NCBI GenBank assembly: GCA_029762595.1
Contig: JARVGJ010000002.1
Location: 62,001-126,000 of the forward strand
Direction of reading: 5' to 3'
DNA: 64,000 nt
DNA from: Methanolobus sp.
GTDB taxonomy: Archaea > Halobacteriota > Methanosarcinia > Methanosarcinales > Methanosarcinaceae
In this document: positions 1 through 64,000 of the stretch, piece after piece
Layout of the letters: each line of letters begins with the position of its first letter
Position numbering within the stretch: position 1 is the first letter of the stretch
Translations under genes and position numbers: made by a program
The notes under the pieces: generated by a model
Told to the model about the DNA's origin: nothing
The model's input: the letters and a program-made list of their open reading frames with translations, nothing else
Database searches by the model: none

Positions 1-123
1 GAAATATCCCGGTTATTATGCTGCAATTTAGGCTATCAGCTTACACAGGTCGTATTGGGTATTATGATATATCTTATGTTTTAATTACAGCATATTGGCT
101 TACCTCAAAAAGGATGCGTTAAA

Positions 124-306
124 ATGGTATTAGTTTCAGTTTATGAAAACAAATGCACAGCTTGTGGCCTGTGCGTGGTCGCATGTCCCAACGATATACT
201 TGAACTTATAAGTGATGTTTGTGTCCCTGTGAGGATGGGCTCCTGTAAATATTGTATGGATTGCGTGGAAGCATGTGAATTTGGTGCAATTAAAGTATTC
301 ATTTGA
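124..306 (+). CDS. 2[4Fe-4S] ferredoxin
   Basis: A 60-residue soluble electron carrier. Two cysteine clusters are visible: C11-x2-C14-x2-C17-x3-C21-Pro and C41-x2-C44-x2-C47-x3-C51, the spacing of a bacterial-type ferredoxin with two [4Fe-4S] clusters. The second cluster lacks the usual proline after its last cysteine (Glu52). A purine-rich AAAAAGGATG stretch lies about 10 nt before the ATG. No oxidoreductase partner is in view; the upstream neighbour is outside the window, so it could be a subunit such as a PorD/KorD-like protein or a free ferredoxin. The fold is clear, the partner is not. Confidence 0.85.
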   Translation: MVLVSVYENKCTACGLCVVACPNDILELISDVCVPVRMGSCKYCMDCVEACEFGAIKVFI

Positions 307-414
307 TAGAAGTAAGGTAAATTGATCGAATGATCAGGTTTGTGTAGATGAACCTCTACTTTCCTTCTGTAAGAACATTTTCTTTCAGAACACTTAAAGG
401 TATAATCATCTAAA

Positions 415-909
415 TTATATTTCTATGATCTGTACACCAAGTTCAGGATCAAGGATTGCCACAGTTCGTTTTCCGCTGAGCACACCGCAGGTCTCACCCG
501 GATTTATTACCAGTGTTTCGTTAACCTCAGTTACACCTGCGTGATGCGTGTGTCCCCTGACAACTATGTCGAAGTCTCCCGATTCTGCCAGTGCGTTGAC
601 CTGAGGTTCGTACACCCCATGCAGGACTGCAATTCTTTTTCCTTTCATTTCAAGGTCTGCAAAATCACCACAACATTCTGCGCCAAATTCTTCAAACTTC
701 TGCTTAAGGAGTAACTTGTCACCGTCATTGTTCCCGAAAATAAAGTACATCTTTGCATCCAGCTTGCTGAAAGCCGTAGCTGTGAACGGGGAAATGATAT
801 CACCGGCATGCAGGACAATGCTAACCTTCTTCTTATTGAACAGTTCAACCGCAGCCCTGATAGCATCCATACTATCATGTGAATCAGACATTATCCCTAT
901 CATTCTCAT
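415..909 (-). CDS. YfcE/MJ0936-type metallophosphoesterase
   Basis: A 164-residue calcineurin-like phosphodiesterase of the YfcE/MJ0936 family, which hydrolyses phosphodiesters with a two-metal centre. The ordered metal motifs are present: SDSHD near residue 8, HAGD near 34, GNND near 59 and RGHTHH near 118. Length matches the family, which is 160-180 residues. It stands alone on the minus strand, convergent with the ferredoxin. The natural substrate of archaeal members is not known, so only the general activity is called. Confidence 0.88.
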   Translation of the reverse strand: MRMIGIMSDSHDSMDAIRAAVELFNKKKVSIVLHAGDIISPFTATAFSKLDAKMYFIFGNNDGDKLLLKQKFEEFGAECCGDFADLEMKGKRIAVLHGVYEPQVNALAESGDFDIVVRGHTHHAGVTEVNETLVINPGETCGVLSGKRTVAILDPELGVQIIEI

Positions 910-992
910 ACCTCTCCTTTAAACAAGGAGCGTACAGGATTTATTCTTTTTCAATGGAAGTCTTTATGGAGAAACTTCTAATTTCTGCCATT

Positions 993-2276
993 TCATTTCA
1001 TCTTAAAGCGTCTGCCCAGGAAAATAACTATCATGGAAATACAAAGAAGCAATGAGCTGTTCTGTGCAAGTTCTGCGCAAACAGCTTCTTGTGGGACAGC
1101 ACAATCGTTTAAGCTATCTTTTTCCTTTATCTTTCCATTGTCTTTCTCAGCCTCATCGACTAAAGGATCATGTTCAATTTCTTCCCGCTCTTGTGAATCC
1201 GGGAAAACATTCGGTAAATCGGCAGTTATAGCAAAAGGTGAGAATCCGGGAGTTTTAGCCTCGAAAAAAAAGAACTCTTCATCCTCTCCTGTTATACGAG
1301 TATCAAGTGTCTGCCATCTGTCTTCATGGTATCTTTGAAGGTTTATATTTTCCGGCTCGGCATTATTGATATCCATCCATTTTTTCAGAACTGCAAAAGA
1401 TATCTGGGTGTCATCCATGTTACTGTCTGTGGCATATCCTGCTTTGCCTATCCATATATTGATATTCCTGTATATTGCTCCTGAAGGTCTCTGTGAAACA
1501 GTTGAAGACACATCATTCAGAACCTCAGTGGTGCCTGCTATAAAGCCCGCATTCTTTAGTGAAAGGTAGCTTATTTCCTTTATGGGATTTGTTTTTTCAT
1601 CAAAGAGAAAACGGATTCTGGACCCACCGATCACATATACCTGCACCACTTCCTTTAGACCTATGTTCTCTTTATTCTCGCCGGTAGCTTCGCCTGCGCC
1701 ACTTCCACTGCCTCCGGCAGAAACCGGAACTTCCTCCGGGATATTTAAAGGTGTGCTTGCAATAACATTCACATCTGCATTACACACGGTTACTGGAATG
1801 GCATTTCCTTGAAAATCGCTAAGTATCACATTGGTAAGGATGATATCACTATTTCCTGTATCATTGCCGGCGATGAATGATATATGCGCAAAGTTCCCTG
1901 CTGTGCAGATCTCTGCTTTGCCAAGGGTAACTGCGAAAAGGTCCCCAATACTGCCCAGCTGATTGTTAATAGTCCCACCGATGAAAACCAACATGACCCC
2001 TTCCTGCTCAAAAAGATCCCCAGAAGTCACTTCAACTGCAGAGATCATGTTGCTGTCGAACAAAATATCAAGCTGTGCACCAGCTATGGGTGTTTGCGGT
2101 TCTATATTTATATATACATCAAACCGCTGGTTTGTATTTACTTCACTGACAAGCGGTGATACGGTGACCACCGAGTCTGCAGAAACTGCCAGGACACAGG
2201 AGAATGCTGTTAATGTTATTAATAAAAAAACTATACAAAATCTCAACAATATCATATGTTTTCTTGGCCTGCTCAT
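993..2276 (-). CDS. Secreted cohesin-domain / PGF-pre-PGF surface protein
   Basis: A 427-residue exported, membrane-anchored protein. Residues 1-34 form a signal peptide with a basic start and a hydrophobic core. Residues about 36-172 read as a cohesin-like beta sandwich (VSPLVSEVNTNQRFDVYI, AGAQLDILFDSNM, LSDFQGNAIPV). A glycine/serine linker follows, then about 205-345 match the PGF-pre-PGF domain common in methanogen S-layer-associated proteins (LSLKNAGFIAGTTEVL, ISFAVLKKWMD, FFFFEAKTPGFSPFAIT). An acidic stretch at 350-395 precedes a C-terminal membrane helix (about 407-420) and a basic RRFKMK tail. It probably sits in the cell envelope facing out. No dockerin partner is seen in the window. 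Confidence 0.8.
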   Translation of the reverse strand: MSRPRKHMILLRFCIVFLLITLTAFSCVLAVSADSVVTVSPLVSEVNTNQRFDVYINIEPQTPIAGAQLDILFDSNMISAVEVTSGDLFEQEGVMLVFIGGTINNQLGSIGDLFAVTLGKAEICTAGNFAHISFIAGNDTGNSDIILTNVILSDFQGNAIPVTVCNADVNVIASTPLNIPEEVPVSAGGSGSGAGEATGENKENIGLKEVVQVYVIGGSRIRFLFDEKTNPIKEISYLSLKNAGFIAGTTEVLNDVSSTVSQRPSGAIYRNINIWIGKAGYATDSNMDDTQISFAVLKKWMDINNAEPENINLQRYHEDRWQTLDTRITGEDEEFFFFEAKTPGFSPFAITADLPNVFPDSQEREEIEHDPLVDEAEKDNGKIKEKDSLNDCAVPQEAVCAELAQNSSLLLCISMIVIFLGRRFKMK

Positions 2277-2404
2277 CTATACACCCTGAATATATAAAAA
2301 TAATATAAATCAATATGTATTTATATCTTTTTATATATCAGAGTTACTAAGCAGTATGTCTCCTACAAAAAACACTGCATTAATAAGAAATATAATGATG
2401 ATAA

Positions 2405-2545
2405 TCAGATACAGGCTCCAAAATCCAGGTTTTCTGTATCAATTTCTTCATTCTGAAGCTCAGAAATACATTCTTTGCACATCTTTTTTCCCCGTATCAC
2501 CATAAGATCATCCGTGGATTTTTTGCATGTTTCACATTTTTGCAT
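2405..2545 (-). CDS. 46-residue zinc-ribbon protein
   Basis: A short gene encoding 46 residues that starts MQKCETCKKSTDDL and carries CxxC near residue 4 and a second CxxC (CKEC) near residue 23, a compact four-cysteine metal knuckle. A good Shine-Dalgarno, GAGGT, lies 7 nt before the ATG on the minus strand. The rest is acidic and ends in GACI. I do not recognise the family; small two-CxxC proteins are frequent in methanogens and probably bind zinc. It lies between the surface-protein gene and the GNAT gene on the same strand. The SD and intact motif spacing argue that it is real despite its size. Confidence 0.6.
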   Translation of the reverse strand: MQKCETCKKSTDDLMVIRGKKMCKECISELQNEEIDTENLDFGACI

Positions 2546-2718
2546 TCATTTACCTCATGTAAGAGGTATGGTCCAGAGTTAAATACGTTTTGCAGGAAAC
2601 CGTATGCCTTTCCAAAACATAATCATCTGGAATGTTATTTTTCAAAATGCCATCATCATTTTATTGCCCTGAAAATGATCCATTCAAAGAATTCCCCTCA
2701 AATTCCCCTCAAAAAAAT

Positions 2719-3252
2719 CTATTCTTCAAAAAGGTACTTTTGCCGGGTCAGCAGGAAATATTCAGTGTCCCTGTCATCTTTTCTGATAGTGCCTTGGTAT
2801 TCCATGCCAGCTTTTCTGGCCAGGTTCACTGAGGCGATGTTATCCGGCGAACAATAAACGGCTATTCTTTCAATGTCAAGTACGATTATCATATATTCAA
2901 GTAGCTTTTCGACAGCTTCTGTGGCATATCCCATACCCCTGAACTGAGGTTCAAGTGCATAATATATCTGCGCGGCACATGGAACATCCGTTGTTGCAAA
3001 ACCACATGATCCTATCAATTCATTGTCGCTTTTCCTGCAGACAGCCATTGCAAAAAGTGGTTCATCAGTGTTGTATGACTGAATGAGCATGCCAAGAAAA
3101 GCCTGGGTCTCTTCCCGGCTCTGGTGGGCAGGCATGTCAGTGGGGCCTGTTATTTCCTCATTGTTAAAGAAAAGATAGAGCTTTTCCATGTCATCTTCAG
3201 TATACCTTCTGATAGTCAATCGCTCAGTATCGATGGATTGTGGGACTCTCAT
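2719..3252 (-). CDS. GNAT-family N-acetyltransferase (RimJ/RimL type)
   Basis: A 177-residue acetyl-CoA-dependent acetyltransferase. The N-terminal beta strand ERLTIRRYTEDDM is typical of RimJ/RimL-like members. The acetyl-CoA pyrophosphate loop appears as FRGMGYATEAV near residue 110, followed by SPDNIASVNLARKAGM, the usual C-terminal half of motif A/B. Members acetylate ribosomal-protein N-termini, other proteins or small amines, and this sequence does not tell which. It is 89 nt from the glutamine-amidotransferase gene upstream and shares its strand, so the two may be cotranscribed. Confidence 0.87.
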   Translation of the reverse strand: MRVPQSIDTERLTIRRYTEDDMEKLYLFFNNEEITGPTDMPAHQSREETQAFLGMLIQSYNTDEPLFAMAVCRKSDNELIGSCGFATTDVPCAAQIYYALEPQFRGMGYATEAVEKLLEYMIIVLDIERIAVYCSPDNIASVNLARKAGMEYQGTIRKDDRDTEYFLLTRQKYLFEE

Positions 3253-3341
3253 GGATGTCTATTTCCCTGCCAGCTACTAAAAAGTTTTCATTTAAGATGG
3301 GCAGGTAAAAGATCATGGATAAAACAATATCATGTTATTCC

Positions 3342-4049
3342 TCATGTGATCCTTGCAATTCCCAGAAAATTATTGAACAGTTTTCTTCCATTGTCCGAAT
3401 ATTCAGAACTCAACAGTTCAAAATCCTTTCTTATCGCTTCCCTGTCCATTAGCAAAAGCTCAGGGTCATTATCAAGCCACAGATCAAGCATTTCAGGGGT
3501 AATTTCAAAGTGTCCCTGTATCCCATAAGCATTCGGACCGATTTTCACGATCTGATGCGTGCAGTGTTTTCCAGTACCTATTAACATCATCTTTTCTGTG
3601 AGCTCTACGGTCTCGCCGTGCAGATGGAAGATTCCAAGGGGGCTTTCAAGATCTGCAAACAGGGGGTCATCTACATGATCTTGTTCAATGTCAATCGAGT
3701 AATAATTACCATCCTCACTCCTCAGGCCGATCTCCCTGATCTCACTTGCATGCACAGAACCTCCGCAGGCCTTGACCAGCACCTGCATTCCAAGACAGAT
3801 TCCAAGATAGGGTATACCAGCATCAATTGCCTTCCTTGCCATTTCAAGTTCGGCTCTCATCTTACTGCTCGCATCGTTGGCACTGTCAGGCCCTCCCAGG
3901 ACTACTACAGCATCATAGCCGACAGGATCAGGTAAATCTTCTGTGCTCTCAAGATCGATAATATCATGAGGGAAATTGTTTTCCTCCAGGATGTTCTGAA
4001 GTATACCGGGTCCTTCCCTTGATATGTTCTTAATGATCAACAGGCTCAT
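3342..4049 (-). CDS. Class I glutamine amidotransferase (GMP-synthase-like)
   Basis: A 235-residue stand-alone class I glutaminase domain. The nucleophile elbow reads YLGICLGMQ with Cys85, and the His/Glu pair of the triad is in IQGHFEITPE near residue 180. The oxyanion-strand motif VVVLGGPDSAND lies near residue 50. The family is the YfeJ/GuaA-like group of single-domain amidotransferases that release ammonia from glutamine or related gamma-glutamyl substrates. No synthetase partner is adjacent, so the acceptor is unknown. It is not GuaA, because no ATP-pyrophosphatase domain follows. Confidence 0.85.
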   Translation of the reverse strand: MSLLIIKNISREGPGILQNILEENNFPHDIIDLESTEDLPDPVGYDAVVVLGGPDSANDASSKMRAELEMARKAIDAGIPYLGICLGMQVLVKACGGSVHASEIREIGLRSEDGNYYSIDIEQDHVDDPLFADLESPLGIFHLHGETVELTEKMMLIGTGKHCTHQIVKIGPNAYGIQGHFEITPEMLDLWLDNDPELLLMDREAIRKDFELLSSEYSDNGRKLFNNFLGIARIT

Positions 4050-4207
4050 GGAGCTACATATCTGTTTTAACGGATAAATGGTTTATGAATTTAAGAATCG
4101 TTTCATTAACCTTTATCAATACCAATACATGAGAATGTGGAGCAGGATGAAGAAAACAGGAAAGATGAAATCGGAATGAAAGGACAATATGTATCCATAT
4201 GACTGGA

Positions 4208-4246
4208 ATCCCGAATACGGTTTTATGTGTTCGTTGCATTCGGGAT
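4208..4246. repeat. 9-bp inverted repeat (stem-loop)
   Basis: ATCCCGAAT at 4208-4216 is the exact reverse complement of ATTCGGGAT at 4238-4246, with a 21-nt loop. It lies in the gap upstream of the glutamine-amidotransferase gene. It could be an operator or RNA hairpin. There is no strong T-run next to it, so a terminator is not favoured. Confidence 0.5.
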
Positions 4247-4282
4247 CCCTGTCTTTATGGACCTGTTCTTGGGCAAACCTGT

Positions 4283-4327
4283 GTACCACCAGCCACTATC
4301 TACCGTACCACCAACCAACCGTACCAC
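4283..4327. repeat. Three direct copies of GTACCAC
   Basis: GTACCAC occurs at 4283-4289, 4305-4311 and 4321-4327, with start-to-start spacings of 22 and 16 bp; the first two copies extend to GTACCACCA. This clustering in a gene-free stretch could be a protein-binding array or the remains of a slipped duplication. Function unknown. Confidence 0.45.
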
Positions 4328-4457
4328 ATAGGTAATAGTGCATGATTTTTTTTGCTAGTGTGATTTGCTAACGTCTGGTTTATTGTTATCTTATTTAAGG
4401 ATATTCATGGTCTTGTATCTGCTTATGCTAATAATGATGAGTGCCTGTTTCAGTTTA

Positions 4458-4994
4458 TCATTTCATATCCACAAAATCATATCTTTTCAAAGCCTCCGAA
4501 TAAAAATGATATGCATTTTCATTGAAGCATATGAGCCTGATATCTTCCAGTGAACTGTCATAAGAGAGATGTTCAATTATACTGGCTACAGCAAGGTCTG
4601 ATGCTCTGTCTACAGGAAAACCATAGGCTCCTATACTGATCCCTGGGATGGCGATACTTCTGATCCTGTATTCCTCTGCCAGGGCCAGAGAATTACTGTA
4701 AGCTGCAACAAGAAGCTCATCCTCACCGAAAAGACCACCTTTCCAGACCGGACCGACAGTGTGGATCACCCATTTTGCCGGGAGAAGGTATCCGTTTGTG
4801 ATCCTAGCCTCTCCGGTGGGACATCCTCCAAGGGTGCGACACTCTTCCAGAAGCTTTGGCCCGGCAGCAAGATGGATGGCCCCGTCAAAACCTCCTCTTC
4901 CAAGAAGAGAATTATTGGCCGCATTGACTATGGCATCGACTTTTTGTTCCACGATGTCGCCCCTGATAACCCTGATGATTTTGGCAATATCCAT
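4458..4994 (-). CDS. Macro-domain protein, probable (O-acetyl-)ADP-ribose hydrolase
   Basis: A 178-residue single macro domain of the MacroD/YmdB type. Family landmarks are in order: [16 protein letters not shown] near residue 20-36 (ADP-ribose-binding Asn and glycine loop), [30 protein letters not shown], and the phosphate loop [12 protein letters not shown] near 116. Such proteins remove acetyl from O-acetyl-ADP-ribose and ADP-ribose from acidic residues. One small departure is the binding loop, which reads [10 protein letters not shown] where GGGGVDGAIH is commoner. No sirtuin or ADP-ribosyltransferase is adjacent. Confidence 0.9.
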
Positions 4995-5106
4995 GTTCCT
5001 TCCTCTTTAGTACCTCTTTTTATTCACTACATCTTATTGTTTTTATCTGAATAAGAATTATTATGCTCACTTTTATCTTTGTTGTAGTTGTATTTTAAAA
5101 TTAAAG

Positions 5107-5114
5107 CAAAAATC
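5107..5114. repeat. Left 8-bp target-site duplication of the MITE
   Basis: CAAAAATC directly abuts the left end of the 161-bp element and is repeated exactly at 5276-5283 on its right side. This is the footprint expected from transposition with an 8-bp staggered cut. Confidence 0.75.
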
Positions 5115-5275
5115 GGCTCTGTAGAAATCCTTTCTTTATTAATAAACCACAGATGGAAAATATCTGCGTGCATCAGCGTTACCTGCTAAACGTAGGTTTA
5201 GCAGGCACTCAACTCTGTAAGAGGTGAGTGTATCTGCGGTTCATAAACAATTCATAATAGGTTTTCCACAGAGCC
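5115..5275. mobile_element. 161-bp MITE with 17-bp terminal inverted repeats
   Basis: The left end GGCTCTGTAGAAATCCT (5115-5131) and the reverse complement of the right end (5259-5275, GGCTCTGTGGAAAACCT) match at 15 of 17 positions. The element is flanked by an exact 8-bp duplication CAAAAATC. Inside are nested palindromes: 5145-5154 with 5232-5241 (9 of 10), a perfect 10-bp hairpin 5182-5191/5196-5205 with loop GTAG, and a hairpin from 5206 to 5230. It has no coding capacity, so it would need a transposase in trans. From memory, IS6-family elements have ends beginning like GGCACTGT or GGTTCTGT and make 8-bp duplications, so an IS6-like parent is inferred. It ends 19 bp before the pepD start. 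Confidence 0.75.
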
Positions 5276-5283
5276 CAAAAATC
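5276..5283. repeat. Right 8-bp target-site duplication of the MITE
   Basis: Exact copy of CAAAAATC at 5107-5114, adjoining the right terminal repeat. Its perfect identity suggests the insertion is not very old. Confidence 0.75.
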
Positions 5284-5294
5284 AATCAAAAACA

Positions 5295-6794
5295 ATGGCA
5301 GGTCAGGTAATGGATGAGATAAAGGACCAGATAATGGATGAGATCACAGAAAAGATACTTTCCCTGTTCAGGGAAATAAGTAGTGTGCCAAGATGCTCAG
5401 GGCATGAAGAAAAGATGGCTATCTGGCTTAAAGAGTGGGCATTATCCCGGGGTTTTAGTGTGAAGTCTGATAGTGTGAACAACATTGTAATCCAGATCCC
5501 TCCGTCAGAAGGTTATGAGAAAATGCCTGCTGTGGTCATCCAGGGACATATGGACATGGTATGTGAAAAGACACCGTCAGCTTCCCATGATTTCAGCAAG
5601 GATGCTATCATACCTGTTGTCCATGGTCAGTGGTTAAAGGCACAGGACACAACCCTGGGTGCAGATAACGGAATAGGCATAGCAATTGCCCTTGCAATTG
5701 CAGAGGATACAAATATCTGTCATCCCCCTCTTGAACTTCTGTTCACAGTTGATGAGGAGACCGGACTGACTGGTGCCAATGCCCTGATGCCTGGTTTTAT
5801 TACCGGGAAGCTTTTGCTGAATCTGGATTCTGAAGAAGAAGGTGTTTTTATCATTGGTTGTGCAGGCGGTCTTAGCACAACGATCTCTATGTCATTGGAG
5901 TATTCAGAGCCTTTAGATGATGCACTGCGTTTAAGGCTGGTGGTGGATGGGCTTTGTGGAGGACACTCAGGTATCAATATACATGAAAGAAGGGCAAATG
6001 CCAATAAAATACTTGCAGCGGCATTGAAGGCACTTTTGGATGCAACTGACATTTATATAGTTGATATCGAAGGTGGCTCTGCACACAACGCCATTGCAAG
6101 ATATGCAGAGGCTACCATCATCCTCTCTGAAGATTCATTAAAAACCTCTTATTCACTTATTTCGGAATTTGAGGACAGGATGCGTTCTGATTACGCAGAA
6201 TTTGAACCCTCTCTTTCCATAAGCCTTCAAAAAAGCAGAAAACAAAGCAAGAGCCAATCAAAAACGATGGCAATAAACAATGAATGTGCCTGCAGGGCAG
6301 TGGGTCTTTTGAATGCTTTACCACATGGGGTCCTCTCAATGTCCTCTCAAATACCGGGGCATGTCCAGACTTCAGCTAATCTGGCAACAGTAAAAATAGA
6401 AAGAGGCAAATTGCTTATAGTATCAAGCCAGCGCAGTTCTCTTGAAAGTGAACTGATGCAGACCACTGATAAGATCACATCTGTTGCTCTTGAATATGCT
6501 GCAACGTTCTCAAATCATTCAGCATATCCTCCCTGGCAGCCTGACATGTCCTCAAAGCTGCTGCAACGTTGCAAGGATATATACAAAAGTGTTTTTGAAG
6601 AAGAAGCAAAATCAGAGTTCATCCATGCAGGTCTGGAATGTGCCGTAATAGGTTGGAAATATGCAGACATGGATATGATGTCATTCGGCCCTACAATAAA
6701 GGACCCCCATTCACCGGATGAACGTCTTTATATACCATCGGTAAGGAAGGTGTGGGACTTCCTGGTCCCTTTGCTGGCATCATTCAGGGAGTGA
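5295..6794 (+). CDS. pepD: Aminoacyl-histidine dipeptidase (PepD, M20 family)
   Basis: A 499-residue cytosolic zinc dipeptidase of the PepD/M20C group, which cleaves Xaa-His and other dipeptides. Metal and catalytic motifs are in order: GHMDMVCEK near residue 88, TLGADNGIGIAIAL near 122, VDEETGLTGA near 151, and LNLDSEEEG with IGCAGG near 177-192. The length is typical. The first ATG gives MAGQVMDEIKD; a second in-frame ATG at 5310 has CAGGT just upstream and may be the true start. The region normally expected to hold its promoter is occupied by the MITE, which ends 19 bp before this start, so expression may depend on sequence inside or left of the element. Confidence 0.93.
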   Translation: MAGQVMDEIKDQIMDEITEKILSLFREISSVPRCSGHEEKMAIWLKEWALSRGFSVKSDSVNNIVIQIPPSEGYEKMPAVVIQGHMDMVCEKTPSASHDFSKDAIIPVVHGQWLKAQDTTLGADNGIGIAIALAIAEDTNICHPPLELLFTVDEETGLTGANALMPGFITGKLLLNLDSEEEGVFIIGCAGGLSTTISMSLEYSEPLDDALRLRLVVDGLCGGHSGINIHERRANANKILAAALKALLDATDIYIVDIEGGSAHNAIARYAEATIILSEDSLKTSYSLISEFEDRMRSDYAEFEPSLSISLQKSRKQSKSQSKTMAINNECACRAVGLLNALPHGVLSMSSQIPGHVQTSANLATVKIERGKLLIVSSQRSSLESELMQTTDKITSVALEYAATFSNHSAYPPWQPDMSSKLLQRCKDIYKSVFEEEAKSEFIHAGLECAVIGWKYADMDMMSFGPTIKDPHSPDERLYIPSVRKVWDFLVPLLASFRE

Positions 6795-6841
6795 TAGATA
6801 AATTACAAAAAAAGATCAGAATACTGATAGGATACTAATGT

Positions 6842-6885
<44 letters not shown>

Positions 6886-6947
6886 CATGGCCCATAGATC
6901 ATAATCAATGGTCAGGGTTATTATCAATAAGATACAAAAAGACAAGC

Positions 6948-7916
6948 ATGAGAAAATATCCACGACCAGTTGTTCTTGTAAGCAGATGTCTTGAATTTGA
7001 TAAGGTACGCTATAACGGACAGGTAATCCCTTCGCAGATAGTGCGCGATCTTATTCCTTTTGCAGATTTCATAAAAGTATGTCCGGAAGTTGAAATAGGT
7101 CTGAGTGTTCCCAGGGACACCCTGAGGATAATCAAAAAAGATGGGGAATATCGTCTGATCCAGCCAAAGACCGGAGAGGACCTTACAGACAGAATGAATG
7201 AATTTACAGCCAAGTTTCTCGATAACATCAGCTACATAGATGGTTTCATATACAAAGGTCTCTCCCCAAGTATGGGAGTTGATGATGTTAAAGTATATTC
7301 GGGTGCAAGTATGTCCCCGGTTGTTGAGAGAGGATCGGGCATGTTTGCAGGTGAGGTTATTGCCCGGTATGCAGGCTATCCTATTGAAGAGAATGAAAGG
7401 TTGCGCAATGATCATATCCGTCATCATTTCCTTACCCAACTGTATGCTTTTACGGCTTTCAGGCAGGTTGATGAAGCACGTTCTTATGAGGAGCTGCACA
7501 AGTTCCATAAGAACAACCGCTTCCTTTTCATGTCATATGACAAGGCCATATTCACTGAGATGTCAGAACTGCTGTTAAAGGAAATGGAAACCAGCCTTAT
7601 ATTAAAGGATTACTTTTCTTTGTTAAAGAAGCTGTTGAGAAAACCCGGTAGCCTTGATTTGAAACTGGATTCTGCAAGGAATATGTTCTCTGTCTTTGAA
7701 GATACAAGCACAGATGAGAGCTCTTTCTTTGAGGACATGCTCGGAAGATTCAGCAATAATCGGATCTCTTGGGATGCAGTCATTGAGCTTATGAGGATGT
7801 TTGCATCACGCTCTTTTGGTGAGGAGGCGTATGAGGACACTTTCCTTTATCCATATCCTGAAGAACTTAAACCTCTTGCAGATGATAAAAGAGAAAAGGA
7901 TTACTGGGACAAATGA
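6948..7916 (+). CDS. DUF523-DUF1722 fusion protein
   Basis: A 322-residue protein with an N-terminal DUF523 domain (about 1-150) and a C-terminal DUF1722 domain (about 180-310), a known bacterial and archaeal fusion. DUF523 includes the thiouracil desulfidase TudS, whose [4Fe-4S] cluster is held by three cysteines. Here Cys14 (SRCLEF) and Cys45 (VCPEVEIGL) are present, but the third site, usually SPSCG, reads SPSMG with Met109. DUF1722 is the YbgA domain, of unknown function. The next gene, an Fe-S oxidoreductase, starts 30 nt later on the same strand. Activity is therefore uncertain; the domain call is firm. Confidence 0.85.
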   Translation: MRKYPRPVVLVSRCLEFDKVRYNGQVIPSQIVRDLIPFADFIKVCPEVEIGLSVPRDTLRIIKKDGEYRLIQPKTGEDLTDRMNEFTAKFLDNISYIDGFIYKGLSPSMGVDDVKVYSGASMSPVVERGSGMFAGEVIARYAGYPIEENERLRNDHIRHHFLTQLYAFTAFRQVDEARSYEELHKFHKNNRFLFMSYDKAIFTEMSELLLKEMETSLILKDYFSLLKKLLRKPGSLDLKLDSARNMFSVFEDTSTDESSFFEDMLGRFSNNRISWDAVIELMRMFASRSFGEEAYEDTFLYPYPEELKPLADDKREKDYWDK

Positions 7917-7946
7917 TCTCATTTTTCCTATGTTCATGATCGATCA

Positions 7947-9071
7947 GTGTTTGTTTATCATGGTGATATGATGTACCGGTTTGAGGAAGAGATAGATTCA
8001 TGCATAGATTGTCAAAAATGTTGGGATGTCTGTCCTGTTAACATGGTAACCGAAGGTAATCGTTTCACTCCCCAGGCAAAGATAGGGTCCCTTGCAAAGA
8101 TAGTTACAGGTGAGGAGCTCACACAGGATGAAATGGACAATATCTATCTTTCCACACGGTGTGGTGCCTGTGATGATGTATGTCCCGTGAGTATTCCCAT
8201 CACCGATATAATCCAGTATGAGAGGGAACTGCTGGCACAGCAGGGCAGGGAGCCTGCAAAGACCACTGCCATTTCACAGAATATCATTGAACGTAACAGT
8301 CCCGGAAGTATGGATCCTGCTACAAGGTTTGACTGGATAACCGATGACCTTGACATAGCTGAAAGGTCAGATGTTGCCTACATGGCAGGCTGCTGGGTGG
8401 CACACAGTCAGCCGGATATTGCAAAGGCAACAATACGGCTTCTCAACCATGCAGGTATCAGACCGATGATCCTCAAGGAAGAAAAATGCTGCGGACTTTT
8501 CCTCATAGACAACGGTCATCTTGAAGAGGCGGCTGAACATGCAGGAAAGTTCGTAGATTATATCGAATCCCTTGGAGTGAAGAAGCTAATAGTCTCATGT
8601 CCAGGTTGTTACATGGTACTTGGAACAGAATATCCAAAACTCTATCGTGAACTGAACTTTGAGGTTGAGCATTCCCTCAATATCTTTAAGGATATGATAA
8701 CAGATGGTACACTAAAGCCACATAAGCTTGACATAGCTGTTTCTTTAAGGGATGCCTGTCCTCTGAGGGGGTCAAAAGATGTCCCACGCAGTATTCTTGC
8801 CAGCATGGGTGTGGAATTAAAAGAACTCTTTGACGGCAAACAGGTGTGCTGTGGGGGCCCAGCAGGTCTTAAACCAAACTTCCCGCAGATCGCAGATGAT
8901 ATTGCCATGCTAACGGTGAAAGGATACAAGGATAAGGCTGACATACTTGTTTCATACTGTCCTTTCTGTGTGCATCATATGGAAGGTGCATGCAAGTCCA
9001 GGAATGAGGAAATGAGAGTCAAGGATGTTTCCGTGCTGCTTGCAGAAAGCGTTTTTGGAAAGCAGGAATGA
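7947..9071 (+). CDS. HdrD-like (Fe-S)-binding oxidoreductase with two CCG domains
   Basis: A 374-residue protein with the architecture of HdrD/GlpC-like electron-transfer subunits. Two ferredoxin-type clusters come first (CIDCQKCWDVCPVN and CGACDDVCPVS), then two cysteine-rich CCG domains with EKCCGLF...SCPGCY and QVCCGGPAG...YCPFC, which in heterodisulfide reductase hold the catalytic non-cubane clusters. It is shorter than the catalytic HdrD and is one of several HdrD-like paralogues methanogens carry; partner and substrate are unknown. The listed start is a GTG without an SD; GGTGAT sits just before tandem ATGs at 7968/7971, which may be the true start. Confidence 0.82.
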   Translation: MFVYHGDMMYRFEEEIDSCIDCQKCWDVCPVNMVTEGNRFTPQAKIGSLAKIVTGEELTQDEMDNIYLSTRCGACDDVCPVSIPITDIIQYERELLAQQGREPAKTTAISQNIIERNSPGSMDPATRFDWITDDLDIAERSDVAYMAGCWVAHSQPDIAKATIRLLNHAGIRPMILKEEKCCGLFLIDNGHLEEAAEHAGKFVDYIESLGVKKLIVSCPGCYMVLGTEYPKLYRELNFEVEHSLNIFKDMITDGTLKPHKLDIAVSLRDACPLRGSKDVPRSILASMGVELKELFDGKQVCCGGPAGLKPNFPQIADDIAMLTVKGYKDKADILVSYCPFCVHHMEGACKSRNEEMRVKDVSVLLAESVFGKQE

Positions 9072-9132
9072 TATCCTATCCTACAAATACCAGGATATGG
9101 CCCGGGGTGGGCATGGCACTCCCCCGGATATC

Positions 9133-10719
9133 TTATTTCTTGAAGCATTTTTCAATATGATCCTGAGGATCAGGGCGTGTCAGCATGCTCACCATTATTG
9201 CAACTATGAATGCAAGGGGAGTTGCAACCAATATGGGATCAATAATCGTCCAGGTTCCTGTCAGGAGGGTATCGACACCAAATAAGAATCTGCTTATGCC
9301 AAGTGAATTTGCTTCCTTTCCGTGAACTAAAACCAGCCAGAAAAGGCTTGCAAAAGTCCCGGTAAGCATACTGGCAATGGCGCCTTTCCTGTTCATGCGT
9401 TTCCAGAAAAGGGCACCTGTGTACATGGGAAGGAATGCGGATGCGCAAAGTCCGAAGAATATGGCGGTTGCGTGTGCGATTATACTTATGGGTAGTACAT
9501 ATGCCAGTATCACACTTATAATGATGGTGAATGCCATACCGGCACGGGTGATGTTTATGGTCTGACCCAGTTCTCCTTTCTTCAGGTACTGACGATAGAA
9601 GTCATGCCCGATGGCTGTTCCCATGGTATGGAACTGGGAACTCAGGGTAGACATTGCAGCAGCAAGAAGTGCAAGCATAAAGAGTATTACAAAGATATCA
9701 GGCATTGCGCTGTTGATATATTCAGGTATAATAAGGTCCGTGTTCCCATTTGCAGCTACAATGGCTATCACACCCTGGGTATTCATGAAGTAGACATTGG
9801 ATAGTGCTCCTACCGTAAAAGCTACCCCGGTCATCATTAGAATGAAAGGTCCACCTACAAGCACGGCCCTGTTGAGTGCCCGGGTATTTTTTACTGTCAT
9901 GAACCTTACAGCCAGTTGCGGCTGGGCAAGAACACCGATACCTACTCCCAGTACCAGTGTTGAGATAAGTGTCCACCAGATGGGGGAACCGAATGCAGGC
10001 ATAACTGTCCAGCCCAGATGTCCACCTGCTGCCAGACCTTCAGGTACCTGGCCGCTCATGGCTGTGAGTGCTGCATGAGCCGCAGTGATTCCACCAAGCT
10101 TGACATAAGTTAGTATTAGCAGTATTGCCATTCCCACAAACATGATCGCCCCCTGGAGAGCATCGGTATACATAACAGCAATAAGCCCGCCGGTTATAAC
10201 ATAAGCAGCCACTATTATAGTGAGAATGAAAACTGCAATATCATAATTGACGCTAAGGGTTGACTCAACGAACCTTGCTCCACCAATAAGGACTATCCCT
10301 GCATATAGAGGCATAAAGACACCTATAAGAGCACCTGAGAATCCCTGGATGAAACGTGAATTGAATCTTCTTCCCAAAAGCTCTGGGAATGTAACTGCTT
10401 TAAGGTTAACACCCATGCGCCTTGTCCTTGAACCGTAAAATACAAAGGCCACAAAAATACCTACCACGATAGTCATAAATGCAAGCCACAGAAGTCCCAT
10501 CCCCAGAGAACCGGCAGCTCCGCCAAAACCAACTATTGCTGAGGTACTGATGAATGTTGCACCGTAGGATAATGCCAGGATATAAGGATGTACATTCCTT
10601 CCTGCGACCATGTAGTCCTCTGTTTGCTTTGTTCTTTTATATCCTATCCATCCGAGATAGAAGATGACCATCAGGTAGATCAATACAATAACACCAAGGA
10701 CCGGCGTACTTACTGCCAT
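9133..10719 (-). CDS. Sodium:solute symporter (SSS family)
   Basis: A 528-residue membrane transporter with about 13 hydrophobic segments. The N-terminal half contains ATFISTSAIVGFGGAAG and RRMGVNLKAVTFPELLGRRF, which place it in the SSS (PutP/PanF) family that imports solutes with Na+. The substrate cannot be read from sequence. I chose the ATG at 10719 because it overlaps the stop of a 41-residue upstream gene (TGATG), the usual arrangement with its small companion; the longer frame starting at 10755 adds a basic peptide in another gene's territory. Convergent with the HdrD-like gene. Confidence 0.9.
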   Translation of the reverse strand: MAVSTPVLGVIVLIYLMVIFYLGWIGYKRTKQTEDYMVAGRNVHPYILALSYGATFISTSAIVGFGGAAGSLGMGLLWLAFMTIVVGIFVAFVFYGSRTRRMGVNLKAVTFPELLGRRFNSRFIQGFSGALIGVFMPLYAGIVLIGGARFVESTLSVNYDIAVFILTIIVAAYVITGGLIAVMYTDALQGAIMFVGMAILLILTYVKLGGITAAHAALTAMSGQVPEGLAAGGHLGWTVMPAFGSPIWWTLISTLVLGVGIGVLAQPQLAVRFMTVKNTRALNRAVLVGGPFILMMTGVAFTVGALSNVYFMNTQGVIAIVAANGNTDLIIPEYINSAMPDIFVILFMLALLAAAMSTLSSQFHTMGTAIGHDFYRQYLKKGELGQTINITRAGMAFTIIISVILAYVLPISIIAHATAIFFGLCASAFLPMYTGALFWKRMNRKGAIASMLTGTFASLFWLVLVHGKEANSLGISRFLFGVDTLLTGTWTIIDPILVATPLAFIVAIMVSMLTRPDPQDHIEKCFKK

Positions 10720-10844
10720 CAGTGCACCTCTTCCTCTTCTATACCTTCGTTCCATTTAAGGGCACCATTGATCATACAGCCTATGGCACTAATGAAACAA
10801 AGGATGTAGGCCATCCAGATCCAGGGGTCTTCTATACCAAGCAT
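10719..10844 (-). CDS. Symporter small accessory membrane protein, 41 aa
   Basis: A 41-residue protein beginning MLGIEDPWIWMAYILC with one membrane helix (about residues 9-29) and an acidic tail ending EEEEVH. Its stop codon overlaps the ATG of the SSS symporter in TGATG, so the two are translationally coupled. GAGGAT lies about 7 nt before its ATG. It resembles a small protein family encoded directly before symporter genes in archaea and bacteria, annotated as symporter small accessory protein; I recognise the DPWIW start from that family. It probably binds the transporter in the membrane. Its effect on transport is not established here. Confidence 0.75.
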   Translation of the reverse strand: MLGIEDPWIWMAYILCFISAIGCMINGALKWNEGIEEEEVH

Positions 10845-10898
10845 TCTTGTATCCTCGTTATTTCCACTTCTTTTCATTAAGGCAGATTGTGTCACTTG

Positions 10899-13142
10899 CT
10901 ACTCTATGCCCTTATTAATATCTTTTTGTTCTGACTGCATGTAATTGCCATTTTGATCTTTATCAACCAGCACAGCATTGGTAATTGTTATCTTTGCTGT
11001 ATACTCATCCAGCTCAACGATATCAAAATCACGGACATCTATCCTTTTTTTGTACATCGGTCCATCTGTTACGAAACTCTCAAACTCACCGCCTTCTCCA
11101 GCTACATTAAGACCGATCCTCTCATTGAGCTTCACAAGTTTTTCGATGTCCTTTTTCTCAATAATGTGGCCCACCCAGTTTTTGTTCAGGCCGTAAGCAG
11201 CCACACTGCTGAAGATGAATTCAAATCCCCTGTCAAGCAACTGATACATTTCTTTTTCCTGGTCGATGTGCCAGAGGGGTGAGAATACCTTAAGGCCCAG
11301 TTCGTCACACACTTTCTCTATTCTCTCACGCTGGTAATTGGAATACAGAGCTCCGGTGACAACACCATCTATGGCAAATTCGTTCTTTGCGCGAATTATA
11401 GCATTTTTCATATCGTCCAGTTCCTTTTCCTTCTCACCCATGGTAAGTTCTTCGATCAGGGGGAGCTCCATGGCCTCTGCCTGCAGGCGTGCAAGGTCGA
11501 TGTTTGGAGTGTGGAACATGTATGAGTCAGGATTCTGGCTCTTGATCGTTATAAGGCACTCTATGGAATAGTTCTGCTGCTGCATTATGTGCATTGCATA
11601 ATTGCTGTCCTTGCCGGAGCTGAAAAGCACTCCCAGTTTAAGATTTGGCTGGCCGTAGAACTGCCTGAGGTAATCGGTCTTTGTCCGGCAGCCGGCTCTT
11701 TTTGCAAGTCTGCCTATTGCTTTGTCAAACCTGCTGCCATACTGGGCGGCCTGTTTTTTGCGCTGGCTTACACTGGCAGGTATTCCCAGTTCCCTGGCAA
11801 GGAGACGCAATATAAGCTTATTCTGCTCTGCATTGATCTTATATGCAGAAGGTATTTTCAGGCAAAAGTCCACGAACCTTTTGTCAAGGTAAGGCACACG
11901 CAGTTCTATATTGTTATTCATGGAAACAACATCGTCACGGTAAGTGTTCTTTTCGTATATTTTCAGTACATCTGCGTAACAGTCCCTGTCTATATCCGTG
12001 GAACGCTTATGCCGGTCGTATCCTGCAAGTAGCTCGTCTGCCCCTGAACCCGAGAACATCACCCTGATGCCATCTTCCTTTGCAGCAATGCAAGCAGCAT
12101 ACATGGTCAGTGCAACACCGACCTTTGTTACATTCGTATCTTCCACAAGTGGTACCACTTCTTTCAGGTAGTTCTCAACCTCTTCCATTCCGATACTTTT
12201 GATCTTAAGGTCAAGCCCAAGCTCATCTGCCATCCTTTTAGCATATTCTATGTCCGGAGGGAGCTGTACTTCACAAAGACCGGCGGTATAACATGTAAAA
12301 TCCACACCTGGAACTCTACCAAGGAGCTTGCACATATATGCAATGATAGTGGAGTCAAGGCCACCGGAAAAGAGAATACCGAATCTTTCGTCAGGGATAC
12401 GCATCGATACAGCGTTTTCCAGAAGTCTTTGCATTTTTTCCTGCACTTCAATAATGCTGCCTTCGTGCTGAGGAGTCAGTGAGAAGAATTCCCGGTTGTA
12501 TCTTTCTATAGTGCCTGTTGTGATGTCGTAGGCAAGTATCTCTCTGGGATTGAGCTCTCTGATATCCGTGTATCTGTTTTTGGCCAGTGCTTTCTTTTCA
12601 GATGCGAATGCAAAACCGTCAGAGTCTGAGTTAGTGTACCAGAGTGGCTTGATGCCGACGATATCCCTTGCAATGTAAACGGTTCCATTCAGCCAGTATG
12701 CAAAGGCATAGACTCCGATGATCTGGCTCAGCACATCATCGATGACCTGCATGTTCCCATTTCCTAAATGAGCTGTGCTGCCTGCATTGAATACCTGCAT
12801 TTCGATGAGTTTTATCAGCAGGTCTGTGTCGTTCTTTGCATGTATCCCATACTTTTGTGCAAGCTCCTTCCAGTTGTAGATCTCACAGTTTGCAACCATC
12901 CTTCCTTTATAAACAATTGGTTGCAGTACGAAATTGACTATGGAATGAAGGCGATGACCTAAAACGTTCTTTCCTGCAGTTTCTTGCCTGATCCCAAGAG
13001 AATCAAAATCTTCTGCACGGTAAATTTCATCATCGTTACATATTCCAATACCATCCAGCCCCCTGTTCTTTGTTATCTCAAGGGCATCAAATGTATGGTC
13101 CAATGCATTGTCGTTGTTAAAGAAACCTGTAATAGAGCACAT
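10899..13142 (-). CDS. Asparagine synthetase B fused to a Dph6-like ATP-pyrophosphatase
   Basis: A 747-residue three-domain protein. The start is set at 13142 because the glutaminase needs an N-terminal Cys2 (MCSITGFF). Residues 2-190 are the class II glutaminase, about 230-470 the synthetase domain with PP-loop SGGLDS (259-264) and SGSGADELLAGY, where canonical AsnB has SGEG. A second PP-loop domain follows from about 500, with LFSSGKDSNYA (508-513) and GVVTGALYSNYQRERIE, the signature of diphthine-ammonia ligase (Dph6/MJ0570 type). Asparagine synthetase makes Asn with glutamine-derived ammonia; Dph6 amidates diphthine on EF2. The fusion suggests the glutaminase could supply both. A candidate TATA lies near 13210. 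Confidence 0.85.
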   Translation of the reverse strand: MCSITGFFNNDNALDHTFDALEITKNRGLDGIGICNDDEIYRAEDFDSLGIRQETAGKNVLGHRLHSIVNFVLQPIVYKGRMVANCEIYNWKELAQKYGIHAKNDTDLLIKLIEMQVFNAGSTAHLGNGNMQVIDDVLSQIIGVYAFAYWLNGTVYIARDIVGIKPLWYTNSDSDGFAFASEKKALAKNRYTDIRELNPREILAYDITTGTIERYNREFFSLTPQHEGSIIEVQEKMQRLLENAVSMRIPDERFGILFSGGLDSTIIAYMCKLLGRVPGVDFTCYTAGLCEVQLPPDIEYAKRMADELGLDLKIKSIGMEEVENYLKEVVPLVEDTNVTKVGVALTMYAACIAAKEDGIRVMFSGSGADELLAGYDRHKRSTDIDRDCYADVLKIYEKNTYRDDVVSMNNNIELRVPYLDKRFVDFCLKIPSAYKINAEQNKLILRLLARELGIPASVSQRKKQAAQYGSRFDKAIGRLAKRAGCRTKTDYLRQFYGQPNLKLGVLFSSGKDSNYAMHIMQQQNYSIECLITIKSQNPDSYMFHTPNIDLARLQAEAMELPLIEELTMGEKEKELDDMKNAIIRAKNEFAIDGVVTGALYSNYQRERIEKVCDELGLKVFSPLWHIDQEKEMYQLLDRGFEFIFSSVAAYGLNKNWVGHIIEKKDIEKLVKLNERIGLNVAGEGGEFESFVTDGPMYKKRIDVRDFDIVELDEYTAKITITNAVLVDKDQNGNYMQSEQKDINKGIE

Positions 13143-13332
13143 ATTTTCTTTCTGTTGTGTTTTTGGTTCAGAAGGTCTTTGCCGGCAGATAAAGGTTTTT
13201 AAAGGATATAAATAGGCAGCCTGAAATCTCATATTCGCTGCCTTCAGAGCACAACTGAATAAAAAAGAACAGAATATAAAAAAGAACAAAAGACAATAGA
13301 AAAGATGTAAAAGGATATTGGCAATGCAGGGC

Positions 13333-13719
13333 TCATGGCCTGCATTCCAGATCAATGCGTTCTTGCGGTGTTAGGGAGATGTAGAATCTCAGTATATCTT
13401 CCGGGTCTATGTCAACACCCAGTTTATACCCTCTGGCCCTTCCTGCCCTGAGGAATCTGTCCTCCTTTTCGTGTTTATTAAGCATCATTTTCTGTGTTTC
13501 TTCTTCATTGAGTCCTGACATATCAACTTTTCTGAGAAGACCTATCAGCAGGAAATTGTTCTCAATGCGTTGGTAAAGGTTCTCTGTTTTGCCCTCAGCT
13601 TTTTTATCAGGTTCGAAAAGATATGCAGTCTCGCCATTAGAACCCTTGTATGCCAGTGATATCTTCCTAAGTACCAGCTTTCCGTTCTCGCATACCAGAA
13701 TCTTGCGCTCGGTCTTCAT
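13333..13719 (-). CDS. Conserved-looking protein of unknown function
   Basis: I do not recognise this 128-residue protein. It is soluble, charged and mixed alpha/beta in appearance, beginning MKTERKILVCENGKLVLRK and ending in QERIDLECRP. The ATG at 13719 is chosen because AGAGG lies 8-12 nt upstream; a longer frame to 13791 has no such signal. Codon use looks like its neighbours. It is upstream of the AsnB-Dph6 gene on the same strand, 190 nt away, with a TATA-like element between them, so it is probably a separate transcription unit. Confidence 0.6.
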   Translation of the reverse strand: MKTERKILVCENGKLVLRKISLAYKGSNGETAYLFEPDKKAEGKTENLYQRIENNFLLIGLLRKVDMSGLNEEETQKMMLNKHEKEDRFLRAGRARGYKLGVDIDPEDILRFYISLTPQERIDLECRP

Positions 13720-14039
13720 TTCATTGCCTCTGTTCATTTTTGCGGAATCCAGATACACAGATTTTTCATGCAAATCATGAGATTGTAGCACCTGCTACAC
13801 TAATTATTGCGTTTGTATCTACAAAAGATGCTTTTCCGATTTTCTACTTATACTTTTCTACACTTTATCATCTAATAATCATCATTATGATGATGTTAAT
13901 TGATTACATGTTCTTTTTCTATATTCAAAATTATATACCATATCCATTCTACATGATCATTATACTTGACCAGTAAATGCAATGCCTGAAATACAAAGAA
14001 CTTCTAAAGGCTTAAGGCAGTAACAAGGACAGCGATAAT

Positions 14040-14627
14040 ATGTTCATTGAATTGAAGGATACTATCAGGAAATCGATCTTACCGCTCGTTAGCTGGATAC
14101 CTCTTTCACCCAATTCCCTTACCATTATAGGCCTGCTCATAAGTATCTGGGCTGCTGTTGTGTTTTCTGCAGGCGATCTTAAAGGAGGTGCTCTGCTCAT
14201 CCTGCTTAGCGGGTTCTTCGATATGGTGGATGGTGCTGTTGCAAGGGCAAAAGCTTGTATGACTGCCTTTGGTGCGGTACTTGATTCTGTATGTGACCGA
14301 TATGCCGATGCCATCATCTTTACAGGTATAATCTACGGGCTCATTGCAGGGAATATTGCTCAACAGTTTATCTTTTCAGTTCCTTTGTGGCTGTGGGTCG
14401 TATTTGCCATCATGGGCTCTTATCTGGTCAGCTATATACGCTCCAGGGCAGAAGCAGCAGGTGTAAGCTCCATGAACATCGGTATCGCTGAAAGGCCCGA
14501 ACGCATGCTTATACTTGTGGCAGGCTCACTTAGTGGCTATCTTGGTGAGGCCATCTTCATCATTGTTGTACTTACGCATATAACAATGGTCCAGCGCCTT
14601 CTCCATGCAAAGAGGTCACTTGCATGA
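14040..14627 (+). CDS. CDP-alcohol phosphatidyltransferase (archaetidylinositol-phosphate-synthase-like)
   Basis: A 195-residue integral membrane enzyme that joins a CDP-activated lipid to a polar alcohol during phospholipid head-group synthesis. The signature DG-x2-AR-x8-G-x3-D-x3-D is present (DGAVARAKACMTAFGAVLDS then CDRYAD, residues about 63-87). Around five or six hydrophobic segments follow. Length and sequence (PNSLTIIGLLIS, GFFDMVDGAVAR) fit the archaeal AIP-synthase group. Other archaetidyltransferases such as PgsA-like enzymes remain possible, because head-group specificity is not obvious from the motif. Confidence 0.88.
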   Translation: MFIELKDTIRKSILPLVSWIPLSPNSLTIIGLLISIWAAVVFSAGDLKGGALLILLSGFFDMVDGAVARAKACMTAFGAVLDSVCDRYADAIIFTGIIYGLIAGNIAQQFIFSVPLWLWVVFAIMGSYLVSYIRSRAEAAGVSSMNIGIAERPERMLILVAGSLSGYLGEAIFIIVVLTHITMVQRLLHAKRSLA

Positions 14628-14808
14628 ACTGGTTTCAAGGAAAATGTCTGCAATGCAAAGATTATAATAGCAGGCGTTATTATTAATTGCCTTGTTCATC
14701 TGTTATCTTAATCATCTGTTAATTGATCCAAACACAATTAATTCAAACACAACTTTCATTCGAATACAATTCATTCAAATACCGATAAAATATAGACGAG
14801 GATTCCAC

Positions 14809-15060
14809 ATGCAATATCAGGCGGAAGTAACCATCGAGCTTAAAAGCGGCATGCTTGACCCGGAAGGTACCACTATCAAAAGGGCTTTGGAGCACCTGGG
14901 ATATGAAACTGAGAGTGTAAAGACTGCAAAAAAATATGCTATAATCCTTCAGGCTGGAAGTATCCATGATGCCAGGGAAACAGTTGAAGAAATGTGCCAG
15001 AAACTAATATCCAATCCGATAATCCACAATTACTCTATCTCCCTGAGGGAACTGCAATGA
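14809..15060 (+). CDS. purS: FGAM synthase subunit PurS
   Basis: An 83-residue structural subunit of formylglycinamidine ribonucleotide synthetase, the fourth step of purine synthesis. The ATG at 14809 is preceded by GAGG and gives MQYQAEVTIELKSGMLDPEG, the standard PurS opening; GYETESVKTAKKYAIIL and NPIIHNYSI are family-typical. Its stop overlaps the purQ start in ATGA. PurS bridges PurL and PurQ. PurL is not in the window. Confidence 0.92.
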   Translation: MQYQAEVTIELKSGMLDPEGTTIKRALEHLGYETESVKTAKKYAIILQAGSIHDARETVEEMCQKLISNPIIHNYSISLRELQ

Positions 15061-15752
15061 GTATCGGTATTATACAGTTTGGTGGCAGCAATTGTGATCT
15101 TGACGTGTTGCATGTCCTGAAAGATGTTCTCGGGGTTGACGCTGAACTCGTATGGTACAAGGAAGAAGACCTGAAACGTTTTGATGGCATAGTGGTTCCC
15201 GGTGGATTCTCATACGGTGACTACCTCAGAGCTGGCTCCATAGCAGCACGGACTCCGATCATGGCTTCCATCAAAGCCCTTGCAGATGAAGGCAAGCCGG
15301 TAATTGGTATCTGTAATGGTTTCCAGATACTTACTGAATCAGGGCTGCTTGAGGGTGCCCTCACAACAAATATTTATCCTAAGTTCAGGTGCGAGCCAAC
15401 TTTCCTGAGGGTAGAGACCACCGACACACCTTTCACGTCAAAGTTTTCCAAAGGCGATGTTCTCAGCATTCCAATCGCTCATATGGAAGGTAATTTCTAT
15501 GCAGATGAGTTCACGCTTTCCATGCTTGAGGGCAATGAACAGGTCGCTTTCAGATATGTGAACAGGGATGGCAAGGCCACAGACGAAGCAAACCCAAACG
15601 GTTCACTTGAGAACATTGCAGGTATCGTAAGTGCAAAGAAGAATGTGCTAGGTATGATGCCACATCCGGAAAGGGCATCTGAGGAAGCGCTGGGTTCCAG
15701 GGATGGCCTGAAGATCTTCGAATCTATGGTGGAATACATCTCCAGTCAATAA
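15057..15752 (+). CDS. purQ: FGAM synthase glutaminase subunit PurQ
   Basis: A 231-residue class I glutaminase that delivers ammonia to PurL. The triad elements are visible: nucleophile in VIGICNGFQIL near residue 90, and MMPHPERASEE near 200. The N-terminus MSIGIIQFGGSNCD is characteristic. The start ATG overlaps the purS stop by 4 nt (ATGA), so the two are translationally coupled; the longer frame to 14994 would run deep into purS and is rejected. A T-rich tract follows the stop and probably ends the transcript. Confidence 0.94.
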   Translation: MSIGIIQFGGSNCDLDVLHVLKDVLGVDAELVWYKEEDLKRFDGIVVPGGFSYGDYLRAGSIAARTPIMASIKALADEGKPVIGICNGFQILTESGLLEGALTTNIYPKFRCEPTFLRVETTDTPFTSKFSKGDVLSIPIAHMEGNFYADEFTLSMLEGNEQVAFRYVNRDGKATDEANPNGSLENIAGIVSAKKNVLGMMPHPERASEEALGSRDGLKIFESMVEYISSQ

Positions 15753-15756
15753 TTCC

Positions 15757-15771
15757 TTTTCCTTTTTTTTT
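15757..15771 (+). terminator. T-rich terminator after purQ
   Basis: A run of thymines interrupted only by CC starts five bases after the purQ stop, without a hairpin. Archaeal RNA polymerase commonly stops at such T tracts. It lies between convergent purQ and rnhB, where termination is needed. Confidence 0.6.
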
Positions 15772-15807
15772 ATAATATCGCTTTGTAGGCTACCCACCAT
15801 TTCATAT

Positions 15808-16467
15808 TCAGGTTTTTCTTTCTCTCTTAATCACATTCTCTGCGGTTTTCCAGGAATGCCTTACAAAATCCGGCAGATCGTCATGCTCCTGATGCCAATC
15901 CGCAAGGAACTTTTTTGTTTTCGGGTCAGATGGATATCCGCTTCCAAAATCAATTCCTATATTCTTTTTGATTTCTTCTATCAACTCATCCCTGCGCACC
16001 TTGGCAACTATAGAAGCTGCCGAAACAGCAGGATAAATGGCATCAGCCCGATGTTTTGAGATAATGGACAAGTCAGGTGAAATCTCAGGATGTTCTTTCC
16101 TGTATTCATCCAGCAGTCTTATCCCAAACCTTTCCTCATTAACATCTGCAGCATCCACGTAGGCTTTATCTGGGTGGAGCTGCCCGAGAACCTTTGAGAA
16201 GGCAAGGACCATGATCTCATTCATGCTCATTAGCTTACGAAGCTCGTCTATCTGCGTGGCTGAAATCTCAAGGATGAACACCCTTTCGGAGTACTTTTCT
16301 ATCTGTCCTGCAAGCAGCTTTCTTTTTTTAGGACTTATCGTCTTTGAGTCTGCAACTCCAAGATTCTTCAATGCATTGCTTGCGGACTCATCCAGCAGTA
16401 CTCCTCCCACACACATAGGTCCTATGACCGGTCCTTTCCCGGCTTCGTCTATCCCTGCAATTTTCAT
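15808..16467 (-). CDS. rnhB: Ribonuclease HII
   Basis: A 219-residue endonuclease that cuts the RNA strand of RNA-DNA hybrids and removes single ribonucleotides. The N-terminal signature GIDEAGKGPVIGPM carries the first two catalytic acidic residues (Asp and Glu near residues 6-7); YVDAADVN supplies the third, and SIISKHRADAIYPAVSAASI the fourth region. The ATG at 16467 begins MKIAGIDEAG, the normal archaeal start; the longer frame is not supported. It is convergent with purQ and follows the pilus operon by 92 nt. Confidence 0.93.
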   Translation of the reverse strand: MKIAGIDEAGKGPVIGPMCVGGVLLDESASNALKNLGVADSKTISPKKRKLLAGQIEKYSERVFILEISATQIDELRKLMSMNEIMVLAFSKVLGQLHPDKAYVDAADVNEERFGIRLLDEYRKEHPEISPDLSIISKHRADAIYPAVSAASIVAKVRRDELIEEIKKNIGIDFGSGYPSDPKTKKFLADWHQEHDDLPDFVRHSWKTAENVIKRERKT

Positions 16468-16559
16468 CGTATATGGTCCATGTATATGATTCTCATATAT
16501 GTTACCATACCTAAGACCCTGATCGTAAAAAAATATTTGCCAGGAGATACGGCATTCCT

Positions 16560-18770
16560 TCAAATGAATAGTGTGAATATTGTATATCCTATAGCTATCA
16601 TTATTGTGGAATGCTTCAGGCCTGACATCACACTTCCCTCTCCCATGGCACCTGCCATAAGCCCTGAGCTGAGTCCCTGGATGATGGCCGCGTGTTTGAA
16701 AAGGCGTGTATAGGAGTCCAGGTCAAAGTTCCCCAGGAAGCCTCCTGCCTGTGAACCAGAGGCTGCCATCTGCTGTCCGGCTTCTGCCATTTCGGACAGG
16801 AATGTTGTGGATATCACGTAGATCACACCAACAAAGACGAGGAATGATATGTAAATGATGACTATATATATCATCATGCTCATGGTACGCTCCCTTTTCA
16901 TGCCCTGTTCTGAAGCTGCATCCCTTGCGGCTACCATAAGCACTTCTCCTATGTCTCCACTTGAATCATTAGCCTTTGTTATAAGTGAAAGGGACCTTGT
17001 GACCACCTGTGTCCTCAGGCGGTTTGCAAATCTAATAAGTGCATCGTTAATCTCAAGTCCCCAGAAGATGTCATGCCAGATCTTTCTTATCTCACGGCTT
17101 AAGGTATCGGTATTAGATTTGGCCATCAGCCTGATGGAATCCCTCAGTGTCATGCCCGTTTCATTGGTACTGGCAAGTTTCTTGAGAAAATCAGGAAAAC
17201 TGTTCTCCAGTTTTTTCTTCCTACTTATCTTTATTTCATGGAATATTGCAAGTGGAACTATTACAATGAACAATGAAAGGACTATCTTATCATCAATAAA
17301 ATCGATCAATGTCATTGGATTGCTTAGCTGATCCATATTCATGAACAACGGTACTAGTACCACAAGCATTGCCATCGGCATGGTTACTACAAGTGTTGCC
17401 AGGGGATTTTTAAGCATAGGGGTAAGAGGGTTTTTCAATACCTTTCTGAATGCAAGTGATTTCTTTGACTTGATAAAACCTTCAAAGTATCCCCTTTCAA
17501 GGACCTTTTCTTCTCTTTCATCAACAAGCTCTCCGTTCTCATCAAATTTCCTTTCAAGTTTTTTAGGGACCTGTGGTATCCCGTGGTCCAGGGTCTGATT
17601 GGTAGGAAGCAGCTTTGGTTCTCCAAGCTCTGTAGGGGTAATTATGCTGATCATCACCACAAACATCAATGAACCCACAGGAAGGACTGCATAGATAATT
17701 GCATAAACCATGGTGGTGGTACCTGATCCCATCACAGCCATCATTACTCCCATTATGATTATAAAAAGAGGTCCGGCTACAAAAGCCGTAACATAGGATT
17801 CAGCCAGCAGTCCCAGTGTCTCCAGGAAACCTTTCTGGTCCACTTCTGCCTTTTGAAGGTATTGCTCCGATTTATCACGGAAATAGTTTGGGATATTACC
17901 GCCGCTGTCAATGACGGTCAACAGGTTGTATATAAGGTCCTGGAACCTGTCAGATGGCGTGGTTTCTGAAGCACTGGAAAGTGCTGTTCTCAGATCATGT
18001 CCGAAATAGTCCATATCCCTTACAATGGAATCAATTTCCTTTGAAACCTCACCATAGGTGTCTTCAGAATTTGCAATAGCCCTGAAGACATCGATTATAT
18101 TCATCCCTCCCTTGCTCAGTGCATACATGAAAGTAACTGCATAGGGAAGCTGCATGTCTATCTTTGCTTTTCTCTCGCTTGCCTGGAAACCCGGATAAAG
18201 CATGAACAGTGAATACACCACCCCTCCCATTCCTAATATAAAAACGATGGTAATGAATAACCCAAAGAATAACTCTTTGAATTGAAGCAGAGTGGCCATT
18301 TGAGGGCTTAATGTGATATTGGTGATCTTATCAGGAAGTCCTATCAGGATGATGACCACATATGTCAGGAACAGGCCTATTAAAGCTCCTGCCACTGCCC
18401 CGATAAGTGAATAGAAGACAGCATTTGATATGTACATCTCATGCGAGAGGGGGATACGAGCCTGATTCATTTGTTTTTGAAGGTTCCTGTAATTGTCCTT
18501 CTTCTCTTTTATCCTGTCACCTATCAGCGCAAAAGGAATCCTCTTCAGGATGTTTATGTATGCAGCTATTTTTTTTGCATAGTGGTCCACATCAAAATCC
18601 TTTTTAGATTTCCAAAGCCTTGATCTCGTTTTTGTATTATTCCCTTCGGTTTTGATTTTATCCAGGTTGGAATTCTCTTGCAGGAAAGCATCTGAAATAG
18701 AATCTTCAGGAGAATTCTCAGTCAGATTACCAGGACTTTCTTTGATATCGTTCACAGTATCACACCACAT
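16560..18770 (-). CDS. Type IV pilus-type membrane platform protein with two T2SSF domains
   Basis: A 736-residue inner-membrane platform protein of the TadC/FlaJ/GspF superfamily. Two F domains are seen, one around residues 200-300 (MYALSKGGMNIIDVFRAI) and one around 540-640 (FPDFLKKLASTNETGMTL), separated and flanked by long hydrophobic segments. Such proteins turn ATP hydrolysis by the partner ATPase into pilin or archaellin assembly. Its ATG lies one base after the ATPase stop codon. The first 60 residues are charged and probably cytoplasmic. No pilin, prepilin peptidase or archaellum genes are adjacent, so it is not called FlaJ. Confidence 0.85.
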   Translation of the reverse strand: MWCDTVNDIKESPGNLTENSPEDSISDAFLQENSNLDKIKTEGNNTKTRSRLWKSKKDFDVDHYAKKIAAYINILKRIPFALIGDRIKEKKDNYRNLQKQMNQARIPLSHEMYISNAVFYSLIGAVAGALIGLFLTYVVIILIGLPDKITNITLSPQMATLLQFKELFFGLFITIVFILGMGGVVYSLFMLYPGFQASERKAKIDMQLPYAVTFMYALSKGGMNIIDVFRAIANSEDTYGEVSKEIDSIVRDMDYFGHDLRTALSSASETTPSDRFQDLIYNLLTVIDSGGNIPNYFRDKSEQYLQKAEVDQKGFLETLGLLAESYVTAFVAGPLFIIIMGVMMAVMGSGTTTMVYAIIYAVLPVGSLMFVVMISIITPTELGEPKLLPTNQTLDHGIPQVPKKLERKFDENGELVDEREEKVLERGYFEGFIKSKKSLAFRKVLKNPLTPMLKNPLATLVVTMPMAMLVVLVPLFMNMDQLSNPMTLIDFIDDKIVLSLFIVIVPLAIFHEIKISRKKKLENSFPDFLKKLASTNETGMTLRDSIRLMAKSNTDTLSREIRKIWHDIFWGLEINDALIRFANRLRTQVVTRSLSLITKANDSSGDIGEVLMVAARDAASEQGMKRERTMSMMIYIVIIYISFLVFVGVIYVISTTFLSEMAEAGQQMAASGSQAGGFLGNFDLDSYTRLFKHAAIIQGLSSGLMAGAMGEGSVMSGLKHSTIMIAIGYTIFTLFI

Positions 18771-18771
18771 C

Positions 18772-20955
18772 TTATGCCAGTTGCAGTTTCCTCAGGACCT
18801 TTTCCGGTGTTGACTGGTAGGCATTGATTATATCGGATATTTCCTGGAAGTCGTTGATATTGGTGTTTACCATGTGTTCAAGGATCTTCTGGCGATAATA
18901 TAGCTCCTGGTCTATCTTGCCCTGGCCCCACCCACGTCGCATCTTTATGTCAAAAAGAGCCTTTGATTCACCTGTGCGGATGAACATGTCTGATTCGGAA
19001 TCCCATACAAAGATATCATTGGTTCTTATATTCCTTGTATTGGGGTCAATATCAATTATCTCTACGAGTTTGATATTTCTCCTGACACGTTTTCCCTTGG
19101 TATATGTCTGGGACTGTATGCTCATAATATCAAGTGCCTGGATCATTGTACGCGGTACACTGATAGGAGGATTCTCAAGCCTGTGAATTGCCGATGCCAC
19201 GGAGTCTGCGTGCATGGTGGAGAATGTAGTATGGCCTGTTGACATTGCCTGGAAAAGTGTGAGAGCTTCCTTGCCCCTGACCTCACCAACCAGCAGATAT
19301 TCAGGTCGTTGTCTCAGTGCAGCTTTAAGCAGGTCATACATATCGACAGCTCCTCTCTCATCTGCAGTGAACGAATCTCGTGTGACACTGGGTATCCAGT
19401 TAGGATGTGGCAGTTTTAGTTCCCTTGTATCTTCAAGTGTGATGACCTTGGCCTTTTCAGGGATGAAAAGTGAAACTGCATTAAGTGAGGATGTCTTACC
19501 GGAAGCCGTACCTCCGGCATATATCAAACTCTTGTTGTTCTCAATGCACAACCACAGGTATGCCATTGATTCAGATGAGAAGGTTCCCCATTTGATAAGG
19601 TCCACAGGGGTGATGGGTGTGTCACTGAACTTACGTATGGTGAATGTACTGCCGTGGGCTGTCACACTTGTGCCAAGTGTCATCTGTATCCTTGAGCCGT
19701 CAGGCATTGTTGCATCAATCATCGGTTCTGCAACCGATATATGTTTCCCGCTCCTTTGTGCCATCTGTATGATGAAAGAGTTCAGCTCGTCTTCCTTGTA
19801 TACAACGTTGGTGGCAATGTTCTGATGTGCCCTGTGGTAGAGAAAAATAGGAACGTTATGGCCATTGCCGGATACATCCTCTATGGAATCGTCTTTCATC
19901 AGAGCATCTATCTTTCCAAACCTGACAAAATCCCTCTTTATGTAATATGCTATCTTTTCAAGCATTGAAGGTGTTATCTCTATTGTATAGTCTTGTATTA
20001 TTGACCTGATCTTTGAGTCAAGGACAGCTTCTCGATCATCGTTTTCCTCATCAATCTCTTCTACAAGAAGTACGTCACGTAATCTATCCATTATCTCAAG
20101 AAGGAAGGTATTTTCAAACTCTGTCAGTTCCGGTTCGACGATGTAGTAAAGATAATTGTTTTTGTCTTCGTTGTATAATATTACGATAAAAGCATAAGGC
20201 TCATTGACCCAATAACGTTCCACTTCCTGATAGCCATCCACACCTTTAAATTCTGTTATCGTGCCATGTATCTCTGGATCATAAGGTTCCATCTCAATAT
20301 CGGTTTGTTTGAAAAGCCTTTTTATCTTTCCAAACATGCTTATTTTCTCTTCTTTCATTCCACAGGTTCCGATCTCACTTTCTTCGGTACTCTCGTTCAT
20401 CTTTTCTTTTTCAACTGTATCTGTGTCCTCTTCCTTTTCTGGCAGGGGTGGAATTTCCTTCTCATCATTAAGAGGAAGATCAGCTTCACCGATCAGGTCT
20501 TCTATTGTTTCTGTGGTGGAACTGTCTTCCTTTTCCAAACCTTTCTCTTTTTTTTCGTTTTTTTGCGGTCCGAAAATGGGTGATCTTGGGAGCAATATCT
20601 CAATATCGCTCTCATCCTGTGCTATTTCCTGTGAATGATAAGTATTATCAGGGTCTGTTTCATACTTTACTTGATCTTTTCTGTTCAGGATCTGTGCAAA
20701 GTCCTTCTCAAATTTGTCTTCTCCCTCTTTAATTCTGGATATCTCCCTGAGGATTTCCATGCTCACAGCATCATCGGATGCTTCATTATCATTTAATTCT
20801 TCATCCTGCATACCATCATCCTTTTCCGCGCTTTTTTGTACCGATGAGTCCTTACCCTTTAGCAATCCGGTATTTGATTCCCATTTTTTATCTTCGTTTT
20901 TATTGGTATTTTGAAGATAATTCTCATCAGGAGTCTCTAATTGGGCATCGGTCAT
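18772..20955 (-). CDS. Type II/IV secretion system ATPase (GspE/VirB11/FlaI-like)
   Basis: A 727-residue cytoplasmic ATPase powering the adjacent platform protein. The C-terminal two thirds hold the motor: Walker A YAGGTASGKTSSLNAV near residue 480, Asp box ITLEDTRELKLPHPNW, Walker B EYLLVGEVRGKEAL, and the His box STGHTTFSTMHADS. The first about 220 residues are low-complexity and strongly acidic, with runs of Asp, Glu and Lys, and are not part of the family core. GGGTGA precedes the ATG. A TATA-like tract near 21030-21050 is its likely promoter. The operon continues into the platform gene with one intervening base. Confidence 0.9.
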   Translation of the reverse strand: MTDAQLETPDENYLQNTNKNEDKKWESNTGLLKGKDSSVQKSAEKDDGMQDEELNDNEASDDAVSMEILREISRIKEGEDKFEKDFAQILNRKDQVKYETDPDNTYHSQEIAQDESDIEILLPRSPIFGPQKNEKKEKGLEKEDSSTTETIEDLIGEADLPLNDEKEIPPLPEKEEDTDTVEKEKMNESTEESEIGTCGMKEEKISMFGKIKRLFKQTDIEMEPYDPEIHGTITEFKGVDGYQEVERYWVNEPYAFIVILYNEDKNNYLYYIVEPELTEFENTFLLEIMDRLRDVLLVEEIDEENDDREAVLDSKIRSIIQDYTIEITPSMLEKIAYYIKRDFVRFGKIDALMKDDSIEDVSGNGHNVPIFLYHRAHQNIATNVVYKEDELNSFIIQMAQRSGKHISVAEPMIDATMPDGSRIQMTLGTSVTAHGSTFTIRKFSDTPITPVDLIKWGTFSSESMAYLWLCIENNKSLIYAGGTASGKTSSLNAVSLFIPEKAKVITLEDTRELKLPHPNWIPSVTRDSFTADERGAVDMYDLLKAALRQRPEYLLVGEVRGKEALTLFQAMSTGHTTFSTMHADSVASAIHRLENPPISVPRTMIQALDIMSIQSQTYTKGKRVRRNIKLVEIIDIDPNTRNIRTNDIFVWDSESDMFIRTGESKALFDIKMRRGWGQGKIDQELYYRQKILEHMVNTNINDFQEISDIINAYQSTPEKVLRKLQLA

Positions 20956-21310
20956 TTTTTCACCCTTTGATGCATAACCTCGTGTGTCATGAGATGTTAA
21001 GAGCTGGGATATATTAAGTTTTTATTATAAATATAAATATAATACTTATTAAAGCTATTGTATCATTGTACGAATAAACATTTTGTTCAAAGACTGAAAA
21101 TAGCTTTTTTTGTCTGTCAACATTATTGATTGCTTTAAAATTACTAATTACTTTACAAACTGTTTCACTAATTATTTTGTTAATTACTTTGTTAATTGCT
21201 GTATTGAACTTTGTATGTTCAAATGTATATACACAATGTACACAAAATACTTTATAATACTACAAATATACTCATAATTTTAACAACCATGTACAAATAT
21301 CTGCTATAAT
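20956..21310. other. AT-rich divergent promoter region
   Basis: A 355-bp gene-free stretch between the minus-strand pilus operon and the plus-strand UbiA-like gene. It is extremely AT-rich. On the minus strand a TATA-like tract lies near 21030-21050 for the pilus genes. Around 21139-21203 the sequence repeats variants of AATTACTTTGTTAATT, including two nearly identical 12-bp tandem units at about 21176-21199. No gene is supported. Confidence 0.5.
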
Positions 21311-22219
21311 ATGGTTGAAAATATATACAAATTTTATTCATTGACTGTCATCAGTAATCAGCTCACAAAACTCACTAATTTGTTCTGGAAAGAAATGGTT
21401 TTTGGGGGTCATCTTTTTGCAATGGGTTCTGTAGCGGTAATCCTGGTATGTGCAACACTTTTCAGGTTACAAGTAGGATTGGATATACTGTTCTGTTCTT
21501 ATCTTCTCTTCTATGCGATATATTTGTATGACTATTCACAGGGTGTATCAGCAGATGAGCTGACAAACAGCAGTCGTGCCCGTTATCTCCGCTCTAAGCA
21601 TAAGGCCATGTGCACAGTGCTAATCACATCTCTACTGCTTGTTGCATTGCTGTTTTTATTTGCAAACATTGTTACAACTTTTATTGCTGTTTGTATTCTG
21701 TTACTTGGACTGCTTTATGGCAATTATTTTAAAAAAGTTACAAAAAGAATACCTGCGTTTAAGAATTTTTTTGTATCTTTTGTCTGGTCTTTTATGGTAC
21801 TGTTCGTCTTTATTTACTATTCACTCCCTATCACTTATAGTGCTTTGATGCTTTCAATGTTCATTTTCATAAGAATGATGAACATCCAGATACTTTTTGA
21901 TGTAAGGGATGCTGAGGGAGATCGCAAAGATGGTCTCTTGACAATTCCGGCCTTATTCTCCGAGAGGCACTATCCTTTGATCTTAAGATCTGTAAATTAC
22001 TTATCGATTCTTTTTGTTACTGTTTGTGTTTTCCTTGATTTGCTTCCCTTGTTAACCCTTGCTTTTATTCCCATGTTCTATTATGCAGCCGGATATATCA
22101 ACAATGTTGTAAAAAGCAAAAAGAAATCATCTTCGTATGTATTTGCAGCATGCGAACCTATCATGTGGTCTGTGCTCATCTTTTCAGGAAGGTACATCAC
22201 AATGCTGGGTATACTATGA
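21311..22219 (+). CDS. UbiA-superfamily prenyltransferase-like membrane protein
   Basis: A 302-residue protein with about eight hydrophobic segments. Two acidic motifs in the right places suggest the UbiA superfamily of membrane prenyltransferases: YDYSQGVSADE near residue 75 and DVRDAEGDRKDG near 198, the second matching the classical DxxD metal site followed by IPALFSERHY. UbiA enzymes attach isoprenyl chains to aromatic or glycerol acceptors; the acceptor here is unknown. No clear ribosome site is seen, and an internal ATG at 21395 (MVFGGHLF) is a possible alternative start. The long stretch of AT-rich DNA upstream makes it a single-gene unit. Confidence 0.65.
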   Translation: MVENIYKFYSLTVISNQLTKLTNLFWKEMVFGGHLFAMGSVAVILVCATLFRLQVGLDILFCSYLLFYAIYLYDYSQGVSADELTNSSRARYLRSKHKAMCTVLITSLLLVALLFLFANIVTTFIAVCILLLGLLYGNYFKKVTKRIPAFKNFFVSFVWSFMVLFVFIYYSLPITYSALMLSMFIFIRMMNIQILFDVRDAEGDRKDGLLTIPALFSERHYPLILRSVNYLSILFVTVCVFLDLLPLLTLAFIPMFYYAAGYINNVVKSKKKSSSYVFAACEPIMWSVLIFSGRYITMLGIL

Positions 22220-22354
22220 ATAATGCTTCATCTTTGCTTTAGCTTTACTTAGTCATCTGAAAACCGCATTTAAACAAAAGCATTAAATGTAAAGCTGAAT
22301 ATGTTCTGCTAGACCACAGATAGAAGTAAGCAGGGACTGAAAGAGGAAAATCCG

Positions 22355-23974
22355 ATGCCTATTATAACCTTACCATACGATGACCTTGAAAAATTGACAG
22401 GAACAGACAAAGATACGATTATCAAACGTGTGCCCATGATAGGTGCTGATATCGAGCGTATAGAGGAGGAGTCCATAGATATCGAGTTCTTCCCTGATCG
22501 TCCTGACCTTTACAGCGTTGAAGGTGTTGCGCGGGCAATGCGTGGTTTCCTGGATATTGAAACCGGTTTTTGCGAATACGAGGTCAGGCCCTTTACTGTT
22601 GAGATAACAAAGGATGAGCACATCGATTCCATCCGTCCGGTATTTGGTTGTGCGGTGGTCAGGGGTGTGACTTTCAGTTCCAGTGCCATCAAGAGCCTCA
22701 TGGACCTTCAGGAGTCACTTCACTGGGGTCTTGGACGGGACCGTAAGAAAGTGTCCATAGGTGTGCACGATCTTTCAAGGGTCCGGGCTCCTTTCCGCTA
22801 TATTGCAGCTGATCCGGATTTCAGCTTTGTTCCACTCGACTTCACAGAAGCTATGACTATGCGGGAAATACTGGAGAAGCATCCCAAGGGTACACGTTTT
22901 GCACACATACTTGATGATTTTGAAAAATATCCTCTCATCCTTGATGCAAACGATAATGTGCTCTCGTTCCCGCCTATAATCAACGGCACCCTTACAATGG
23001 TCAGCGAGGAGACAACTGACCTTCTGGTAGATGTCACAGGACTTAGCAATGAGGTGTACACAGCACTTAACATCGTCACCACTGCCCTTGCAGAGCGTGG
23101 CGGCCAGATAGAATATGTGAAGGTCGTAGCAGCCGATGGAAGTGAATCGATCCCTCTTGACCTGGAACCAAGAGTAAAGGTATTGACCAGGGAGGAGGTA
23201 GACGGGCTCATAGGTATGAAGCTGCCAGTTGATGAGATAATAAGGCAGCTCAACAGAATGGGTTTCGGTGCCACAGAACTTGGAGATGGCAGCATCGAGG
23301 TCCTGATCCCACGTTATCGTGCGGATATCCTTGATAATTCCGATATTATAGAAGATGTAGCAGTAGGCTATGGTTTTGATAAGATACCTGCAGTATTCCC
23401 CATGAATGCCACGGTTGGCAGGTCCCACAGACTCTCTGATATAGGTTCAGCCATGCGGGAGATCATGACAGGGCTTGGCTATTTGCAGGTTATGCCCTTT
23501 ACCCTTACAAGTGAGAGAGTGCATTTTGACTGGGTGTGCAGGGAAAGGACAGATGATGTAACATACTTGCTGCACCCAATAAGTGAGGATCAGACCATGG
23601 TCAGGACGACCATAATGCCAAACCTCATGGAAATACTCTCCCTTAACCAGCACAGGGAACTGCCACAACGTATATTCGAGGTTGGTGATGTTGTCATCAA
23701 TGGAAGGAATGGCCTGCACCTGGCAGCAGTCTCCATCAGTCCCCAGGCCAACTTTACAGAGGTAAGGGAACTTGTTGATGCCGTCATGCGTGAGCGTATG
23801 GTTGAATATGAGGTCATTGAGTCAGAAGATCCTGCCTTCATGGAAGGAAGACGTGCCGATATAATCGTGAATGGTACCAAGGTTGGTGTTATGGGCGAAA
23901 TATTCCCTCAGGTTATAGTTAACTTTGGCCTGGGGCAGCCTGTGGTGGGTTTTGAGATCGATCTTCCGGATTGA
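22355..23974 (+). CDS. pheT: Phenylalanine-tRNA ligase beta subunit
   Basis: A 539-residue archaeal/eukaryal-type beta subunit of phenylalanyl-tRNA synthetase. It opens [16 protein letters not shown] and contains the B3/B4 editing region ([31 protein letters not shown]), the B5 domain ([22 protein letters not shown]) and the C-terminal synthetase-like fold ([33 protein letters not shown]). The beta subunit edits mischarged Tyr-tRNA and completes the heterotetramer with PheS, which is not in the window. AGAGG lies about 9 nt before the ATG. Confidence 0.96.
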
Positions 23975-24044
23975 TCATCTTTTAACAGATTTATGTAAAA
24001 AAATAAACGGGTATATAAGAAAAGAATAAACAGATATATAAGAA

Positions 24045-24140
24045 CGGGCCCGCCGCGATTCGAACACGAGTCGATGGGTATCTCCGGACCTTCTGGTCAC
24101 ATCGAAGCCCATCAGGATATCCTGGCTACCCTACAGGCCC
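24045..24140 (-). tRNA. tRNA-Arg(TCG) with a 22-nt intron
   Basis: A full cloverleaf folds on the minus strand. The acceptor GGGCCTG pairs with CGGGCCC, the D arm opens GGGTAGCC, the anticodon stem ATGGG/CCCAT encloses a split loop, and the T arm carries TTCGAAT. The anticodon is TCG (24105-24103). Bases 24101-24080 interrupt the loop between positions 37 and 38, and a bulge-helix-bulge forms: CTTC pairs with GGAG, with 3-nt bulges GAT and ATA at the two splice sites. The discriminator is G and no CCA is encoded. A boxA-like ACTTTAATAAC lies about 34 nt upstream. Confidence 0.88.
24080..24101 (-). other. tRNA-Arg intron (BHB type)
   Basis: A 22-nt intron at the canonical 37/38 position. It contains its own hairpin GACC-AGAA-GGTC, and GGAG near its 3' end pairs with the anticodon-loop bases CTTC to build the motif cut by the archaeal splicing endonuclease. 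Confidence 0.8.
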
Positions 24141-24211
24141 GCAAAGCAACTACTGATTGCTGCATCTGTTATTAAAGTTTTCTATCAGATGCTCTTTTTT
24201 TCACTGAATTA

Positions 24212-24961
24212 TCATAAGATCCCATAGAGCATTCTTATTGCAAGTATCAAGAGGATCACGCCGAACATATTTTGCAATGTCTCTGCTCTTATCCTGCTAT
24301 GCATAAGGTAGGAACCCAGCTGCGCTCCTAAAAATGATGCCAGGACTACAGCGCTTACCATGCTTTTATCAGGTTCCCATGATGATGCATGCGCAATAAA
24401 TCCTGATATGGATGTGAACAGCACTATAAATCCTGAGCTTGCCGCAGCTATTTTAATACTGAATCCGAATATAAGCAGCAAAGGAACGATGAAAGTACCT
24501 CCGCCTATTCCAAGCATGCCGGATAGTGCTCCAATCAACAGTCCTCCGATGACAATGATAAAATACTTTATTTTTCCAGTGATCTTTTTTTCACGATACG
24601 CAATCTTTAACCTGGAAAAGATCATCTCCTCTCCTACAAAGAACATGAGAAGGGCAAATATAACAAGCAGGAGGTCAACAGGCACAATTCTTGTAAAATA
24701 TGCTCCTGCCTGTGCTCCTGTCATCGAAGCAACAATAAAAGGTATCGATATACTGAAATCCACCATCTTCTTCCTTATGTATGTGATGGCGGCAGATCCT
24801 GATGTGATAGTATTCAGAAGAAGGGCGATAGTGACTGAATAGATGAAATCCCCGCTGATCCAGTAGAAGAAAGGCACGTAGAATATGGCCCCTCCAAGAC
24901 CTATCATTGAAAATAGAGCAGATGCACAGAAAACAATAAAAGCAATAACCAGCGTTTCCAT
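24212..24961 (-). CDS. Sulfite/anion exporter, TauE/SafE family
   Basis: A 249-residue membrane protein with about eight hydrophobic segments. The repeated family motif is seen twice, as SMIGLGGAIFYVPFFYW near residue 18 and GMLGIGGGTFIVPLLL near 147. TauE/SafE proteins are thought to export sulfite, sulfoacetate or related anions; no substrate can be named from this sequence. It lies 14 nt after the RCK gene on the same strand and may share its transcript. Confidence 0.85.
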   Translation of the reverse strand: METLVIAFIVFCASALFSMIGLGGAIFYVPFFYWISGDFIYSVTIALLLNTITSGSAAITYIRKKMVDFSISIPFIVASMTGAQAGAYFTRIVPVDLLLVIFALLMFFVGEEMIFSRLKIAYREKKITGKIKYFIIVIGGLLIGALSGMLGIGGGTFIVPLLLIFGFSIKIAAASSGFIVLFTSISGFIAHASSWEPDKSMVSAVVLASFLGAQLGSYLMHSRIRAETLQNMFGVILLILAIRMLYGIL

Positions 24962-24975
24962 TCAGCAGCAATCCA

Positions 24976-25695
24976 TCATATCTTTTTCTCTGTCTCTCTT
25001 TTCACGTACCGTTCCTTGAATTTTGTGATCTCTTCTTTTCCACCTAAAACTGCAATGATGTCTCCTTTCATTATAGTGGTAGATGGCTTTATGTCCGTGA
25101 CGACCCCTCGCTCATTTTTTATTCCTATTATTGTACAGCCTACCTTCTTTTGCAGATCGATATACTCAACTGTTCTGTCTGCAAGCCCATCCTGATCTTT
25201 AACGGTGTATTTCTCGATATCTATTCCCTCATAGAGAGTAATTTCCTCGTCCATCTTCCTGCAGGATATTTCAAGGCAGTGTGAAGTCATTTTAGCAAGC
25301 ATCTGTCCGGCAACGATCGGTAGTGCAGCCACGTAGTTGGCACCGGCCTTGTATATCTTATCTATGGATTTGTAGGAGTTGGCACGGGCGATTATGGTGG
25401 ATTCCGGATTAAGTCCTCGCGTGACAAGCGTTGCAAACATTACATCAGTATCATCATTAAGGGCCACAACAACTGTGGATGCACGGGAAACGCCTGCCTG
25501 CATAAGGACTTCTTCCTCTTTTGCATTCCCGGTCACATGATCATAGTCCGCATCCTCAAAGTTACTGGAGTCGATATCCACCACTGTAAAACTGATACCA
25601 GCATGTTTCAGTGTTTCCACAACCCATTTACCAACATCTCCGCATCCGAGGACCACTATATGTCCGTTCTCATCTATGTTTTTCATTGATTTCAT
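24976..25695 (-). CDS. TrkA-like RCK (NAD-binding) K+ regulatory protein
   Basis: A 239-residue cytosolic protein with an N-terminal RCK/TrkA-N Rossmann domain (VVLGCGDVGKWVVETL, then VVDIDSSNFEDADYDHVTGNA) and a C-terminal TrkA-C domain (GCTIIGIKNERGVVTDIKP, GDIIAVLGG). It lacks membrane helices. It overlaps the 3' end of the K+ channel gene by 26 nt, so the two are almost certainly cotranslated, and it may assemble with the channel's own RCK domains or with a Trk/Ktr transporter elsewhere. It could also be described as TrkA. Confidence 0.87.
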   Translation of the reverse strand: MKSMKNIDENGHIVVLGCGDVGKWVVETLKHAGISFTVVDIDSSNFEDADYDHVTGNAKEEEVLMQAGVSRASTVVVALNDDTDVMFATLVTRGLNPESTIIARANSYKSIDKIYKAGANYVAALPIVAGQMLAKMTSHCLEISCRKMDEEITLYEGIDIEKYTVKDQDGLADRTVEYIDLQKKVGCTIIGIKNERGVVTDIKPSTTIMKGDIIAVLGGKEEITKFKERYVKRETEKKI

Positions 25696-26710
25696 CCCGT
25701 CCCGAATGCTGCGTCAGTCCCTTTAACCGCGACAATTGCTCACTTGAGCCTGTTGCAAGCAGTACTGAATCTTCTTTGATAGGTTCATCAGGTTTGATCA
25801 TGAATGTAAGTTTACCGTTTTTCCACATACCTACTACATTAGCCCCTGTTCTTTCACGGATGGATGCACTTTTCATTGATTTTCCTATTAAGGGACTTTT
25901 GGGATATATGGGCAATTCGATGATGTTTATACCCTCAAAGAACTCTGTAGCGCCGGTTAAGCGATTGACGAAAGGGTCTGCAGCTTTCCTGCCCATGAAT
26001 CTTCCAAACAGTTCCTTGGGCGAGACCACACTTGTGGCACCGGCATATTTCAGGTATTTCTTGTTCGACCGATCCTCTGCAATGGCTATTATGTTCACAT
26101 CACTGATATTACGGGCAGTCAGGACTATATTTGCATTCATCTCATCTGAATGGTTTGCAATAAGGGATCTTGCTACATCTATATTTGCGTTCTTAAGTGT
26201 TACTTCTTCATAAACAGTTCCATAAATTGTATAGATGTTCCTTTTGAGCAGCTCCCTGACAAGTTCCTTATCTTCCTCTATAAGTATATAAGGAGTGTCG
26301 TTTTCTTTCAGCTCCTCTATCAGGGTTTCTATGAGCCTGTTGTAACCGCATATTATTGTATGTTCCCTGAGATCTTTATGAGCCCGGGATGGGATGTTTG
26401 AATGTATCTTCTTTTCCATCCAGGGTATTATCACAAGGGTAAAGAGTATTCCGAAAACAAGGGGTATCCCGGTTAATTGAACAAACACTGAGAACATTTT
26501 TCCGTAAGGGGAGTTGAATACAATATCCCCGTATCCTACCGTTGTGAAGGTGGAGATTACCCAGTAAAAAGCATCGTAAAGATTAGCGTGCTCTGATTGA
26601 CCTTCGTAGATCATCATTTCCATAAAAAGGAACATATAGGCAACTATTATGGCCAGTGCGCCGGCAACCGGCCTTAGCATGTTACTGTACCACAGGTGCC
26701 TGTTTTCCAT
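25670..26710 (-). CDS. Two-TM potassium channel with RCK domain (MthK-like)
   Basis: A 346-residue K+ channel. Two membrane helices flank a pore loop with the selectivity filter TTVGYGD (near residue 56). A cytosolic RCK domain follows (TIICGYNRLIETLIEEL, YILIEEDKELVRELL) and a TrkA-C domain from about 250 (ELPIYPKSPLIGKSM). The layout is that of MthK-type channels gated by ligands such as Ca2+ or nucleotides. The gene precedes and overlaps the separate RCK gene. Its ligand is not deducible. Confidence 0.92.
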   Translation of the reverse strand: MENRHLWYSNMLRPVAGALAIIVAYMFLFMEMMIYEGQSEHANLYDAFYWVISTFTTVGYGDIVFNSPYGKMFSVFVQLTGIPLVFGILFTLVIIPWMEKKIHSNIPSRAHKDLREHTIICGYNRLIETLIEELKENDTPYILIEEDKELVRELLKRNIYTIYGTVYEEVTLKNANIDVARSLIANHSDEMNANIVLTARNISDVNIIAIAEDRSNKKYLKYAGATSVVSPKELFGRFMGRKAADPFVNRLTGATEFFEGINIIELPIYPKSPLIGKSMKSASIRERTGANVVGMWKNGKLTFMIKPDEPIKEDSVLLATGSSEQLSRLKGLTQHSGRDEINEKHR

Positions 26711-26772
26711 CTGGATTACCTTTTCCGGACTTTAGTTGGGCTGTATTTTGTTCTCAAAAGATATTGATGTCC

Positions 26773-28530
26773 TCACAATCCATGTACGATATACGGGCCG
26801 AATATCATGAACAGGAAAGATAACAATATAAGCATGGCAAATGATGCTGCTATCAGTATGGACAAGCGCTCTGCCTTTTCTTCATTACCTGTTATCCTGT
26901 ATATGAAAGCGTTCGTATAATCCCTGAATATGTGTCCGCCATCAAGGGGCACAGCTGGCAGGCAGTTGAAAAGTCCTACGTAGAAGTTAAGCCATCCTAT
27001 CCACAGCAGAGCGTTTGCAAGCCAGAACACACCCATGCCGAAAGGTTCTGCCCAGCCCACAGGTTCGTAGAACTGTGCAAGTGTCCCGCTAAAGCCGGGG
27101 AATCCCTCTCCTGCAAAGCCGATTATAGGGAGTCCCAGGAGGATGACCCACCCGGTTATTTCCGTGAGCATCTGCGGGATGCTCTTGAACAGGTTAAGGT
27201 AAGCTGTGGCAGGGAATTCGCCTACGGTAATCCCCAGGGAAGTTGCAACCTGGCTATCCATACTTGTGACTACACCCAGAAATCCCTTGTTTTCAATATC
27301 AGGATGCTCTGCAAGGGTAACGTTATATTCCTCAGTCCCGATGATCTCACCTGTTGCATTCCCGATACTGGCAATGACAGTCATTTCCTGTCCCGGATGG
27401 CTGGAATTCATTATGTCCCTGAAATCTGTGTATGAAAGTATGGGTCTTTCATCTATGTAGGTGATGTGCATTCCGGTTTCCAGTCCTGCAGCAGAGGCAG
27501 GCCCATCTTCAACGATACTCTGTATGAGTATTCCGGAGGACCTTATGTCAGTGTCAATTACCTGTGCTTCATAGGATGATACCTTCCTGTCACTGGCTGC
27601 ATAGACAGTGACCCATTTCCCTTTTTCAAGTCCGCTTAAGTATTGAAGCATTTCATTGACATTACTTATGGGGGTGTCATCTATCTGTGTGATGACCATG
27701 TTTTCCCTGATCCCTGATACATAGGCGGGGCTCCCTTCCTTGACATCAACTATCATCGTGTCCCCAAGAGGTGCCATAGCACCAAGTACAGGTCCAAAAA
27801 GCAGACTGAAGGCCAAAAGTGCCACTACAAAGTTTGCCATTACTCCTGCCGCAAGGATACGTGCCCTTTGTTTACGGCTTGCGGTCTTTTCATCTTTAAT
27901 GTCTGCTTTGGTGACAAGCTTTTTCTTTTCTTCATCGCCTATAGTAATACCTAGGCGCCGGTCTCCGTAGGGATCATCTTCGCTGTGTTCTTCTTCCTTT
28001 TTTCCAAAGAGTTCTTCTTCATCCGGTTCGGCAAAACCTCCTATAGGGACAAGCGCAAGCAGTATTCCCATGGATTTGACCCTGATATTCTCTACACGAC
28101 AAAGTATTGCGTGTGAAAATTCATGAACTATAAGAGTGATCACCAGAGCAATGATGCCCCATGTAAGTGGTATGAACTCATTTACGCCAGGTATAAGGAA
28201 TATGTTCCTTGCCTCGTTGAATTTTCCAGGCTCAGGCATGGAATTATTGCTTATTGAGGATAGTAATGCAATATCAGATAATATGATTACAAGGAACATG
28301 GCCACCATTCCGACAAACATAAGCCTGATGCCTATATCTGCATAAATACGCCAGGCCTTCTTTGGAATGGCCAGTTTGTCCAGTAGTTTCAGTCCGCGTG
28401 TAGTCCTGATCATCAGAACTGGCCCGAAGGTACTGATATTGTATTTCTTTAATATTCCTTTCCTGTCAAGCAGTATAACGGCCATCCAGTAAAGTAAAAA
28501 AAGTGTAAATGCAATTCTTGTTCCGTCCAA
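26773..28530 (-). CDS. Site-2 protease family (M50) membrane metalloprotease with PDZ domains
   Basis: A 585-residue intramembrane zinc protease. The zinc motif LIVHEFSHAIL lies near residue 137 and the third-ligand motif NCLPAVPLDGGHIF near 518. Between them are two PDZ domains (about 260-330 and 335-410; GSPAYVSGIRENMVI and GPASAAGLETGMHITYI), and an acidic and basic cytosolic stretch with EEELFGKKEEEH. The long central insert and C-terminal helices match the archaeal S2P group. Substrates of archaeal members are mostly unknown. It is 62 nt from the channel gene on the same strand. Confidence 0.9.
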   Translation of the reverse strand: MDGTRIAFTLFLLYWMAVILLDRKGILKKYNISTFGPVLMIRTTRGLKLLDKLAIPKKAWRIYADIGIRLMFVGMVAMFLVIILSDIALLSSISNNSMPEPGKFNEARNIFLIPGVNEFIPLTWGIIALVITLIVHEFSHAILCRVENIRVKSMGILLALVPIGGFAEPDEEELFGKKEEEHSEDDPYGDRRLGITIGDEEKKKLVTKADIKDEKTASRKQRARILAAGVMANFVVALLAFSLLFGPVLGAMAPLGDTMIVDVKEGSPAYVSGIRENMVITQIDDTPISNVNEMLQYLSGLEKGKWVTVYAASDRKVSSYEAQVIDTDIRSSGILIQSIVEDGPASAAGLETGMHITYIDERPILSYTDFRDIMNSSHPGQEMTVIASIGNATGEIIGTEEYNVTLAEHPDIENKGFLGVVTSMDSQVATSLGITVGEFPATAYLNLFKSIPQMLTEITGWVILLGLPIIGFAGEGFPGFSGTLAQFYEPVGWAEPFGMGVFWLANALLWIGWLNFYVGLFNCLPAVPLDGGHIFRDYTNAFIYRITGNEEKAERLSILIAASFAMLILLSFLFMIFGPYIVHGL

Positions 28531-28870
28531 AAAAACTCTCCGGCTTTATTGATATAAGAATTTGACAGCTTCAACGTGGCAAATCCTATTGTCCTATTAC
28601 ATGTAAATCAATATATAAATCTTCAGGCAGGCTCAATAGTAGATCAACAGTTATTTTTATTTAATATATAAATATAATAATTATAGGTTAAATTTATATA
28701 TTACATTTTTTAAATGTACATTTAACGTTTATCATGTTTCAGTTCCTTTCAAAAGGATATGTGTGAGAATGGTAAATTAGAGGAACTGACATACTCTTCC
28801 GGGAATGTCATTAAAAATTCCCGGGCGATCTGGGTGTGTTGTTAAGTATTTATCACTTGCATAAAAGGAT

Positions 28871-28880
28871 AAGTATAAAA
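28871..28880 (+). promoter_or_regulatory. Candidate ftsZ TATA box
   Basis: AGTATAAAAG preceded by AAAAGGATA, with purines where the BRE would be. It predicts a leader of about 115 nt before the GTG start of ftsZ. Sequence inspection only. Confidence 0.4.
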
Positions 28881-28914
28881 GCCATAAGTGAAATATAGCA
28901 ATTACAGAATTCCA

Positions 28915-28934
28915 AAACGTTGATAAACGTTGAT
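28915..28934 (+). repeat. 10-bp tandem repeat in the ftsZ leader
   Basis: AAACGTTGAT is repeated twice, directly adjoining and without mismatch, about 83 nt before the ftsZ start. It may be a regulator site or simple slippage. Confidence 0.55.
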
Positions 28935-29016
28935 GAATGGTTACAGTAAAATTCGAGCAACAATCAAAAACCAGTAGTACTATAGTGAAAGTAACTATAT
29001 CCGTGAGGGGATGAAA

Positions 29017-30222
29017 GTGCAATCAATAGTTCAAGAAGCGTTAAAACACACAGAGAAAGAGAAAGAGTACCGCCATTCAATTGCAGTTAACGATGAATTT
29101 GATATCCTCGGGCAACCCCGGATCATGATCGTAGGCTGTGGTGGTGCAGGTAATAACACAATCAACAGGCTTTATAATATGGGTATAGAAGGTGCCGAAA
29201 CAGTGGCTATCAACACTGACAAGCAGCATCTTGACCTGATCAGGGCTGACAAGAAGATCCTTGTGGGTAAGACCCTTACCCGTGGACTTGGTGCAGGTGG
29301 CTATCCCGAAATAGGTGCCAAGGCAGCAGAACTTGCGCGCGGCACACTTGAAGAGATCTTCAAGAATGCAGATCTTGTTTTTGTCACGGCAGGCATGGGT
29401 GGAGGTACCGGTACCGGTGTAGCTCCTGTGGTTGCTGAGATCGCAAAGGAACAGGGCGCAATTGTCGTTGGTATGGTATCCAGTCCTTTCAGGGTAGAGA
29501 GAGCAAGAGCCGTTAAAGCTGAAGAAGGTCTTGAAGAATTCCGCCGCGCGGCAGACACAGTGATCGTACTTGACAACAACAGGCTTCTTGAGTACGTACC
29601 AAACCTGCCGATAGACCAGGCATTCTCAGTTATGGATCAGATCATATCAGAGACCGTAAAAGGCATCACCGAGACCATTACACAGCCATCGCTTATCAAT
29701 ATCGACTATGCCGATATCAGGGCTATCATGGGTTGCGGCGGAGTTGCTGTAATGCTTGTAGGAGAAAGCAAGAACCAGGACAAAAGCAATGATGTTGTCC
29801 GCGCAGCACTCAATCATCCGCTCCTTGATGTTGATTACAGGGGTGCAACAGGAAGTCTTGTGCATATCACAGGTGGTCCGGACCTCAGCCTCAAGGAAGC
29901 AGAGGAGATTGCTGCCTCACTTACCTATGAGCTGTCCTCCAGTGCCAATGTCATATGGGGCGCACGCATAAGCAATGAGTTTGAAGGTAAAGTACGTGTA
30001 ATGGCGATTATGACCGGTGTCCAGTCAGCCCAGGTACTTGGTCGCCCACAATTCAACACCAATAGCTCATATGAAAGTGAACCTGTTTCCAGAACAGCTG
30101 CTCCGCAAGCTGCAAGTTCACACAGGCGCTCAGGTACATCCCTAAACCGTGTAAGCCGTCATGTAGTTGAGCCTGTGAACACAAGGCAAAACGGCGGCTC
30201 AATAATCGACATAATACATTGA
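29017..30222 (+). CDS. ftsZ: Cell division protein FtsZ
   Basis: A 401-residue tubulin-like GTPase that forms the division ring. The nucleotide-binding motifs are in order: [11 protein letters not shown] near residue 40, the signature [16 protein letters not shown] near 125, and the T7 loop region [13 protein letters not shown] variable C-terminal linker and a conserved-looking tail ([11 protein letters not shown]) close it. The start is placed at GTG 29017, which gives [11 protein letters not shown] with GAGGGG 6 nt upstream; the ATG at 29011 touches that Shine-Dalgarno and is unlikely. Monocistronic, with a strong hairpin terminator behind it. Confidence 0.95.
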
Positions 30223-30251
30223 ATTGAACCGTTTCGCGTATCATAACGGTC

Positions 30252-30290
30252 CTGCCAATCCATATCTTGATTGGCAGTTATTCTTTTTTA
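30252..30290 (+). terminator. Hairpin plus T-run after ftsZ
   Basis: CTGCCAATC (30252-30260) pairs perfectly with GATTGGCAG (30269-30277) across an 8-nt loop and is followed by TTATTCTTTTTTAC. It looks like an intrinsic terminator lying 30 bases after the ftsZ stop. Confidence 0.7.
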
Positions 30291-30311
30291 CTTTCACAGC
30301 CATTTCCAATC

Positions 30312-31793
30312 ATGAATATCCTTATAGCTACGGGCAGACTTGCCGAACACACTGTACGGAATGCAGTTGGTGACCTGGCAGAGGTCCTTGTTGTTGATAC
30401 AAAGATTGCTGCATTCATTACCCCGCGTAAACTGCTCACAGCAATAGCAGAAAAGTTCCCGTCATTTGATCATGATCTTATATTCATCCCGGGTCTTGTA
30501 TCAGGCCATTTTGAAAAAGCTGAAAAAGAACTGGGATGTAAGATCCGCCTTGGTCCGAAACATGCATATGATCTGGTTTTTGTGCTTCCTTTTGCACAGA
30601 ACATAGAATTTTCTAAAGAGGTGCCAGCCTGTGAACTACTTGCCGATGTCAGGCGTACAATGGCTCTTGAAAAAGTACAGGAACTTGAAGAAGCAGCCAT
30701 TGCCCCGATTGGTATACGGGGTATGAAGATCGGCGGTAATTCCCGCATGAAAGTCCTGGCGGAGGTGGTGGATGCCACAGGACTTGACACAGAGTCTCTT
30801 GCACTGAGGATACGCAGTTTTGAGGCAAAGGGGGCTGATATGATAGATCTGGGTGCATCCCTGCATGCAACACCTGCTGATGTGAAACGGGCCATAGAAG
30901 TAGCACGTTGTGAAACTGCTCTTCCGCTAAGTATTGATACGCTTGATCCTGTGCTCATCAGGGAAGCAGTGGACTGTGGCATTGACATGGTGTTAAGTCT
31001 TGACAGCACGAATATTGAATCGGTCGGCCATGATCTTGCAGCCAGTGATGTTGTGGCGATAGTGATACCTGATCCGGGTGAGGGTTCTATGAGTCTGATG
31101 AAGAATATAGGACTTGCCCGTGCTGCCGGTGTGGAGCAACTCATTGCAGATCCGGTGCTGGATCCTATCGGCCATGGAATAGCAGATTCTATAGTCAGAT
31201 ACATGGATTTTCATAAAACAAATCCGGATATTCCTGTTTTCTTTGGAATTGGTAATGTAACAGAACTCATTGATGCTGATTGCACTGGTGTGAATGCAAC
31301 TCTCTGTGGCATAGGCGCAGACCTTGGTGCAAGCATACTCTTCACCCCTGAGTACAGCACCAAGACCCGGGGTTCCATCGGGGAATTGAAAAGAGCATCC
31401 CAAATGATGGTCCTGGCAGAGGAACGTCAGAGTTGTCCAAAGGACCTTGGTATCGATCTAATTGAGATAAAAGAAAAAAGGCGGCGTATGGATGGTAATT
31501 TACCACAGAGCTTTGTCCGGGCTGAAAAAAGCAAAATGTGGATACCTGATCCAATGGGTAGTATACGTATAAGCATTGTTCCCGATATACATGGAAAAAA
31601 AGAGGGCTGCATCCTTGCAGAGCATGACAGTACATCCATAGCAGGCAGCACAGCAAGAGAGGTAATTGATACTATTCTGAATATGGGCCTTGTTTCAAGA
31701 ATGGAGCATGCTGCATATCTGGGTCAGGAGCTTGAAAAAGCAGAACTGGCACTTAAAAACGGAAGAAGTTATGCACAGGATGATGACTTTTAG
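30312..31793 (+). CDS. Dihydropteroate synthase-like protein (MJ0107 type)
   Basis: A 493-residue protein of the archaeal DHPS-related family (TIGR00284). Residues about 160-420 are a pterin-binding TIM barrel: KVLAEVVDATGL, GADMIDLGASLHATPADVKRAIE and LPLSIDTLDPVLI resemble DHPS motifs. The N-terminal about 150 residues (MNILIATGRLAEHTVRNAVGD) are specific to archaea. The family has been connected with tetrahydromethanopterin synthesis on structural grounds, but the exact reaction is not settled. The ATG at 30312 is the conserved-looking start; there is no strong SD. The gene ends in TAG inside a 14-bp tandem duplication. Confidence 0.82.
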   Translation: MNILIATGRLAEHTVRNAVGDLAEVLVVDTKIAAFITPRKLLTAIAEKFPSFDHDLIFIPGLVSGHFEKAEKELGCKIRLGPKHAYDLVFVLPFAQNIEFSKEVPACELLADVRRTMALEKVQELEEAAIAPIGIRGMKIGGNSRMKVLAEVVDATGLDTESLALRIRSFEAKGADMIDLGASLHATPADVKRAIEVARCETALPLSIDTLDPVLIREAVDCGIDMVLSLDSTNIESVGHDLAASDVVAIVIPDPGEGSMSLMKNIGLARAAGVEQLIADPVLDPIGHGIADSIVRYMDFHKTNPDIPVFFGIGNVTELIDADCTGVNATLCGIGADLGASILFTPEYSTKTRGSIGELKRASQMMVLAEERQSCPKDLGIDLIEIKEKRRRMDGNLPQSFVRAEKSKMWIPDPMGSIRISIVPDIHGKKEGCILAEHDSTSIAGSTAREVIDTILNMGLVSRMEHAAYLGQELEKAELALKNGRSYAQDDDF

Positions 31794-31811
31794 GAACTGA
31801 CTTTTAGGAAC
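31784..31811 (+). repeat. 14-bp tandem duplication spanning a stop codon
   Basis: TGACTTTTAGGAAC occurs twice back to back at 31784-31797 and 31798-31811. The first copy contains the last codons and TAG stop of the DHPS-like gene; the second lies in the untranslated trailer. Confidence 0.75.
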
Positions 31812-31867
31812 CCATGTTCAATTAATTAGCCAACTTTATATAACTATAGAATTATATTCCTTATTAG

Positions 31868-33343
31868 ATGAAATCTTCTAAACATAAGATACTGATCATA
31901 GATGATGAACCCTTGAATGTGGAGTTACTGTCTGTTTATCTTGGTGATGATTATGATATTATAACTTCCTATAATGGAAAGGATGCACTTAATAAAGTAA
32001 AGAAAGAGTGTCCTGATCTTATTCTTCTTGATGTGATGATGCCTGAGATGGATGGATATGCTGTTTGCCGGGTGATCCGGGAAGAGTTCGAGATGGATTT
32101 CATACCTATTATCATGGTAACTGCACTGACAGACAAAGCCGATCATCAGCAAGGGATCGATGCAGGTGCAGATGAATTCTTAAAAAAACCTATAGGAAAG
32201 TTCGAGCTTGAAAAGAAGATCACTTCTCTTTTGCGGATAAAGAAGCAACATGATAATCTGCTGACAGAAAAGAACAAAGCTTATAATTATCTCGATTACG
32301 TGGGCATTTTTGTTGCCGTCCTGGGCCTTAATTATCACATCAGGCACATCAATAAAAAAGGTTCTGAATTCCTTGGTTACGATCAGGAAAAACTGATCGA
32401 CCACGAGTGGGTAGATTCTTTCATTCCGCATGATTCGGTCAGCGATATCAGAGAACATTATGCAGGTTTGGCATCAGGTTCAGAGAAACCTTATGAATAT
32501 TCTGAATTCCCCGTGATCATAAGCACAGGGGAAGAAAGACTTTTCAGATGGTATGATTCCCCTTTGCTTGACGATTCCGGTAATACAATAGGTATCCTGA
32601 TATCCGGTGAAGATATAACTGAAACCAAAAATGCGGAAAAACATTTAAAAGAATATGCATATCAGCTTGAACGTTCAAATGACCTGAAGGATCTTTTCAC
32701 AGATGTTATGAGACATGACCTGTTAAATCCCGCAGCTCTTATCAAATCCTTTATAGAGCTGCTGATCGAACAGGAGTCTGATGATTATAAGAAGAGTTTG
32801 CTCTTAAATGTAAATTCAGCTACTGAAAAGCTAATATCTATGATAGATGGTGCTGCACACCTTGCAAAACTTGAATCTGTTGATGATATCAGTTTTGTGA
32901 AAATTGACCTTAATTCAATGATAAAAGATACAGTTGAAGGATTTATGTATGAGGTCAACGAAAAGAGAATGACTGTCCTTCTGGGGCTTGAAGATGGGTC
33001 ATATGCCATTGCTAATCCCATGATCGAGAGAGTATTTGTTAATCTGTTATCAAACTCAATAAAATATAGTCCAAATAACAGTACCATAAAAATAGATGTT
33101 GTAGATTCCGGTGATAAATGGAAGATCAGTTTTACAGACCAGGGTGAAGGTATACCCAATTCAAGCAAATCTTCCGTTTTTGAACGTTTCAAGCGTTTGC
33201 ACAAAGAAGAAATACGTGGTACTGGTATTGGTCTTGCAATTGTCAAGAGGATCATGGACCTTCACAGGGAAAATATAGCTGTTGATGATAATCCCGAAGG
33301 AAATGGAAGTGTTTTCTGGCTTACTCTTAAGAAAGGGAGTTGA
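31868..33343 (+). CDS. Response-regulator/PAS/histidine-kinase hybrid
   Basis: A 491-residue cytosolic two-component protein with receiver first. The receiver (residues 1-125) has the acidic pair Asp12-Asp13, phospho-acceptor Asp55 in ILLDVMMPEMDG, and Lys in FLKKPIG. A PAS domain occupies about 130-255 (YLDYVGIFVAVLGLNYHIRHI, LISGEDITETKNAEKHLKEY). The kinase follows: phospho-accepting His in VMRHDLLNPAALI near 282, then an ATPase with N box NLLSNSIKYSPNN, DQGEGIP and GTGIGLAIV. It has no membrane helix or output domain, so it probably passes phosphate between other proteins. The signal it senses is unknown. Confidence 0.93.
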   Translation: MKSSKHKILIIDDEPLNVELLSVYLGDDYDIITSYNGKDALNKVKKECPDLILLDVMMPEMDGYAVCRVIREEFEMDFIPIIMVTALTDKADHQQGIDAGADEFLKKPIGKFELEKKITSLLRIKKQHDNLLTEKNKAYNYLDYVGIFVAVLGLNYHIRHINKKGSEFLGYDQEKLIDHEWVDSFIPHDSVSDIREHYAGLASGSEKPYEYSEFPVIISTGEERLFRWYDSPLLDDSGNTIGILISGEDITETKNAEKHLKEYAYQLERSNDLKDLFTDVMRHDLLNPAALIKSFIELLIEQESDDYKKSLLLNVNSATEKLISMIDGAAHLAKLESVDDISFVKIDLNSMIKDTVEGFMYEVNEKRMTVLLGLEDGSYAIANPMIERVFVNLLSNSIKYSPNNSTIKIDVVDSGDKWKISFTDQGEGIPNSSKSSVFERFKRLHKEEIRGTGIGLAIVKRIMDLHRENIAVDDNPEGNGSVFWLTLKKGS

Positions 33344-33576
33344 ATATTCTCCGGGGTTGTCATAACTTTCCTGTAACATTATCGGCCAGCATCTCGTATC
33401 CCACAGGATTTTTGTGTGCAGCCGTAGCTTTAGGCTCATTTGTTTCTTATTTGAAAGGTACACAGGTAAAAATTACTTCAATTATGGCCGATGTTCATCC
33501 TGCTAAATGCAGGCAAAAAATCTGAATGTCACAGCTTATCGAAAACCGAATGATTGTTATCATGGAAGAATCGTCA

Positions 33577-33585
33577 ATTATATAT
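33577..33585 (+). promoter_or_regulatory. Candidate mch TATA box
   Basis: AATTATATA centred at 33581 would start transcription near 33607, after the ATG at 33599 and 25 nt before the GTG at 33632. This supports the GTG start of mch. Confidence 0.5.
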
Positions 33586-33631
33586 CCTTAACTGCCCAAT
33601 GTCAGTCGATAAACAGGTCAAGAGTGATAAC

Positions 33632-34594
33632 GTGATAAGTGTTAACGAAAAGGGATTAGCTATAATCGATGAGATGCTTGACTGGGAAGAAGATCTGAAG
33701 GTCCAGTCCATAGAGCTTGAGAACGGTGCTACTGTCATTGACTGTGGTGTGAATATTGAAGGCGGGTACGATGCAGGAATGTACCTTTCCCGTCTCTGTC
33801 TTGCAGACCTTGCAGACATAAGCTATACCAAGTTCGATATTGATGGTCTGCCGGTTCCTGCCATACAGGTAGCCACAGATCACCCGACCATCGCATGTAT
33901 GGCATCCCAGTATGCAGGCTGGAGAATTGCAGTAGGCAAATACTTCGGAATGGGTTCAGGTCCTGCAAGGGCACTGGGACTGAAACCAAAGGAGCTGTAC
34001 GAAGAGATAGGTTACAAGGATGATTCAGAGTTTGCGGTCCTTGTGATGGAATCAAGCGAGATACCAACTGAAGAGGTTGTCGAGTATATTGCAAAACACT
34101 GCAGTGTTGACCCTGAAAATGTTTACATTGCTGTTGCACCTACAGCTTCAATTGCAGGATGCGTCCAGATATCTGCACGTGTTGTAGAGACAGGTATCCA
34201 CAAGCTCGAATCCATCGGATACGATATCAACACTATAAAGAGCGGTTTTGGTGTTGCACCTATCGCCCCGGTTGTCGGCGATGACACAAAGTGCATGGGT
34301 TCGACAAACGACTGTATCATCTACTGCGGCGAAACCTACTACACGGTTGAGTACGGCGATGCAGAGCAACTGGAGGAGTTCGTGAAGAAGGCTCCCTCCA
34401 CAACATCAAGGGACTTCGGTAAGCCATTCTACACCACATTCAAGGAAGCAGGTTTTGACTTCTTTAAGGTGGATGCCGGAATGTTCGCACCAGCCAGGAT
34501 AACCCTGAACGACACAAAGAGCAAGAAATCATTCACAAGCGGAAGGATCAATCCGGGCATCCTGCTCGAGTCCTTTGGAATTAAGGAAGTTTGA
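33632..34594 (+). CDS. mch: N5,N10-methenyltetrahydromethanopterin cyclohydrolase
   Basis: A 320-residue cytosolic enzyme of methanogenesis that interconverts formyl- and methenyl-H4MPT (or H4SPT). Conserved blocks are [84 protein letters not shown] and [13 protein letters not shown]. The GTG at 33632 gives MISVNEKG, which matches the start and 320-residue length I recall for Methanosarcina Mch; upstream ATGs would lie before the predicted transcription start. AGTGAT lies just before the GTG. It is followed by a hairpin and a DUF2124 gene. Confidence 0.96.
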
Positions 34595-34626
34595 TCAAAG
34601 CTTTAAAATAAAAACTCGTAACTCAT

Positions 34627-34650
34627 GAGATACAACCTCAGGTTGTACTC
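34627..34650 (+). terminator. Hairpin between mch and the DUF2124 gene
   Basis: GAG-A-TACAACC pairs with GGTTGTA-CTC around a TCA loop, with one bulged A, and is followed by ATTTTTACTGTTTTT. It would end or attenuate the mch transcript 33 nt after its stop. Confidence 0.6.
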
Positions 34651-34677
34651 ATTTTTACTGTTTTTCAGGATGATGAT

Positions 34678-35151
34678 GTGAAAGTACTGAATAGTTCACA
34701 GGGTATAGGCGGCCAGTTAACAGACTTCAGAAAGCTGGTTGAATCCTCAGAAAGGATAACATTTATCGGAACTGCCGGTTTTTGCACACCGTTTGCGGAA
34801 CTCATGGCCTATGTGCTCCGAAACAGCGATAAGCAGATGACATTTATCCCCGGCCTCAGCTTTGACGACGCAAGGTCGATTGTTTCAACATCTCATGGCA
34901 TGCAGCTTGGTGATCCTGTTGATCCCCATGCTGATACGATCGTACTGCTTGGCGGACTTGCAATGCCAAAGACAGGGGTAGAGCTTACGCAAATAAAAGA
35001 CCTTATTGACCAGGTGCTTGAGAATTCAGAAAAGAAGCTGATCATAGGTGTCTGTTTCCAGTCCGTTTTTGAGAAAATGAAATGGCTGGAGTCCATTGAC
35101 TTTGATTATATTATTGATGCGGACCTGAACAACAATTTGCTGGAAGTTTGA
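34678..35151 (+). CDS. DUF2124 family protein
   Basis: A 157-residue soluble protein that I assign to DUF2124, a methanogen-associated family of unknown function. Recognisable stretches are ITFIGTAGFCTPFAELMAYVLR, PGLSFDDARSI, DTIVLLGGLAMPKTGVEL and IIGVCFQSVFEKMKWLE; the pattern of alternating strands and helices suggests a Rossmann-like fold. It starts with GTG and lies 83 nt after mch, with a hairpin between them. The position next to mch hints at a link to the one-carbon pathway, but this is only context. Confidence 0.7.
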   Translation: MKVLNSSQGIGGQLTDFRKLVESSERITFIGTAGFCTPFAELMAYVLRNSDKQMTFIPGLSFDDARSIVSTSHGMQLGDPVDPHADTIVLLGGLAMPKTGVELTQIKDLIDQVLENSEKKLIIGVCFQSVFEKMKWLESIDFDYIIDADLNNNLLEV

Positions 35152-35257
35152 TTGCGTTAATCATTTCACGTTCATGATATTACAGTAAATGGTTGATAAT
35201 TCTGGTATGCCAGTGTAGATTATTATTAAGCAGTACTTTTTCCACTGTTTTTTGCTG

Positions 35258-36277
35258 TCAATACACCCAGGCATCCACAACAACATGCCAGACACCGGGC
35301 GAATATTTCTTGACCTTGCGATATTCCTTAATCTCAACCTGCCTGCCTTCCTCTGAAGCCGCCTCCATGATGCGGGACACCGGTCTTTCAAATATAAGTG
35401 GTTCGGGGGTTGTTTCATGGTAATGCAACATGCCTCCGGTCTTTTTGATGGCTCTTATACCGTTTTGCAGATAATGATGGGTGGTGCCCACATATCCCAT
35501 TATTACCCTGTCCGCCACTCCCCGGGGTGTGAGTTCTGCACAGTCACCGTTCAAGGCTTCAACGATGTGCTCCACATGGTTGATGGCTATATTCTCCTTA
35601 AGATATTGGTAGGATTGCGGATTGATCTCAATTGCAATTATCCGTGCAGGTTTTGAATGGACAGCCATTGGGATGGTGAAGTATCCGATACCTGCAAACA
35701 TATCCACTACTGTCTCATGTTCAGCTATCCTGCTCATCAATGCTTTCTCATGAAGGTTTCCTTTTGAGAACATGACCTTTGTGACATCAAGCCTGAAAAG
35801 GCATCCATTTTCCCTGTGTACGGTTTCTGTATTATTGCCAGTGAGTATCTCTCTTCCAGGTTGCCTGAATTGTCCGGTTATTCCAAGGTCGCGCACGACT
35901 GTGTTACAGGAAGGGTACATCTGAAGCAGCGAACTGGCTATTTTATCTTTCAGGTGTTCTATGGCCGGGTCAATGGTAACTACGATCACATCACCAAGAA
36001 TGTGCCATCCGGCAGGTAACATCCTGTTCTCCGTATCTTTAATACTACCTTTAAGTCTTTCTCCCAATGAGAGCCATTTATTATAGAAGAGACTATCCTG
36101 CTGGCAGTAGGTCTCAAATCCTTCTATGTCATCGGTAACAGGTATCTCGATGAAGCGTTTGCCGTTATCAATGACCTTAATCTTTCTTCCGGGATCAAGC
36201 TTTCCGGCCTCTTTTACTCTGAGCCTTACAGCCTCAGCTTCTTTTATAGGTACCTTGATAGCTTTATTCATAATCAT
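35258..36277 (-). CDS. taw2: tRNA wybutosine-synthesis aminocarboxypropyltransferase (Taw2/Trm5 family)
   Basis: A 339-residue class I SAM-dependent enzyme acting on tRNA-Phe G37. The SAM site reads VVDMFAGIGYFTIPMA near residue 190, with IAIEINPQSYQYLKENI and LNGDCAEL next. The active-site strand reads DRVIMGYVGTTHHYL instead of the NLP motif of Trm5 methyltransferases, which fits Taw2 (TYW2), the enzyme that transfers the 3-amino-3-carboxypropyl group in wyosine synthesis. A Trm5 paralogue remains a lesser possibility. It is divergent from msvR. Confidence 0.82.
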   Translation of the reverse strand: MIMNKAIKVPIKEAEAVRLRVKEAGKLDPGRKIKVIDNGKRFIEIPVTDDIEGFETYCQQDSLFYNKWLSLGERLKGSIKDTENRMLPAGWHILGDVIVVTIDPAIEHLKDKIASSLLQMYPSCNTVVRDLGITGQFRQPGREILTGNNTETVHRENGCLFRLDVTKVMFSKGNLHEKALMSRIAEHETVVDMFAGIGYFTIPMAVHSKPARIIAIEINPQSYQYLKENIAINHVEHIVEALNGDCAELTPRGVADRVIMGYVGTTHHYLQNGIRAIKKTGGMLHYHETTPEPLIFERPVSRIMEAASEEGRQVEIKEYRKVKKYSPGVWHVVVDAWVY

Positions 36278-36369
36278 CCCTTATTATTCTGACAGATTTC
36301 GCCTCATTTATATATTTTTATGTATGATGGTCGACCTGTAAGGATTTTTCAGTGAATAGGAGTAAATCA

Positions 36370-36385
36370 TTCGCTCCATAGCGAA
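36370..36385. promoter_or_regulatory. Probable MsvR operator, TTCGCT-N4-AGCGAA
   Basis: A perfect 6-bp inverted repeat with a 4-bp spacer lies immediately upstream of the msvR TATA box. From memory, MsvR proteins bind inverted repeats of the TTCG...CGAA type upstream of their own genes. The position would let a bound regulator block TBP/TFB. Confidence 0.65.
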
Positions 36386-36386
36386 C

Positions 36387-36395
36387 ATTTAAATA
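36387..36395 (+). promoter_or_regulatory. msvR TATA box
   Basis: ATTTAAATA centred at 36391 predicts transcription starting about 26 nt later, at or just before the ATG at 36420. The mRNA would be leaderless or nearly so, which agrees with the absence of a ribosome site. Confidence 0.6.
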
Positions 36396-36419
36396 CATTG
36401 TTTGATTATTCAGTATTGC

Positions 36420-37160
36420 ATGAACAACGGAGACAATACTGCTATTTTTTCTACAGATATTGGATTTATTGCTCTTAACGGTTCTGTAAAGATACGTATA
36501 CTTGATTTTTTGAAAGATGGTTGTAAATCATTTGATGAAATAGTCCAGCATACGGGAAAAGCCAAGTCTACTATTTCTGTCCATCTGAATGATCTGAAAT
36601 CCCAGAATCTGCTTGATGAAGCCACAGATCAGGGAGACAGAAGAAAGAAGGTCTATTCTTTGAAATGTCAGTATGTTGCATGTTCCCAGAAACCCGGAAT
36701 GAAGCATTATACTGAAATGCTTGATCTTATTGGCTCTTCTGATATGAGTTCTTTTGGCTGTCTGAAGTGCCTGTTCCATGCAGTACAATATGGTTTTCAT
36801 GCACATGGGGTGAATTGCGACCCTATAATGAAAAAGATCGGCAGTGATGTGGGTGCAAGTCTTTCAAGGAACTTTGTATCAACTGACCAGAACAGTATAC
36901 TGGAGGAAATGATTGCCTTTTGGGAAGAACACGATATCGGAAGCTTCACTGTTATGAGTCAGGAGCCTCTTAAGATAGTTGTTCATAACTTTTTTGACTG
37001 CAGATCGATTCCCATCAGGGAAAAGACACTGTGTTCATTTGCACAAGGTGTCTTTGAAGGCGTTTTCAAAGAAAAAATGGGTCTGGATTGTGTAATGCGC
37101 CTGATTGGCAGATGTGATGAAGATTGTGAAGGTTGCCTTTTCCAGATGTTCTGGCTTTAA
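36420..37160 (+). CDS. msvR: MsvR-like redox transcription regulator (HTH + V4R)
   Basis: A 246-residue DNA-binding protein. Residues about 10-85 are an ArsR-type winged helix (VKIRILDFLKDG, HTGKAKSTISVHLNDLK, RRKKVYSL). The rest is a V4R domain rich in cysteine, including FGCLKCLFHAVQ, VNCDP, FFDCRS and a terminal CDEDCEGC. This matches MsvR, a methanogen regulator whose V4R thiols sense redox state and relieve DNA binding. I choose ATG 36420 over the TTG at 36402 because the TATA box puts transcription near 36417. An inverted repeat over the promoter suggests autoregulation. Target genes other than itself are not visible nearby. Confidence 0.85.
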   Translation: MNNGDNTAIFSTDIGFIALNGSVKIRILDFLKDGCKSFDEIVQHTGKAKSTISVHLNDLKSQNLLDEATDQGDRRKKVYSLKCQYVACSQKPGMKHYTEMLDLIGSSDMSSFGCLKCLFHAVQYGFHAHGVNCDPIMKKIGSDVGASLSRNFVSTDQNSILEEMIAFWEEHDIGSFTVMSQEPLKIVVHNFFDCRSIPIREKTLCSFAQGVFEGVFKEKMGLDCVMRLIGRCDEDCEGCLFQMFWL

Positions 37161-37843
37161 TTTGATATCCTGATAACCCCAAGTTCCCCTTTTACCAGTC
37201 TGCCGATCGCAGCAACAATACCAGGCCCGTCAGTATTTTCCCTGCATGTTATCATGTGTTCCATAAGTCCCAGTCTTTCAATTCCATAGATATCCCTGCC
37301 GTGACCGGTCTTTTTGATAGCTGCTTTAAGTTCTGAGCGTGTAACCGAATTAGCTATTACCCTGTCCTGCTCTGATTTCTTCCAGCTCCACCATTTATCG
37401 ACCTGTTGCTTTGTAAAGACGCCCTCTTTTGTCTTCTCGTCTGTTATCTGAATAATTACTGGCAAATGACCGATGATCCCAAATCGCATAGCTATCTGTT
37501 TTGCAGTCCCGTTTCCAAGCGTTGACAGGTTCTTTTGGGGAATGCTTATAAGGATCCCTACATCCACGATAATTTCATTTTCAAGTATCTTGTGTATGAC
37601 GCCCTGATAAATTTCATTCTCAGCAATTTCTAAAACAGGTGTGCCGAATTTACTGGCAAGGAAATTTGAAGCAAATTCACTATCCTCGCCTTTGACATTT
37701 ACCAAAAGCCAGTTATTTTCACAGATTGAGTATTCTCCCGTGGCATCAAGTTCTCCAAGCTCATTGTTTATCAGTACCTCTGCTGAATGAAGGGCTCTTT
37801 CTCTGTTGCCATATATCTTTAATAACAGTTTTACAGTGGGCAT
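37157..37843 (-). CDS. DUF2110 family protein
   Basis: A 228-residue soluble archaeal protein that I assign to DUF2110. Its central part, VIHKILENEIIVDVGILISIPQ, resembles an S1-like or OB strand pattern, and DKWWSWKKSEQDRVIANSVTRSELKAAIKKTGHGRDI is basic and helix-rich, as in a nucleic-acid-binding region. Function is not established. It is 17 nt after the winged-helix regulator gene on the same strand and is probably cotranscribed. Its 3' end overlaps the convergent msvR stop by 4 nt. Confidence 0.65.
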   Translation of the reverse strand: MPTVKLLLKIYGNRERALHSAEVLINNELGELDATGEYSICENNWLLVNVKGEDSEFASNFLASKFGTPVLEIAENEIYQGVIHKILENEIIVDVGILISIPQKNLSTLGNGTAKQIAMRFGIIGHLPVIIQITDEKTKEGVFTKQQVDKWWSWKKSEQDRVIANSVTRSELKAAIKKTGHGRDIYGIERLGLMEHMITCRENTDGPGIVAAIGRLVKGELGVIRISN

Positions 37844-37860
37844 TTTTATTTTCCTTTCAA

Positions 37861-38439
37861 TTATTGTTTCATTACCAGGTCAAAGATGTTCTGTATCTCA
37901 TTGAGCTTATCCAGACCGTCGTCGTCTATAAGCTCCTCATTCTCTTCTATTGAATTTAAGAGTAACCGGATATCACGGCTGAAAGGACCTATTTTCATTT
38001 TCATTGCCTGAAGCTCTGAATTCTGAGCGAAAAGATTATCGTACGTAGAAACCATCTGTTCATGTAATCTGTTTATGTGCTGCCTGATAAATATTCTATC
38101 TTCCTGGTTTTGAATGTTATTTATATCAGGAGTATCAGTTCCACCATCTGCCTGGATTTCAGGGGATTCACCTTCAATTGCCATAATGAGATTTTTGAGA
38201 GCGTCAACTACCCTGTGCCCATGATCAGTAAGTTCCACATATTTGACCCGCCCTTCTACTGTGAATTGAACAAGGCCATTATCTTCCATTTTTGTCAGTA
38301 TTTTGGTTGTGTGTGCAAAAGTGGAATTGATCTCTTTTGTGATAACCGATGCATATGTTTTCTGTAAGGACCATATGGCCAGAAGGGCAAGGGTTGGCTT
38401 CTCCTGCAAGAAAAGTTGTTCAGTATATTCTTTTGTCAT
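37861..38439 (-). CDS. Winged-helix (MarR-like) regulator with coiled-coil tail
   Basis: A 192-residue protein starting MTKEYTEQLF. Residues about 8-85 form a winged helix (LALLAIWSLQKTYASVITKEIN, HTTKILTKMEDNGLVQFTVEGRVKYVELTDHG) of the MarR/PadR-like kind. The second half is acidic and helical (IRQHINRLHEQMVSTYDNL, LLLNSIEENEELIDDDG) and could form a coiled coil. AGAGG precedes the ATG at 38439; the longer frame to 38523 has no such signal. It heads an operon with the DUF2110 gene. Its targets are unknown. Confidence 0.75.
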   Translation of the reverse strand: MTKEYTEQLFLQEKPTLALLAIWSLQKTYASVITKEINSTFAHTTKILTKMEDNGLVQFTVEGRVKYVELTDHGHRVVDALKNLIMAIEGESPEIQADGGTDTPDINNIQNQEDRIFIRQHINRLHEQMVSTYDNLFAQNSELQAMKMKIGPFSRDIRLLLNSIEENEELIDDDGLDKLNEIQNIFDLVMKQ

Positions 38440-38546
38440 AATGTATCCTCTTAAAAAGCAGTTTGAACCCTTATTTGAAAAAACATCATAATACCTTATA
38501 TTATATATTTTAATATATATCATTAAAATAAAAATAGTATATATGT

Positions 38547-39701
38547 CTATCGGATATCAGCAATTATCTGCTCAATATCTGGAAGATTTGCATTTGTTTT
38601 GAAAGATGTACCGCTGAAATGTGTTCTTGATGCCAGATATCCCCTCTCTTGAAGCTCAGATATAAATAGATATATGGATGAAGCAGAAACTCCCATTTTT
38701 TTGCATAAAATGTGCTGGTCATAGAACATTGGAATCTCCAGTTCATCCCTGCAGAACTCAATAATTTTGATAGCTGATTCCCTGGTGCCAGAATTACGGA
38801 TATTAAGTTCAGCAATTATCTCGCTGCAAAAATCAGGGTTATGCAGTTTTCCAAGCCACATAGGGCCTGCAACAATATTCTTTTCAGCGCAAAGTTTGCA
38901 TTTTTGGTCGATAAATGGTGCAAGACCATATACTGCTTCCTGTTGACCACACCCCGGGCAGTGTATAAAGAATCCCATTTCCTTTATCATCCTGTCAGCC
39001 TGCTTTGCACTCTTTCTGATCGCAAGGTATGTGCGTACATAGTGTCGGGTGGCATGGGATAGGAGAGGTTCCATGGCTTTGTCCTGGAGTGCCAGTTCTC
39101 TGGCGATCCTGCCCAGGAGTATACGTACCCCCATTTCACTGTGGTATTCATTGTTAAAAGGTATTGCAGCATATTTGCGAATACCTGAATTAAGGTGAGC
39201 ACCGCAAAGAGGTGCAGTATCCGTCGCAGTTACTGCAAGCAGGTCAATTACCGAGCTTGTGGCAGCTGCCAGGAAAGGTGCAGGTGTACCAAAAGGATCC
39301 AGGTCAACTATATTGAAATGCTTCTCATGCAGGAGTGCATTTGCATTCTTATGAGTCGCAACCGCATTTTTTCGGATTCCAAGGTTTTCTATATTCTTAA
39401 TTATAAGATCGTAGGCTTCCTTGCTCCAGTCATTGAGGGTTGTGTGGATGCCTGTCTCATTAGCTATCCTGAGTCCGCGTATACCTGAAGCGGAAAGTGC
39501 ATCAACGTATGTGATGGTCTTTTCCGGGCAGGGTTGCATTCTCTTTAGAAAAGCAGATGTTGCAGCTATGGAGATATCCCTGTTCATTTCCATTACAGGG
39601 TTAAAGAAAACCGGGGCTGAAGAAGGTGCAAAATTCGCACCATCCTCAGGAACAGGAACCAGGACTTCGGTATCACCCTCTCTGACTGATCTTACTTTCA
39701 T
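38547..39701 (-). CDS. trm1: tRNA (guanine26-N2)-dimethyltransferase Trm1
   Basis: A 384-residue SAM-dependent enzyme that dimethylates G26 of tRNAs. The N-terminus (NFAPSSAPVFFNPVMEMNRD) and the methyltransferase core (VDALSASGIRGLRIANE, NIVDLDPFGTPAPFLAAA, LLAVTATDTAPLCGAH) are characteristic. A four-cysteine zinc site (CPGCGQQ...CKLC) and a winged-helix C-terminal domain complete the archaeal form. It is 22 nt after the cupredoxin-like lipoprotein gene on the same strand. The tRNA-Arg in this window has G26, the expected target base. Confidence 0.94.
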   Translation of the reverse strand: MKVRSVREGDTEVLVPVPEDGANFAPSSAPVFFNPVMEMNRDISIAATSAFLKRMQPCPEKTITYVDALSASGIRGLRIANETGIHTTLNDWSKEAYDLIIKNIENLGIRKNAVATHKNANALLHEKHFNIVDLDPFGTPAPFLAAATSSVIDLLAVTATDTAPLCGAHLNSGIRKYAAIPFNNEYHSEMGVRILLGRIARELALQDKAMEPLLSHATRHYVRTYLAIRKSAKQADRMIKEMGFFIHCPGCGQQEAVYGLAPFIDQKCKLCAEKNIVAGPMWLGKLHNPDFCSEIIAELNIRNSGTRESAIKIIEFCRDELEIPMFYDQHILCKKMGVSASSIYLFISELQERGYLASRTHFSGTSFKTNANLPDIEQIIADIR

Positions 39702-39723
39702 CGGGTTCCCTGTATATCCATTC

Positions 39724-40218
39724 TTATTTAACGATAATGGTTCCTTTCATCCTCTCTTCATAACCAAGGACTTTGTAGGTATATGTACCGGACTCGTTGA
39801 ATGTGTATTTGAAGGTCAGTCTTTTTCCAATGCTTTTGTTTTCCCAGAGTCCCTCATTGCTCACAAGCGTGAAAATCCTTGCAGGCTCGTTATCGTTGAA
39901 CCATACAATGGTATCTCCGGTATTGATCGTTATATTTCCTGGTTGTGTCAGGAAATTCCTCATGTATATGGTGTAGGTTCTGGGAGCTTCAGACTCTACC
40001 ACTTTAGGGCCGTCATCCTCTTCATCAACAGTTCCTTCTTCTGTTTCATCGAGTGGATCTTCTGTATCTATGTCTTCAGAATCCGTTCCTTCTGTAGTGT
40101 CATCGGTCGTCCCATCCGGTATATCTGTTTCATCTATCTCATCATCGGTCCCATCGACACATCCTATGGCCGAGAATGAGAGCAATATCATAAAAATAAC
40201 CAGTATCTTCGCGTTCAT
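39724..40218 (-). CDS. Cupredoxin-fold lipoprotein without copper ligands
   Basis: A 164-residue exported lipoprotein. Residues 1-20 are a signal peptide ending FSAIGC, a lipobox with Cys20. Residues 21-75 are almost pure Asp/Glu/Thr, a typical surface stalk. Residues 78-164 read as a cupredoxin (PGNITINTGDTIVWFNDNEPARIFTL, GTYTYKVLGYEERMKGTIIVK). The type 1 copper His/Cys/His set is missing: the first His site is Arg, the Cys site is Tyr, the second His site is Glu, although Met near the end remains. It is therefore probably structural or binds something else. The gene is followed by trm1. Confidence 0.75.
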   Translation of the reverse strand: MNAKILVIFMILLSFSAIGCVDGTDDEIDETDIPDGTTDDTTEGTDSEDIDTEDPLDETEEGTVDEEDDGPKVVESEAPRTYTIYMRNFLTQPGNITINTGDTIVWFNDNEPARIFTLVSNEGLWENKSIGKRLTFKYTFNESGTYTYKVLGYEERMKGTIIVK

Positions 40219-40263
40219 TATCTCACCTGCATTATGATATATTTTAGATGGATAAATACCTTC

Positions 40264-40932
40264 TCAAATAGTTTTTAAAAGCCTTATATATATATTTTCC
40301 TTTTCATTATTCTCTTCACTATCAACATCAATTTCTATCACTGCTGCAAAACCATGTGCTGCCATTCCAGGATTCACTATTATCGTCTTACCGTACTTCT
40401 TTATACCTCTGGCTTCATGGATATGTCCGCAGATCATAAGATCGACCCTGTCAAGGAAAACATTCAGTGCCTTGCATCCCACATGTGTGTTCCCCACCTC
40501 ATCCAGAATCCCAAAAGGAGGTGAATGGGTAAGGGTTATTATTCTTTTCGCATTTCCTTTTGGCTGGGAAATTAACCTGGAAACTTTCTCTTCATAGTCA
40601 CATTCCTGTATCTCAAAGGGAGTGCAGAATGGTGTTGGATTTGACCCCCCCAATCCTATGAACAGCACATCATCGATCATAACTGAACTATTATGAAGGT
40701 TTATAGCCCTGGAACTCTCAATGACCGCTATTATGGAATCGTGGTCACAGTTCCCGGGAACTGCCAGTACAGGTTGATCAAAAAGGGAAAATAGTTCCAA
40801 TGCCTTCTCATCAGGTCCGAAATTGGTGATATCCCCTGCAATGAGTACTACATCAACATCCCCTGCCATTTCAAGCAGTTCCTCTATCCTTGAATAGTTC
40901 CCATGGGGGTCAGCAATAGCAAAGAGTCTCAT
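40264..40932 (-). CDS. Calcineurin-like metallophosphoesterase
   Basis: A 222-residue phosphoesterase with the motifs in order: ADPHGN near residue 6, AGDITNFG near 32, PGNCDHD near 60, LTHSPPFG near 138 and CGHIHEARG near 172. The presence of GNCDHD in place of GNHE is usual for the archaeal YkuE/TTHA-like group. I prefer the ATG at 40932 (MRLFAIADPHGN), with GGAG about 9 nt upstream, over two earlier in-frame ATGs at 40962 and 40947. The substrate is unknown. Confidence 0.85.
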   Translation of the reverse strand: MRLFAIADPHGNYSRIEELLEMAGDVDVVLIAGDITNFGPDEKALELFSLFDQPVLAVPGNCDHDSIIAVIESSRAINLHNSSVMIDDVLFIGLGGSNPTPFCTPFEIQECDYEEKVSRLISQPKGNAKRIITLTHSPPFGILDEVGNTHVGCKALNVFLDRVDLMICGHIHEARGIKKYGKTIIVNPGMAAHGFAAVIEIDVDSEENNEKENIYIRLLKTI

Positions 40933-40999
40933 TTCAGGTGTCTCCATATAACGGAATCTCATTCATTGAATTTCATTCACTACTTTTCGTTTTTCATCT

Positions 41000-41782
41000 T
41001 TAAAAGGAACGGTCCCCGCCAAGCAGACCACCTAATGTCTTCTCGCCAAATCCGGCAACACCTTTTGATTCACCTCTTCTTTCTGTGCCAAATTGCCTGG
41101 ATGCAGCAACTATCCTGTCCGCAAGACGTGAGAACGGAAGACTCTGCAGGTAGACCTTACCAGGACCTGTAAGGGTTGCCAGTACAAGTCCCTCTCCTCC
41201 AAAGAGTGCATTCTTGAATCCACCTGCCCACTGTATGTCGTATGTTACACTTTCTGCAAATGCAGTTATACATCCGGTATCTACCCTGATGTTCTCCCCT
41301 GCGGCAAGGTCCTTTTCTACGATAGTTCCACCAGCATGTACAAAAGCGAGGCCGTTGCCTTTAAGTCTTTGAAGTATGAATCCTTCTCCTCCGAAAAGTC
41401 CTGCTCCTATTTTCTTGGTAAGTGCTATATCTATATCTATGCCTTTTGCTGCACACAGGAATGCATCTTTCTGGCACAGGAAACTACCTCCCAGCTTGCC
41501 AAGATCAAGGGGCATTATCTTTCCCGGATAAGGTGCTCCAAAGGCAACATAACCCTTCCCTGCCCCCTCATGGGTAAAACTTGTGATAAAGAAGCTCTCG
41601 CCTGTGACAGCCCTTTTAAGACCCTTCAATATGCCACCACCTGTGGAAGTCTGCATCTTTATCCCGGGTCCCATATACATCATTGCCCCTGCCTCTGCTG
41701 TAACCGTCTCATTAGGGTCAAGCTCGATTTCCACAAGTTGCATTTCATTGCCAATTATTTTGTAGTCTATTTCATCTGCCAT
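41000..41782 (-). CDS. AIM24/TIGR00266 family protein
   Basis: A 260-residue beta-rich protein of the TIGR00266 (AIM24-like) family. Typical stretches are LDPNETVTAEAGAMMYM, GPGIKMQTSTGGG, KRAVTGESFFITSFTHEG, GEGFILQRLKGNGLAFVHAGG and a glycine-rich C-terminus GVAGFGEKTLGGLLGG. The family forms a trimeric beta prism and its biochemical role is not known. It stands alone between the phosphoesterase gene and the cobamide cluster. Confidence 0.87.
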   Translation of the reverse strand: MADEIDYKIIGNEMQLVEIELDPNETVTAEAGAMMYMGPGIKMQTSTGGGILKGLKRAVTGESFFITSFTHEGAGKGYVAFGAPYPGKIMPLDLGKLGGSFLCQKDAFLCAAKGIDIDIALTKKIGAGLFGGEGFILQRLKGNGLAFVHAGGTIVEKDLAAGENIRVDTGCITAFAESVTYDIQWAGGFKNALFGGEGLVLATLTGPGKVYLQSLPFSRLADRIVAASRQFGTERRGESKGVAGFGEKTLGGLLGGDRSF

Positions 41783-41984
41783 TTTTTTTCCTCTGCAAAT
41801 TTAATGTCCTCTGCAATTCAGATATACAATAATATATCCACAACAGTTACTTATAAAGTATGCGAAAACTCCATTTGGGAAATTCAGATAAGGATTTGTA
41901 TTGCCACTATTTATGGTTGTGTTTTAAAATTTTAAAATACTGAAATTTAATCACTTAGCGACACACAACTTAACTTGAATAGTT

Positions 41985-41992
41985 TAATATAT
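41985..41992 (+). promoter_or_regulatory. TATA box of the first cobD paralogue
   Basis: TAATATAT inside AGTTTAATATATCTCCT. It predicts transcription near 42014, so the frame's GTG at 41998 cannot be used. The same element precedes the second paralogue with nearly the same spacing. Confidence 0.6.
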
Positions 41993-42021
41993 CTCCTGTG
42001 CGTAACCAAGTGATGATAAGT

Positions 42022-43506
42022 GTGTACCGAAAAAATTTCCCTCTTCACCTGAAGCATTATTTGCTTGCATTACAAGCAAGGAAGCATAGCGGTAGGGCTT
42101 ATGAGTTGGCAGATAAGTACAACATAGCAGAATCAGCTATTCTTGATTTCAGTGTGATGAAAAATCCCCTGGGTACACCGTTTGATCTCAAGGTTATTGA
42201 TGTTGGAACGATCGTTTCCATGATTGGTGAAAAGTTCCTTCAGTACCCGGATAACAGATATATGGAACTGAGGGGTGCAGCTGCCGCTTTTATAGGGTAT
42301 GGTGTAACCTTTGAGAACATAGTTCCCGGGAATGGGCCATGTGAGTTATTACGTCTTGTGATGGGGGCTGTGGTGAATGAAGATGATCTGGTAATAGTTC
42401 CTTCTCCTTCAGCCGGTCAGTATCGTCATATAGCTGAGATATTCGGTGCCAGTGTGGAAGCATTTTCTCCAGGGGACTTACTACGGTTGTCAAAGATGAC
42501 ATTGGACAGAGCAAAGATCGTCATTGTTGAGAACCCTAATGATCCTACAGGTTCACTTATATCCAGGAATGAGATGTGCAGGATCGCAGAAAAATGTGCA
42601 GAACATAATACTTTGCTTATAGTTGATGAATCGTCTATAGAACTTGCCGATCCTGCTGCAAGCATCGGTGATATGGTATTGGGAAATGACCATCTTTTTG
42701 TAATAAGGTCGGTCTCAAATATCATTGGCATGCCAGGTATCAGGCTTGCATATGGTATAGCTTCAGTTCCTATGTCAGGTGTTTTGAATGCTGCCCGTCT
42801 CTCATGGAATATCGGAGCTTTTGAGGAAGCTATAGGAATCGCATTTCTGGGAATGCCAGGTGGTCCATATTGTAAATACCTCTCCGATTCCAGGTCTTTG
42901 ATCAAAAAGGAGCGCGAATTTATCACAGAACGTCTTTCAGCTATCTATGGTTTTGATCCGGTAAAGAGCAGTGCAAATTACCTGCTTGTGGATGTCATAG
43001 ACCTTTTCCTTGATTCGGTAAGGCTTACTGAAGGTCTTGCTTCACAAGGGATAATGATACGTGAATGCAGTGATTTTTTTGATGGTGAGAAGCGTTATGT
43101 AAGGATATCTGTTCGTCCCAGGGATGAATTTGAACGATTGCTGCATTCCCTTGATGAGGTATTTGCCCGTTTGAGCCGGGAAGATGCCAGAGAAAAACTC
43201 GAAGAGACCATAGAGCATGGTGGCACAACATCTGCTGGCCGGGGCTCCTGTGAATATTATCCCTGTCATTTTTGGGGTCAGGACTGCACTTTCTGTTTCT
43301 GCCCCTTTTATGCATGTGAGGATGAAAGGACTGGTGGCAGGTGGATTGCCAGTTCAACGGGAGGACAGGTATGGAGTTGCGAACACTGTAATTTATTGCA
43401 CAGACCAAAGGTCGCCAAGATCGTGCTTGATGCACTTATGGCAGACGGAGACACTGATGAGAACATAAGGAGGGCATGGAAGGATATCATTGAGCCTCTG
43501 TTTTGA
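42022..43506 (+). CDS. CobD paralogue lacking the PLP lysine (probable pseudoenzyme)
   Basis: A 494-residue relative of threonine-phosphate decarboxylase, side by side with a second copy. The fold-type-I aminotransferase pattern is intact, but the Schiff-base lysine of SLTK is Asn in SVSN (AAT at 42718-42720). Other sites also differ from the partner: GNGPCE for GNGSTE, PSPSAGQY for PRPTFSEY, PNDPTG for PNNPTG, DESS for DEAF. The C-terminal cysteine-rich domain (about eight cysteines, CEYYPCHF, CTFCFCPFYACE, SCEHC) is fully kept. The GTG at 42022 aligns with that of the second copy and fits the TATA spacing. PLP catalysis is unlikely; the metal-binding tail may still work. Confidence 0.8.
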   Translation: MYRKNFPLHLKHYLLALQARKHSGRAYELADKYNIAESAILDFSVMKNPLGTPFDLKVIDVGTIVSMIGEKFLQYPDNRYMELRGAAAAFIGYGVTFENIVPGNGPCELLRLVMGAVVNEDDLVIVPSPSAGQYRHIAEIFGASVEAFSPGDLLRLSKMTLDRAKIVIVENPNDPTGSLISRNEMCRIAEKCAEHNTLLIVDESSIELADPAASIGDMVLGNDHLFVIRSVSNIIGMPGIRLAYGIASVPMSGVLNAARLSWNIGAFEEAIGIAFLGMPGGPYCKYLSDSRSLIKKEREFITERLSAIYGFDPVKSSANYLLVDVIDLFLDSVRLTEGLASQGIMIRECSDFFDGEKRYVRISVRPRDEFERLLHSLDEVFARLSREDAREKLEETIEHGGTTSAGRGSCEYYPCHFWGQDCTFCFCPFYACEDERTGGRWIASSTGGQVWSCEHCNLLHRPKVAKIVLDALMADGDTDENIRRAWKDIIEPLF

Positions 43507-43522
43507 TCTTTTTAAAGATCAA
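43503..43522. terminator. 20-bp palindrome at the end of the first cobD paralogue
   Basis: TTGATCTTT and AAAGATCAA are separated by TT, making a perfect palindrome that overlaps the stop codon. It may terminate the first gene or act as an operator for the second, whose TATA box starts 11 bp downstream. Confidence 0.5.
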
Positions 43523-43532
43523 TTAAACAGGT

Positions 43533-43540
43533 TAATATAT
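43533..43540 (+). promoter_or_regulatory. TATA box of the cobD-cbiB-cobZ-cobS-cobY operon
   Basis: TAATATAT inside AGGTTAATATATTTCCT, nearly identical to the element before the first paralogue. The distance to the matching GTG is 36 nt here and 37 nt there, so promoter and gene appear to have been duplicated together. Confidence 0.6.
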
Positions 43541-43568
43541 TTCCTATTAAATACATGCTTTGATTATT

Positions 43569-45062
43569 GTGACAGACCAAAGATCACTTCTCCCGATAAA
43601 GAAATATCTTCTAAGTCTTAAGCCATGTGCACATGGCGGACTGATCAGAAAAAGTTCCCAGAGCTATGGGATACCTGAATCTGAAATACTGGATGCCAGC
43701 GCAAGCTTGAATCCTTTTGGAACACCATTTGAACAAACCTGTCCTGAACTTGATCTCCAGGAACTTCTAATGACGGGTATTGAAAAACTGGAACAGTACC
43801 CGGATAACAGATACCTGGAATATAGGAAAGCAGCCGCCGGATTTGTAGGAATGGGCATCACATGTGAGAACATTGTCCCCGGAAACGGGTCCACTGAAAT
43901 AATAAGGCTTGTTGCTGAATGTGTTATAGCAGAAGGAGATGTCGTACTTATTCCCCGTCCGACATTCAGTGAGTATGAGATGCAGTGCGGGGTCATGGGG
44001 GCACAGATCAGATATGTGGACCAGGACGAGATATTCGACCTTGAGGATGAAATTCTTGATGCGGTAAAAATGATCTTTGTGTGCAATCCCAACAACCCCA
44101 CAGGAAGACTGCACTTAAAGCAACGTATCGGGGAATTTGCAGATCGTTGTGCATCCCATAGGACAATCCTTTTTGTGGACGAGGCATTCATAGAACTGGC
44201 TGATCCTGAACAAACGGTTGCTGACCTTGTTGAGGATAATGATTATCTTTTCATCCAGCGCTCCCTTACAAAAGCCTTTGCGATACCCGGTATCAGGATG
44301 GGCTTTGGAATAGCTTCCAGTAAGTTTGCCTGTGTGCTCAACAATGCCCGGCTCTCCTGGAACATGGGATGCATCGCCGATACTGTGGCAACTGCCCTTT
44401 TGAACATGGAAGGTGGGGTTAACAGCAAATATCTTAAGGATTCCAGGGATTTCATAGCACAGGAACGTGAATTCCTCATGAATAGACTTTCACGCAGGGG
44501 TTTCAAGCCCTTTGAGAGCAGTGTGAATTATATTTTTGTGGATATATCTGAACTTTCCCTTGATTCTGCCGAACTTGCAGAACGTATGGCATCGCATGGG
44601 GTTTTGATCCGTGATTGCAGCTCTTTCCAGGATATAGGAAAGGACTACATAAGAATAGCTATTCGCAACAGACAGGAAAACGAACGTATAGCATCCACTA
44701 TCCGGCAGGTGATATACGAATGGGGACGTGAGCAGGCAAAGATGCAGCTGGAAGAGAATATAAGGGTGGCATCAAACTGTGGTAGCATGGGCAGCAATAC
44801 AGAATGTGATTATTACCCGTGCCACTTTAAAGGACAGGATTGTACCTTCTGTTTCTGTCCTTTCTATCCATGTGAGGACGCCCGTACAGGTGGCAGCTGG
44901 GTGGAAAGTTCCAGTGGTGGACAGGTATGGAGCTGCCTGAACTGCAACATAGTACATGAACAGCCGACAGTTGATGAACTCCTGTCGGTATTTACTGCAG
45001 AAGGATTAAGTGAGGAAAGTATCAGGAAGGCATGGAATAGCATTATGGAGAACCGATTATGA
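43569..45062 (+). CDS. cobD: CobD: threonine-phosphate decarboxylase with cysteine-rich C-terminal domain
   Basis: A 497-residue PLP enzyme of cobamide side-chain synthesis that makes (R)-1-amino-2-propanol phosphate. The PLP lysine is in RSLTKAFAIPGIRMGFG (AAA at 44271-44273), with GNGSTE, CNPNNPTG and VDEAFIELAD in place. The last about 90 residues hold a cysteine-rich domain (CDYYPCHF, CTFCFCPFYPCE, SCLNC). In Methanosarcina mazei the corresponding CobD is reported to be a bifunctional L-threonine kinase/decarboxylase, so the same is likely here. GTG 43569 is chosen for its match with the first paralogue; TTG 43560 is possible. It overlaps cbiB by 4 nt (ATGA). Confidence 0.9.
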   Translation: MTDQRSLLPIKKYLLSLKPCAHGGLIRKSSQSYGIPESEILDASASLNPFGTPFEQTCPELDLQELLMTGIEKLEQYPDNRYLEYRKAAAGFVGMGITCENIVPGNGSTEIIRLVAECVIAEGDVVLIPRPTFSEYEMQCGVMGAQIRYVDQDEIFDLEDEILDAVKMIFVCNPNNPTGRLHLKQRIGEFADRCASHRTILFVDEAFIELADPEQTVADLVEDNDYLFIQRSLTKAFAIPGIRMGFGIASSKFACVLNNARLSWNMGCIADTVATALLNMEGGVNSKYLKDSRDFIAQEREFLMNRLSRRGFKPFESSVNYIFVDISELSLDSAELAERMASHGVLIRDCSSFQDIGKDYIRIAIRNRQENERIASTIRQVIYEWGREQAKMQLEENIRVASNCGSMGSNTECDYYPCHFKGQDCTFCFCPFYPCEDARTGGSWVESSSGGQVWSCLNCNIVHEQPTVDELLSVFTAEGLSEESIRKAWNSIMENRL

Positions 45063-46048
45063 TTCCTCCGGTGCAGGTCGATGCAACGGAATTGCTTATC
45101 GTGCTTCTGCTGGCATATGTCCTGGACCTCGTATTCAATGAACCACCCGCATCCGTGCATCCCGTTGTATGGATGGGAAAGTTGATTTCCTTTTTCAAGA
45201 AGAATGCTCCCATGGCCCACAGGAAGCTCTATGGTATATTCATGGGGCTGTGTACCATACTATTTGGAGCTATCCTGGCCTATATTGTATTGTATTTCAT
45301 GGGAATGGAAAGTGTCCCTTCTCCATTACGCTATCTGGTTGCTGCTTATTTCCTCAAGGCAACATTTGCCATACGCTGTCTCTATGAGGCTGCAAATGAG
45401 GTACGGGCGGAAATGGATGCGGGAAATCTCGATGGTGCAAGGTCTAAACTGTCCATGTATGTAAGCAGGGACACGTCTGCACTTGATGAAGGACATATCT
45501 CCTCTGCGATAATCGAAACAACATCTGAGAACTTTGTTGATGGTATCCTTTCACCCCTTTTGTTCTACGCATGCTTTGGACCTTTTGGTTTGATAGCTGC
45601 ATATATCTTCAAGGCAACAAGCACCCTTGACTCCATGGTAGGTTACAAGGATGAGCGCCACAGGGAAATAGGCTGGTTCTCCGCAAGGTTTGACGATGTG
45701 CTTAACTGGGTGCCTGCCCGCTTGTCATTGTTTTTCATTTTCGCAGCAACCTTGCTTATCAGGCTATTCTACAGGGGACCAAAAAGAGTGGATCCAATAT
45801 GTTCTTTAAGGAGTGGTTTTGCTGAAGGTTTGAAAACACCGTCCCCAAACTCAGGGTATCCAATGGCTTCAGTAGCCGGAGCCCTTGGGGTGAAACTTGA
45901 AAAACCGGGTACATATGTGCTGGGAAGGGATTTTGTTTATCCTGTCTCAGAAGATATAAAAGTGACTTCATGGATAATACTTATAGCATCGTTATTTACT
46001 ATAATCATATCTTCAATTATAATACTGATCTGGTCTATACAGACCTGA
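45059..46048 (+). CDS. cbiB: Adenosylcobinamide-phosphate synthase CbiB
   Basis: A 329-residue membrane enzyme that attaches the aminopropanol phosphate made by CobD to adenosylcobyric acid. Family motifs are DLVFNEPPASVHPVVWMG near residue 20, SMYVSRDTSALDEGHISSAIIETTSENFVDG (in parts) near 130-160, and PNSGYPMASVAGALGVKLEKPG near 265. Four to five hydrophobic segments are seen. Its ATG overlaps the cobD stop (ATGA), so translation is coupled with that of its substrate-providing enzyme. Confidence 0.94.
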   Translation: MIPPVQVDATELLIVLLLAYVLDLVFNEPPASVHPVVWMGKLISFFKKNAPMAHRKLYGIFMGLCTILFGAILAYIVLYFMGMESVPSPLRYLVAAYFLKATFAIRCLYEAANEVRAEMDAGNLDGARSKLSMYVSRDTSALDEGHISSAIIETTSENFVDGILSPLLFYACFGPFGLIAAYIFKATSTLDSMVGYKDERHREIGWFSARFDDVLNWVPARLSLFFIFAATLLIRLFYRGPKRVDPICSLRSGFAEGLKTPSPNSGYPMASVAGALGVKLEKPGTYVLGRDFVYPVSEDIKVTSWIILIASLFTIIISSIIILIWSIQT

Positions 46049-46081
46049 ATATCAGTATAATTAATAACAGACCTGAAAGTG

Positions 46082-46690
46082 ATGGCAATGAAATTATCGG
46101 ATATAGAATCAAATGACCTGAAAAAGAACCAATCAAAAGAATTGGAAGGTGAGGTTACCAGGGATATAATAGATATTCTTGAAGAAGAAGGAATTACCGT
46201 CCGGATGCTCGTTGATACTGCACTGGAGCTGTATGCCCCGCACCCGGGACTGGAAACAAAGGAACTTGCAGAGGAGAGATTTCTTTCAGAATTGGATATT
46301 GCCCTGTCCGATCCAAACCTCTGTCTGCTCATCTATTCCGGGATACTGCTTGAAAAAGAAGGTCGTGATGGCAGATTACCCAATATCAGCAAAAGTTCCT
46401 ATGAAAAAGACCTGACGTTCATAATAGCAGATGAGGTACTTGGAATGAGCATATCCAAATATATCAGTGGTGACAAAGGCATGTTCGAATTTGTACGCTT
46501 TGACAAACAAAAGCCAGGTATACTCGCCAAACTTGGTCCCTTCATGGATGATATAATAGGTGGGCTCGTTGGAGGTGTTTCTGCCAATATGTACACAAGG
46601 GCTATGGCAGAGGCAGCAGGTACTTCAGGTAAGAGCAGTAAAAAAGAAAAAAAAGAACCTCAGATCAAGAGTGATGTGATAGCAGGATGA
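46082..46690 (+). CDS. cobZ: Alpha-ribazole phosphatase CobZ
   Basis: A 202-residue phosphatase that in Methanosarcina mazei replaces CobC by dephosphorylating alpha-ribazole phosphate. The sequence resembles the PgpA/CobZ group (VTRDIIDILEEEGITVRMLVDTALELY, LIYSGILLEKEG, DEVLGMSISKYISG), and the position between cbiB and cobS is the same as I recall for M. mazei. A hydrophobic segment near residue 155-170 (DDIIGGLVGGVSANMY) and a lysine-rich tail end it. The start could be ATG 46082 or 46088. Its stop overlaps cobS in ATGA. Confidence 0.88.
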   Translation: MAMKLSDIESNDLKKNQSKELEGEVTRDIIDILEEEGITVRMLVDTALELYAPHPGLETKELAEERFLSELDIALSDPNLCLLIYSGILLEKEGRDGRLPNISKSSYEKDLTFIIADEVLGMSISKYISGDKGMFEFVRFDKQKPGILAKLGPFMDDIIGGLVGGVSANMYTRAMAEAAGTSGKSSKKEKKEPQIKSDVIAG

Positions 46691-47511
46691 ACGCATTCTT
46701 ACTGGCCCTTCGTTCAAGTTTTGGATTCCTTTCAACCATTCCTGTGGGAATTTCCATGGAGGGACTGGATGAGTTTTTCAAGAGGACCTACCTGCATCTT
46801 GTAGTGGGCATAGTCCTTGGTCTTATTATGGGGGCTGTGGCCTATGTACTTGTAAGTTATGTGTCTGCTCCGATTGCTGTAGTACTGCTAATTGCTTTTG
46901 TCTATTATATTACCGGTCTTAATCACCTCGATGGCATGGCAGACCTGGGCGACGGGCTGACTGCCCATGGATCTGTAGAGAAGAAGCTCAAAGCCCTCAA
47001 GGATATGTCCCTGGGTATTGGAGGAGTTGCTTATGCTGCCCTCACAATAATAGCATTCTATGCTGTCCTGATATCACTTTATAATGAGGCTTCGGTTGTC
47101 TACACAAATACTGTTGATGTAGCCCGCATATTCTTCTTTGCGATGTTCATTTCGGAAGTAAGTGCAATGCAGTCAATGCTGACTATCGCTGCATTTGGGA
47201 AATCGATACATGAAGGTCTGGGTTCTATACTTATTAAAAATACCACCGTATCTAAATACCTTATAGGCTTTGTAATTGGTAGTATTGCGTGTACTGGAGC
47301 ATCTATGTACCTGGGTTTCGGGCTTTTGACCGGTATCCTTGCATTTGTGGCTTCTATCGTTGCAACACTGATATTGCTGAATGTGAGCAACAGGCATTTT
47401 GGCGGTGTGAATGGTGATGTCATCGGCGCTTCAAATGAGATTGGCAGAATAATAGCTTTGATAACTATCACACTGGTACTAATGTACGGAGGTATTGTTT
47501 GGACTCTATAA
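46687..47511 (+). CDS. cobS: Cobalamin (5'-phosphate) synthase CobS
   Basis: A 274-residue polytopic membrane enzyme that condenses adenosylcobinamide-GDP with alpha-ribazole or its phosphate, the last step of nucleotide-loop assembly. It begins SSFGFLSTIPVGI after the start and has the motif TGLNHLDGMADLGDGLTAHGS near residue 77-97, typical of CobS. About seven membrane helices follow. It overlaps cobZ at the 5' end by 4 nt and cobY at the 3' end by 13 nt. Confidence 0.94.
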   Translation: MNAFLLALRSSFGFLSTIPVGISMEGLDEFFKRTYLHLVVGIVLGLIMGAVAYVLVSYVSAPIAVVLLIAFVYYITGLNHLDGMADLGDGLTAHGSVEKKLKALKDMSLGIGGVAYAALTIIAFYAVLISLYNEASVVYTNTVDVARIFFFAMFISEVSAMQSMLTIAAFGKSIHEGLGSILIKNTTVSKYLIGFVIGSIACTGASMYLGFGLLTGILAFVASIVATLILLNVSNRHFGGVNGDVIGASNEIGRIIALITITLVLMYGGIVWTL

Positions 47512-48128
47512 TAATGGCAGGTGGATTTGGAAGCAGACTTGGAATGGGGGAAAAACCATGTGTGGGGTTACTTGGAAAACCTCTTATATCGTATGTTATC
47601 GAAACACTGCAGATGACCGAAAGTATTGATGATATATATGTTGCAGTGTCCCCTGCGACCCCACAAACAGCATCATTTGTCAGAAATGAATATGTTGATA
47701 AAGTAAAAGTAATACCAACTGGCGGGGGCAATTATGTAGGGGATATGGTATATGCAGTGAAGACAGCAGGAATCAAGGATCCGCTTATGATCCTCATGGC
47801 CGATCTCCCTCTTCTGACACCCGTTCTCCTTGAAAGGGTGATAGAAGAGTACAAGGAATGCGGCAAACCGGCAATGTCTATATTCTCTCCCATATCCGTC
47901 TGTAAAAGTCTGGGTATCAGGCCTGATACTGTCTTTAACTGGGATGGTAAGCTAATAGTGCCATCAGGTATCAACATACTGGATGGAAGTGATGTTGAAC
48001 ATGAGCAGGAATATGTCAGCCTCGTTCTGAAAAATATCGAGATTGCTCTTAATGTCAATACTCCCAATGATCTTCAACGCTGTAAGGAAATGCTTCTTGA
48101 AAGGAAATCAGGAGCAATAAAGAACTGA
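47499..48128 (+). CDS. cobY: Adenosylcobinamide-phosphate guanylyltransferase CobY
   Basis: A 209-residue nucleotidyltransferase that activates adenosylcobinamide phosphate with GTP; CobY is the archaeal replacement of CobU. The N-terminal loop IIMAGGFGSRLGMGEKP binds GTP, and LMADLPLLTP near residue 108 carries the metal-binding Asp. It starts with TTG, supported by a strong GGAGGT 6 nt upstream inside cobS. It is the last gene of the operon; a gene-free stretch follows. Confidence 0.93.
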   Translation: MDSIIMAGGFGSRLGMGEKPCVGLLGKPLISYVIETLQMTESIDDIYVAVSPATPQTASFVRNEYVDKVKVIPTGGGNYVGDMVYAVKTAGIKDPLMILMADLPLLTPVLLERVIEEYKECGKPAMSIFSPISVCKSLGIRPDTVFNWDGKLIVPSGINILDGSDVEHEQEYVSLVLKNIEIALNVNTPNDLQRCKEMLLERKSGAIKN

Positions 48129-48205
48129 TAATGTAAAAGCGATTCTCTTCCATTTTAACATCTGCAGCCTTGCCATACCATTTATATCTGATAAGTTCAA
48201 ATATT

Positions 48206-48289
48206 TATAGGCACAGGGTAGAAAGACTTGTATGTCCGGGTGGTTGGAACATCATCGTGCATCTTTTTGCATATAAAGAGGTGCCTATA
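48206..48289 (+). ncRNA. Candidate structured RNA closed by a 9-bp perfect stem
   Basis: TATAGGCAC (48206-48214) is the exact reverse complement of GTGCCTATA (48281-48289). Within it, small hairpins form, such as TGCA-TCTTTT-TGCA near 48258-48271. A TATA-like TTTATATCTG at 48181-48190 lies about 25 nt before the stem. It could be a small RNA or a trailer structure of cobY. Low confidence: a 9-bp repeat with a long loop can arise by chance in AT-rich DNA. Confidence 0.25.
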
Positions 48290-48544
48290 CACATTCATCT
48301 ATACACATTCATTATTTATTTTTGTTATAGTATTCTGTGTATTTTTCCGGACAATTCATTAGTTTATATGTGGCAATCTGTTTTTTGATTTTTGTTTGTT
48401 TGTTTTCTTTATTTTGAAGTGTATATGTGGCTCGAAACCCTTAAGTATGTTATCTTTGCCCTTTATTGAAAATCAATGTTTTCAGATTAATCAGTTCAGA
48501 CAAAGCAACCCGTATAAAACAATTCAGCATATCCCTGTGCAATA

Positions 48545-48553
48545 TATTTAAAT
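48545..48553 (+). promoter_or_regulatory. Candidate ileS TATA box
   Basis: TATTTAAAT within AATATATTTAAATCG. It predicts transcription near 48575 and a leader of about 60 nt before the ATG at 48634. Confidence 0.5.
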
Positions 48554-48633
48554 CGAATATTGTAGTAGGCTTATCAAAATCGAATGTATTATTGAACATA
48601 ATCACAATTTACTTTCAGCATGGAGCATACCAT

Positions 48634-51600
48634 ATGATAGAGGAGATCACCAACCAGTACGACCCGCAGAAAATAGAGAAGAAGATACATGATTTCTGGA
48701 CAGAGGTCGATGCCTACTCTAAGGTACGTGAGCACAGAAAAGGTGGAAAAAGGTTTTTTTTCGTAGACGGACCCCCATATACCACCGGGCATATACACCT
48801 TGGAACTGCATGGAACAAGATAATCAAGGATTCTATCTTAAGATACCGTTCAATGAACGGTTTTGATATAGTTGACCGTGCAGGCTGGGACATGCATGGT
48901 CTTCCTATAGAGGTGAAAGTAGAAGGAGAACTTGGTTTTAAATCCAAGAAGGACATTGAATCCTATGGTGTGGGTAACTTCATCGAAAAATGCAAGGAAT
49001 TCGCCCTTACACAGAAAGATGACATGACCGATCAGTTCCAGATGCTTGGTGCATGGCTTAACTGGAAAGATCCTTATATGACCCTGAAGGACGAGTACAT
49101 CGAAGCTGCATGGTGGACACTCAAACAGGCACAGGACAAGAAACTGCTTGAACTGGGTAAACGAGTGGTTAACTGGTGTCCCCGTTGTGAAACCGCTATT
49201 GCTGATTCAGAGGTGGAATATGAGGACAGGACAGACCCTTCCATATTCGTAAAATTTCCGATACTCGGTGAAGAGAACACCTATGTTGTCATATGGACAA
49301 CAACTCCCTGGACCATTCCTTCCAACGTGGCTGTTGCGGTGCACCCTTCCTTTGAGTATGCAAAGGTAAAGGCTGTGGCTTCTGATGGCAGGGAAGATGT
49401 ACTTATCATAGCTTCTGAGCTTGTGGATACTGTACTCAAAAAAGGCAGGTATGCTGACTATGAATTACTTGGCACAATGCTTGGCGAGGATCTGATTTCC
49501 CTTGAATACGCAAGTCCGCTTGCAGACCTTGTACCAAGACAGGCAGAAATGGAGCACGGCATATATCTGGCAGATTTTGTAACTGCTGAAAATACCGGTT
49601 GTGTGCACATCGCCCCGGGACATGGAATGGATGACTTTGATGTCGGCAAGAAGCACGGTCTTCCCATCTTCTGTCCAGTGGGTCCGGATGGGCGTTATAC
49701 AGAAGCTGCAGGGGAATATGCCGGCATGCATATCCGCGAGGCTAACAGGGTTGTCATTGAAGACCTCAATGAGCGTGGCAATCTCTTATCTGAGGGTACC
49801 ATTGAACACAGGTACGGACATTGCTGGCGATGTAAGACACCTATCATTTACCTTGCTACTGAACAGTGGTTCATCAAGATAGGTGAACTTAAGGAGCAGA
49901 TGCTGTCTGAGATAGAACAGGTAAAATGGTATCCTGAATGGGCCGGATCTGCAAGGTTCAGGGACTGGGTAGAAGGAGCTCGTGACTGGTGCATATCCCG
50001 CCAGAGATACTGGGGTATACCAATCCCGGTATGGAAGTGCAGTAGTTGTGACAGGATACATGTTATAGGTACCAAGCAAGAGCTTCAGGAAATGTCAGGG
50101 ATAACTGAGGATGTCGAATTGCACAGGCCATATGTTGATGAATTACTCCTTGACTGTGAATGTGGCGGAAAGATGAAGCGTGTGGAAGATGTCTTTGACG
50201 TCTGGTTCGATTCTGCCGTTGCATCATGGGCAACCCTGAGGTTCCCACAGCAAAGGGAAGAATTCGATAAGTGGTGGCCTGCAGATTTCATCACAGAAGG
50301 ACAGGATCAGACTCGGGGATGGTTCTATTCCCAGCTGGGTGCCAGTATGGTGGCATTTGGAAAAGCTCCTTACAAGAGTGTGCTTATGCATGGTTTCACT
50401 CTTGATGGGGAAGGCAGGAAGATGTCCAAGAGCCTGGGTAATGTCATTGCGCCAGGTGATGTCATAGAGAAATTTGGTGCAGACACGCTACGCAGTTTCG
50501 TATTATCTTCAAGTGCGCCATGGGAGGATCTTAAGTTTGTGACAGGGGAACTTGGTAATATAAACCGGACGCTCAACATCCTATGGAATGTGTATCGTTT
50601 CCCGTTGCCTTACATGGCCCTTGACAGATTCGATCCATCAGAAGTATCCTTTATATCTGTTATGCCACACCTGCGCAAGGAGGACAGGTGGATCCTTTCC
50701 AGAGCACAGTCACTGGTTGCAGAAGTCGATGAGGCCATGTCCAGATGTACATTGCACAAGGCACTGAGGTCTATCAGTGAGTTCGTTCTTGAAGACCTTT
50801 CAAGGTGGTATATACAGCTCATCAGGCCAAGGACATGGGTTGAGGCCGATGATCCGGACAAACTTGCGGTCTATCGCGTACTGTATGATGTTTTTGTCCT
50901 TATCTCTAAAGTAATAGCGCCTTTCATGCCACACCTGGCTGAGGAGATGTACCAGAACCTTGTTGGGAATGTCTACCCGGACGCACCGATAACAGTCCAT
51001 ATGACCGACTGGCCGGTAGTGGACGAATCCCTTGTGGACAAGGACCTGGAAACGCACATGGATATGGTCCGTTCAATAGTGGAAGCTGCATCCAATGCAA
51101 GGCAGAAGGTTGGAAGGAAGCTTAGATGGCCAGTGTCACGTATTGTGCTCTCGCCAGTGAACCAGCAGGCTGCAGATGCGGTAGTGGACCTTAAGTCAGT
51201 TCTTATGGACCAGACTAATTCAAAGGATATCGTGCTAACTGCAATAGGTGAGTCATGGGATGAACTGGGCTTTGAGGCAAATCCTGATCCCGGTGCCATA
51301 GGACCTGTATTCAAGGGCGATGCCGGTAAGGTCATTGGAGCAATAAAAAGTGCCAATGCTGGAGAGCTTAAAAAATCCCTGGCACTTCATGATCAGTTAG
51401 AGCTGCAGATCGCCGGGGCTTCGGTTACCATCAAACCTGAGATGGTCAATTTCACAGAGACATTGCCGGAAATGGTTGCAAGTGCCCAGTCAGTTGCAGG
51501 TATCATCTATGTGGATGCAAATCTCACCAGGGATATCGAGTCAGAAGGTTTTGCACGTGAGGTTATCCGCAGGGTGCAGGATATGAGAAAAGAGCTCAAC

Positions 51601-51810
51601 CTTGCCGTGGATGATAACATCAGGTCTCATATACAGATAAATGATGAAAGGGTGCTTGATCTTGTACTTGACAGGGAACAGTTCATTGCAAAAGAGACCC
51701 GTGCAAATGTGCAGGTCATAGGCCTTGATCTGGATACATCAGGTTCCCTTGAGAAGGACTGGGAAGTTGAAGGTATTTCCATGAAGATCGGCATATCCAG
51801 GGCTAAATGA
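48634..51810 (+). CDS. ileS: Isoleucine-tRNA ligase
   Basis: A 1058-residue class I aminoacyl-tRNA synthetase. The HIGH motif reads [12 protein letters not shown] near residue 50 and KMSKS is in [12 protein letters not shown] near 605. The CP1 editing domain includes [17 protein letters not shown] and [19 protein letters not shown]. Zinc-type cysteines are present (WCPRCET; CSSCDR; CECGG). The ATG at 48634 gives [22 protein letters not shown], the normal archaeal start; the longer frame would begin before the promoter. It runs into mptE with a 6-nt gap. Confidence 0.96.
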
Positions 51811-51816
51811 GGAAAT

Positions 51817-52446
51817 ATGGACTTTAAGGAATGGGAACCCATTTACAAATCCATATTAGAGGATATGGGCTTTAGCAGGGAAGGTGATGAGCAGGCAGCT
51901 CTCATCCTCTCCGGCATGCTCACTTCGTTTAATTCTGCAAAGCTCAGCGATCTTGAGCATCTGATCAAAGGTAAGGATATCCTTGTTTGCGGTAATGCTC
52001 CTGGTCTTAATAAAGAGCTTGAGCAAATAGATATGCAAAGCTTTGTAGTTATTGCAGCTGACGGTGCAACGACTGCATTGGTTGATAATGATCTAACGCC
52101 GGATATCATAGTCACTGATCTGGATGGTGATGTTGACAAAGAGATCATTGCCAACAGGAATGGAGCTTTGGTCGTAGTCCATGCTCACGGTGATAATATA
52201 GATAAACTTAGAAAATATATACCCTTACTGACATTCTTAATAGGCAGTACCCAGGCCTCACCCCTGTATAATGTTCACAATTTCGGAGGTTTTAGTGATG
52301 GTGACAGATGTGTTTTCCTGGCAGATGAATTCGGCGCTGTCTCCATAACCCTTATAGGTTTTGACCTTGATGATAAGAATGTCAACCCAATAAAGAAAAA
52401 GAAACTTCAATGGGCCCGTAAGCTAATTGATCAGTTGGAGAGTTAG
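51817..52446 (+). CDS. mptE: 6-hydroxymethyl-7,8-dihydropterin pyrophosphokinase MptE
   Basis: A 209-residue archaeal enzyme (MJ1634/DUF115 family) that pyrophosphorylates 6-hydroxymethyl-dihydropterin, a step of tetrahydromethanopterin synthesis; it is unrelated to bacterial FolK. Typical segments are KDILVCGNAPGLNKEL, VIAADGATTALVDNDLTPDIIVTDLDGD and HAHGDNIDKL, and SLYNVHNFGGFSDGDR-like text near residue 150 (here SPLYNVHNFGGFSDGDR). It follows ileS after 6 nt and is probably cotranscribed. The stop is TAG. Confidence 0.9.
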   Translation: MDFKEWEPIYKSILEDMGFSREGDEQAALILSGMLTSFNSAKLSDLEHLIKGKDILVCGNAPGLNKELEQIDMQSFVVIAADGATTALVDNDLTPDIIVTDLDGDVDKEIIANRNGALVVVHAHGDNIDKLRKYIPLLTFLIGSTQASPLYNVHNFGGFSDGDRCVFLADEFGAVSITLIGFDLDDKNVNPIKKKKLQWARKLIDQLES

Positions 52447-52544
52447 TTTTATAATTTGTCTCGTTCATTTTTTTAAAATTAATTATGTATGCTGTTTTAT
52501 GAGAATCTATTTATATTTCCGTTATAAATATCTACAGGAGTTTC

Positions 52545-53672
52545 ATGCAAACACTTGTGATCTGTATTGACAGGGATAATGACCTGGGTGACAAAGCAAA
52601 CGTCACAGCGCCTCTTATAGGTAAAGAAGCGAACATAGAGGCAGCAGTCAGGCTTGCAACTGCAGATCCCGAAGATTCAGATACCAACACCATCTTCGGA
52701 GGTGTGAAGATACTGGACGAATTGCTTGCACAGGGCATAGATGCTGAGATCATCACCCTTGCAGGAGACAGGAACATTGGTATAATCTCTGATCAGAAGA
52801 TTGCAAACCAGCTTGATATCCTTTTAAAAAGATTTTCGGCCGAATCAGCCATATTCGTTTCCGATGGTGCTGAAGATGAAACATTGCTTCCCATTGTACA
52901 GTCAAGAATTAAGATCGATTCTGTGAGACGTATCGTGGTAATGCAGAGCGCTAATCTTGAAAGCACATACTATATAATCAAACATGCTTTCAACGATCCA
53001 AAAATTTCCCAGACCTTCTTTGTCCCCCTGGGGCTTGCATCTTTGATATATGCTTTTTTCCTGTTGATCGACTATTCCCAGGGTGCTATCATAGGTATTC
53101 TTGCTGCCATAGGTCTTTACATGCTATATAGGGGATTCAATGATACAGTTGATCTTTACTGGGAAAAGCTTAAGGATTCTTTCTATTCAGGAAGAATGAC
53201 ATTTTTTACCTATACTGCGGCAGTTTTCTTTGTCTTGCTGGCTACATTGCTGGGCCTTATGGATGTATGGTCTCTTTACACTTCAGGGGGAATATGGTAC
53301 TATGGGATAGTTCCTCTGCTGACAACTTTTATTCACAAGACCATATGGATCTATGTCCTGGCAATACTCTTTGCACATGCAGGAAAAATAATTGATTGCA
53401 AACAGCGAGGATACCCTTCAGGTATGTATATGATACCTGCTTTTTTTGTGCTTTCCCTTGGTTTGTTATTCTGGGGCGCTACAAGTTTTCTCATATCGAT
53501 CAATCCTGTGCTTGCAGAAGATGGTGTTAATCCAGGATCGGGGATACAAATATTTATTTATTCCATAGTTTTTGCCATTATTCTTGCGCTTATAGGTCTT
53601 AGGTTCTCCAATAATCTTCAAGCAAGTGAAAAAAGGTCGAAAAGGTTAAATGATGCAGGAAAGAGAAAATAA
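52545..53672 (+). CDS. DUF373 family membrane protein
   Basis: A 375-residue archaeal protein assigned to DUF373. Residues 1-140 are soluble (LVICIDRDNDLGDKANV, ATADPEDSDTNTIFGGVK, ITLAGDRNIGIISDQKI); the rest has six or so membrane helices, beginning near SQTFFVPLGLASLIYAFFLL. Function is unknown; the N-terminal part looks like a Rossmann-type domain with conserved Asp residues near the start. AGGAG lies before the ATG. It overlaps the next gene by 23 nt. Confidence 0.8.
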   Translation: MQTLVICIDRDNDLGDKANVTAPLIGKEANIEAAVRLATADPEDSDTNTIFGGVKILDELLAQGIDAEIITLAGDRNIGIISDQKIANQLDILLKRFSAESAIFVSDGAEDETLLPIVQSRIKIDSVRRIVVMQSANLESTYYIIKHAFNDPKISQTFFVPLGLASLIYAFFLLIDYSQGAIIGILAAIGLYMLYRGFNDTVDLYWEKLKDSFYSGRMTFFTYTAAVFFVLLATLLGLMDVWSLYTSGGIWYYGIVPLLTTFIHKTIWIYVLAILFAHAGKIIDCKQRGYPSGMYMIPAFFVLSLGLLFWGATSFLISINPVLAEDGVNPGSGIQIFIYSIVFAIILALIGLRFSNNLQASEKRSKRLNDAGKRK

Positions 53673-54447
53673 ACATCTGGATTATGATCTGAAGATGGCT
53701 TTAATAGGAGGTGTTGCCTTCTCCTCTGCAGTATCTTTGGAAGAGTTTTCTGTAAGCACCCCATATGGTGATGTTCCTGTGAAAATATCAAAAACAGGTA
53801 AGCACAATATTGCAGTGATACAACGGCACGCAGATGGTAGCAGGCATATCCCTCCTCATATGATCAACTATCGCGCCAACATATATGCAATACACGAACT
53901 GGGCATCAACAGGGTAATATCCACCAATTCAGTAGGTACCATGCGAAATCATCCAGTTGGAAGTTTTTTTTTACCAAATGATTTTATTGACTTTACCAGG
54001 AACAGGTCATCTACCTTTTTTGATGAAAGTACAGTACACGTGGATGTTAGTGAACCTTACTGTCCCCAGATCAGAAAGCTTTTGGAAGGATCCCTTTCCA
54101 AAAGAAACATTGGTTTTTCAGACGGTGTCTATGCCTGCACTGAGGGTCCAAGATTTGAAACAAAAGCAGAAATACGTATGATGCGACAATTCGCTGATGT
54201 GGTTGGTATGACCGGCCTGCCTGAAATAGTCCTGGCAAAAGAATTGAATATGTGCTATGCATCTATTTGTACTGTTACCAATGATGCATGTGGGTTGGGA
54301 AAGGGAAAAACGACTGTAAGTGAGGTGCTTGACACCCTTTCCAATATTCAGGAAAGATTGAATGCAGTACTCTCTGATGTGATACGGTTCCTTCCTGCCA
54401 AAAAAGAATGTGATTGCTCTTTTGCAGCTTCGGATGGGGAACTCTAA
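53650..54447 (+). CDS. 6-oxopurine nucleoside / methylthioinosine phosphorylase (MTAP family)
   Basis: A 265-residue phosphorylase of the MTAP/PNP family that releases a purine base from a (methylthio)nucleoside using phosphate. Phosphate and sugar sites show in QRHADGSRHIPPHMINYRAN and CTEGPRFETKAEIRM, with VGMTGLPE next. The base-binding site reads VTNDACG: Asn where adenine-specific MTAPs have Asp (TDYD), so 6-oxopurines are preferred. In Methanocaldococcus a related enzyme is methylthioinosine phosphorylase, which makes that role likely here in S-methylthioadenosine/5'-deoxyadenosine salvage. AAAGGT precedes tandem ATGs at the start; a later ATG at 53695 is possible. Confidence 0.85.
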   Translation: MMQERENKHLDYDLKMALIGGVAFSSAVSLEEFSVSTPYGDVPVKISKTGKHNIAVIQRHADGSRHIPPHMINYRANIYAIHELGINRVISTNSVGTMRNHPVGSFFLPNDFIDFTRNRSSTFFDESTVHVDVSEPYCPQIRKLLEGSLSKRNIGFSDGVYACTEGPRFETKAEIRMMRQFADVVGMTGLPEIVLAKELNMCYASICTVTNDACGLGKGKTTVSEVLDTLSNIQERLNAVLSDVIRFLPAKKECDCSFAASDGEL

Positions 54448-54468
54448 ATAGTGATTCGACAAATGATA

Positions 54469-55302
54469 TTACGCTATATCCTTAGATGTATCTATCTGGA
54501 TTCCGTCACCAACCTTAAACTTTATTATTTCTGTACTGGGTATCATCCCCCTTATTTTCGGGATGGCCAGTTTGCTAACTACCTTGTCGGCTCCTTTGTC
54601 AAGTATAGATTCAAATATCACATCACATAGGCTGAATGTGAAACCTTCGATATCTTCGGCTTTATTGTTCTTTACCCCGTACAGATATGTAAGGCATCCA
54701 ATGTCCTTTGTTGTTTCGTAGAGGACATTGATCAATTGTTTTATTAGTCCTTTATTAACGGTAAGTTCCATGAAAAACGAAAAGGAGTCAAATATGATAT
54801 TCACTTCTTCTGAACTTGAATCATTTGCAATGTTACGCAGGTTATATTCAGTGAATTCTATTATTTTTGAATCAATGAATTCATTACCTACATTATCTGA
54901 CATGTCTCCGCATGATGTACAATAGTACTCACTATATATGTCTACAAAAATGATGTTAGAGGGGTCAAATCCCAGGTTTATCACATCGTTCAACACAAAT
55001 CTGGGCCTTCTGCTGGTTGTAAAATAGTACGTTTTCCGGGATTGTGTGAACTGGTAAAGGAATATTTCGGACATTGAGCGAGGGTCTGCTGAAAAGTATG
55101 TAAGGGAGCCTGCTGGTAATCCTCCTCCTAAAGTCCTGTCAAGTACTAATATACCGGTGGAATTAAGTCTCACTCCTTCTTCAATTACCAGATTCCTTTC
55201 TGGCCTTTTAAGGTTGTTGTAGAGGGAATGTTCCTTCAAATCCCTGGATTCAGCCTCAAAGCTAATGGTTTCAGTTTCCATCATGTTTTTCGGAACCAGC
55301 AT
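54469..55302 (-). CDS. RecA/KaiC-like protein with a degenerate P-loop
   Basis: A 277-residue relative of the KaiC/RecA-like ATPases of archaea. The lead-in ILVLDRTLGGGLPAGSLTYFSA is the KaiC pattern, but the phosphate-binding loop that should read GxxGxGKT is ADPRSMSEI, without Gly-Lys-Thr. The Walker B-like strand EVNIIFDSFSFF remains, and a YCTSCGD pair of cysteines is unusual. It probably no longer hydrolyses ATP and may be a regulatory or structural subunit. It is divergent from the helicase gene with 108 bp between the starts. An internal ATG at 55284 is an alternative start. Confidence 0.65.
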   Translation of the reverse strand: MLVPKNMMETETISFEAESRDLKEHSLYNNLKRPERNLVIEEGVRLNSTGILVLDRTLGGGLPAGSLTYFSADPRSMSEIFLYQFTQSRKTYYFTTSRRPRFVLNDVINLGFDPSNIIFVDIYSEYYCTSCGDMSDNVGNEFIDSKIIEFTEYNLRNIANDSSSEEVNIIFDSFSFFMELTVNKGLIKQLINVLYETTKDIGCLTYLYGVKNNKAEDIEGFTFSLCDVIFESILDKGADKVVSKLAIPKIRGMIPSTEIIKFKVGDGIQIDTSKDIA

Positions 55303-55410
55303 TTTTTGTCCTCGGGTCTAATAATAAATTATATATTATCTAATATTATAAAACACTTGTTTCAAAGGAACACAATACTATTTATAGGCTATAGTTCATC
55401 AAAGGCAACA

Positions 55411-57888
55411 ATGACTCTCTGGATACTTGCAAGTGCCGAAAGGTCAAAGATAATTATCCTGCCTATAAAGGATAAGAAGAAAAAACCTCTTTTTGTCGGT
55501 GAACTTGTCCTGAGACAAACGGATGCTGGTCCGCGTCCCCAAAGATTCATGGTACTAAATAATGGGAAAAAAGATTTCAGGCCTCCATCAGAATTTATTG
55601 ACCTTATACGGGCTGCTGATCGTATCATGGTTGCAAATGGGGGCGATAAAGGACATACAGCCGATTTTATAAATATGCTTAAGGGTTTCCAGCTCATTGC
55701 TGATCCTGTTAATGCCTGCAGGTTCTGTCTCCTGAAAGACAGGTTCAATTTTCTAAACCGGCGCTCTGTAAGGTATCACCGGGAAAAGATATGCGAGGAC
55801 TGTGCGCAGGAAGAACTTTTCAGGATGCTTAAAAATTCCAATACCAATTACGCGGATGAAGTCTGTCAGAGATTTGAGAATATAATGCTAAAGACCAGGG
55901 ATCTTGACAGGACTATTGCGATGATAAGTCCTGATGACCTGGATCCAGAGCTGACACGATTTGATTCGATTGTTGCAAACACTTCAATTCCAACTGAAAA
56001 GATAAAGGATCTCCCTCTGCACAAGAGTTTTAAGAAGATACTTCTGGAAAAGTCTGATACTCTGCTACCGGTACAATCACTTTCTGTAGAGAATGGTCTT
56101 CTAAAAGGTCAGAACCAGCTTGTTACGTCCGTAACTGCAACTGGAAAGACTCTGATAGCCGAGCTGGCAGGTGTTGAGAACCTATTAAGGAAAAAAGGCA
56201 GGATGCTCTATCTTGTACCTCTGGTGGCGCTTGCTAACCAGAAATATGAACAATTCACAAAGAGATATTCATCCATTGGTCTTAAGACTTCCATCAGGGT
56301 GGGCAGTGAACGTATAAGGACAAGTAAGAGTGCATCTATGCACAGGACCCTGGACTCCGACATTGTCGTAGGGACCTATGAAGGTATCGATTATATTCTC
56401 CGATCAGGGGGTGCTGATCTGCTGGGGAAGGTTGGGACTGTGGTAATAGATGAAGTACACATCATTGAGGATCAGGAAAGAGGACATCGTCTGGACGGGG
56501 TTATTGCAAGGTTAAAGTATGTTGCACCAGGTGCACAGTTCATCTATCTTTCAGCAACTGTGGCTAAACCTCAATTACGTGGAAAGCAACTTGGTGCTAA
56601 ACTCATAGAGTATGAATACCGTCCGGTGCCTATTGAGAGACATCTTATACTTTGTCCCGAGCATTCAAAGACGAATTTGATGGCAAAGCTTGTAAGACAG
56701 GAATTTGCCACAACATCATCTAAAGGACATCGGGGACAGACCATAATATTCACCAACTCAAGGCGCAATTGCCATCGTATAGCTGAGTCATTGCCAATAT
56801 CTGCGGCTGCCTACCATGCAGGTCTTACGAGCCAGGAACGAAAAAAAGTAGAGATTGCTTTCCTGAAGGGTAAACTTCCTGTTGTTGTGACAACAGCTGC
56901 ACTTGCGGCGGGAGTGGATTTCCCCGCATCCCAGGTAATATTCGAATCCATGGCAATGGGTATTGAGTGGCTCACTATGCAGGATTTTCTCCAGATGCTG
57001 GGGCGCGCGGGAAGACCTGATTACCATGACCGTGGTGAGGTTATATTGCTCGCTGTTCCCAATAAGAAATATTCAGGTGACAGGGGGGATACGGAGGATG
57101 CTGTGGCCCTGAAGTTACTTAAAGGTGATATGCAGTACACAAAGGTTGATTACGGTGAAGATGAGAAGCAGGAAGAGATACTTGCATCGGCTGCTATCAC
57201 TTCTTCAAAGAATGACCTTGAAAAGATCCACTCCTATATGCTGGCTGATTATGATGTAGATACATTACTGAGCAAACTTGCAAAGAACAAATTCGTTCAT
57301 CAAAAAGGTGATCTTATATCACTCACAAGGTTTGGGAAAATTGCCGCCGGACATTTCCTGTCTGTTTCAAAAGCATTCCTTATACGTGATTCTGTTCTTG
57401 TGGAGCAGAATCCCCTTGTCACTGTTTCCAATCTTGAGTTCTTTGATTCGGTCTATTACAAGTATGCTGCCCGTATATCTGCGGCCCTTAATGTGAATCT
57501 TCCTTCCAGGGTGTTCCAGGGCGCATCTCTTGACATTCTCTTTGAAGGTGAGAATATGGATAAACTGGATATAACACTGCGGGACCAGCTATTCGAGTTT
57601 GCAGCAGATTTTCTGACCTGTAATTGCCGGGATTCTCCCTACTGTGGATGTGCCGAGCGTAAGTTCTCGGAGAAGATCATTTCCATCAGGACAGAAGGAT
57701 ATGAGCCCGACGGTATTGTCAGGAAGCTGGAACATCTCTATGGAGTAACTGCCTATCCAGGCGATGTTCTCGGATACCTGGATAATGTGGTGCGCAACCT
57801 TGAAGCTGTGGAAATGATAGCTGCAGCTTATTCTAAAAATGAGGTCTCTTCCAGGGCAAAAAGTCTCAGGAAGCTTGTTGAAGGGTGA
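55411..57888 (+). CDS. Ski2-like DEAD/DEAH helicase with N-terminal DUF5814-type domain
   Basis: An 825-residue archaeal helicase. Residues 1-210 form a separate domain (MTLWILASAERSKIIILPI) with a zinc site CRFCLLKD...CEDCA. The motor follows: motif I TSVTATGKTLIAELAG near 245, motif II VVIDEVHIIED, motif III LSATVAKPQLRG, and motif VI DFLQMLGRAGRP near 530. The C-terminal part contains a second cysteine group, CNCRDSPYCGCAE. It resembles Hel308/Ski2 helicases in the core and is widely present in euryarchaea, but its target (DNA or RNA) is unknown. ATG 55411 is chosen because the longer frame runs through the divergent neighbour. Confidence 0.87.
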   Translation: MTLWILASAERSKIIILPIKDKKKKPLFVGELVLRQTDAGPRPQRFMVLNNGKKDFRPPSEFIDLIRAADRIMVANGGDKGHTADFINMLKGFQLIADPVNACRFCLLKDRFNFLNRRSVRYHREKICEDCAQEELFRMLKNSNTNYADEVCQRFENIMLKTRDLDRTIAMISPDDLDPELTRFDSIVANTSIPTEKIKDLPLHKSFKKILLEKSDTLLPVQSLSVENGLLKGQNQLVTSVTATGKTLIAELAGVENLLRKKGRMLYLVPLVALANQKYEQFTKRYSSIGLKTSIRVGSERIRTSKSASMHRTLDSDIVVGTYEGIDYILRSGGADLLGKVGTVVIDEVHIIEDQERGHRLDGVIARLKYVAPGAQFIYLSATVAKPQLRGKQLGAKLIEYEYRPVPIERHLILCPEHSKTNLMAKLVRQEFATTSSKGHRGQTIIFTNSRRNCHRIAESLPISAAAYHAGLTSQERKKVEIAFLKGKLPVVVTTAALAAGVDFPASQVIFESMAMGIEWLTMQDFLQMLGRAGRPDYHDRGEVILLAVPNKKYSGDRGDTEDAVALKLLKGDMQYTKVDYGEDEKQEEILASAAITSSKNDLEKIHSYMLADYDVDTLLSKLAKNKFVHQKGDLISLTRFGKIAAGHFLSVSKAFLIRDSVLVEQNPLVTVSNLEFFDSVYYKYAARISAALNVNLPSRVFQGASLDILFEGENMDKLDITLRDQLFEFAADFLTCNCRDSPYCGCAERKFSEKIISIRTEGYEPDGIVRKLEHLYGVTAYPGDVLGYLDNVVRNLEAVEMIAAAYSKNEVSSRAKSLRKLVEG

Positions 57889-57992
57889 TAAAGATATCTG
57901 CTACTGTTTGGAGCAATTATTGGCTTTGTATCATGCTATCAAAAATTATAATAGTTATGTCTGCGGATAAAGTCTGTTGAGGACGTGATCAC

Positions 57993-58391
57993 ATGGATAA
58001 AGAAACAATAAAAGATAATGCAATAAATGATAATAAGGATGAGATGAAGAAAAAAAAGAGTGTGAGGGTTGAGCTCTACAAACCGGATGATTTCAAGCAG
58101 GTTTACTCCATTGGTGCGGTAGGTGGCCATAGTCCCTATGATTTCAGGATAGGATTCTATAATGATATGCCCATGGCTGTTAACAAATCAGGAGGGGAAC
58201 AGGTCATACAGAGGAGGCTTGAGACTGAAGTAATACTTTCTCCCCTGGCAGCTGTAGAACTGGTGCGCTGGCTTAACCAGCATATACAGAACTATGAGGC
58301 TGCATTCGGTCCTATCGTCAGGCCGCAGGTGGGTGTTAAAAAGAAGTCAGACACAGTGCAGGACAGTACTGAAATACAGGGATATATGTGA
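57993..58391 (+). CDS. DUF3467 family protein
   Basis: A 132-residue small protein with a lysine-rich disordered N-terminus (residues 1-24) and a compact core assigned to DUF3467: YSIGAVGGHSPYDFRIGFYND, QRRLETEVILSPLAAVELVRWLNQHIQNYEAAFGPI (in parts). The family is widespread in archaea and bacteria and has no assigned function. AGGACGTGATCAC lies before the ATG. It is 104 nt after the helicase gene. Confidence 0.78.
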   Translation: MDKETIKDNAINDNKDEMKKKKSVRVELYKPDDFKQVYSIGAVGGHSPYDFRIGFYNDMPMAVNKSGGEQVIQRRLETEVILSPLAAVELVRWLNQHIQNYEAAFGPIVRPQVGVKKKSDTVQDSTEIQGYM

Positions 58392-58542
58392 AAAATATGA
58401 TGCGTGATATTTCTATGTTTTAAGTTTAATCCCATCATCACAAGTCGCCAAGAATAAATATGATATTGGCTATTTTAATAAGCCTGTAAGCGAATGGTAT
58501 AAAGGTAATAATATTCATTTGAAATGAAAGAGAGGATTAATT

Positions 58543-58767
58543 TTGTTCCCTAGTAAGAAAGTCCAGAAGTTAGTTGGATCAAAAGTCCAGGTAGAGATGA
58601 AAGGTGACCTTCACCTGCTCGAAGGAACTTTAAAGAGTGCAGATGATTATATGAACCTGCATCTGGTGGATACTGTAGAAATTGCAAATGGCGAACGTCT
58701 GCGTGCCCTTGGTTCAGTTGTGCTGCGTGGAAACAATATTATTCTTGTTGTTCCAATGGAAGAATAA
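58543..58767 (+). CDS. Archaeal LSm (Sm-like) RNA-binding protein
   Basis: A 74-residue Sm-fold protein that forms a ring binding U-rich RNA. Sm1 reads [21 protein letters not shown] with DDYMNLHL, and Sm2 reads [15 protein letters not shown], the RGN motif being intact. It starts with TTG, supported by AGAGG 8 nt upstream. It is followed after 8 nt by a cysteine-rich HTH gene, so the two form an operon. Usual archaeal roles are RNA turnover and tRNA or snoRNA processing. Confidence 0.93.
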
Positions 58768-58775
58768 AGTTCTCA

Positions 58776-59138
58776 ATGGAAAATAACATGAGTATCGAAG
58801 AGACTGCACTAAATCTTATTCGAGACAGTAAGGAAGGTGTTTTCCAGAATGAACTCTGGAAAATTCTTGAAATTGACAGCCGTAAATGTTCCAGGGTTGT
58901 TTCTAAACTTCTTGACGATGATCTTATCATCCGCGAGCAGGCTGTTTCCAATGGAGCCAGGACTTATCTTCTTAAGATAAAGGAAGAAAAGAAACCCTGT
59001 TTTGATCTCCTGTTATCGGGTGATATGTTCTCACCCTGCGCAGGTTGCAGGGATGCGTGCCAGCCCGAGGCCTGCGAGAAGCTTACTGTTTGGGTTGCAA
59101 ACCTCAATGACAACGAGGCTACAGAGGAAAAGCGCTGA
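58776..59138 (+). CDS. Winged-helix protein with C-terminal cysteine cluster
   Basis: A 120-residue protein. Residues about 5-66 form a MarR/Lrp-like winged helix (GVFQNELWKILEIDSRKCSRVVSKLL, LIIREQAVSNGARTYLL). The tail has Cys75 and then Cys88-x2-Cys91-x3-Cys95-x4-Cys100 (SPCAGCRDACQPEACEKL), a spacing suited to an Fe-S cluster or zinc. It may be a redox- or iron-sensing regulator or an RNA-associated HTH protein. It lies 8 nt after the LSm gene and before tRNA-Glu. Targets are unknown. Confidence 0.75.
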   Translation: MENNMSIEETALNLIRDSKEGVFQNELWKILEIDSRKCSRVVSKLLDDDLIIREQAVSNGARTYLLKIKEEKKPCFDLLLSGDMFSPCAGCRDACQPEACEKLTVWVANLNDNEATEEKR

Positions 59139-59205
59139 TTCGGGCGAAAGCTTTAATAATGATATATGCTATGTTGGAGTCGCTTCACTAAAGCGAAATC
59201 AACGT

Positions 59206-59280
59206 GCTCCGATAGTGTAGTTCGGCCAATCATTCCGGCCTTTCGAGCCGAAGACTCGGGTTCGAATCCCGATCGGAGCA
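59206..59280 (+). tRNA. tRNA-Glu(TTC)
   Basis: A complete cloverleaf: acceptor GCTCCGA/TCGGAGC, D arm GTGTAGTTCGGCC, anticodon loop CTTTCGA with TTC at 59242-59244, T arm CTCGGG-TTCGAAT-CCCGAT region. The discriminator is A and CCA is encoded at 59281-59283. The first pair of the anticodon stem is a C27-A43 mismatch (59235/59251); the other four pairs are normal. TATA-like AATAATGATATATG lies about 45 nt upstream. Confidence 0.93.
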
Positions 59281-59500
59281 CCAAATAATTTTTCAACTAA
59301 TAATTGAAGTTTGCATTCATGTTGTACTACAAAATATTGACTGTTTTATTATGTTGATCTCGTTTTTGTAGAAATAACCAAAATAAAAATTTAAAAATAG
59401 ATAAGATGTATTACTGTTGGTATTATTTTAAAACATTTGTAACAATACTTTTAATTATTACCGATCAGCCATACACTATCTTTTCGCAGACGAGGTAAAC

Positions 59501-61039
59501 ATGTCATTTAATGATCTAAATTTAATATTCCCGCTTCAGCGGGCTTTATCCGAGGAAGGTTACACTACACCCACTCCTATACAGCAGCAATCCATACCAC
59601 ACCTGTTAAACGGTAGTGATATGATAGGTATTGCTCAGACAGGCACAGGCAAAACAGCTGCATTCATATTGCCCATACTTCAAAATATGTCAGCATCACA
59701 CAGCAAATCACGTCCCCGGGCTCCACGTGTGCTGGTACTGGCACCGACCAGAGAGCTTGCAGCTCAGATAGGTGACAGTTTTTCGACCTATGGTAAATAC
59801 ACACGATTCAAACATGCTGTCATTTTCGGTGGTGTTGGCCAGAGCCCTCAGGTCAGAGCCCTTTTTAAAGGTGTGGATTCTCTTGTAGCAACCCCTGGAA
59901 GACTGCTGGACCTTGTAGAACAGGGCCATGTAAATCTTTCTGATGTGGAGTATTTCGTGCTTGATGAAGCAGACAGGATGCTTGACATGGGTTTTATAAA
60001 CGATGTATATAAGGTCGTTGCCCTGTTACCAAAGAAACGCCAGTCGCTTTTCTTTTCAGCTACCATGTCCCCTGAGATCTCCGAACTTGCCAGGAGGCTG
60101 CTCAGCAATCCTGCACGTGTTGAAGTGACCCCACAGGCAACGACCGTGGAGCTCATAGACCAGTTCATCTTTTTTGTGGATTCGGAAGACAAGAATGAGT
60201 TACTTCTCCAGCTCATGAGAAGCAGGCACCTTGAATGTGTGCTCATATTCACACGCACAAAACATCGGGCTAACAAAGTAGCCGAGATGCTAAACAAGAA
60301 TAAGATAAATGCAGGCGCTATCCACGGCAATAAGTCCCAGACTCACCGCACAAAGACACTTCAGGATTTCAGGTCAGGACACCTGCGTGTGCTTGTTGCA
60401 ACCGATATTGCGGCCCGTGGAATTGATATAGAGGATATATCCCATGTCATAAACTACGACCTGCCAAACATCCCGGAGAGTTACGTACACCGTATAGGAC
60501 GTACAGCAAGAGCCGGGGCCGATGGAACTGCATTTTCCTTCTGTGCAGCTGATGAGCGTGATTTTCTCAGGGATATAGAGAAACTTATCCGGATAGAGAT
60601 CGATGTCGCAGATCACGATCATCATTCGGACAAGGCAATGACTGCCACGGGTGATGATGCCAGACCGGCCCCCAGGCAGCAGAGAGGCCAGAAGGGACCA
60701 AAAAGGCAGGGGCAGCAAAGACAGGATAAACAAAGACAGCCCCGGAGGGGCAGCGCTCAGAAAAAGCCGGGACAAAAAAACCAGGATAGACCAAAGTCAC
60801 AAAATGAGAATAATGGCCCCAACGCTGGCGGCAACATTAACAAAAAAAAGCCAGCTTCTGCAGGTAAGTCTGTAGTTAAGTCCGCAGCCAGGCAAACAAA
60901 AGGAAAACCCGAGGGTCCTGTTAAGAACAGTAGTAAAGCAAATAGTGCGTCTATGGGTTCCAGTGCTGATCAGAAAAGAAGCACAAAAAGAACCGGAACT
61001 AAGATTGTAAACCGTAACAGGCCGCGCTACATTGAATAA
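59501..61039 (+). CDS. DEAD-box RNA helicase with long basic tail
   Basis: A 512-residue ATP-dependent RNA helicase. The core (residues 1-370) holds the Q motif PTPIQQQSIP, motif I AQTGTGKTAA, Ia PTRELAAQ, II VLDEADRM, III SAT and VI HRIGRTARAG. Residues 371-512 are a low-complexity tail rich in Lys, Arg, Gln, Asn and Gly (KGPKRQGQQRQDKQRQPRRG), which probably increases RNA binding or drives condensation. The similar DeaD of cold-adapted Methanococcoides is cold-induced and has a long leader; here GAGGT lies 5 nt before the ATG and a 200-bp AT-rich leader region precedes it. Confidence 0.93.
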   Translation: MSFNDLNLIFPLQRALSEEGYTTPTPIQQQSIPHLLNGSDMIGIAQTGTGKTAAFILPILQNMSASHSKSRPRAPRVLVLAPTRELAAQIGDSFSTYGKYTRFKHAVIFGGVGQSPQVRALFKGVDSLVATPGRLLDLVEQGHVNLSDVEYFVLDEADRMLDMGFINDVYKVVALLPKKRQSLFFSATMSPEISELARRLLSNPARVEVTPQATTVELIDQFIFFVDSEDKNELLLQLMRSRHLECVLIFTRTKHRANKVAEMLNKNKINAGAIHGNKSQTHRTKTLQDFRSGHLRVLVATDIAARGIDIEDISHVINYDLPNIPESYVHRIGRTARAGADGTAFSFCAADERDFLRDIEKLIRIEIDVADHDHHSDKAMTATGDDARPAPRQQRGQKGPKRQGQQRQDKQRQPRRGSAQKKPGQKNQDRPKSQNENNGPNAGGNINKKKPASAGKSVVKSAARQTKGKPEGPVKNSSKANSASMGSSADQKRSTKRTGTKIVNRNRPRYIE

Positions 61040-61060
61040 GTCTGAAAGGGCTTATTCAAT
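61031..61060 (+). terminator. 10-bp perfect stem-loop after the DEAD-box gene
   Basis: ATTGAATAAG (61031-61040), which includes the stop codon, pairs with CTTATTCAAT (61051-61060) across a 10-nt loop. AT-rich sequence with short T-runs follows. Either a terminator or a 3'-end stabilising hairpin. Confidence 0.55.
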
Positions 61061-61249
61061 AACTTAATTTCTTAGGTTAATTAAGTTAATTAATTGATCA
61101 ATCAGATAAATTCATAAGACACATTTTCAGGTTAATTTGAGCAACTTTCACACTACCGTTTCAAAACATGGACCGAAATCCATAATTACTGATACTCCCC
61201 TTACAAGCACCTACCCGGGATTGCAGCCTTTTGCCTTGAAAGTGATTAA

Positions 61250-61606
61250 ATGAAGTATATCGTCCAGTTTCTCATAATCCTTGCTATATGTTTCACAGGT
61301 GAAATAATTCATACCTACTTTAACCTGCCTGTCCCCGGAAATATCCTGGGTATGCTGTTACTTCTATTGCTTCTGATGACAGGGGTCATCCAGCTATCCA
61401 TGATCGAGGAGGTAAGCAATTTCATGCTCAGGCATCTTTCTTTCTTTTTCATACCTGCAGCTGTGGGGCTTATAACCTGTTTTACTATACTGGAAGGAAA
61501 GTGGACCGTTCTTATGTTCATATCAGTGGTATCGACCTTTATCATCGCAGTGGTTACCGGAGCGACGGTCCAGTTACTTATCAGAAGGAGGCATCCGGGT
61601 GAATGA
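61250..61606 (+). CDS. lrgA: LrgA/CidA family membrane protein
   Basis: A 118-residue protein with four membrane helices. PVPGNILGMLLLLLLL near residue 27 and FFFIPAAVGLI near 69 are the family hallmarks. In bacteria LrgA works with LrgB in holin/antiholin-like control or in pyruvate and glycolate transport. It overlaps the lrgB gene by 8 nt, so the pair is coupled. A transport role is more plausible in an archaeon without murein. Confidence 0.88.
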   Translation: MKYIVQFLIILAICFTGEIIHTYFNLPVPGNILGMLLLLLLLMTGVIQLSMIEEVSNFMLRHLSFFFIPAAVGLITCFTILEGKWTVLMFISVVSTFIIAVVTGATVQLLIRRRHPGE

Positions 61607-62303
61607 GTTTGCACATCTGTTTATACAGTCGCCGGTTTTTGGAATAGCTATATCACTTCTAACATTCTATGCAGGAACCCTGATCTATAAAAAAGTAAAT
61701 TCTCCTCTGCTAAATCCTCTTGTACTAAGCATGCTGGCAATAATCTTCCTTCTGCTTGGTTTTCATATAAGCTTTGAAGATTACAACAGGGGTGGTCAGT
61801 TCATATCATTCTTCCTTGGCCCGGCAACTGTCATCCTGGCTGTACCCCTGTACAAGAAAATAAGTCTGCTGAAAGAGAATTCAATACCTATTCTTGCAGG
61901 CATTAGCATAGGCTCTGCAGCGGGTATTTCCAGCATCATAATCATGTGCAGGTTTTTCGGGCTTGATGAGCTTGTCAGCATTTCAATGGTCCCAAAATCC
62001 GTTACAACACCAATCGGAATTGAGATATCCGGCCAGCTTGGAGGTATGCCTTCCATAACCGTGGCTGCCATAGTATTCACAGGCATTGCCGGTGTCCTGC
62101 TGGGACCAATGGTATGTGAACTATTCAAAATAGATGACAAAGTGGCATTAGGTGTTGCCATTGGCACATCATCACATGCACTGGGAACTACCAAAGCTGT
62201 GGAGCTGGGAGAGACCGAGGGGGCCATGAGCGGACTGGCAATCGGTATCGCAGGGCTTGTAACCGTGTTCCTTGCCCCGATTCTGGTTAAGTTATTGATG
62301 TGA
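61599..62303 (+). CDS. lrgB: LrgB family membrane protein
   Basis: A 234-residue protein with about seven membrane helices. Characteristic stretches are LNPLVLSMLAIIFLL, FFLGPATVILAVPLY, SVTTPIGIEISGQLGG and GTSSHALGTTKAVELGE. Plant and bacterial LrgB relatives move glycolate, glycerate or pyruvate, so a small organic acid is the likely substrate. It is translated together with LrgA. No regulator is adjacent. Confidence 0.92.
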   Translation: MNEFAHLFIQSPVFGIAISLLTFYAGTLIYKKVNSPLLNPLVLSMLAIIFLLLGFHISFEDYNRGGQFISFFLGPATVILAVPLYKKISLLKENSIPILAGISIGSAAGISSIIIMCRFFGLDELVSISMVPKSVTTPIGIEISGQLGGMPSITVAAIVFTGIAGVLLGPMVCELFKIDDKVALGVAIGTSSHALGTTKAVELGETEGAMSGLAIGIAGLVTVFLAPILVKLLM

Positions 62304-62397
62304 GTTTTTCAGTATATTTTCATCCGTATAAAGTGCAAATGTTTATCTTGCAAACCGAATGTATATTCTTATAAACACAGAGATAGGGAGTGTTTCC

Positions 62398-62625
62398 ATG
62401 ATCTTTATACAAAAAAGATACCAGGATACTGCTGAAGAGATCAATGAGCAAGACATCGATCGTGTAAAGATGAACCTGAGGATTACAAGAAAGGTCTGCT
62501 GCGGTGGCAGGGAAAAGAAAGATTATGATCTGGGCTGGGTAGAGGATCCTAAAGATATGAAACTGACAACTGTAAGGGATTACCAGATAAAGGACAGGGT
62601 TCTTGAGGTCTGGATCGAGCCTTGA
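62398..62625 (+). CDS. 75-residue protein of unknown function
   Basis: I do not recognise this small soluble protein. It begins MIFIQKRYQDTAEEINEQDIDRVK (in parts), has a VCCGGREKK turn near residue 34 and ends DRVLEVWIEP. The paired cysteines before GG could bind a metal in an oligomer. GGGAG lies about 9 nt before the ATG at 62398; the frame opens earlier at 62359 without an SD. Codon use agrees with its neighbours, so it is probably genuine. Confidence 0.6.
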   Translation: MIFIQKRYQDTAEEINEQDIDRVKMNLRITRKVCCGGREKKDYDLGWVEDPKDMKLTTVRDYQIKDRVLEVWIEP

Positions 62626-62702
62626 AATGAAAGTTCCTTAATTATTCTTGACTTCAAAAAAAGGAAAAAAGATAAAATATTGTTTTGAAGAACAAATAAT
62701 GT

Positions 62703-63002
62703 TCACTGGTCTTCAAGCTCGATCTCCAGACCACCGATAAATCCGGTTGCTGCATTGAATATCAATGCAGTGATGATGCCTCCGATAAAACCCAGCACTC
62801 CGTAGAAAACAGGCAGTATTATTATCGCTGCTGCGCCAAAGAACATACTTTGGGCTCCTGGGCCATACATCATAGGGCCCGCTATTAAGGATGTTAACGT
62901 CATTATGGCTCCGAAGATCAGCCCCATTATAGCATAAATTACCCCAAGTATCTTTCCAAGTGAAAGCACCCCTATCTTACTTATATGTCTTGTTGCCATC
63001 AA
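62703..63002 (-). CDS. DUF3566-like membrane protein
   Basis: A 99-residue protein with two or three membrane helices. ISKIGVLSLGKILGVIYAIMGLI and FGAAAIIILPVFYGVLGFIGG (in parts), then ALIFNAATGFIGGLEIELED, match the DUF3566 family seen in archaea and actinobacteria. Function is unknown. A second ATG directly after the first may be the start (MATRHISK). It is on the same strand as the activase gene, 122 nt away. Confidence 0.75.
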   Translation of the reverse strand: MMATRHISKIGVLSLGKILGVIYAIMGLIFGAIMTLTSLIAGPMMYGPGAQSMFFGAAAIIILPVFYGVLGFIGGIITALIFNAATGFIGGLEIELEDQ

Positions 63003-63124
63003 TCAGACCTCCCTTTTATGTAACTGACATGCTGTTTGCTGCCTATAAATAGCCAACCCTCGGTCATTTGATATGGAAGGGATGAATAGTTGTAAAAGAA
63101 GAGATCGTTGTTTTATCACAACAT

Positions 63125-63904
63125 TCATCTGATATCATGTAACGCTGCACCCAGTGCTCCTGTCATCTGGGGTTTCTGCGGTACAAAAAGTGAGAGTTTC
63201 AGCTCTTTTTCCAGTGCTTTCCTGATGCCGTCATTTTTTGCCACGCCTCCTACAAAGGCAATATTTTCCTTTAGTCCTATCTGACGGGACATAACGGCAA
63301 CTCTCCTTGCAATGCTTTCAATGAGCCCTGCAGCTATATCTTCTTTAGCCAAACCTCTTGTACGAAGTGATATTACCTCGGATTCGGCAAAAACAGTACA
63401 CATGCTTGTAATATTTGCAGGTTTTGTGGCAGCAAGCGCTAAACTTCCCAGCTCATCAATGGGGACTTCAAGTGCTCTTGCAGTGTACTCCAGGAATTTG
63501 CCCGTGCCAGCCGCACACTTATCATTCATCAGGAAATCTGATACTTTTCCATTGTTCACAGAGATAACTTTGCTGTCCTGACCACCTATGTCAATTATCC
63601 CTTTTACATCCGGATACAGATAATACACGCCCCTTGCATGGGCTGTGATCTCGCTTATAGCTTTATCGGCAAATTCTATACTATTTCTTCCATATCCTGT
63701 TGAATAGACGTTGTCAACATCTTTCTTTTCAATCCCCGCTTTTTCAATGACATCCTCGTATGCTTTTTGAGCCGCTGCAATGAAATCAAATCCTGTGGGA
63801 CATATAGCACAGGCAATGATATTCTTTGATACAACCATTACTTTTGAGTCAACAAGCACTGCCTTGGTTGTGGCAGAGCCAGCATCGATCCCAACCGAGA
63901 TCAT
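63125..63904 (-). CDS. BadF/HgdC-type ATP-dependent activase
   Basis: A 259-residue ASKHA-fold ATPase that reduces a partner Fe-S protein at low potential. Phosphate loops read [13 protein letters not shown] near residue 5 and [11 protein letters not shown] near 100, and the cluster cysteines that bridge the dimer are in [11 protein letters not shown] (near 128) and [11 protein letters not shown] (near 167). [10 protein letters not shown] ends the adenosine site. Family members activate 2-hydroxyacyl-CoA dehydratases, benzoyl-CoA reductase or double-cubane cluster proteins. Its ATG overlaps the stop of the dehydratase-like gene by 4 nt. Confidence 0.92.
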
Positions 63905-64000
63905 GAAAGCATCTCCATAAACGCATCAACACGAAGTCCTATCTGCTCGATATCCGATTCGCTGTAATCCGTCTCGATAAAAAGCATGGGTATGCCAGCT
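63901..64000 (-). CDS. 2-hydroxyacyl-CoA dehydratase / double-cubane cluster protein, C-terminal end only
   Basis: Only the last 32 codons are inside the window; the gene continues past the right edge. The visible end, [19 protein letters not shown] followed by [12 protein letters not shown], is the typical C-terminus of HgdB/BcrB-type subunits. Its stop overlaps the activase start in ATGA, so the two form an operon with this gene first. In an archaeon without hydroxyglutarate fermentation, the double-cubane cluster protein with its reductase is the likelier identity, but the part seen does not decide. Confidence 0.75.

Follow-up and report, generated by a model that had tools for sequence, protein, structure and literature searches.

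This locus raises the question of why a diphthine-ammonia ligase (Dph6) of a methanogenic archaeon is carried on the same polypeptide as a module resembling asparagine synthetase (AsnB). Dph6 adenylates the diphthine carboxylate on the elongation factor EF2, after which ammonia replaces AMP. The AsnB-like module could supply this ammonia, make asparagine or another amide, or serve Dph6 in some other way. The gene lies in a stretch of 64,000 nucleotides from a Methanolobus sp. contig (JARVGJ010000002.1), referred to here as the window.

The initial annotation of the window, made from its letters alone, described a 747-residue chain of three domains with the motifs Cys2, SGGLDS, SGSG and SSGKDS, all of which are present (Table 1). 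The minus strand of this interval holds a single frame of 747 codons, from ATG to the terminal stop and with none internal; the plus strand is interrupted by several stops. Pfam profiles identified GATase_7 (1.4e-16; residues 74–187), Asn_synthase (1.7e-48; residues 237–381 and a second stretch) and Diphthami_syn_2 (4.4e-70; residues 502–714). An AlphaFold2 model based on 57 aligned fusions was confident (mean pLDDT 90.7, pTM 0.86). Its N-terminal part aligned with E. coli AsnB over 442 residues (Z 40.2, rmsd 2.3), and residues 501–728 with P. furiosus PF0828 (3rk1; Z 33.4, rmsd 1.4, 45% identity). The same frame is continuous in 26 of 27 genomes of the host genus, the 27th being interrupted by contig ends. 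A fusion produced by sequencing error, with an unnoticed stop between the domains, is thereby ruled out. An internal start yielding free Dph6 is not favoured either, because no ATG, GTG or TTG stands in frame in the window DNA immediately ahead of the Dph6 domain.

Table 1. Features of the fusion gene in the window (E. coli AsnB numbering where AsnB residues are named; fusion numbering otherwise).
Feature	Position	Strand	Observation
Whole gene, GAT / AsnB-like PP-loop / Dph6 fusion	10899..13142	minus	747 aa, ATG start, stop included; AF2 pLDDT 90.7, pTM 0.86
Class-II amidotransferase-like (GAT) domain, residues 1–205	12528..13142	minus	GATase_7 61 bits; aligns with AsnB, PurF and GlmS structures
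Cys2, class-II nucleophile position	13137..13139	minus	Cys in 79/80 distinct full-length fusions
GHRLHS, residues 62–67; Leu65 at AsnB Arg49 (glutamine clamp)	12942..12959	minus	Leu in 78/80 distinct fusions
NCE, residues 85–87, replacing NGE (Gly75 to Cys)	12882..12890	minus	Cys in 76/80 distinct fusions
AsnB-like PP-loop domain, residues 228–498	11649..12461	minus	Asn_synthase 1.7e-48; 1ct9 Z 40.2 over AsnB part
PP-loop SGGLDS, residues 259–264	12351..12368	minus	SGGxDS in 97/97 full-length fusion rows
SGSG, residues 364–367; Ser at AsnB Glu348 (human Glu364)	12042..12053	minus	Glu in 0/80 distinct fusions
Dph6 (diphthine-ammonia ligase) domain, residues 503–728	10959..11636	minus	TIGR03679 279.6 bits; 3rk1 Z 33.4
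Second PP-loop SSGKDS, residues 508–513	11604..11621	minus	G510, K511, D512 in 68/68 fused Dph6 rows

By tests of sequence, structure model and genomic context, the C-terminal half of the fusion is a Dph6. It scored 279.6 bits with the archaeal profile TIGR03679 (cut-off 197.3). All 68 fused Dph6 rows keep the PP-loop residues G510, K511 and D512 as well as S540, Y603, Q604, E683 and E686, which are listed as EF2-interface residues in the accessible part of PMC3541065. Genome-wide profile searches of the host genome (2.43 Mb, 99.99% complete) retrieved the fusion as the only Dph6 match, one Dph2, and an EF2 whose LHEDAVHRGPAQ contains the diphthamide histidine. Thus, neither a separate dph6 nor a missing EF2 histidine, the two findings that would have spoken against the diphthamide role suggested in the initial annotation, was encountered in this diphthamide-competent genome. 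Dph2 was found in all 49 fusion genomes tested, including the host. Since it is also present in 146 of 148 genomes of one DPANN phylum, its co-occurrence with the PP-loop domain is uninformative. In the DPANN genomes, the Dph2 profile (PF01866) is usually matched by two ORFs, covering approximately positions 1–58 and 60–290, which suggests a split dph2 in many members of this phylum; a split DPH2 has been reported for one nanoarchaeon (PMC3655853).

The N-terminal half appears AsnB-like in fold, but its score with the AsnB profile TIGR01536 (260 bits) is below the cut-off of 267.1. Conserved residues were surveyed in 97 rows, namely ORFs whose match to the query begins at residue 1 or 2 and reaches residue 690 or beyond; Methanohalophilus rows, L139 and contig-cut rows fall outside this set. 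Merging of identical proteins from two collections, done for this count only, gave 80 distinct full-length fusions (40 methanogen and 40 DPANN-like). At the position of the catalytic Glu348 these proteins have Ser (45), Leu (32), or Ala, Thr and Asn (one each), and never Glu. Arg387 is kept in 80 and Lys449 in 79 of the 80 (alignment with E. coli AsnB, PurF and GlmS). The host fusion itself retains the SGGxDS loop and Lys449 but has Ser in place of Glu348, which agrees well with the earlier suspicion that SGSG marks an altered synthetase site. In human ASNS, the variants E364A and E364Q of this position were inactive with aspartate, ATP and ammonium, according to the accessible part of PMC6748925. 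Because two defining residues and the curated score fail, we do not classify the N-terminal half as an asparagine synthetase or, from its sequence, as a glutaminase. Asparagine synthesis by the fused module is doubtful for the family as a whole.

The genomic background of asparagine supply was surveyed as well. In five DPANN genomes, the fusion is accompanied by a full-size AsnB-like gene containing SGEG; four of these five genes have AHERL, which includes Arg49, and NGE was recognized by pattern in two. The host genome contains GatB, and its sole AsnRS-like gene scores as a non-discriminating AspRS (630 bits); no AsnRS was found in this genome. With a non-discriminating AspRS and GatB, asparaginyl-tRNA can form on the tRNA, so that translation in the host does not require a synthetase of free asparagine. 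The search for another asnB in the host, proposed in the initial annotation, gave no other full-size match, and only a short PP-loop ORF of 299 aa (L004, 1339–2238, minus strand; G000:C11) was recovered as a further Asn_synthase match. This match is weak; by eye, the protein seems LarE-like, and its gene adjoins a phosphoglucomutase-like gene. Stand-alone AsnB-like proteins of about 456–555 aa occur in other genomes (Methanosarcina-type L199, L200 and L203; f5 L025, L029, L033 and L035). They have Gln at the Glu348 position and, in the ones checked, Leu at Arg49, and are probably not ordinary asparagine synthetases either.

The GAT domain presents a mixed active site. Cys2, Asn74 and Asp98 are kept in 79, 78 and 78 of the 80 distinct fusions, respectively, which speaks for a working N-terminal nucleophile in these proteins. 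The host has all three residues but lacks the glutamine-binding Arg: the equivalent of Arg49, which is Arg in E. coli AsnB, PurF and GlmS, is Leu65 in the MAFFT alignment. This replacement is shared by 78 of the 80 fusions, and Gly75 is replaced by Cys in 76. The human ASNS equivalent of Arg49 contacts glutamine, as described in the accessible part of PMC6748925. Residues L65, H66, C86, W91, N104 and R200 are near-invariant among the fusions. Such residues close to the altered sites, among them His66, Trp91 and Asn104, are missing from the seven stand-alone homologues compared; the pocket therefore looks rebuilt rather than decayed. A search of solved structures with the GAT region alone returned only weak alignments.

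Cys2 has been lost in the Methanohalophilus rows, in L136, L139 and L235, and in all 11 genomes of group g5. The Methanohalophilus rows include M. mahii (L013), one of the examples of the fusion published in 2012. In the model of a Methanohalophilus protein, residues 1–110 have a pLDDT of 30–65, while the PP-loop and Dph6 domains are mostly confident; the model as a whole still aligns with AsnB (Z 32.0). Additionally, nine DPANN ORFs examined (477–532 aa) are PP-loop–Dph6 fusions without GAT. In L185, a separate GAT ORF overlaps just upstream of such an ORF. The Cys2 losses together with GAT-less fusions and adjacent pairs indicate that the GAT domain is dispensable. As a general rationale, the glutaminase feeding Dph6 that was suggested in the initial annotation is not supported, given the replaced Arg clamp, these losses and the GAT-less forms.

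Among 111 genomes of the host family, Methanosarcinaceae, 50 have the fusion as a continuous frame, including eight genomes of group g3 that match only from residue 81 or 133. Split adjacent genes occur in 13 (2/2 of group g4 and 11/11 of g5), contig-cut forms in three, and 45 genomes are without it. In one DPANN phylum, about 64 of 148 genomes have one match that extends over both the PP-loop and the Dph6 domain. In a contig scan, the best 80 of 499 related stretches belonged to Methanosarcinaceae and, at 42–55% identity, to many DPANN records titled Woesearchaeota, Nanoarchaeota and others. The fusion is thus common in both groups, compared with the few archaea of the 2012 report. The AsnB-like PP-loop had no match in 15 of the 148 DPANN genomes; since 14 of these possess Dph2 and a Dph6 match was listed for at least 10, the partner is not an obligate one. 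Dph6 is a stand-alone protein in most archaea.

Where the genes are split, the PP-loop and dph6 genes are probably translationally coupled, as suggested by the DNA at their junctions. In g4, the two ORFs overlap: dph6 begins with an ATG within the last part of the upstream one. In g5, dph6 starts with GTG 1–14 bases after the upstream stop, and the preceding ORF closes with a ribosome-binding-like AGGAG, which in L227 comes directly after that ORF. At one g5 locus (L230, genome G079), the dph6 ORF is broken into two pieces, 137 and 117 aa long and sharing one frame, either by a sequencing error or by a real stop. Separate PP-loop and Dph6 genes were located in 32 DPANN genomes and were adjacent in five (two tandem and three divergent pairs) and not adjacent in 27; chance adjacency in genomes of about a thousand genes is expected well under once, with the reservation that relatives are not independent.

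The PP-loop domain is under purifying selection, including in lineages that lost Cys2. The dN/dS values for GAT, PP-loop and Dph6 were 0.36, 0.17 and 0.12 in g3, and 0.29–0.35, 0.09–0.13 and 0.04–0.09 in g5, respectively, with pairs of dS above 2.5 excluded; the estimate for g1 rests on 13–15 of 28 pairs and is near saturation. The PP-loop is altered in g5 (SAGIDS in 10 of 11 genomes; the motif AGAG was also seen), and catalysis by this loop is therefore not universal.

Quick trees with SH-aLRT support, in which the direction of transfer is unrooted, were used to examine the origin of the fusion. In the Dph6 tree, 20 fused or split rows from Methanosarcinaceae form one group (support 98) apart from the Methanosarcina-type Dph6. 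In the PP-loop tree, the 20 Methanosarcinaceae rows fall together with eight full fusions of the DPANN side and three that lack the GAT (97); the stand-alone methanogen homologues, whose residue at the Glu348 position is Gln, lie apart (99). To explain the GAT-less group, the starred branches require three changes or more. Fusion-bearing genomes of the host family had no second AsnB-like or Dph6 match among the matches listed (to approximately 1e-44). The simplest reading of these sequence comparisons is a single transfer in which the fusion displaced both native genes, in a direction left unrooted. The conserved neighbours in Methanosarcinaceae include genes for a 152-aa protein, a CDP-alcohol phosphotransferase, PurQ and RNase HII. 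No link to diphthamide was recognized in this neighbourhood, and nothing clear emerged around the separate Methanosarcina-type genes. The 152-aa protein is encoded just upstream of the fusion (window positions 13333–13794, minus strand); it lacks an NCBIfam match, and related proteins are encoded at 15 other fusion loci.

We assign a probability of roughly 0.48 to the following reading of the observed architecture, residue losses, distribution and selection pattern: the AsnB-like PP-loop domain is a repurposed partner of Dph6 and not an asparagine synthetase, with glutamine-fed ammonia at most an optional extra. The C-terminal Dph6 domain would make diphthamide on EF2. The N-terminal two thirds would descend from an enzyme of the asparagine-synthetase type and no longer function as one; the PP-loop domain, which keeps the ATP-binding loop and Lys449 and has lost the acidic residue for asparagine, may have become a physical partner of Dph6. 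The PP-loop and Dph6 pair would be the unit kept by selection, whether fused, split and coupled, or encoded by neighbouring genes. The GAT domain would be an optional accessory that may provide ammonia in proteins with Cys2 still in place and that other lineages have shed. The partner presumably contributes to amidation, where it could either handle nitrogen at the expense of ATP or help shape the Dph6/EF2 complex.

Several other readings compete with this one. Glutaminase ammonia might pass from the GAT through the AsnB-like domain to Dph6, and perhaps also to the asparagine site. The retention of Cys2, Asn74 and Asp98 fits this route, as do the confident full-length model with its predicted AsnB-like arrangement of GAT and PP-loop and the precedent of GAT domains in PP-loop enzymes given in the accessible text of PMC3541065. 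We nevertheless regard the route as unlikely in view of the Arg49 and Gly75 replacements, the loss of Cys2 in M. mahii, g5 and other lineages, the existence of GAT-less fusions and the low-confidence GAT half predicted for Methanohalophilus. It is also conceivable that the AsnB-like half makes a different amide with ATP, the fusion reflecting mere co-regulation of two ammonia users and not a joint reaction. The conserved SGGxDS and Lys449 argue for live ATP chemistry, the near-invariant pocket is not decayed, and Gln-type homologues are separate from dph6 in other methanogens. However, the same gene pair is brought together in several ways (fusion, overlapping ORFs, and tandem or divergent neighbours), and the PP-loop domain of g5 remains constrained despite its altered synthetase motifs; such independence is distinctly unlikely.

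A true bifunctional asparagine synthetase and Dph6, tolerating Ser or Leu at Glu348, is the least probable of the readings. The near-miss with TIGR01536, the predicted AsnB fold and the lack of another full-size match in the host are outweighed by the inactive human variants (accessible part of PMC6748925), by the SGEG genes coexisting with the fusion in five genomes and by the host's AspRS and GatB without AsnRS. As for the repurposed partner, a long shot is that its PP-loop ATPase takes part in archaeal diphthamide amidation as a second, unrecognized component that consumes ATP, and that its GAT, with the clamp Arg changed to Leu and an added conserved His66/Cys86 pair, draws on some nitrogen donor different from free glutamine.

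The residue losses, GAT-less fusions and coupled pairs bear on the source of ammonia in diphthamide synthesis and on the reaction of the AsnB-like PP-loop. For many DPANN archaea and methanogens, a gene annotated as 'asparagine synthase' may not indicate that asparagine is produced, which affects metabolic reconstructions of such reduced archaea.

The fusion itself is known. According to the accessible text of PMC3541065 (de Crécy-Lagard et al., 2012), AsnB is fused to DUF71 (Dph6) in Methanohalophilus mahii, Methanosalsum zhilinae and Nanosalinarum J07AB56, and GAT-II ammonia was proposed to serve both PP-loop domains. A reviewer's comment printed with the paper asks which PP-loop uses ammonia and what the AsnB-like one does. 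The ammonia idea of the initial annotation is therefore a rediscovery. No further report of the fusion was found in the literature searched, to which subscription papers do not belong, and a text search of a 2024 paper on archaeal fusion and fission (PMC11237513) did not retrieve it. The published proteins have the same order of GAT-II, Asn_synthase and Diphthami_syn_2 in one chain as the host protein. The accessible part of the 2012 account speaks of AsnB in a few archaea and makes no mention of residue losses, of the missing Cys2 of M. mahii, of forms without GAT or of a wide spread among DPANN; distribution, residue losses and GAT dispensability are new here.

Compared with E. coli AsnB (1ct9) and human ASNS (6gq3), the host protein shares the GAT-II and PP-loop fold, Cys2, SGGxDS, Arg387 and Lys449, but differs in Arg49 (Leu), Gly75 (Cys), Glu348 (Ser or Leu in the family) and the extra C-terminal Dph6. 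The latter resembles archaeal Dph6 (PF0828, 3rk1; PH1257, 2d13; TIGR03679) over the whole domain, including the identity to 3rk1 and the interface residues given above, except that it sits behind an AsnB-like module; unlike eukaryotic Dph6, it is without RidA domains. Beta-lactam and carbapenam synthetases (1mbz, 1q15) are AsnB-derived folds with repurposed chemistry that close antibiotic rings, whereas the module described here is tied to a protein-modifying enzyme.

Follow-up and report, generated by a model that had tools for sequence, protein, structure and literature searches.

The window, the whole 64,000-nucleotide stretch of DNA that we analysed, carries a nucleotide-loop-assembly cluster whose first gene encodes a CobD paralogue without the PLP lysine, followed by canonical cobD and then cbiB-cobZ-cobS-cobY (Table 1). 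The initial annotation described two full-length CobD proteins in tandem. Indeed, both exceed the Pfam cut-offs for PF00155 and PF04071, the paralogue matching PF00155 with 107.8 bits (cut-off 19.7) and PF04071 with 84.3 bits. The frame proposed for the paralogue, 42022-43506 on the forward strand, is open over 494 codons as reported and encodes the full-length two-domain product, though it probably begins slightly upstream. Relatives conserve residues 5′ of 42022, and the spacing from the TATA-like element to the ATG at 42013 is 30 nt, compared with 29 nt for the canonical gene; this suggests that ATG 42013 is a likelier start than GTG 42022.

Table 1. Positions of the cobD tandem, its promoter elements and the downstream cluster genes in the window
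Feature	Position	Strand	Evidence
Promoter element CAACTNAACTTGAATANNTTAATATA, overlapping TATA-like TTTAATATAT (41983-41992)	41966..41991	+	Pattern search of genomes
Lys-less CobD paralogue	42013..43506	+	ORF, translation, N-terminal conservation 5′ of 42022, Pfam PF00155 and PF04071
AAT codon, Asn233 in RSVSNII, replacing the PLP Schiff-base lysine	42718..42720	+	Alignment with S. enterica CobD (Lys216)
Cysteine-rich C-terminal domain of the paralogue (PF04071 zf-like), 8 Cys	43246..43443	+	Pfam; 29/29 invariants of Lys+ CobDs
TATA-like GTTAATATAT 5′ of canonical cobD	43531..43540	+	Consensus resemblance only
Canonical CobD (threonine-phosphate decarboxylase), PLP lysine codon AAA 44271-44273, zf-like C-domain	43560..45062	+	TIGR01140, 293 bits, above cut-off
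cbiB (adenosylcobinamide-phosphate synthase)	45059..46048	+	TIGR00380 above cut-off
cobZ (alpha-ribazole phosphatase)	46085..46690	+	TIGR03161 above cut-off
cobS	46687..47511	+	TIGR00317 above cut-off
cobY-like guanylyltransferase	47499..48128	+	NF045495 and TIGR00454 below their cut-offs; cluster position

The promoter element in front of the paralogue was searched for, with up to 2 mismatches allowed, in 18 Methanolobus genomes and 9 genomes of other families. It occurred once per genome, with 0 mismatches and directly 5′ of the paralogue, in all 18 Methanolobus genomes; it was absent from the 9 other-family genomes, and a reversed-pattern control gave 0 matches. Part of the element is similar to the canonical cobD promoter of the sister genus g25, and for this reason it may be an ancestral promoter of the cluster.

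To place the missing lysine, we aligned the tandem proteins with S. enterica CobD, whose Lys216 is the Schiff-base lysine. The corresponding residue is Lys238 in the RSLTKAF of the canonical copy and asparagine in the paralogue. The AAT codon is as first read from the DNA, and the pocket differences pointed out along with it (GNGPCE, PSPSAGQY, DESS) were quoted correctly. The canonical protein passes the NCBIfam CobD equivalog TIGR01140 (cut-off 290.55 bits), and the paralogue fails it with 208 bits. Profile and fold both place the paralogue in the fold-type-I PLP aminotransferase superfamily (PF00155). The core of its AlphaFold model matches HisC and CobD structures; built from 11 sequences, the model is moderate (mean pLDDT 64), with low confidence in the C-domain, and no claims about the pocket or the interface were drawn from it. 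Since the paralogue falls short of the equivalog cut-off and has no Schiff-base lysine, we do not file it as a CobD decarboxylase; by its sequence it is a pseudoenzyme, paralogous to a PLP enzyme: a "pseudo-CobD."

The losses are concentrated in one half of the protein. As invariants we took the columns with an identity of 95% or more across 72 Lys+ CobDs, 97 in all, 68 in the PLP part and 29 in the C-part. The Methanolobus paralogue keeps 44/68 and 29/29 of them, and the g25 paralogue 41/68 and 28/29. All 8 cysteines of the C-domain are common to paralogue and canonical copy, in line with the early remark that every cysteine block is conserved. No Lys-less group retains the lysine, the ring-stacking Phe of the PLP pocket (Phe136 in the canonical copy), or the Ala that follows the PLP Asp-Glu (Ala209). 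The Ala is replaced by Ser in 41 and by Thr in 2 of 43 Lys-less proteins, a convergent change. Retained in all 27 Methanolobus paralogues are Tyr75, the RLSWN loop (R259-N263), Asp202, Ser230, Arg241, Arg347, Arg361, and the second Gly of the GNG loop. The two substrate arginines (Arg323 and Arg337 of S. enterica CobD) are present in 27/27, and the latter, equivalent to Arg361, is found in each of the 43 Lys-less CobDs of the family. By the roles known for the fold-type-I enzymes, this arginine would bind the substrate carboxylate, and in a dimer Tyr75 and the loop would reach into the active site of the partner subunit.

The paralogue is a constant companion of canonical cobD. It is present in tandem in 27/27 Methanolobus genomes, M. 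vulcani and M. psychrotolerans among them, and in 6/6 genomes of g25. At the lysine position, Methanolobus has N in 24 genomes and R, D, and G in 1 each, and g25 has H in all 6. Of the substitutions that the initial annotation drew attention to, the loss of lysine is therefore conserved in 33/33, while Asn itself is found in 24/27 Methanolobus copies; the locus has kept its lysine in none of the relatives (0/33 orthologues). In a 64-row mixture-model tree, a single clade (100/99) unites the Methanolobus and g25 paralogues and mirrors the canonical copies, and the lysine was therefore lost before these genera split.

We then considered selection, using pairwise Nei-Gojobori dN/dS computed with our own script. 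Across 40 close pairs, the paralogue had values of 0.08-0.16 and the canonical copy values of 0.04-0.12. By region, in 27 pairs, the median for the PLP part was 0.116 (range, 0.085-0.183) in the paralogue versus 0.055 in the canonical copy, and for the C-part 0.073 versus 0.069. The PLP fold of the paralogue is thus about two-fold relaxed yet constrained, and in the cysteine domain no relaxation can be measured. Frameshifts in close strains would have spoken for decay, and 26 of 27 Methanolobus copies are intact. The exception is the paralogue of genome G014 (L037), in which an extra A in an A-run causes a frameshift, with TGA and TAG stops in the first ~25 codons; its dN/dS is ordinary despite this damage, and the break is either recent or the sign of a shortened N-terminus. 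With values of 0.08-0.18, far from 1, the lysine lost in every orthologue, and the C-domain invariants complete, the original judgement that this is not simple decay is upheld, one damaged copy aside. The lysine-less paralogue is real and conserved.

A comparison with nine single-copy CobDs of the family shows how the two copies have diverged. Counting conserved columns lost in one copy only, and lost in both genera, we found 22 for the paralogue against 2 for the canonical copy in the PLP part; in the C-part the numbers were 0 and 4 (Fisher p = 7e-4). A stricter threshold gave 20:0 and 0:2 (p = 0.004), leaving two C-domain columns. The four C-part columns lost in the canonical copy only are R407, D470, M473, and D477. 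Mean identity to the single-copy CobDs follows the same division: 0.42 for the paralogue and 0.55 for the canonical copy in the PLP part, and 0.55 and 0.50 in the C-part. This reciprocal pattern resembles subfunctionalisation, such as a division of labour would leave, with the reservation that the columns are non-independent, that each copy contributes one ancestral branch, and that the C-part counts are small.

Lysine-less copies also turned up elsewhere. In genus g8 (8 genomes), the second CobD likewise has no lysine (D, T, Y, or N at this position), and in the tree it clusters with second copies that are Lys+ in other genera. Grouping the g8 Lys-less copies with the Methanolobus/g25 paralogues is rejected by the AU test (p = 0.022), a result to be read with caution given the long branches and a group defined after the tree was seen. 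With the same caution, a single origin is rejected for these groups; by this test g8 lost the lysine separately, and CobD lost it more than once. In the three g8 loci that we inspected, the Lys-less copy heads cbiB-cobZ-cobS-cobY and the Lys+ copy lies ~20-26 kb away. The g8 copies do not have the C-domain signature residues seen in the Methanolobus paralogue. Two third copies, solitary, highly divergent, and also Lys-less CobD-zf proteins, occur in M. vulcani B1d (L080:3660-5168), where the gene adjoins an RNase HII-like gene, and in genome G095 (L081:3442-4887).

Outside the family, a Lys-less CobD-zf of 30% identity (SLSNSF; L150:7267-8631) is encoded in genome G244. Duplicated full-length pairs of CobD-zf were seen in this family only, in a sample of 296 genomes of the phylum. 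We found no Lys+ CobD and no CbiB in G244, and the domain must therefore serve another role there. The gene lies near an ABC transporter that is BtuCD/FecCD-like by appearance, without confirmation by profile search. In a sister genome of G244, all that is left at the same place is a protein of 155 residues that contains the zf-like part (L152:1471-1938). PF04071 is also found fused to CbiZ, the adenosylcobinamide amidohydrolase, in several families (L116, L118), fused to a GDPD-type phosphodiesterase in one other (L119, L120), and standing alone, which suggests a module common to corrinoid enzymes. The paralogue has this same archaeal cysteine module, here joined to a CobD that appears PLP-dead.

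Compared with CobD as represented by TIGR01140 and the S. enterica structures 1LC5 and 1LKC, the paralogue is alike in fold, in alignment over the whole PLP part, and in the YPD, GNG, Asp, RS, GIR, and carboxylate-Arg motifs; it differs in the missing Schiff-base lysine, in the replaced Phe and following Ala, and in its sub-cut-off score. Another related system is the CobD of M. mazei (MM2060), reportedly characterised by Tavares and colleagues in 2018 as a bifunctional decarboxylase and threonine kinase. The paralogue shares the two-domain architecture of this single-copy type, and the C-domain of that type is closer to the paralogue's than to that of the canonical Methanolobus copy; unlike MM2060, however, the paralogue is predicted to be incapable of PLP-dependent decarboxylation. 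Our literature searches turned up no Lys-less CobD. In archaeal cobamide synthesis the threonine kinase step has been assigned poorly; for Haloferax, EC 2.7.1.177 was still among the pathway gaps in a review of 2021 (PMC8305020). The paralogue bears on this gap. It amounts to a natural separation-of-function mutant, through which one can ask how the tasks of bifunctional CobD are divided between its halves, where its kinase site lies, and what purpose the cysteine-rich domain serves.

We propose the following history. An ancestral methanogen CobD that joined a cysteine-rich C-domain to a PLP decarboxylase site would have been duplicated. The decarboxylase site for threonine phosphate would have stayed in the downstream copy. 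In the upstream copy the PLP chemistry, with its lysine, ring-stacking Phe, and pocket Ala, would have been dropped, with strong selection preserving the C-domain and the substrate-carboxylate Arg. The paralogue would then perform the non-decarboxylase, C-domain-dependent half of aminopropanol phosphate supply to CbiB. The likeliest task is phosphorylation of L-threonine, a link drawn because M. mazei CobD is said to be bifunctional, or else gating of the canonical enzyme. It could act by itself or as a partner of canonical CobD in a mixed oligomer, since the residues that reach the partner's site in fold-type-I dimers are retained; Tyr75 and the RLSWN loop of the paralogue might complete the partner's active site, as the Lys-less LCB1 subunit probably does in serine palmitoyltransferase. 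The overall proposal, a PLP-dead CobD with a C-domain-dependent role in the kinase step or in gating, we hold about as readily as we doubt it. The conserved C-domain and the likeness to single-copy CobDs favour such a role over a bare scaffold. Of the functions offered initially, a regulatory subunit, a scaffold, and a free-standing threonine-kinase or metal-binding unit, the sequence does not single out one. Part of a bifunctional CobD appears to have split off into a separate protein. A more specific version is doubtful but worth stating: an archaeal L-threonine kinase devoted to cobamide synthesis, or a subunit of one, might have arisen from a cofactor-losing PLP decarboxylase, the bifunctional enzyme being split repeatedly in one methanogen family. 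Several points weigh against the proposal. We identified no ATP-binding motif in the paralogue; the g8 copies depart from its C-domain signature, and G244 has a Lys-less CobD-zf outside this pathway. The genome encodes 4 GHMP kinases and may contain another threonine kinase.

The most serious competitor, though in our estimate an unlikely one, is an obligate non-catalytic subunit whose one function is to join canonical CobD in a heterodimer and so to stabilise or regulate it in the manner of LCB1 or a prozyme, with no kinase role. The paralogue has lost its own Lys, Phe, and Ala and kept Tyr75 and R259-N263, partner-contacting positions in fold-type-I dimers, in 27/27, and within the family a Lys+ copy always accompanies it, adjacent in Methanolobus and g25. 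There is also a precedent, the nearest in mechanism: the LCB1 (SPTLC1) subunit of serine palmitoyltransferase is likewise a Lys-less fold-type-I homologue beside a Lys-bearing paralogue (PMC3794620). The CobD heterodimer is putative, and the CobD paralogue belongs to another enzyme family than LCB1 and has an extra cysteine-rich domain. Against an obligate subunit, the most constrained part is the C-domain and not the PLP fold. Moreover, the Tyr75 equivalent is Phe or Ser in most g8 copies and in both third copies, where the loop is largely lost as well, so the retention of partner residues is not general for Lys-less copies.

That the cysteine-rich domain alone matters, as a carrier or sensor binding metal or corrinoid on a passive PLP scaffold, seems quite unlikely to us. 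The various fusions of PF04071 and its stand-alone form fit such a role, as do the G244 protein, which persists without CbiB or Lys+ CobD, its sister species with the zf-like part only, and the presence of most C-domain invariants in all Lys-less groups. The Methanolobus PLP part, however, is under strong purifying selection (omega ~0.12) and retains the substrate arginines, and in this genus the PLP fold is therefore not a passive scaffold. Could that fold still hold PLP non-covalently or carry out other PLP chemistry? The residues by which CobD holds PLP (Asp202, Ser230, Arg241, and the second GNG glycine) are all present in the Methanolobus copies and would allow it, but we consider it improbable: the residues that sandwich the ring are replaced in all Lys-less groups, g25 has no Arg for the PLP phosphate, and the lysine position is variable. 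The pocket contains no other conserved lysine at a plausible PLP position, which disposes of PLP bound through a different lysine, an outcome that would have undone the initial annotation. A slowly decaying duplicate has the least to recommend it, and we give it hardly any credence. It would accommodate the broken G014 copy and the relaxed PLP part, but not the intact reading frames and low dN/dS of the remaining copies, maintenance since before the split of two genera, or the unrelaxed C-domain.

Two further arrangements came to light in the survey. Family f3 has a Lys+ CobD of ~380-390 aa without the C-domain and a separate ~190-aa protein (L112:1365-1949, L114) that consists of the end of the small domain and the zf-like domain, a natural split of CobD. 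Genome G017 contains an extra Lys+ CobD fragment (G017:C87:2011-3258) that is 84% identical to the canonical copy of the window and unlike G017's own; it is probably contamination of the MAG.
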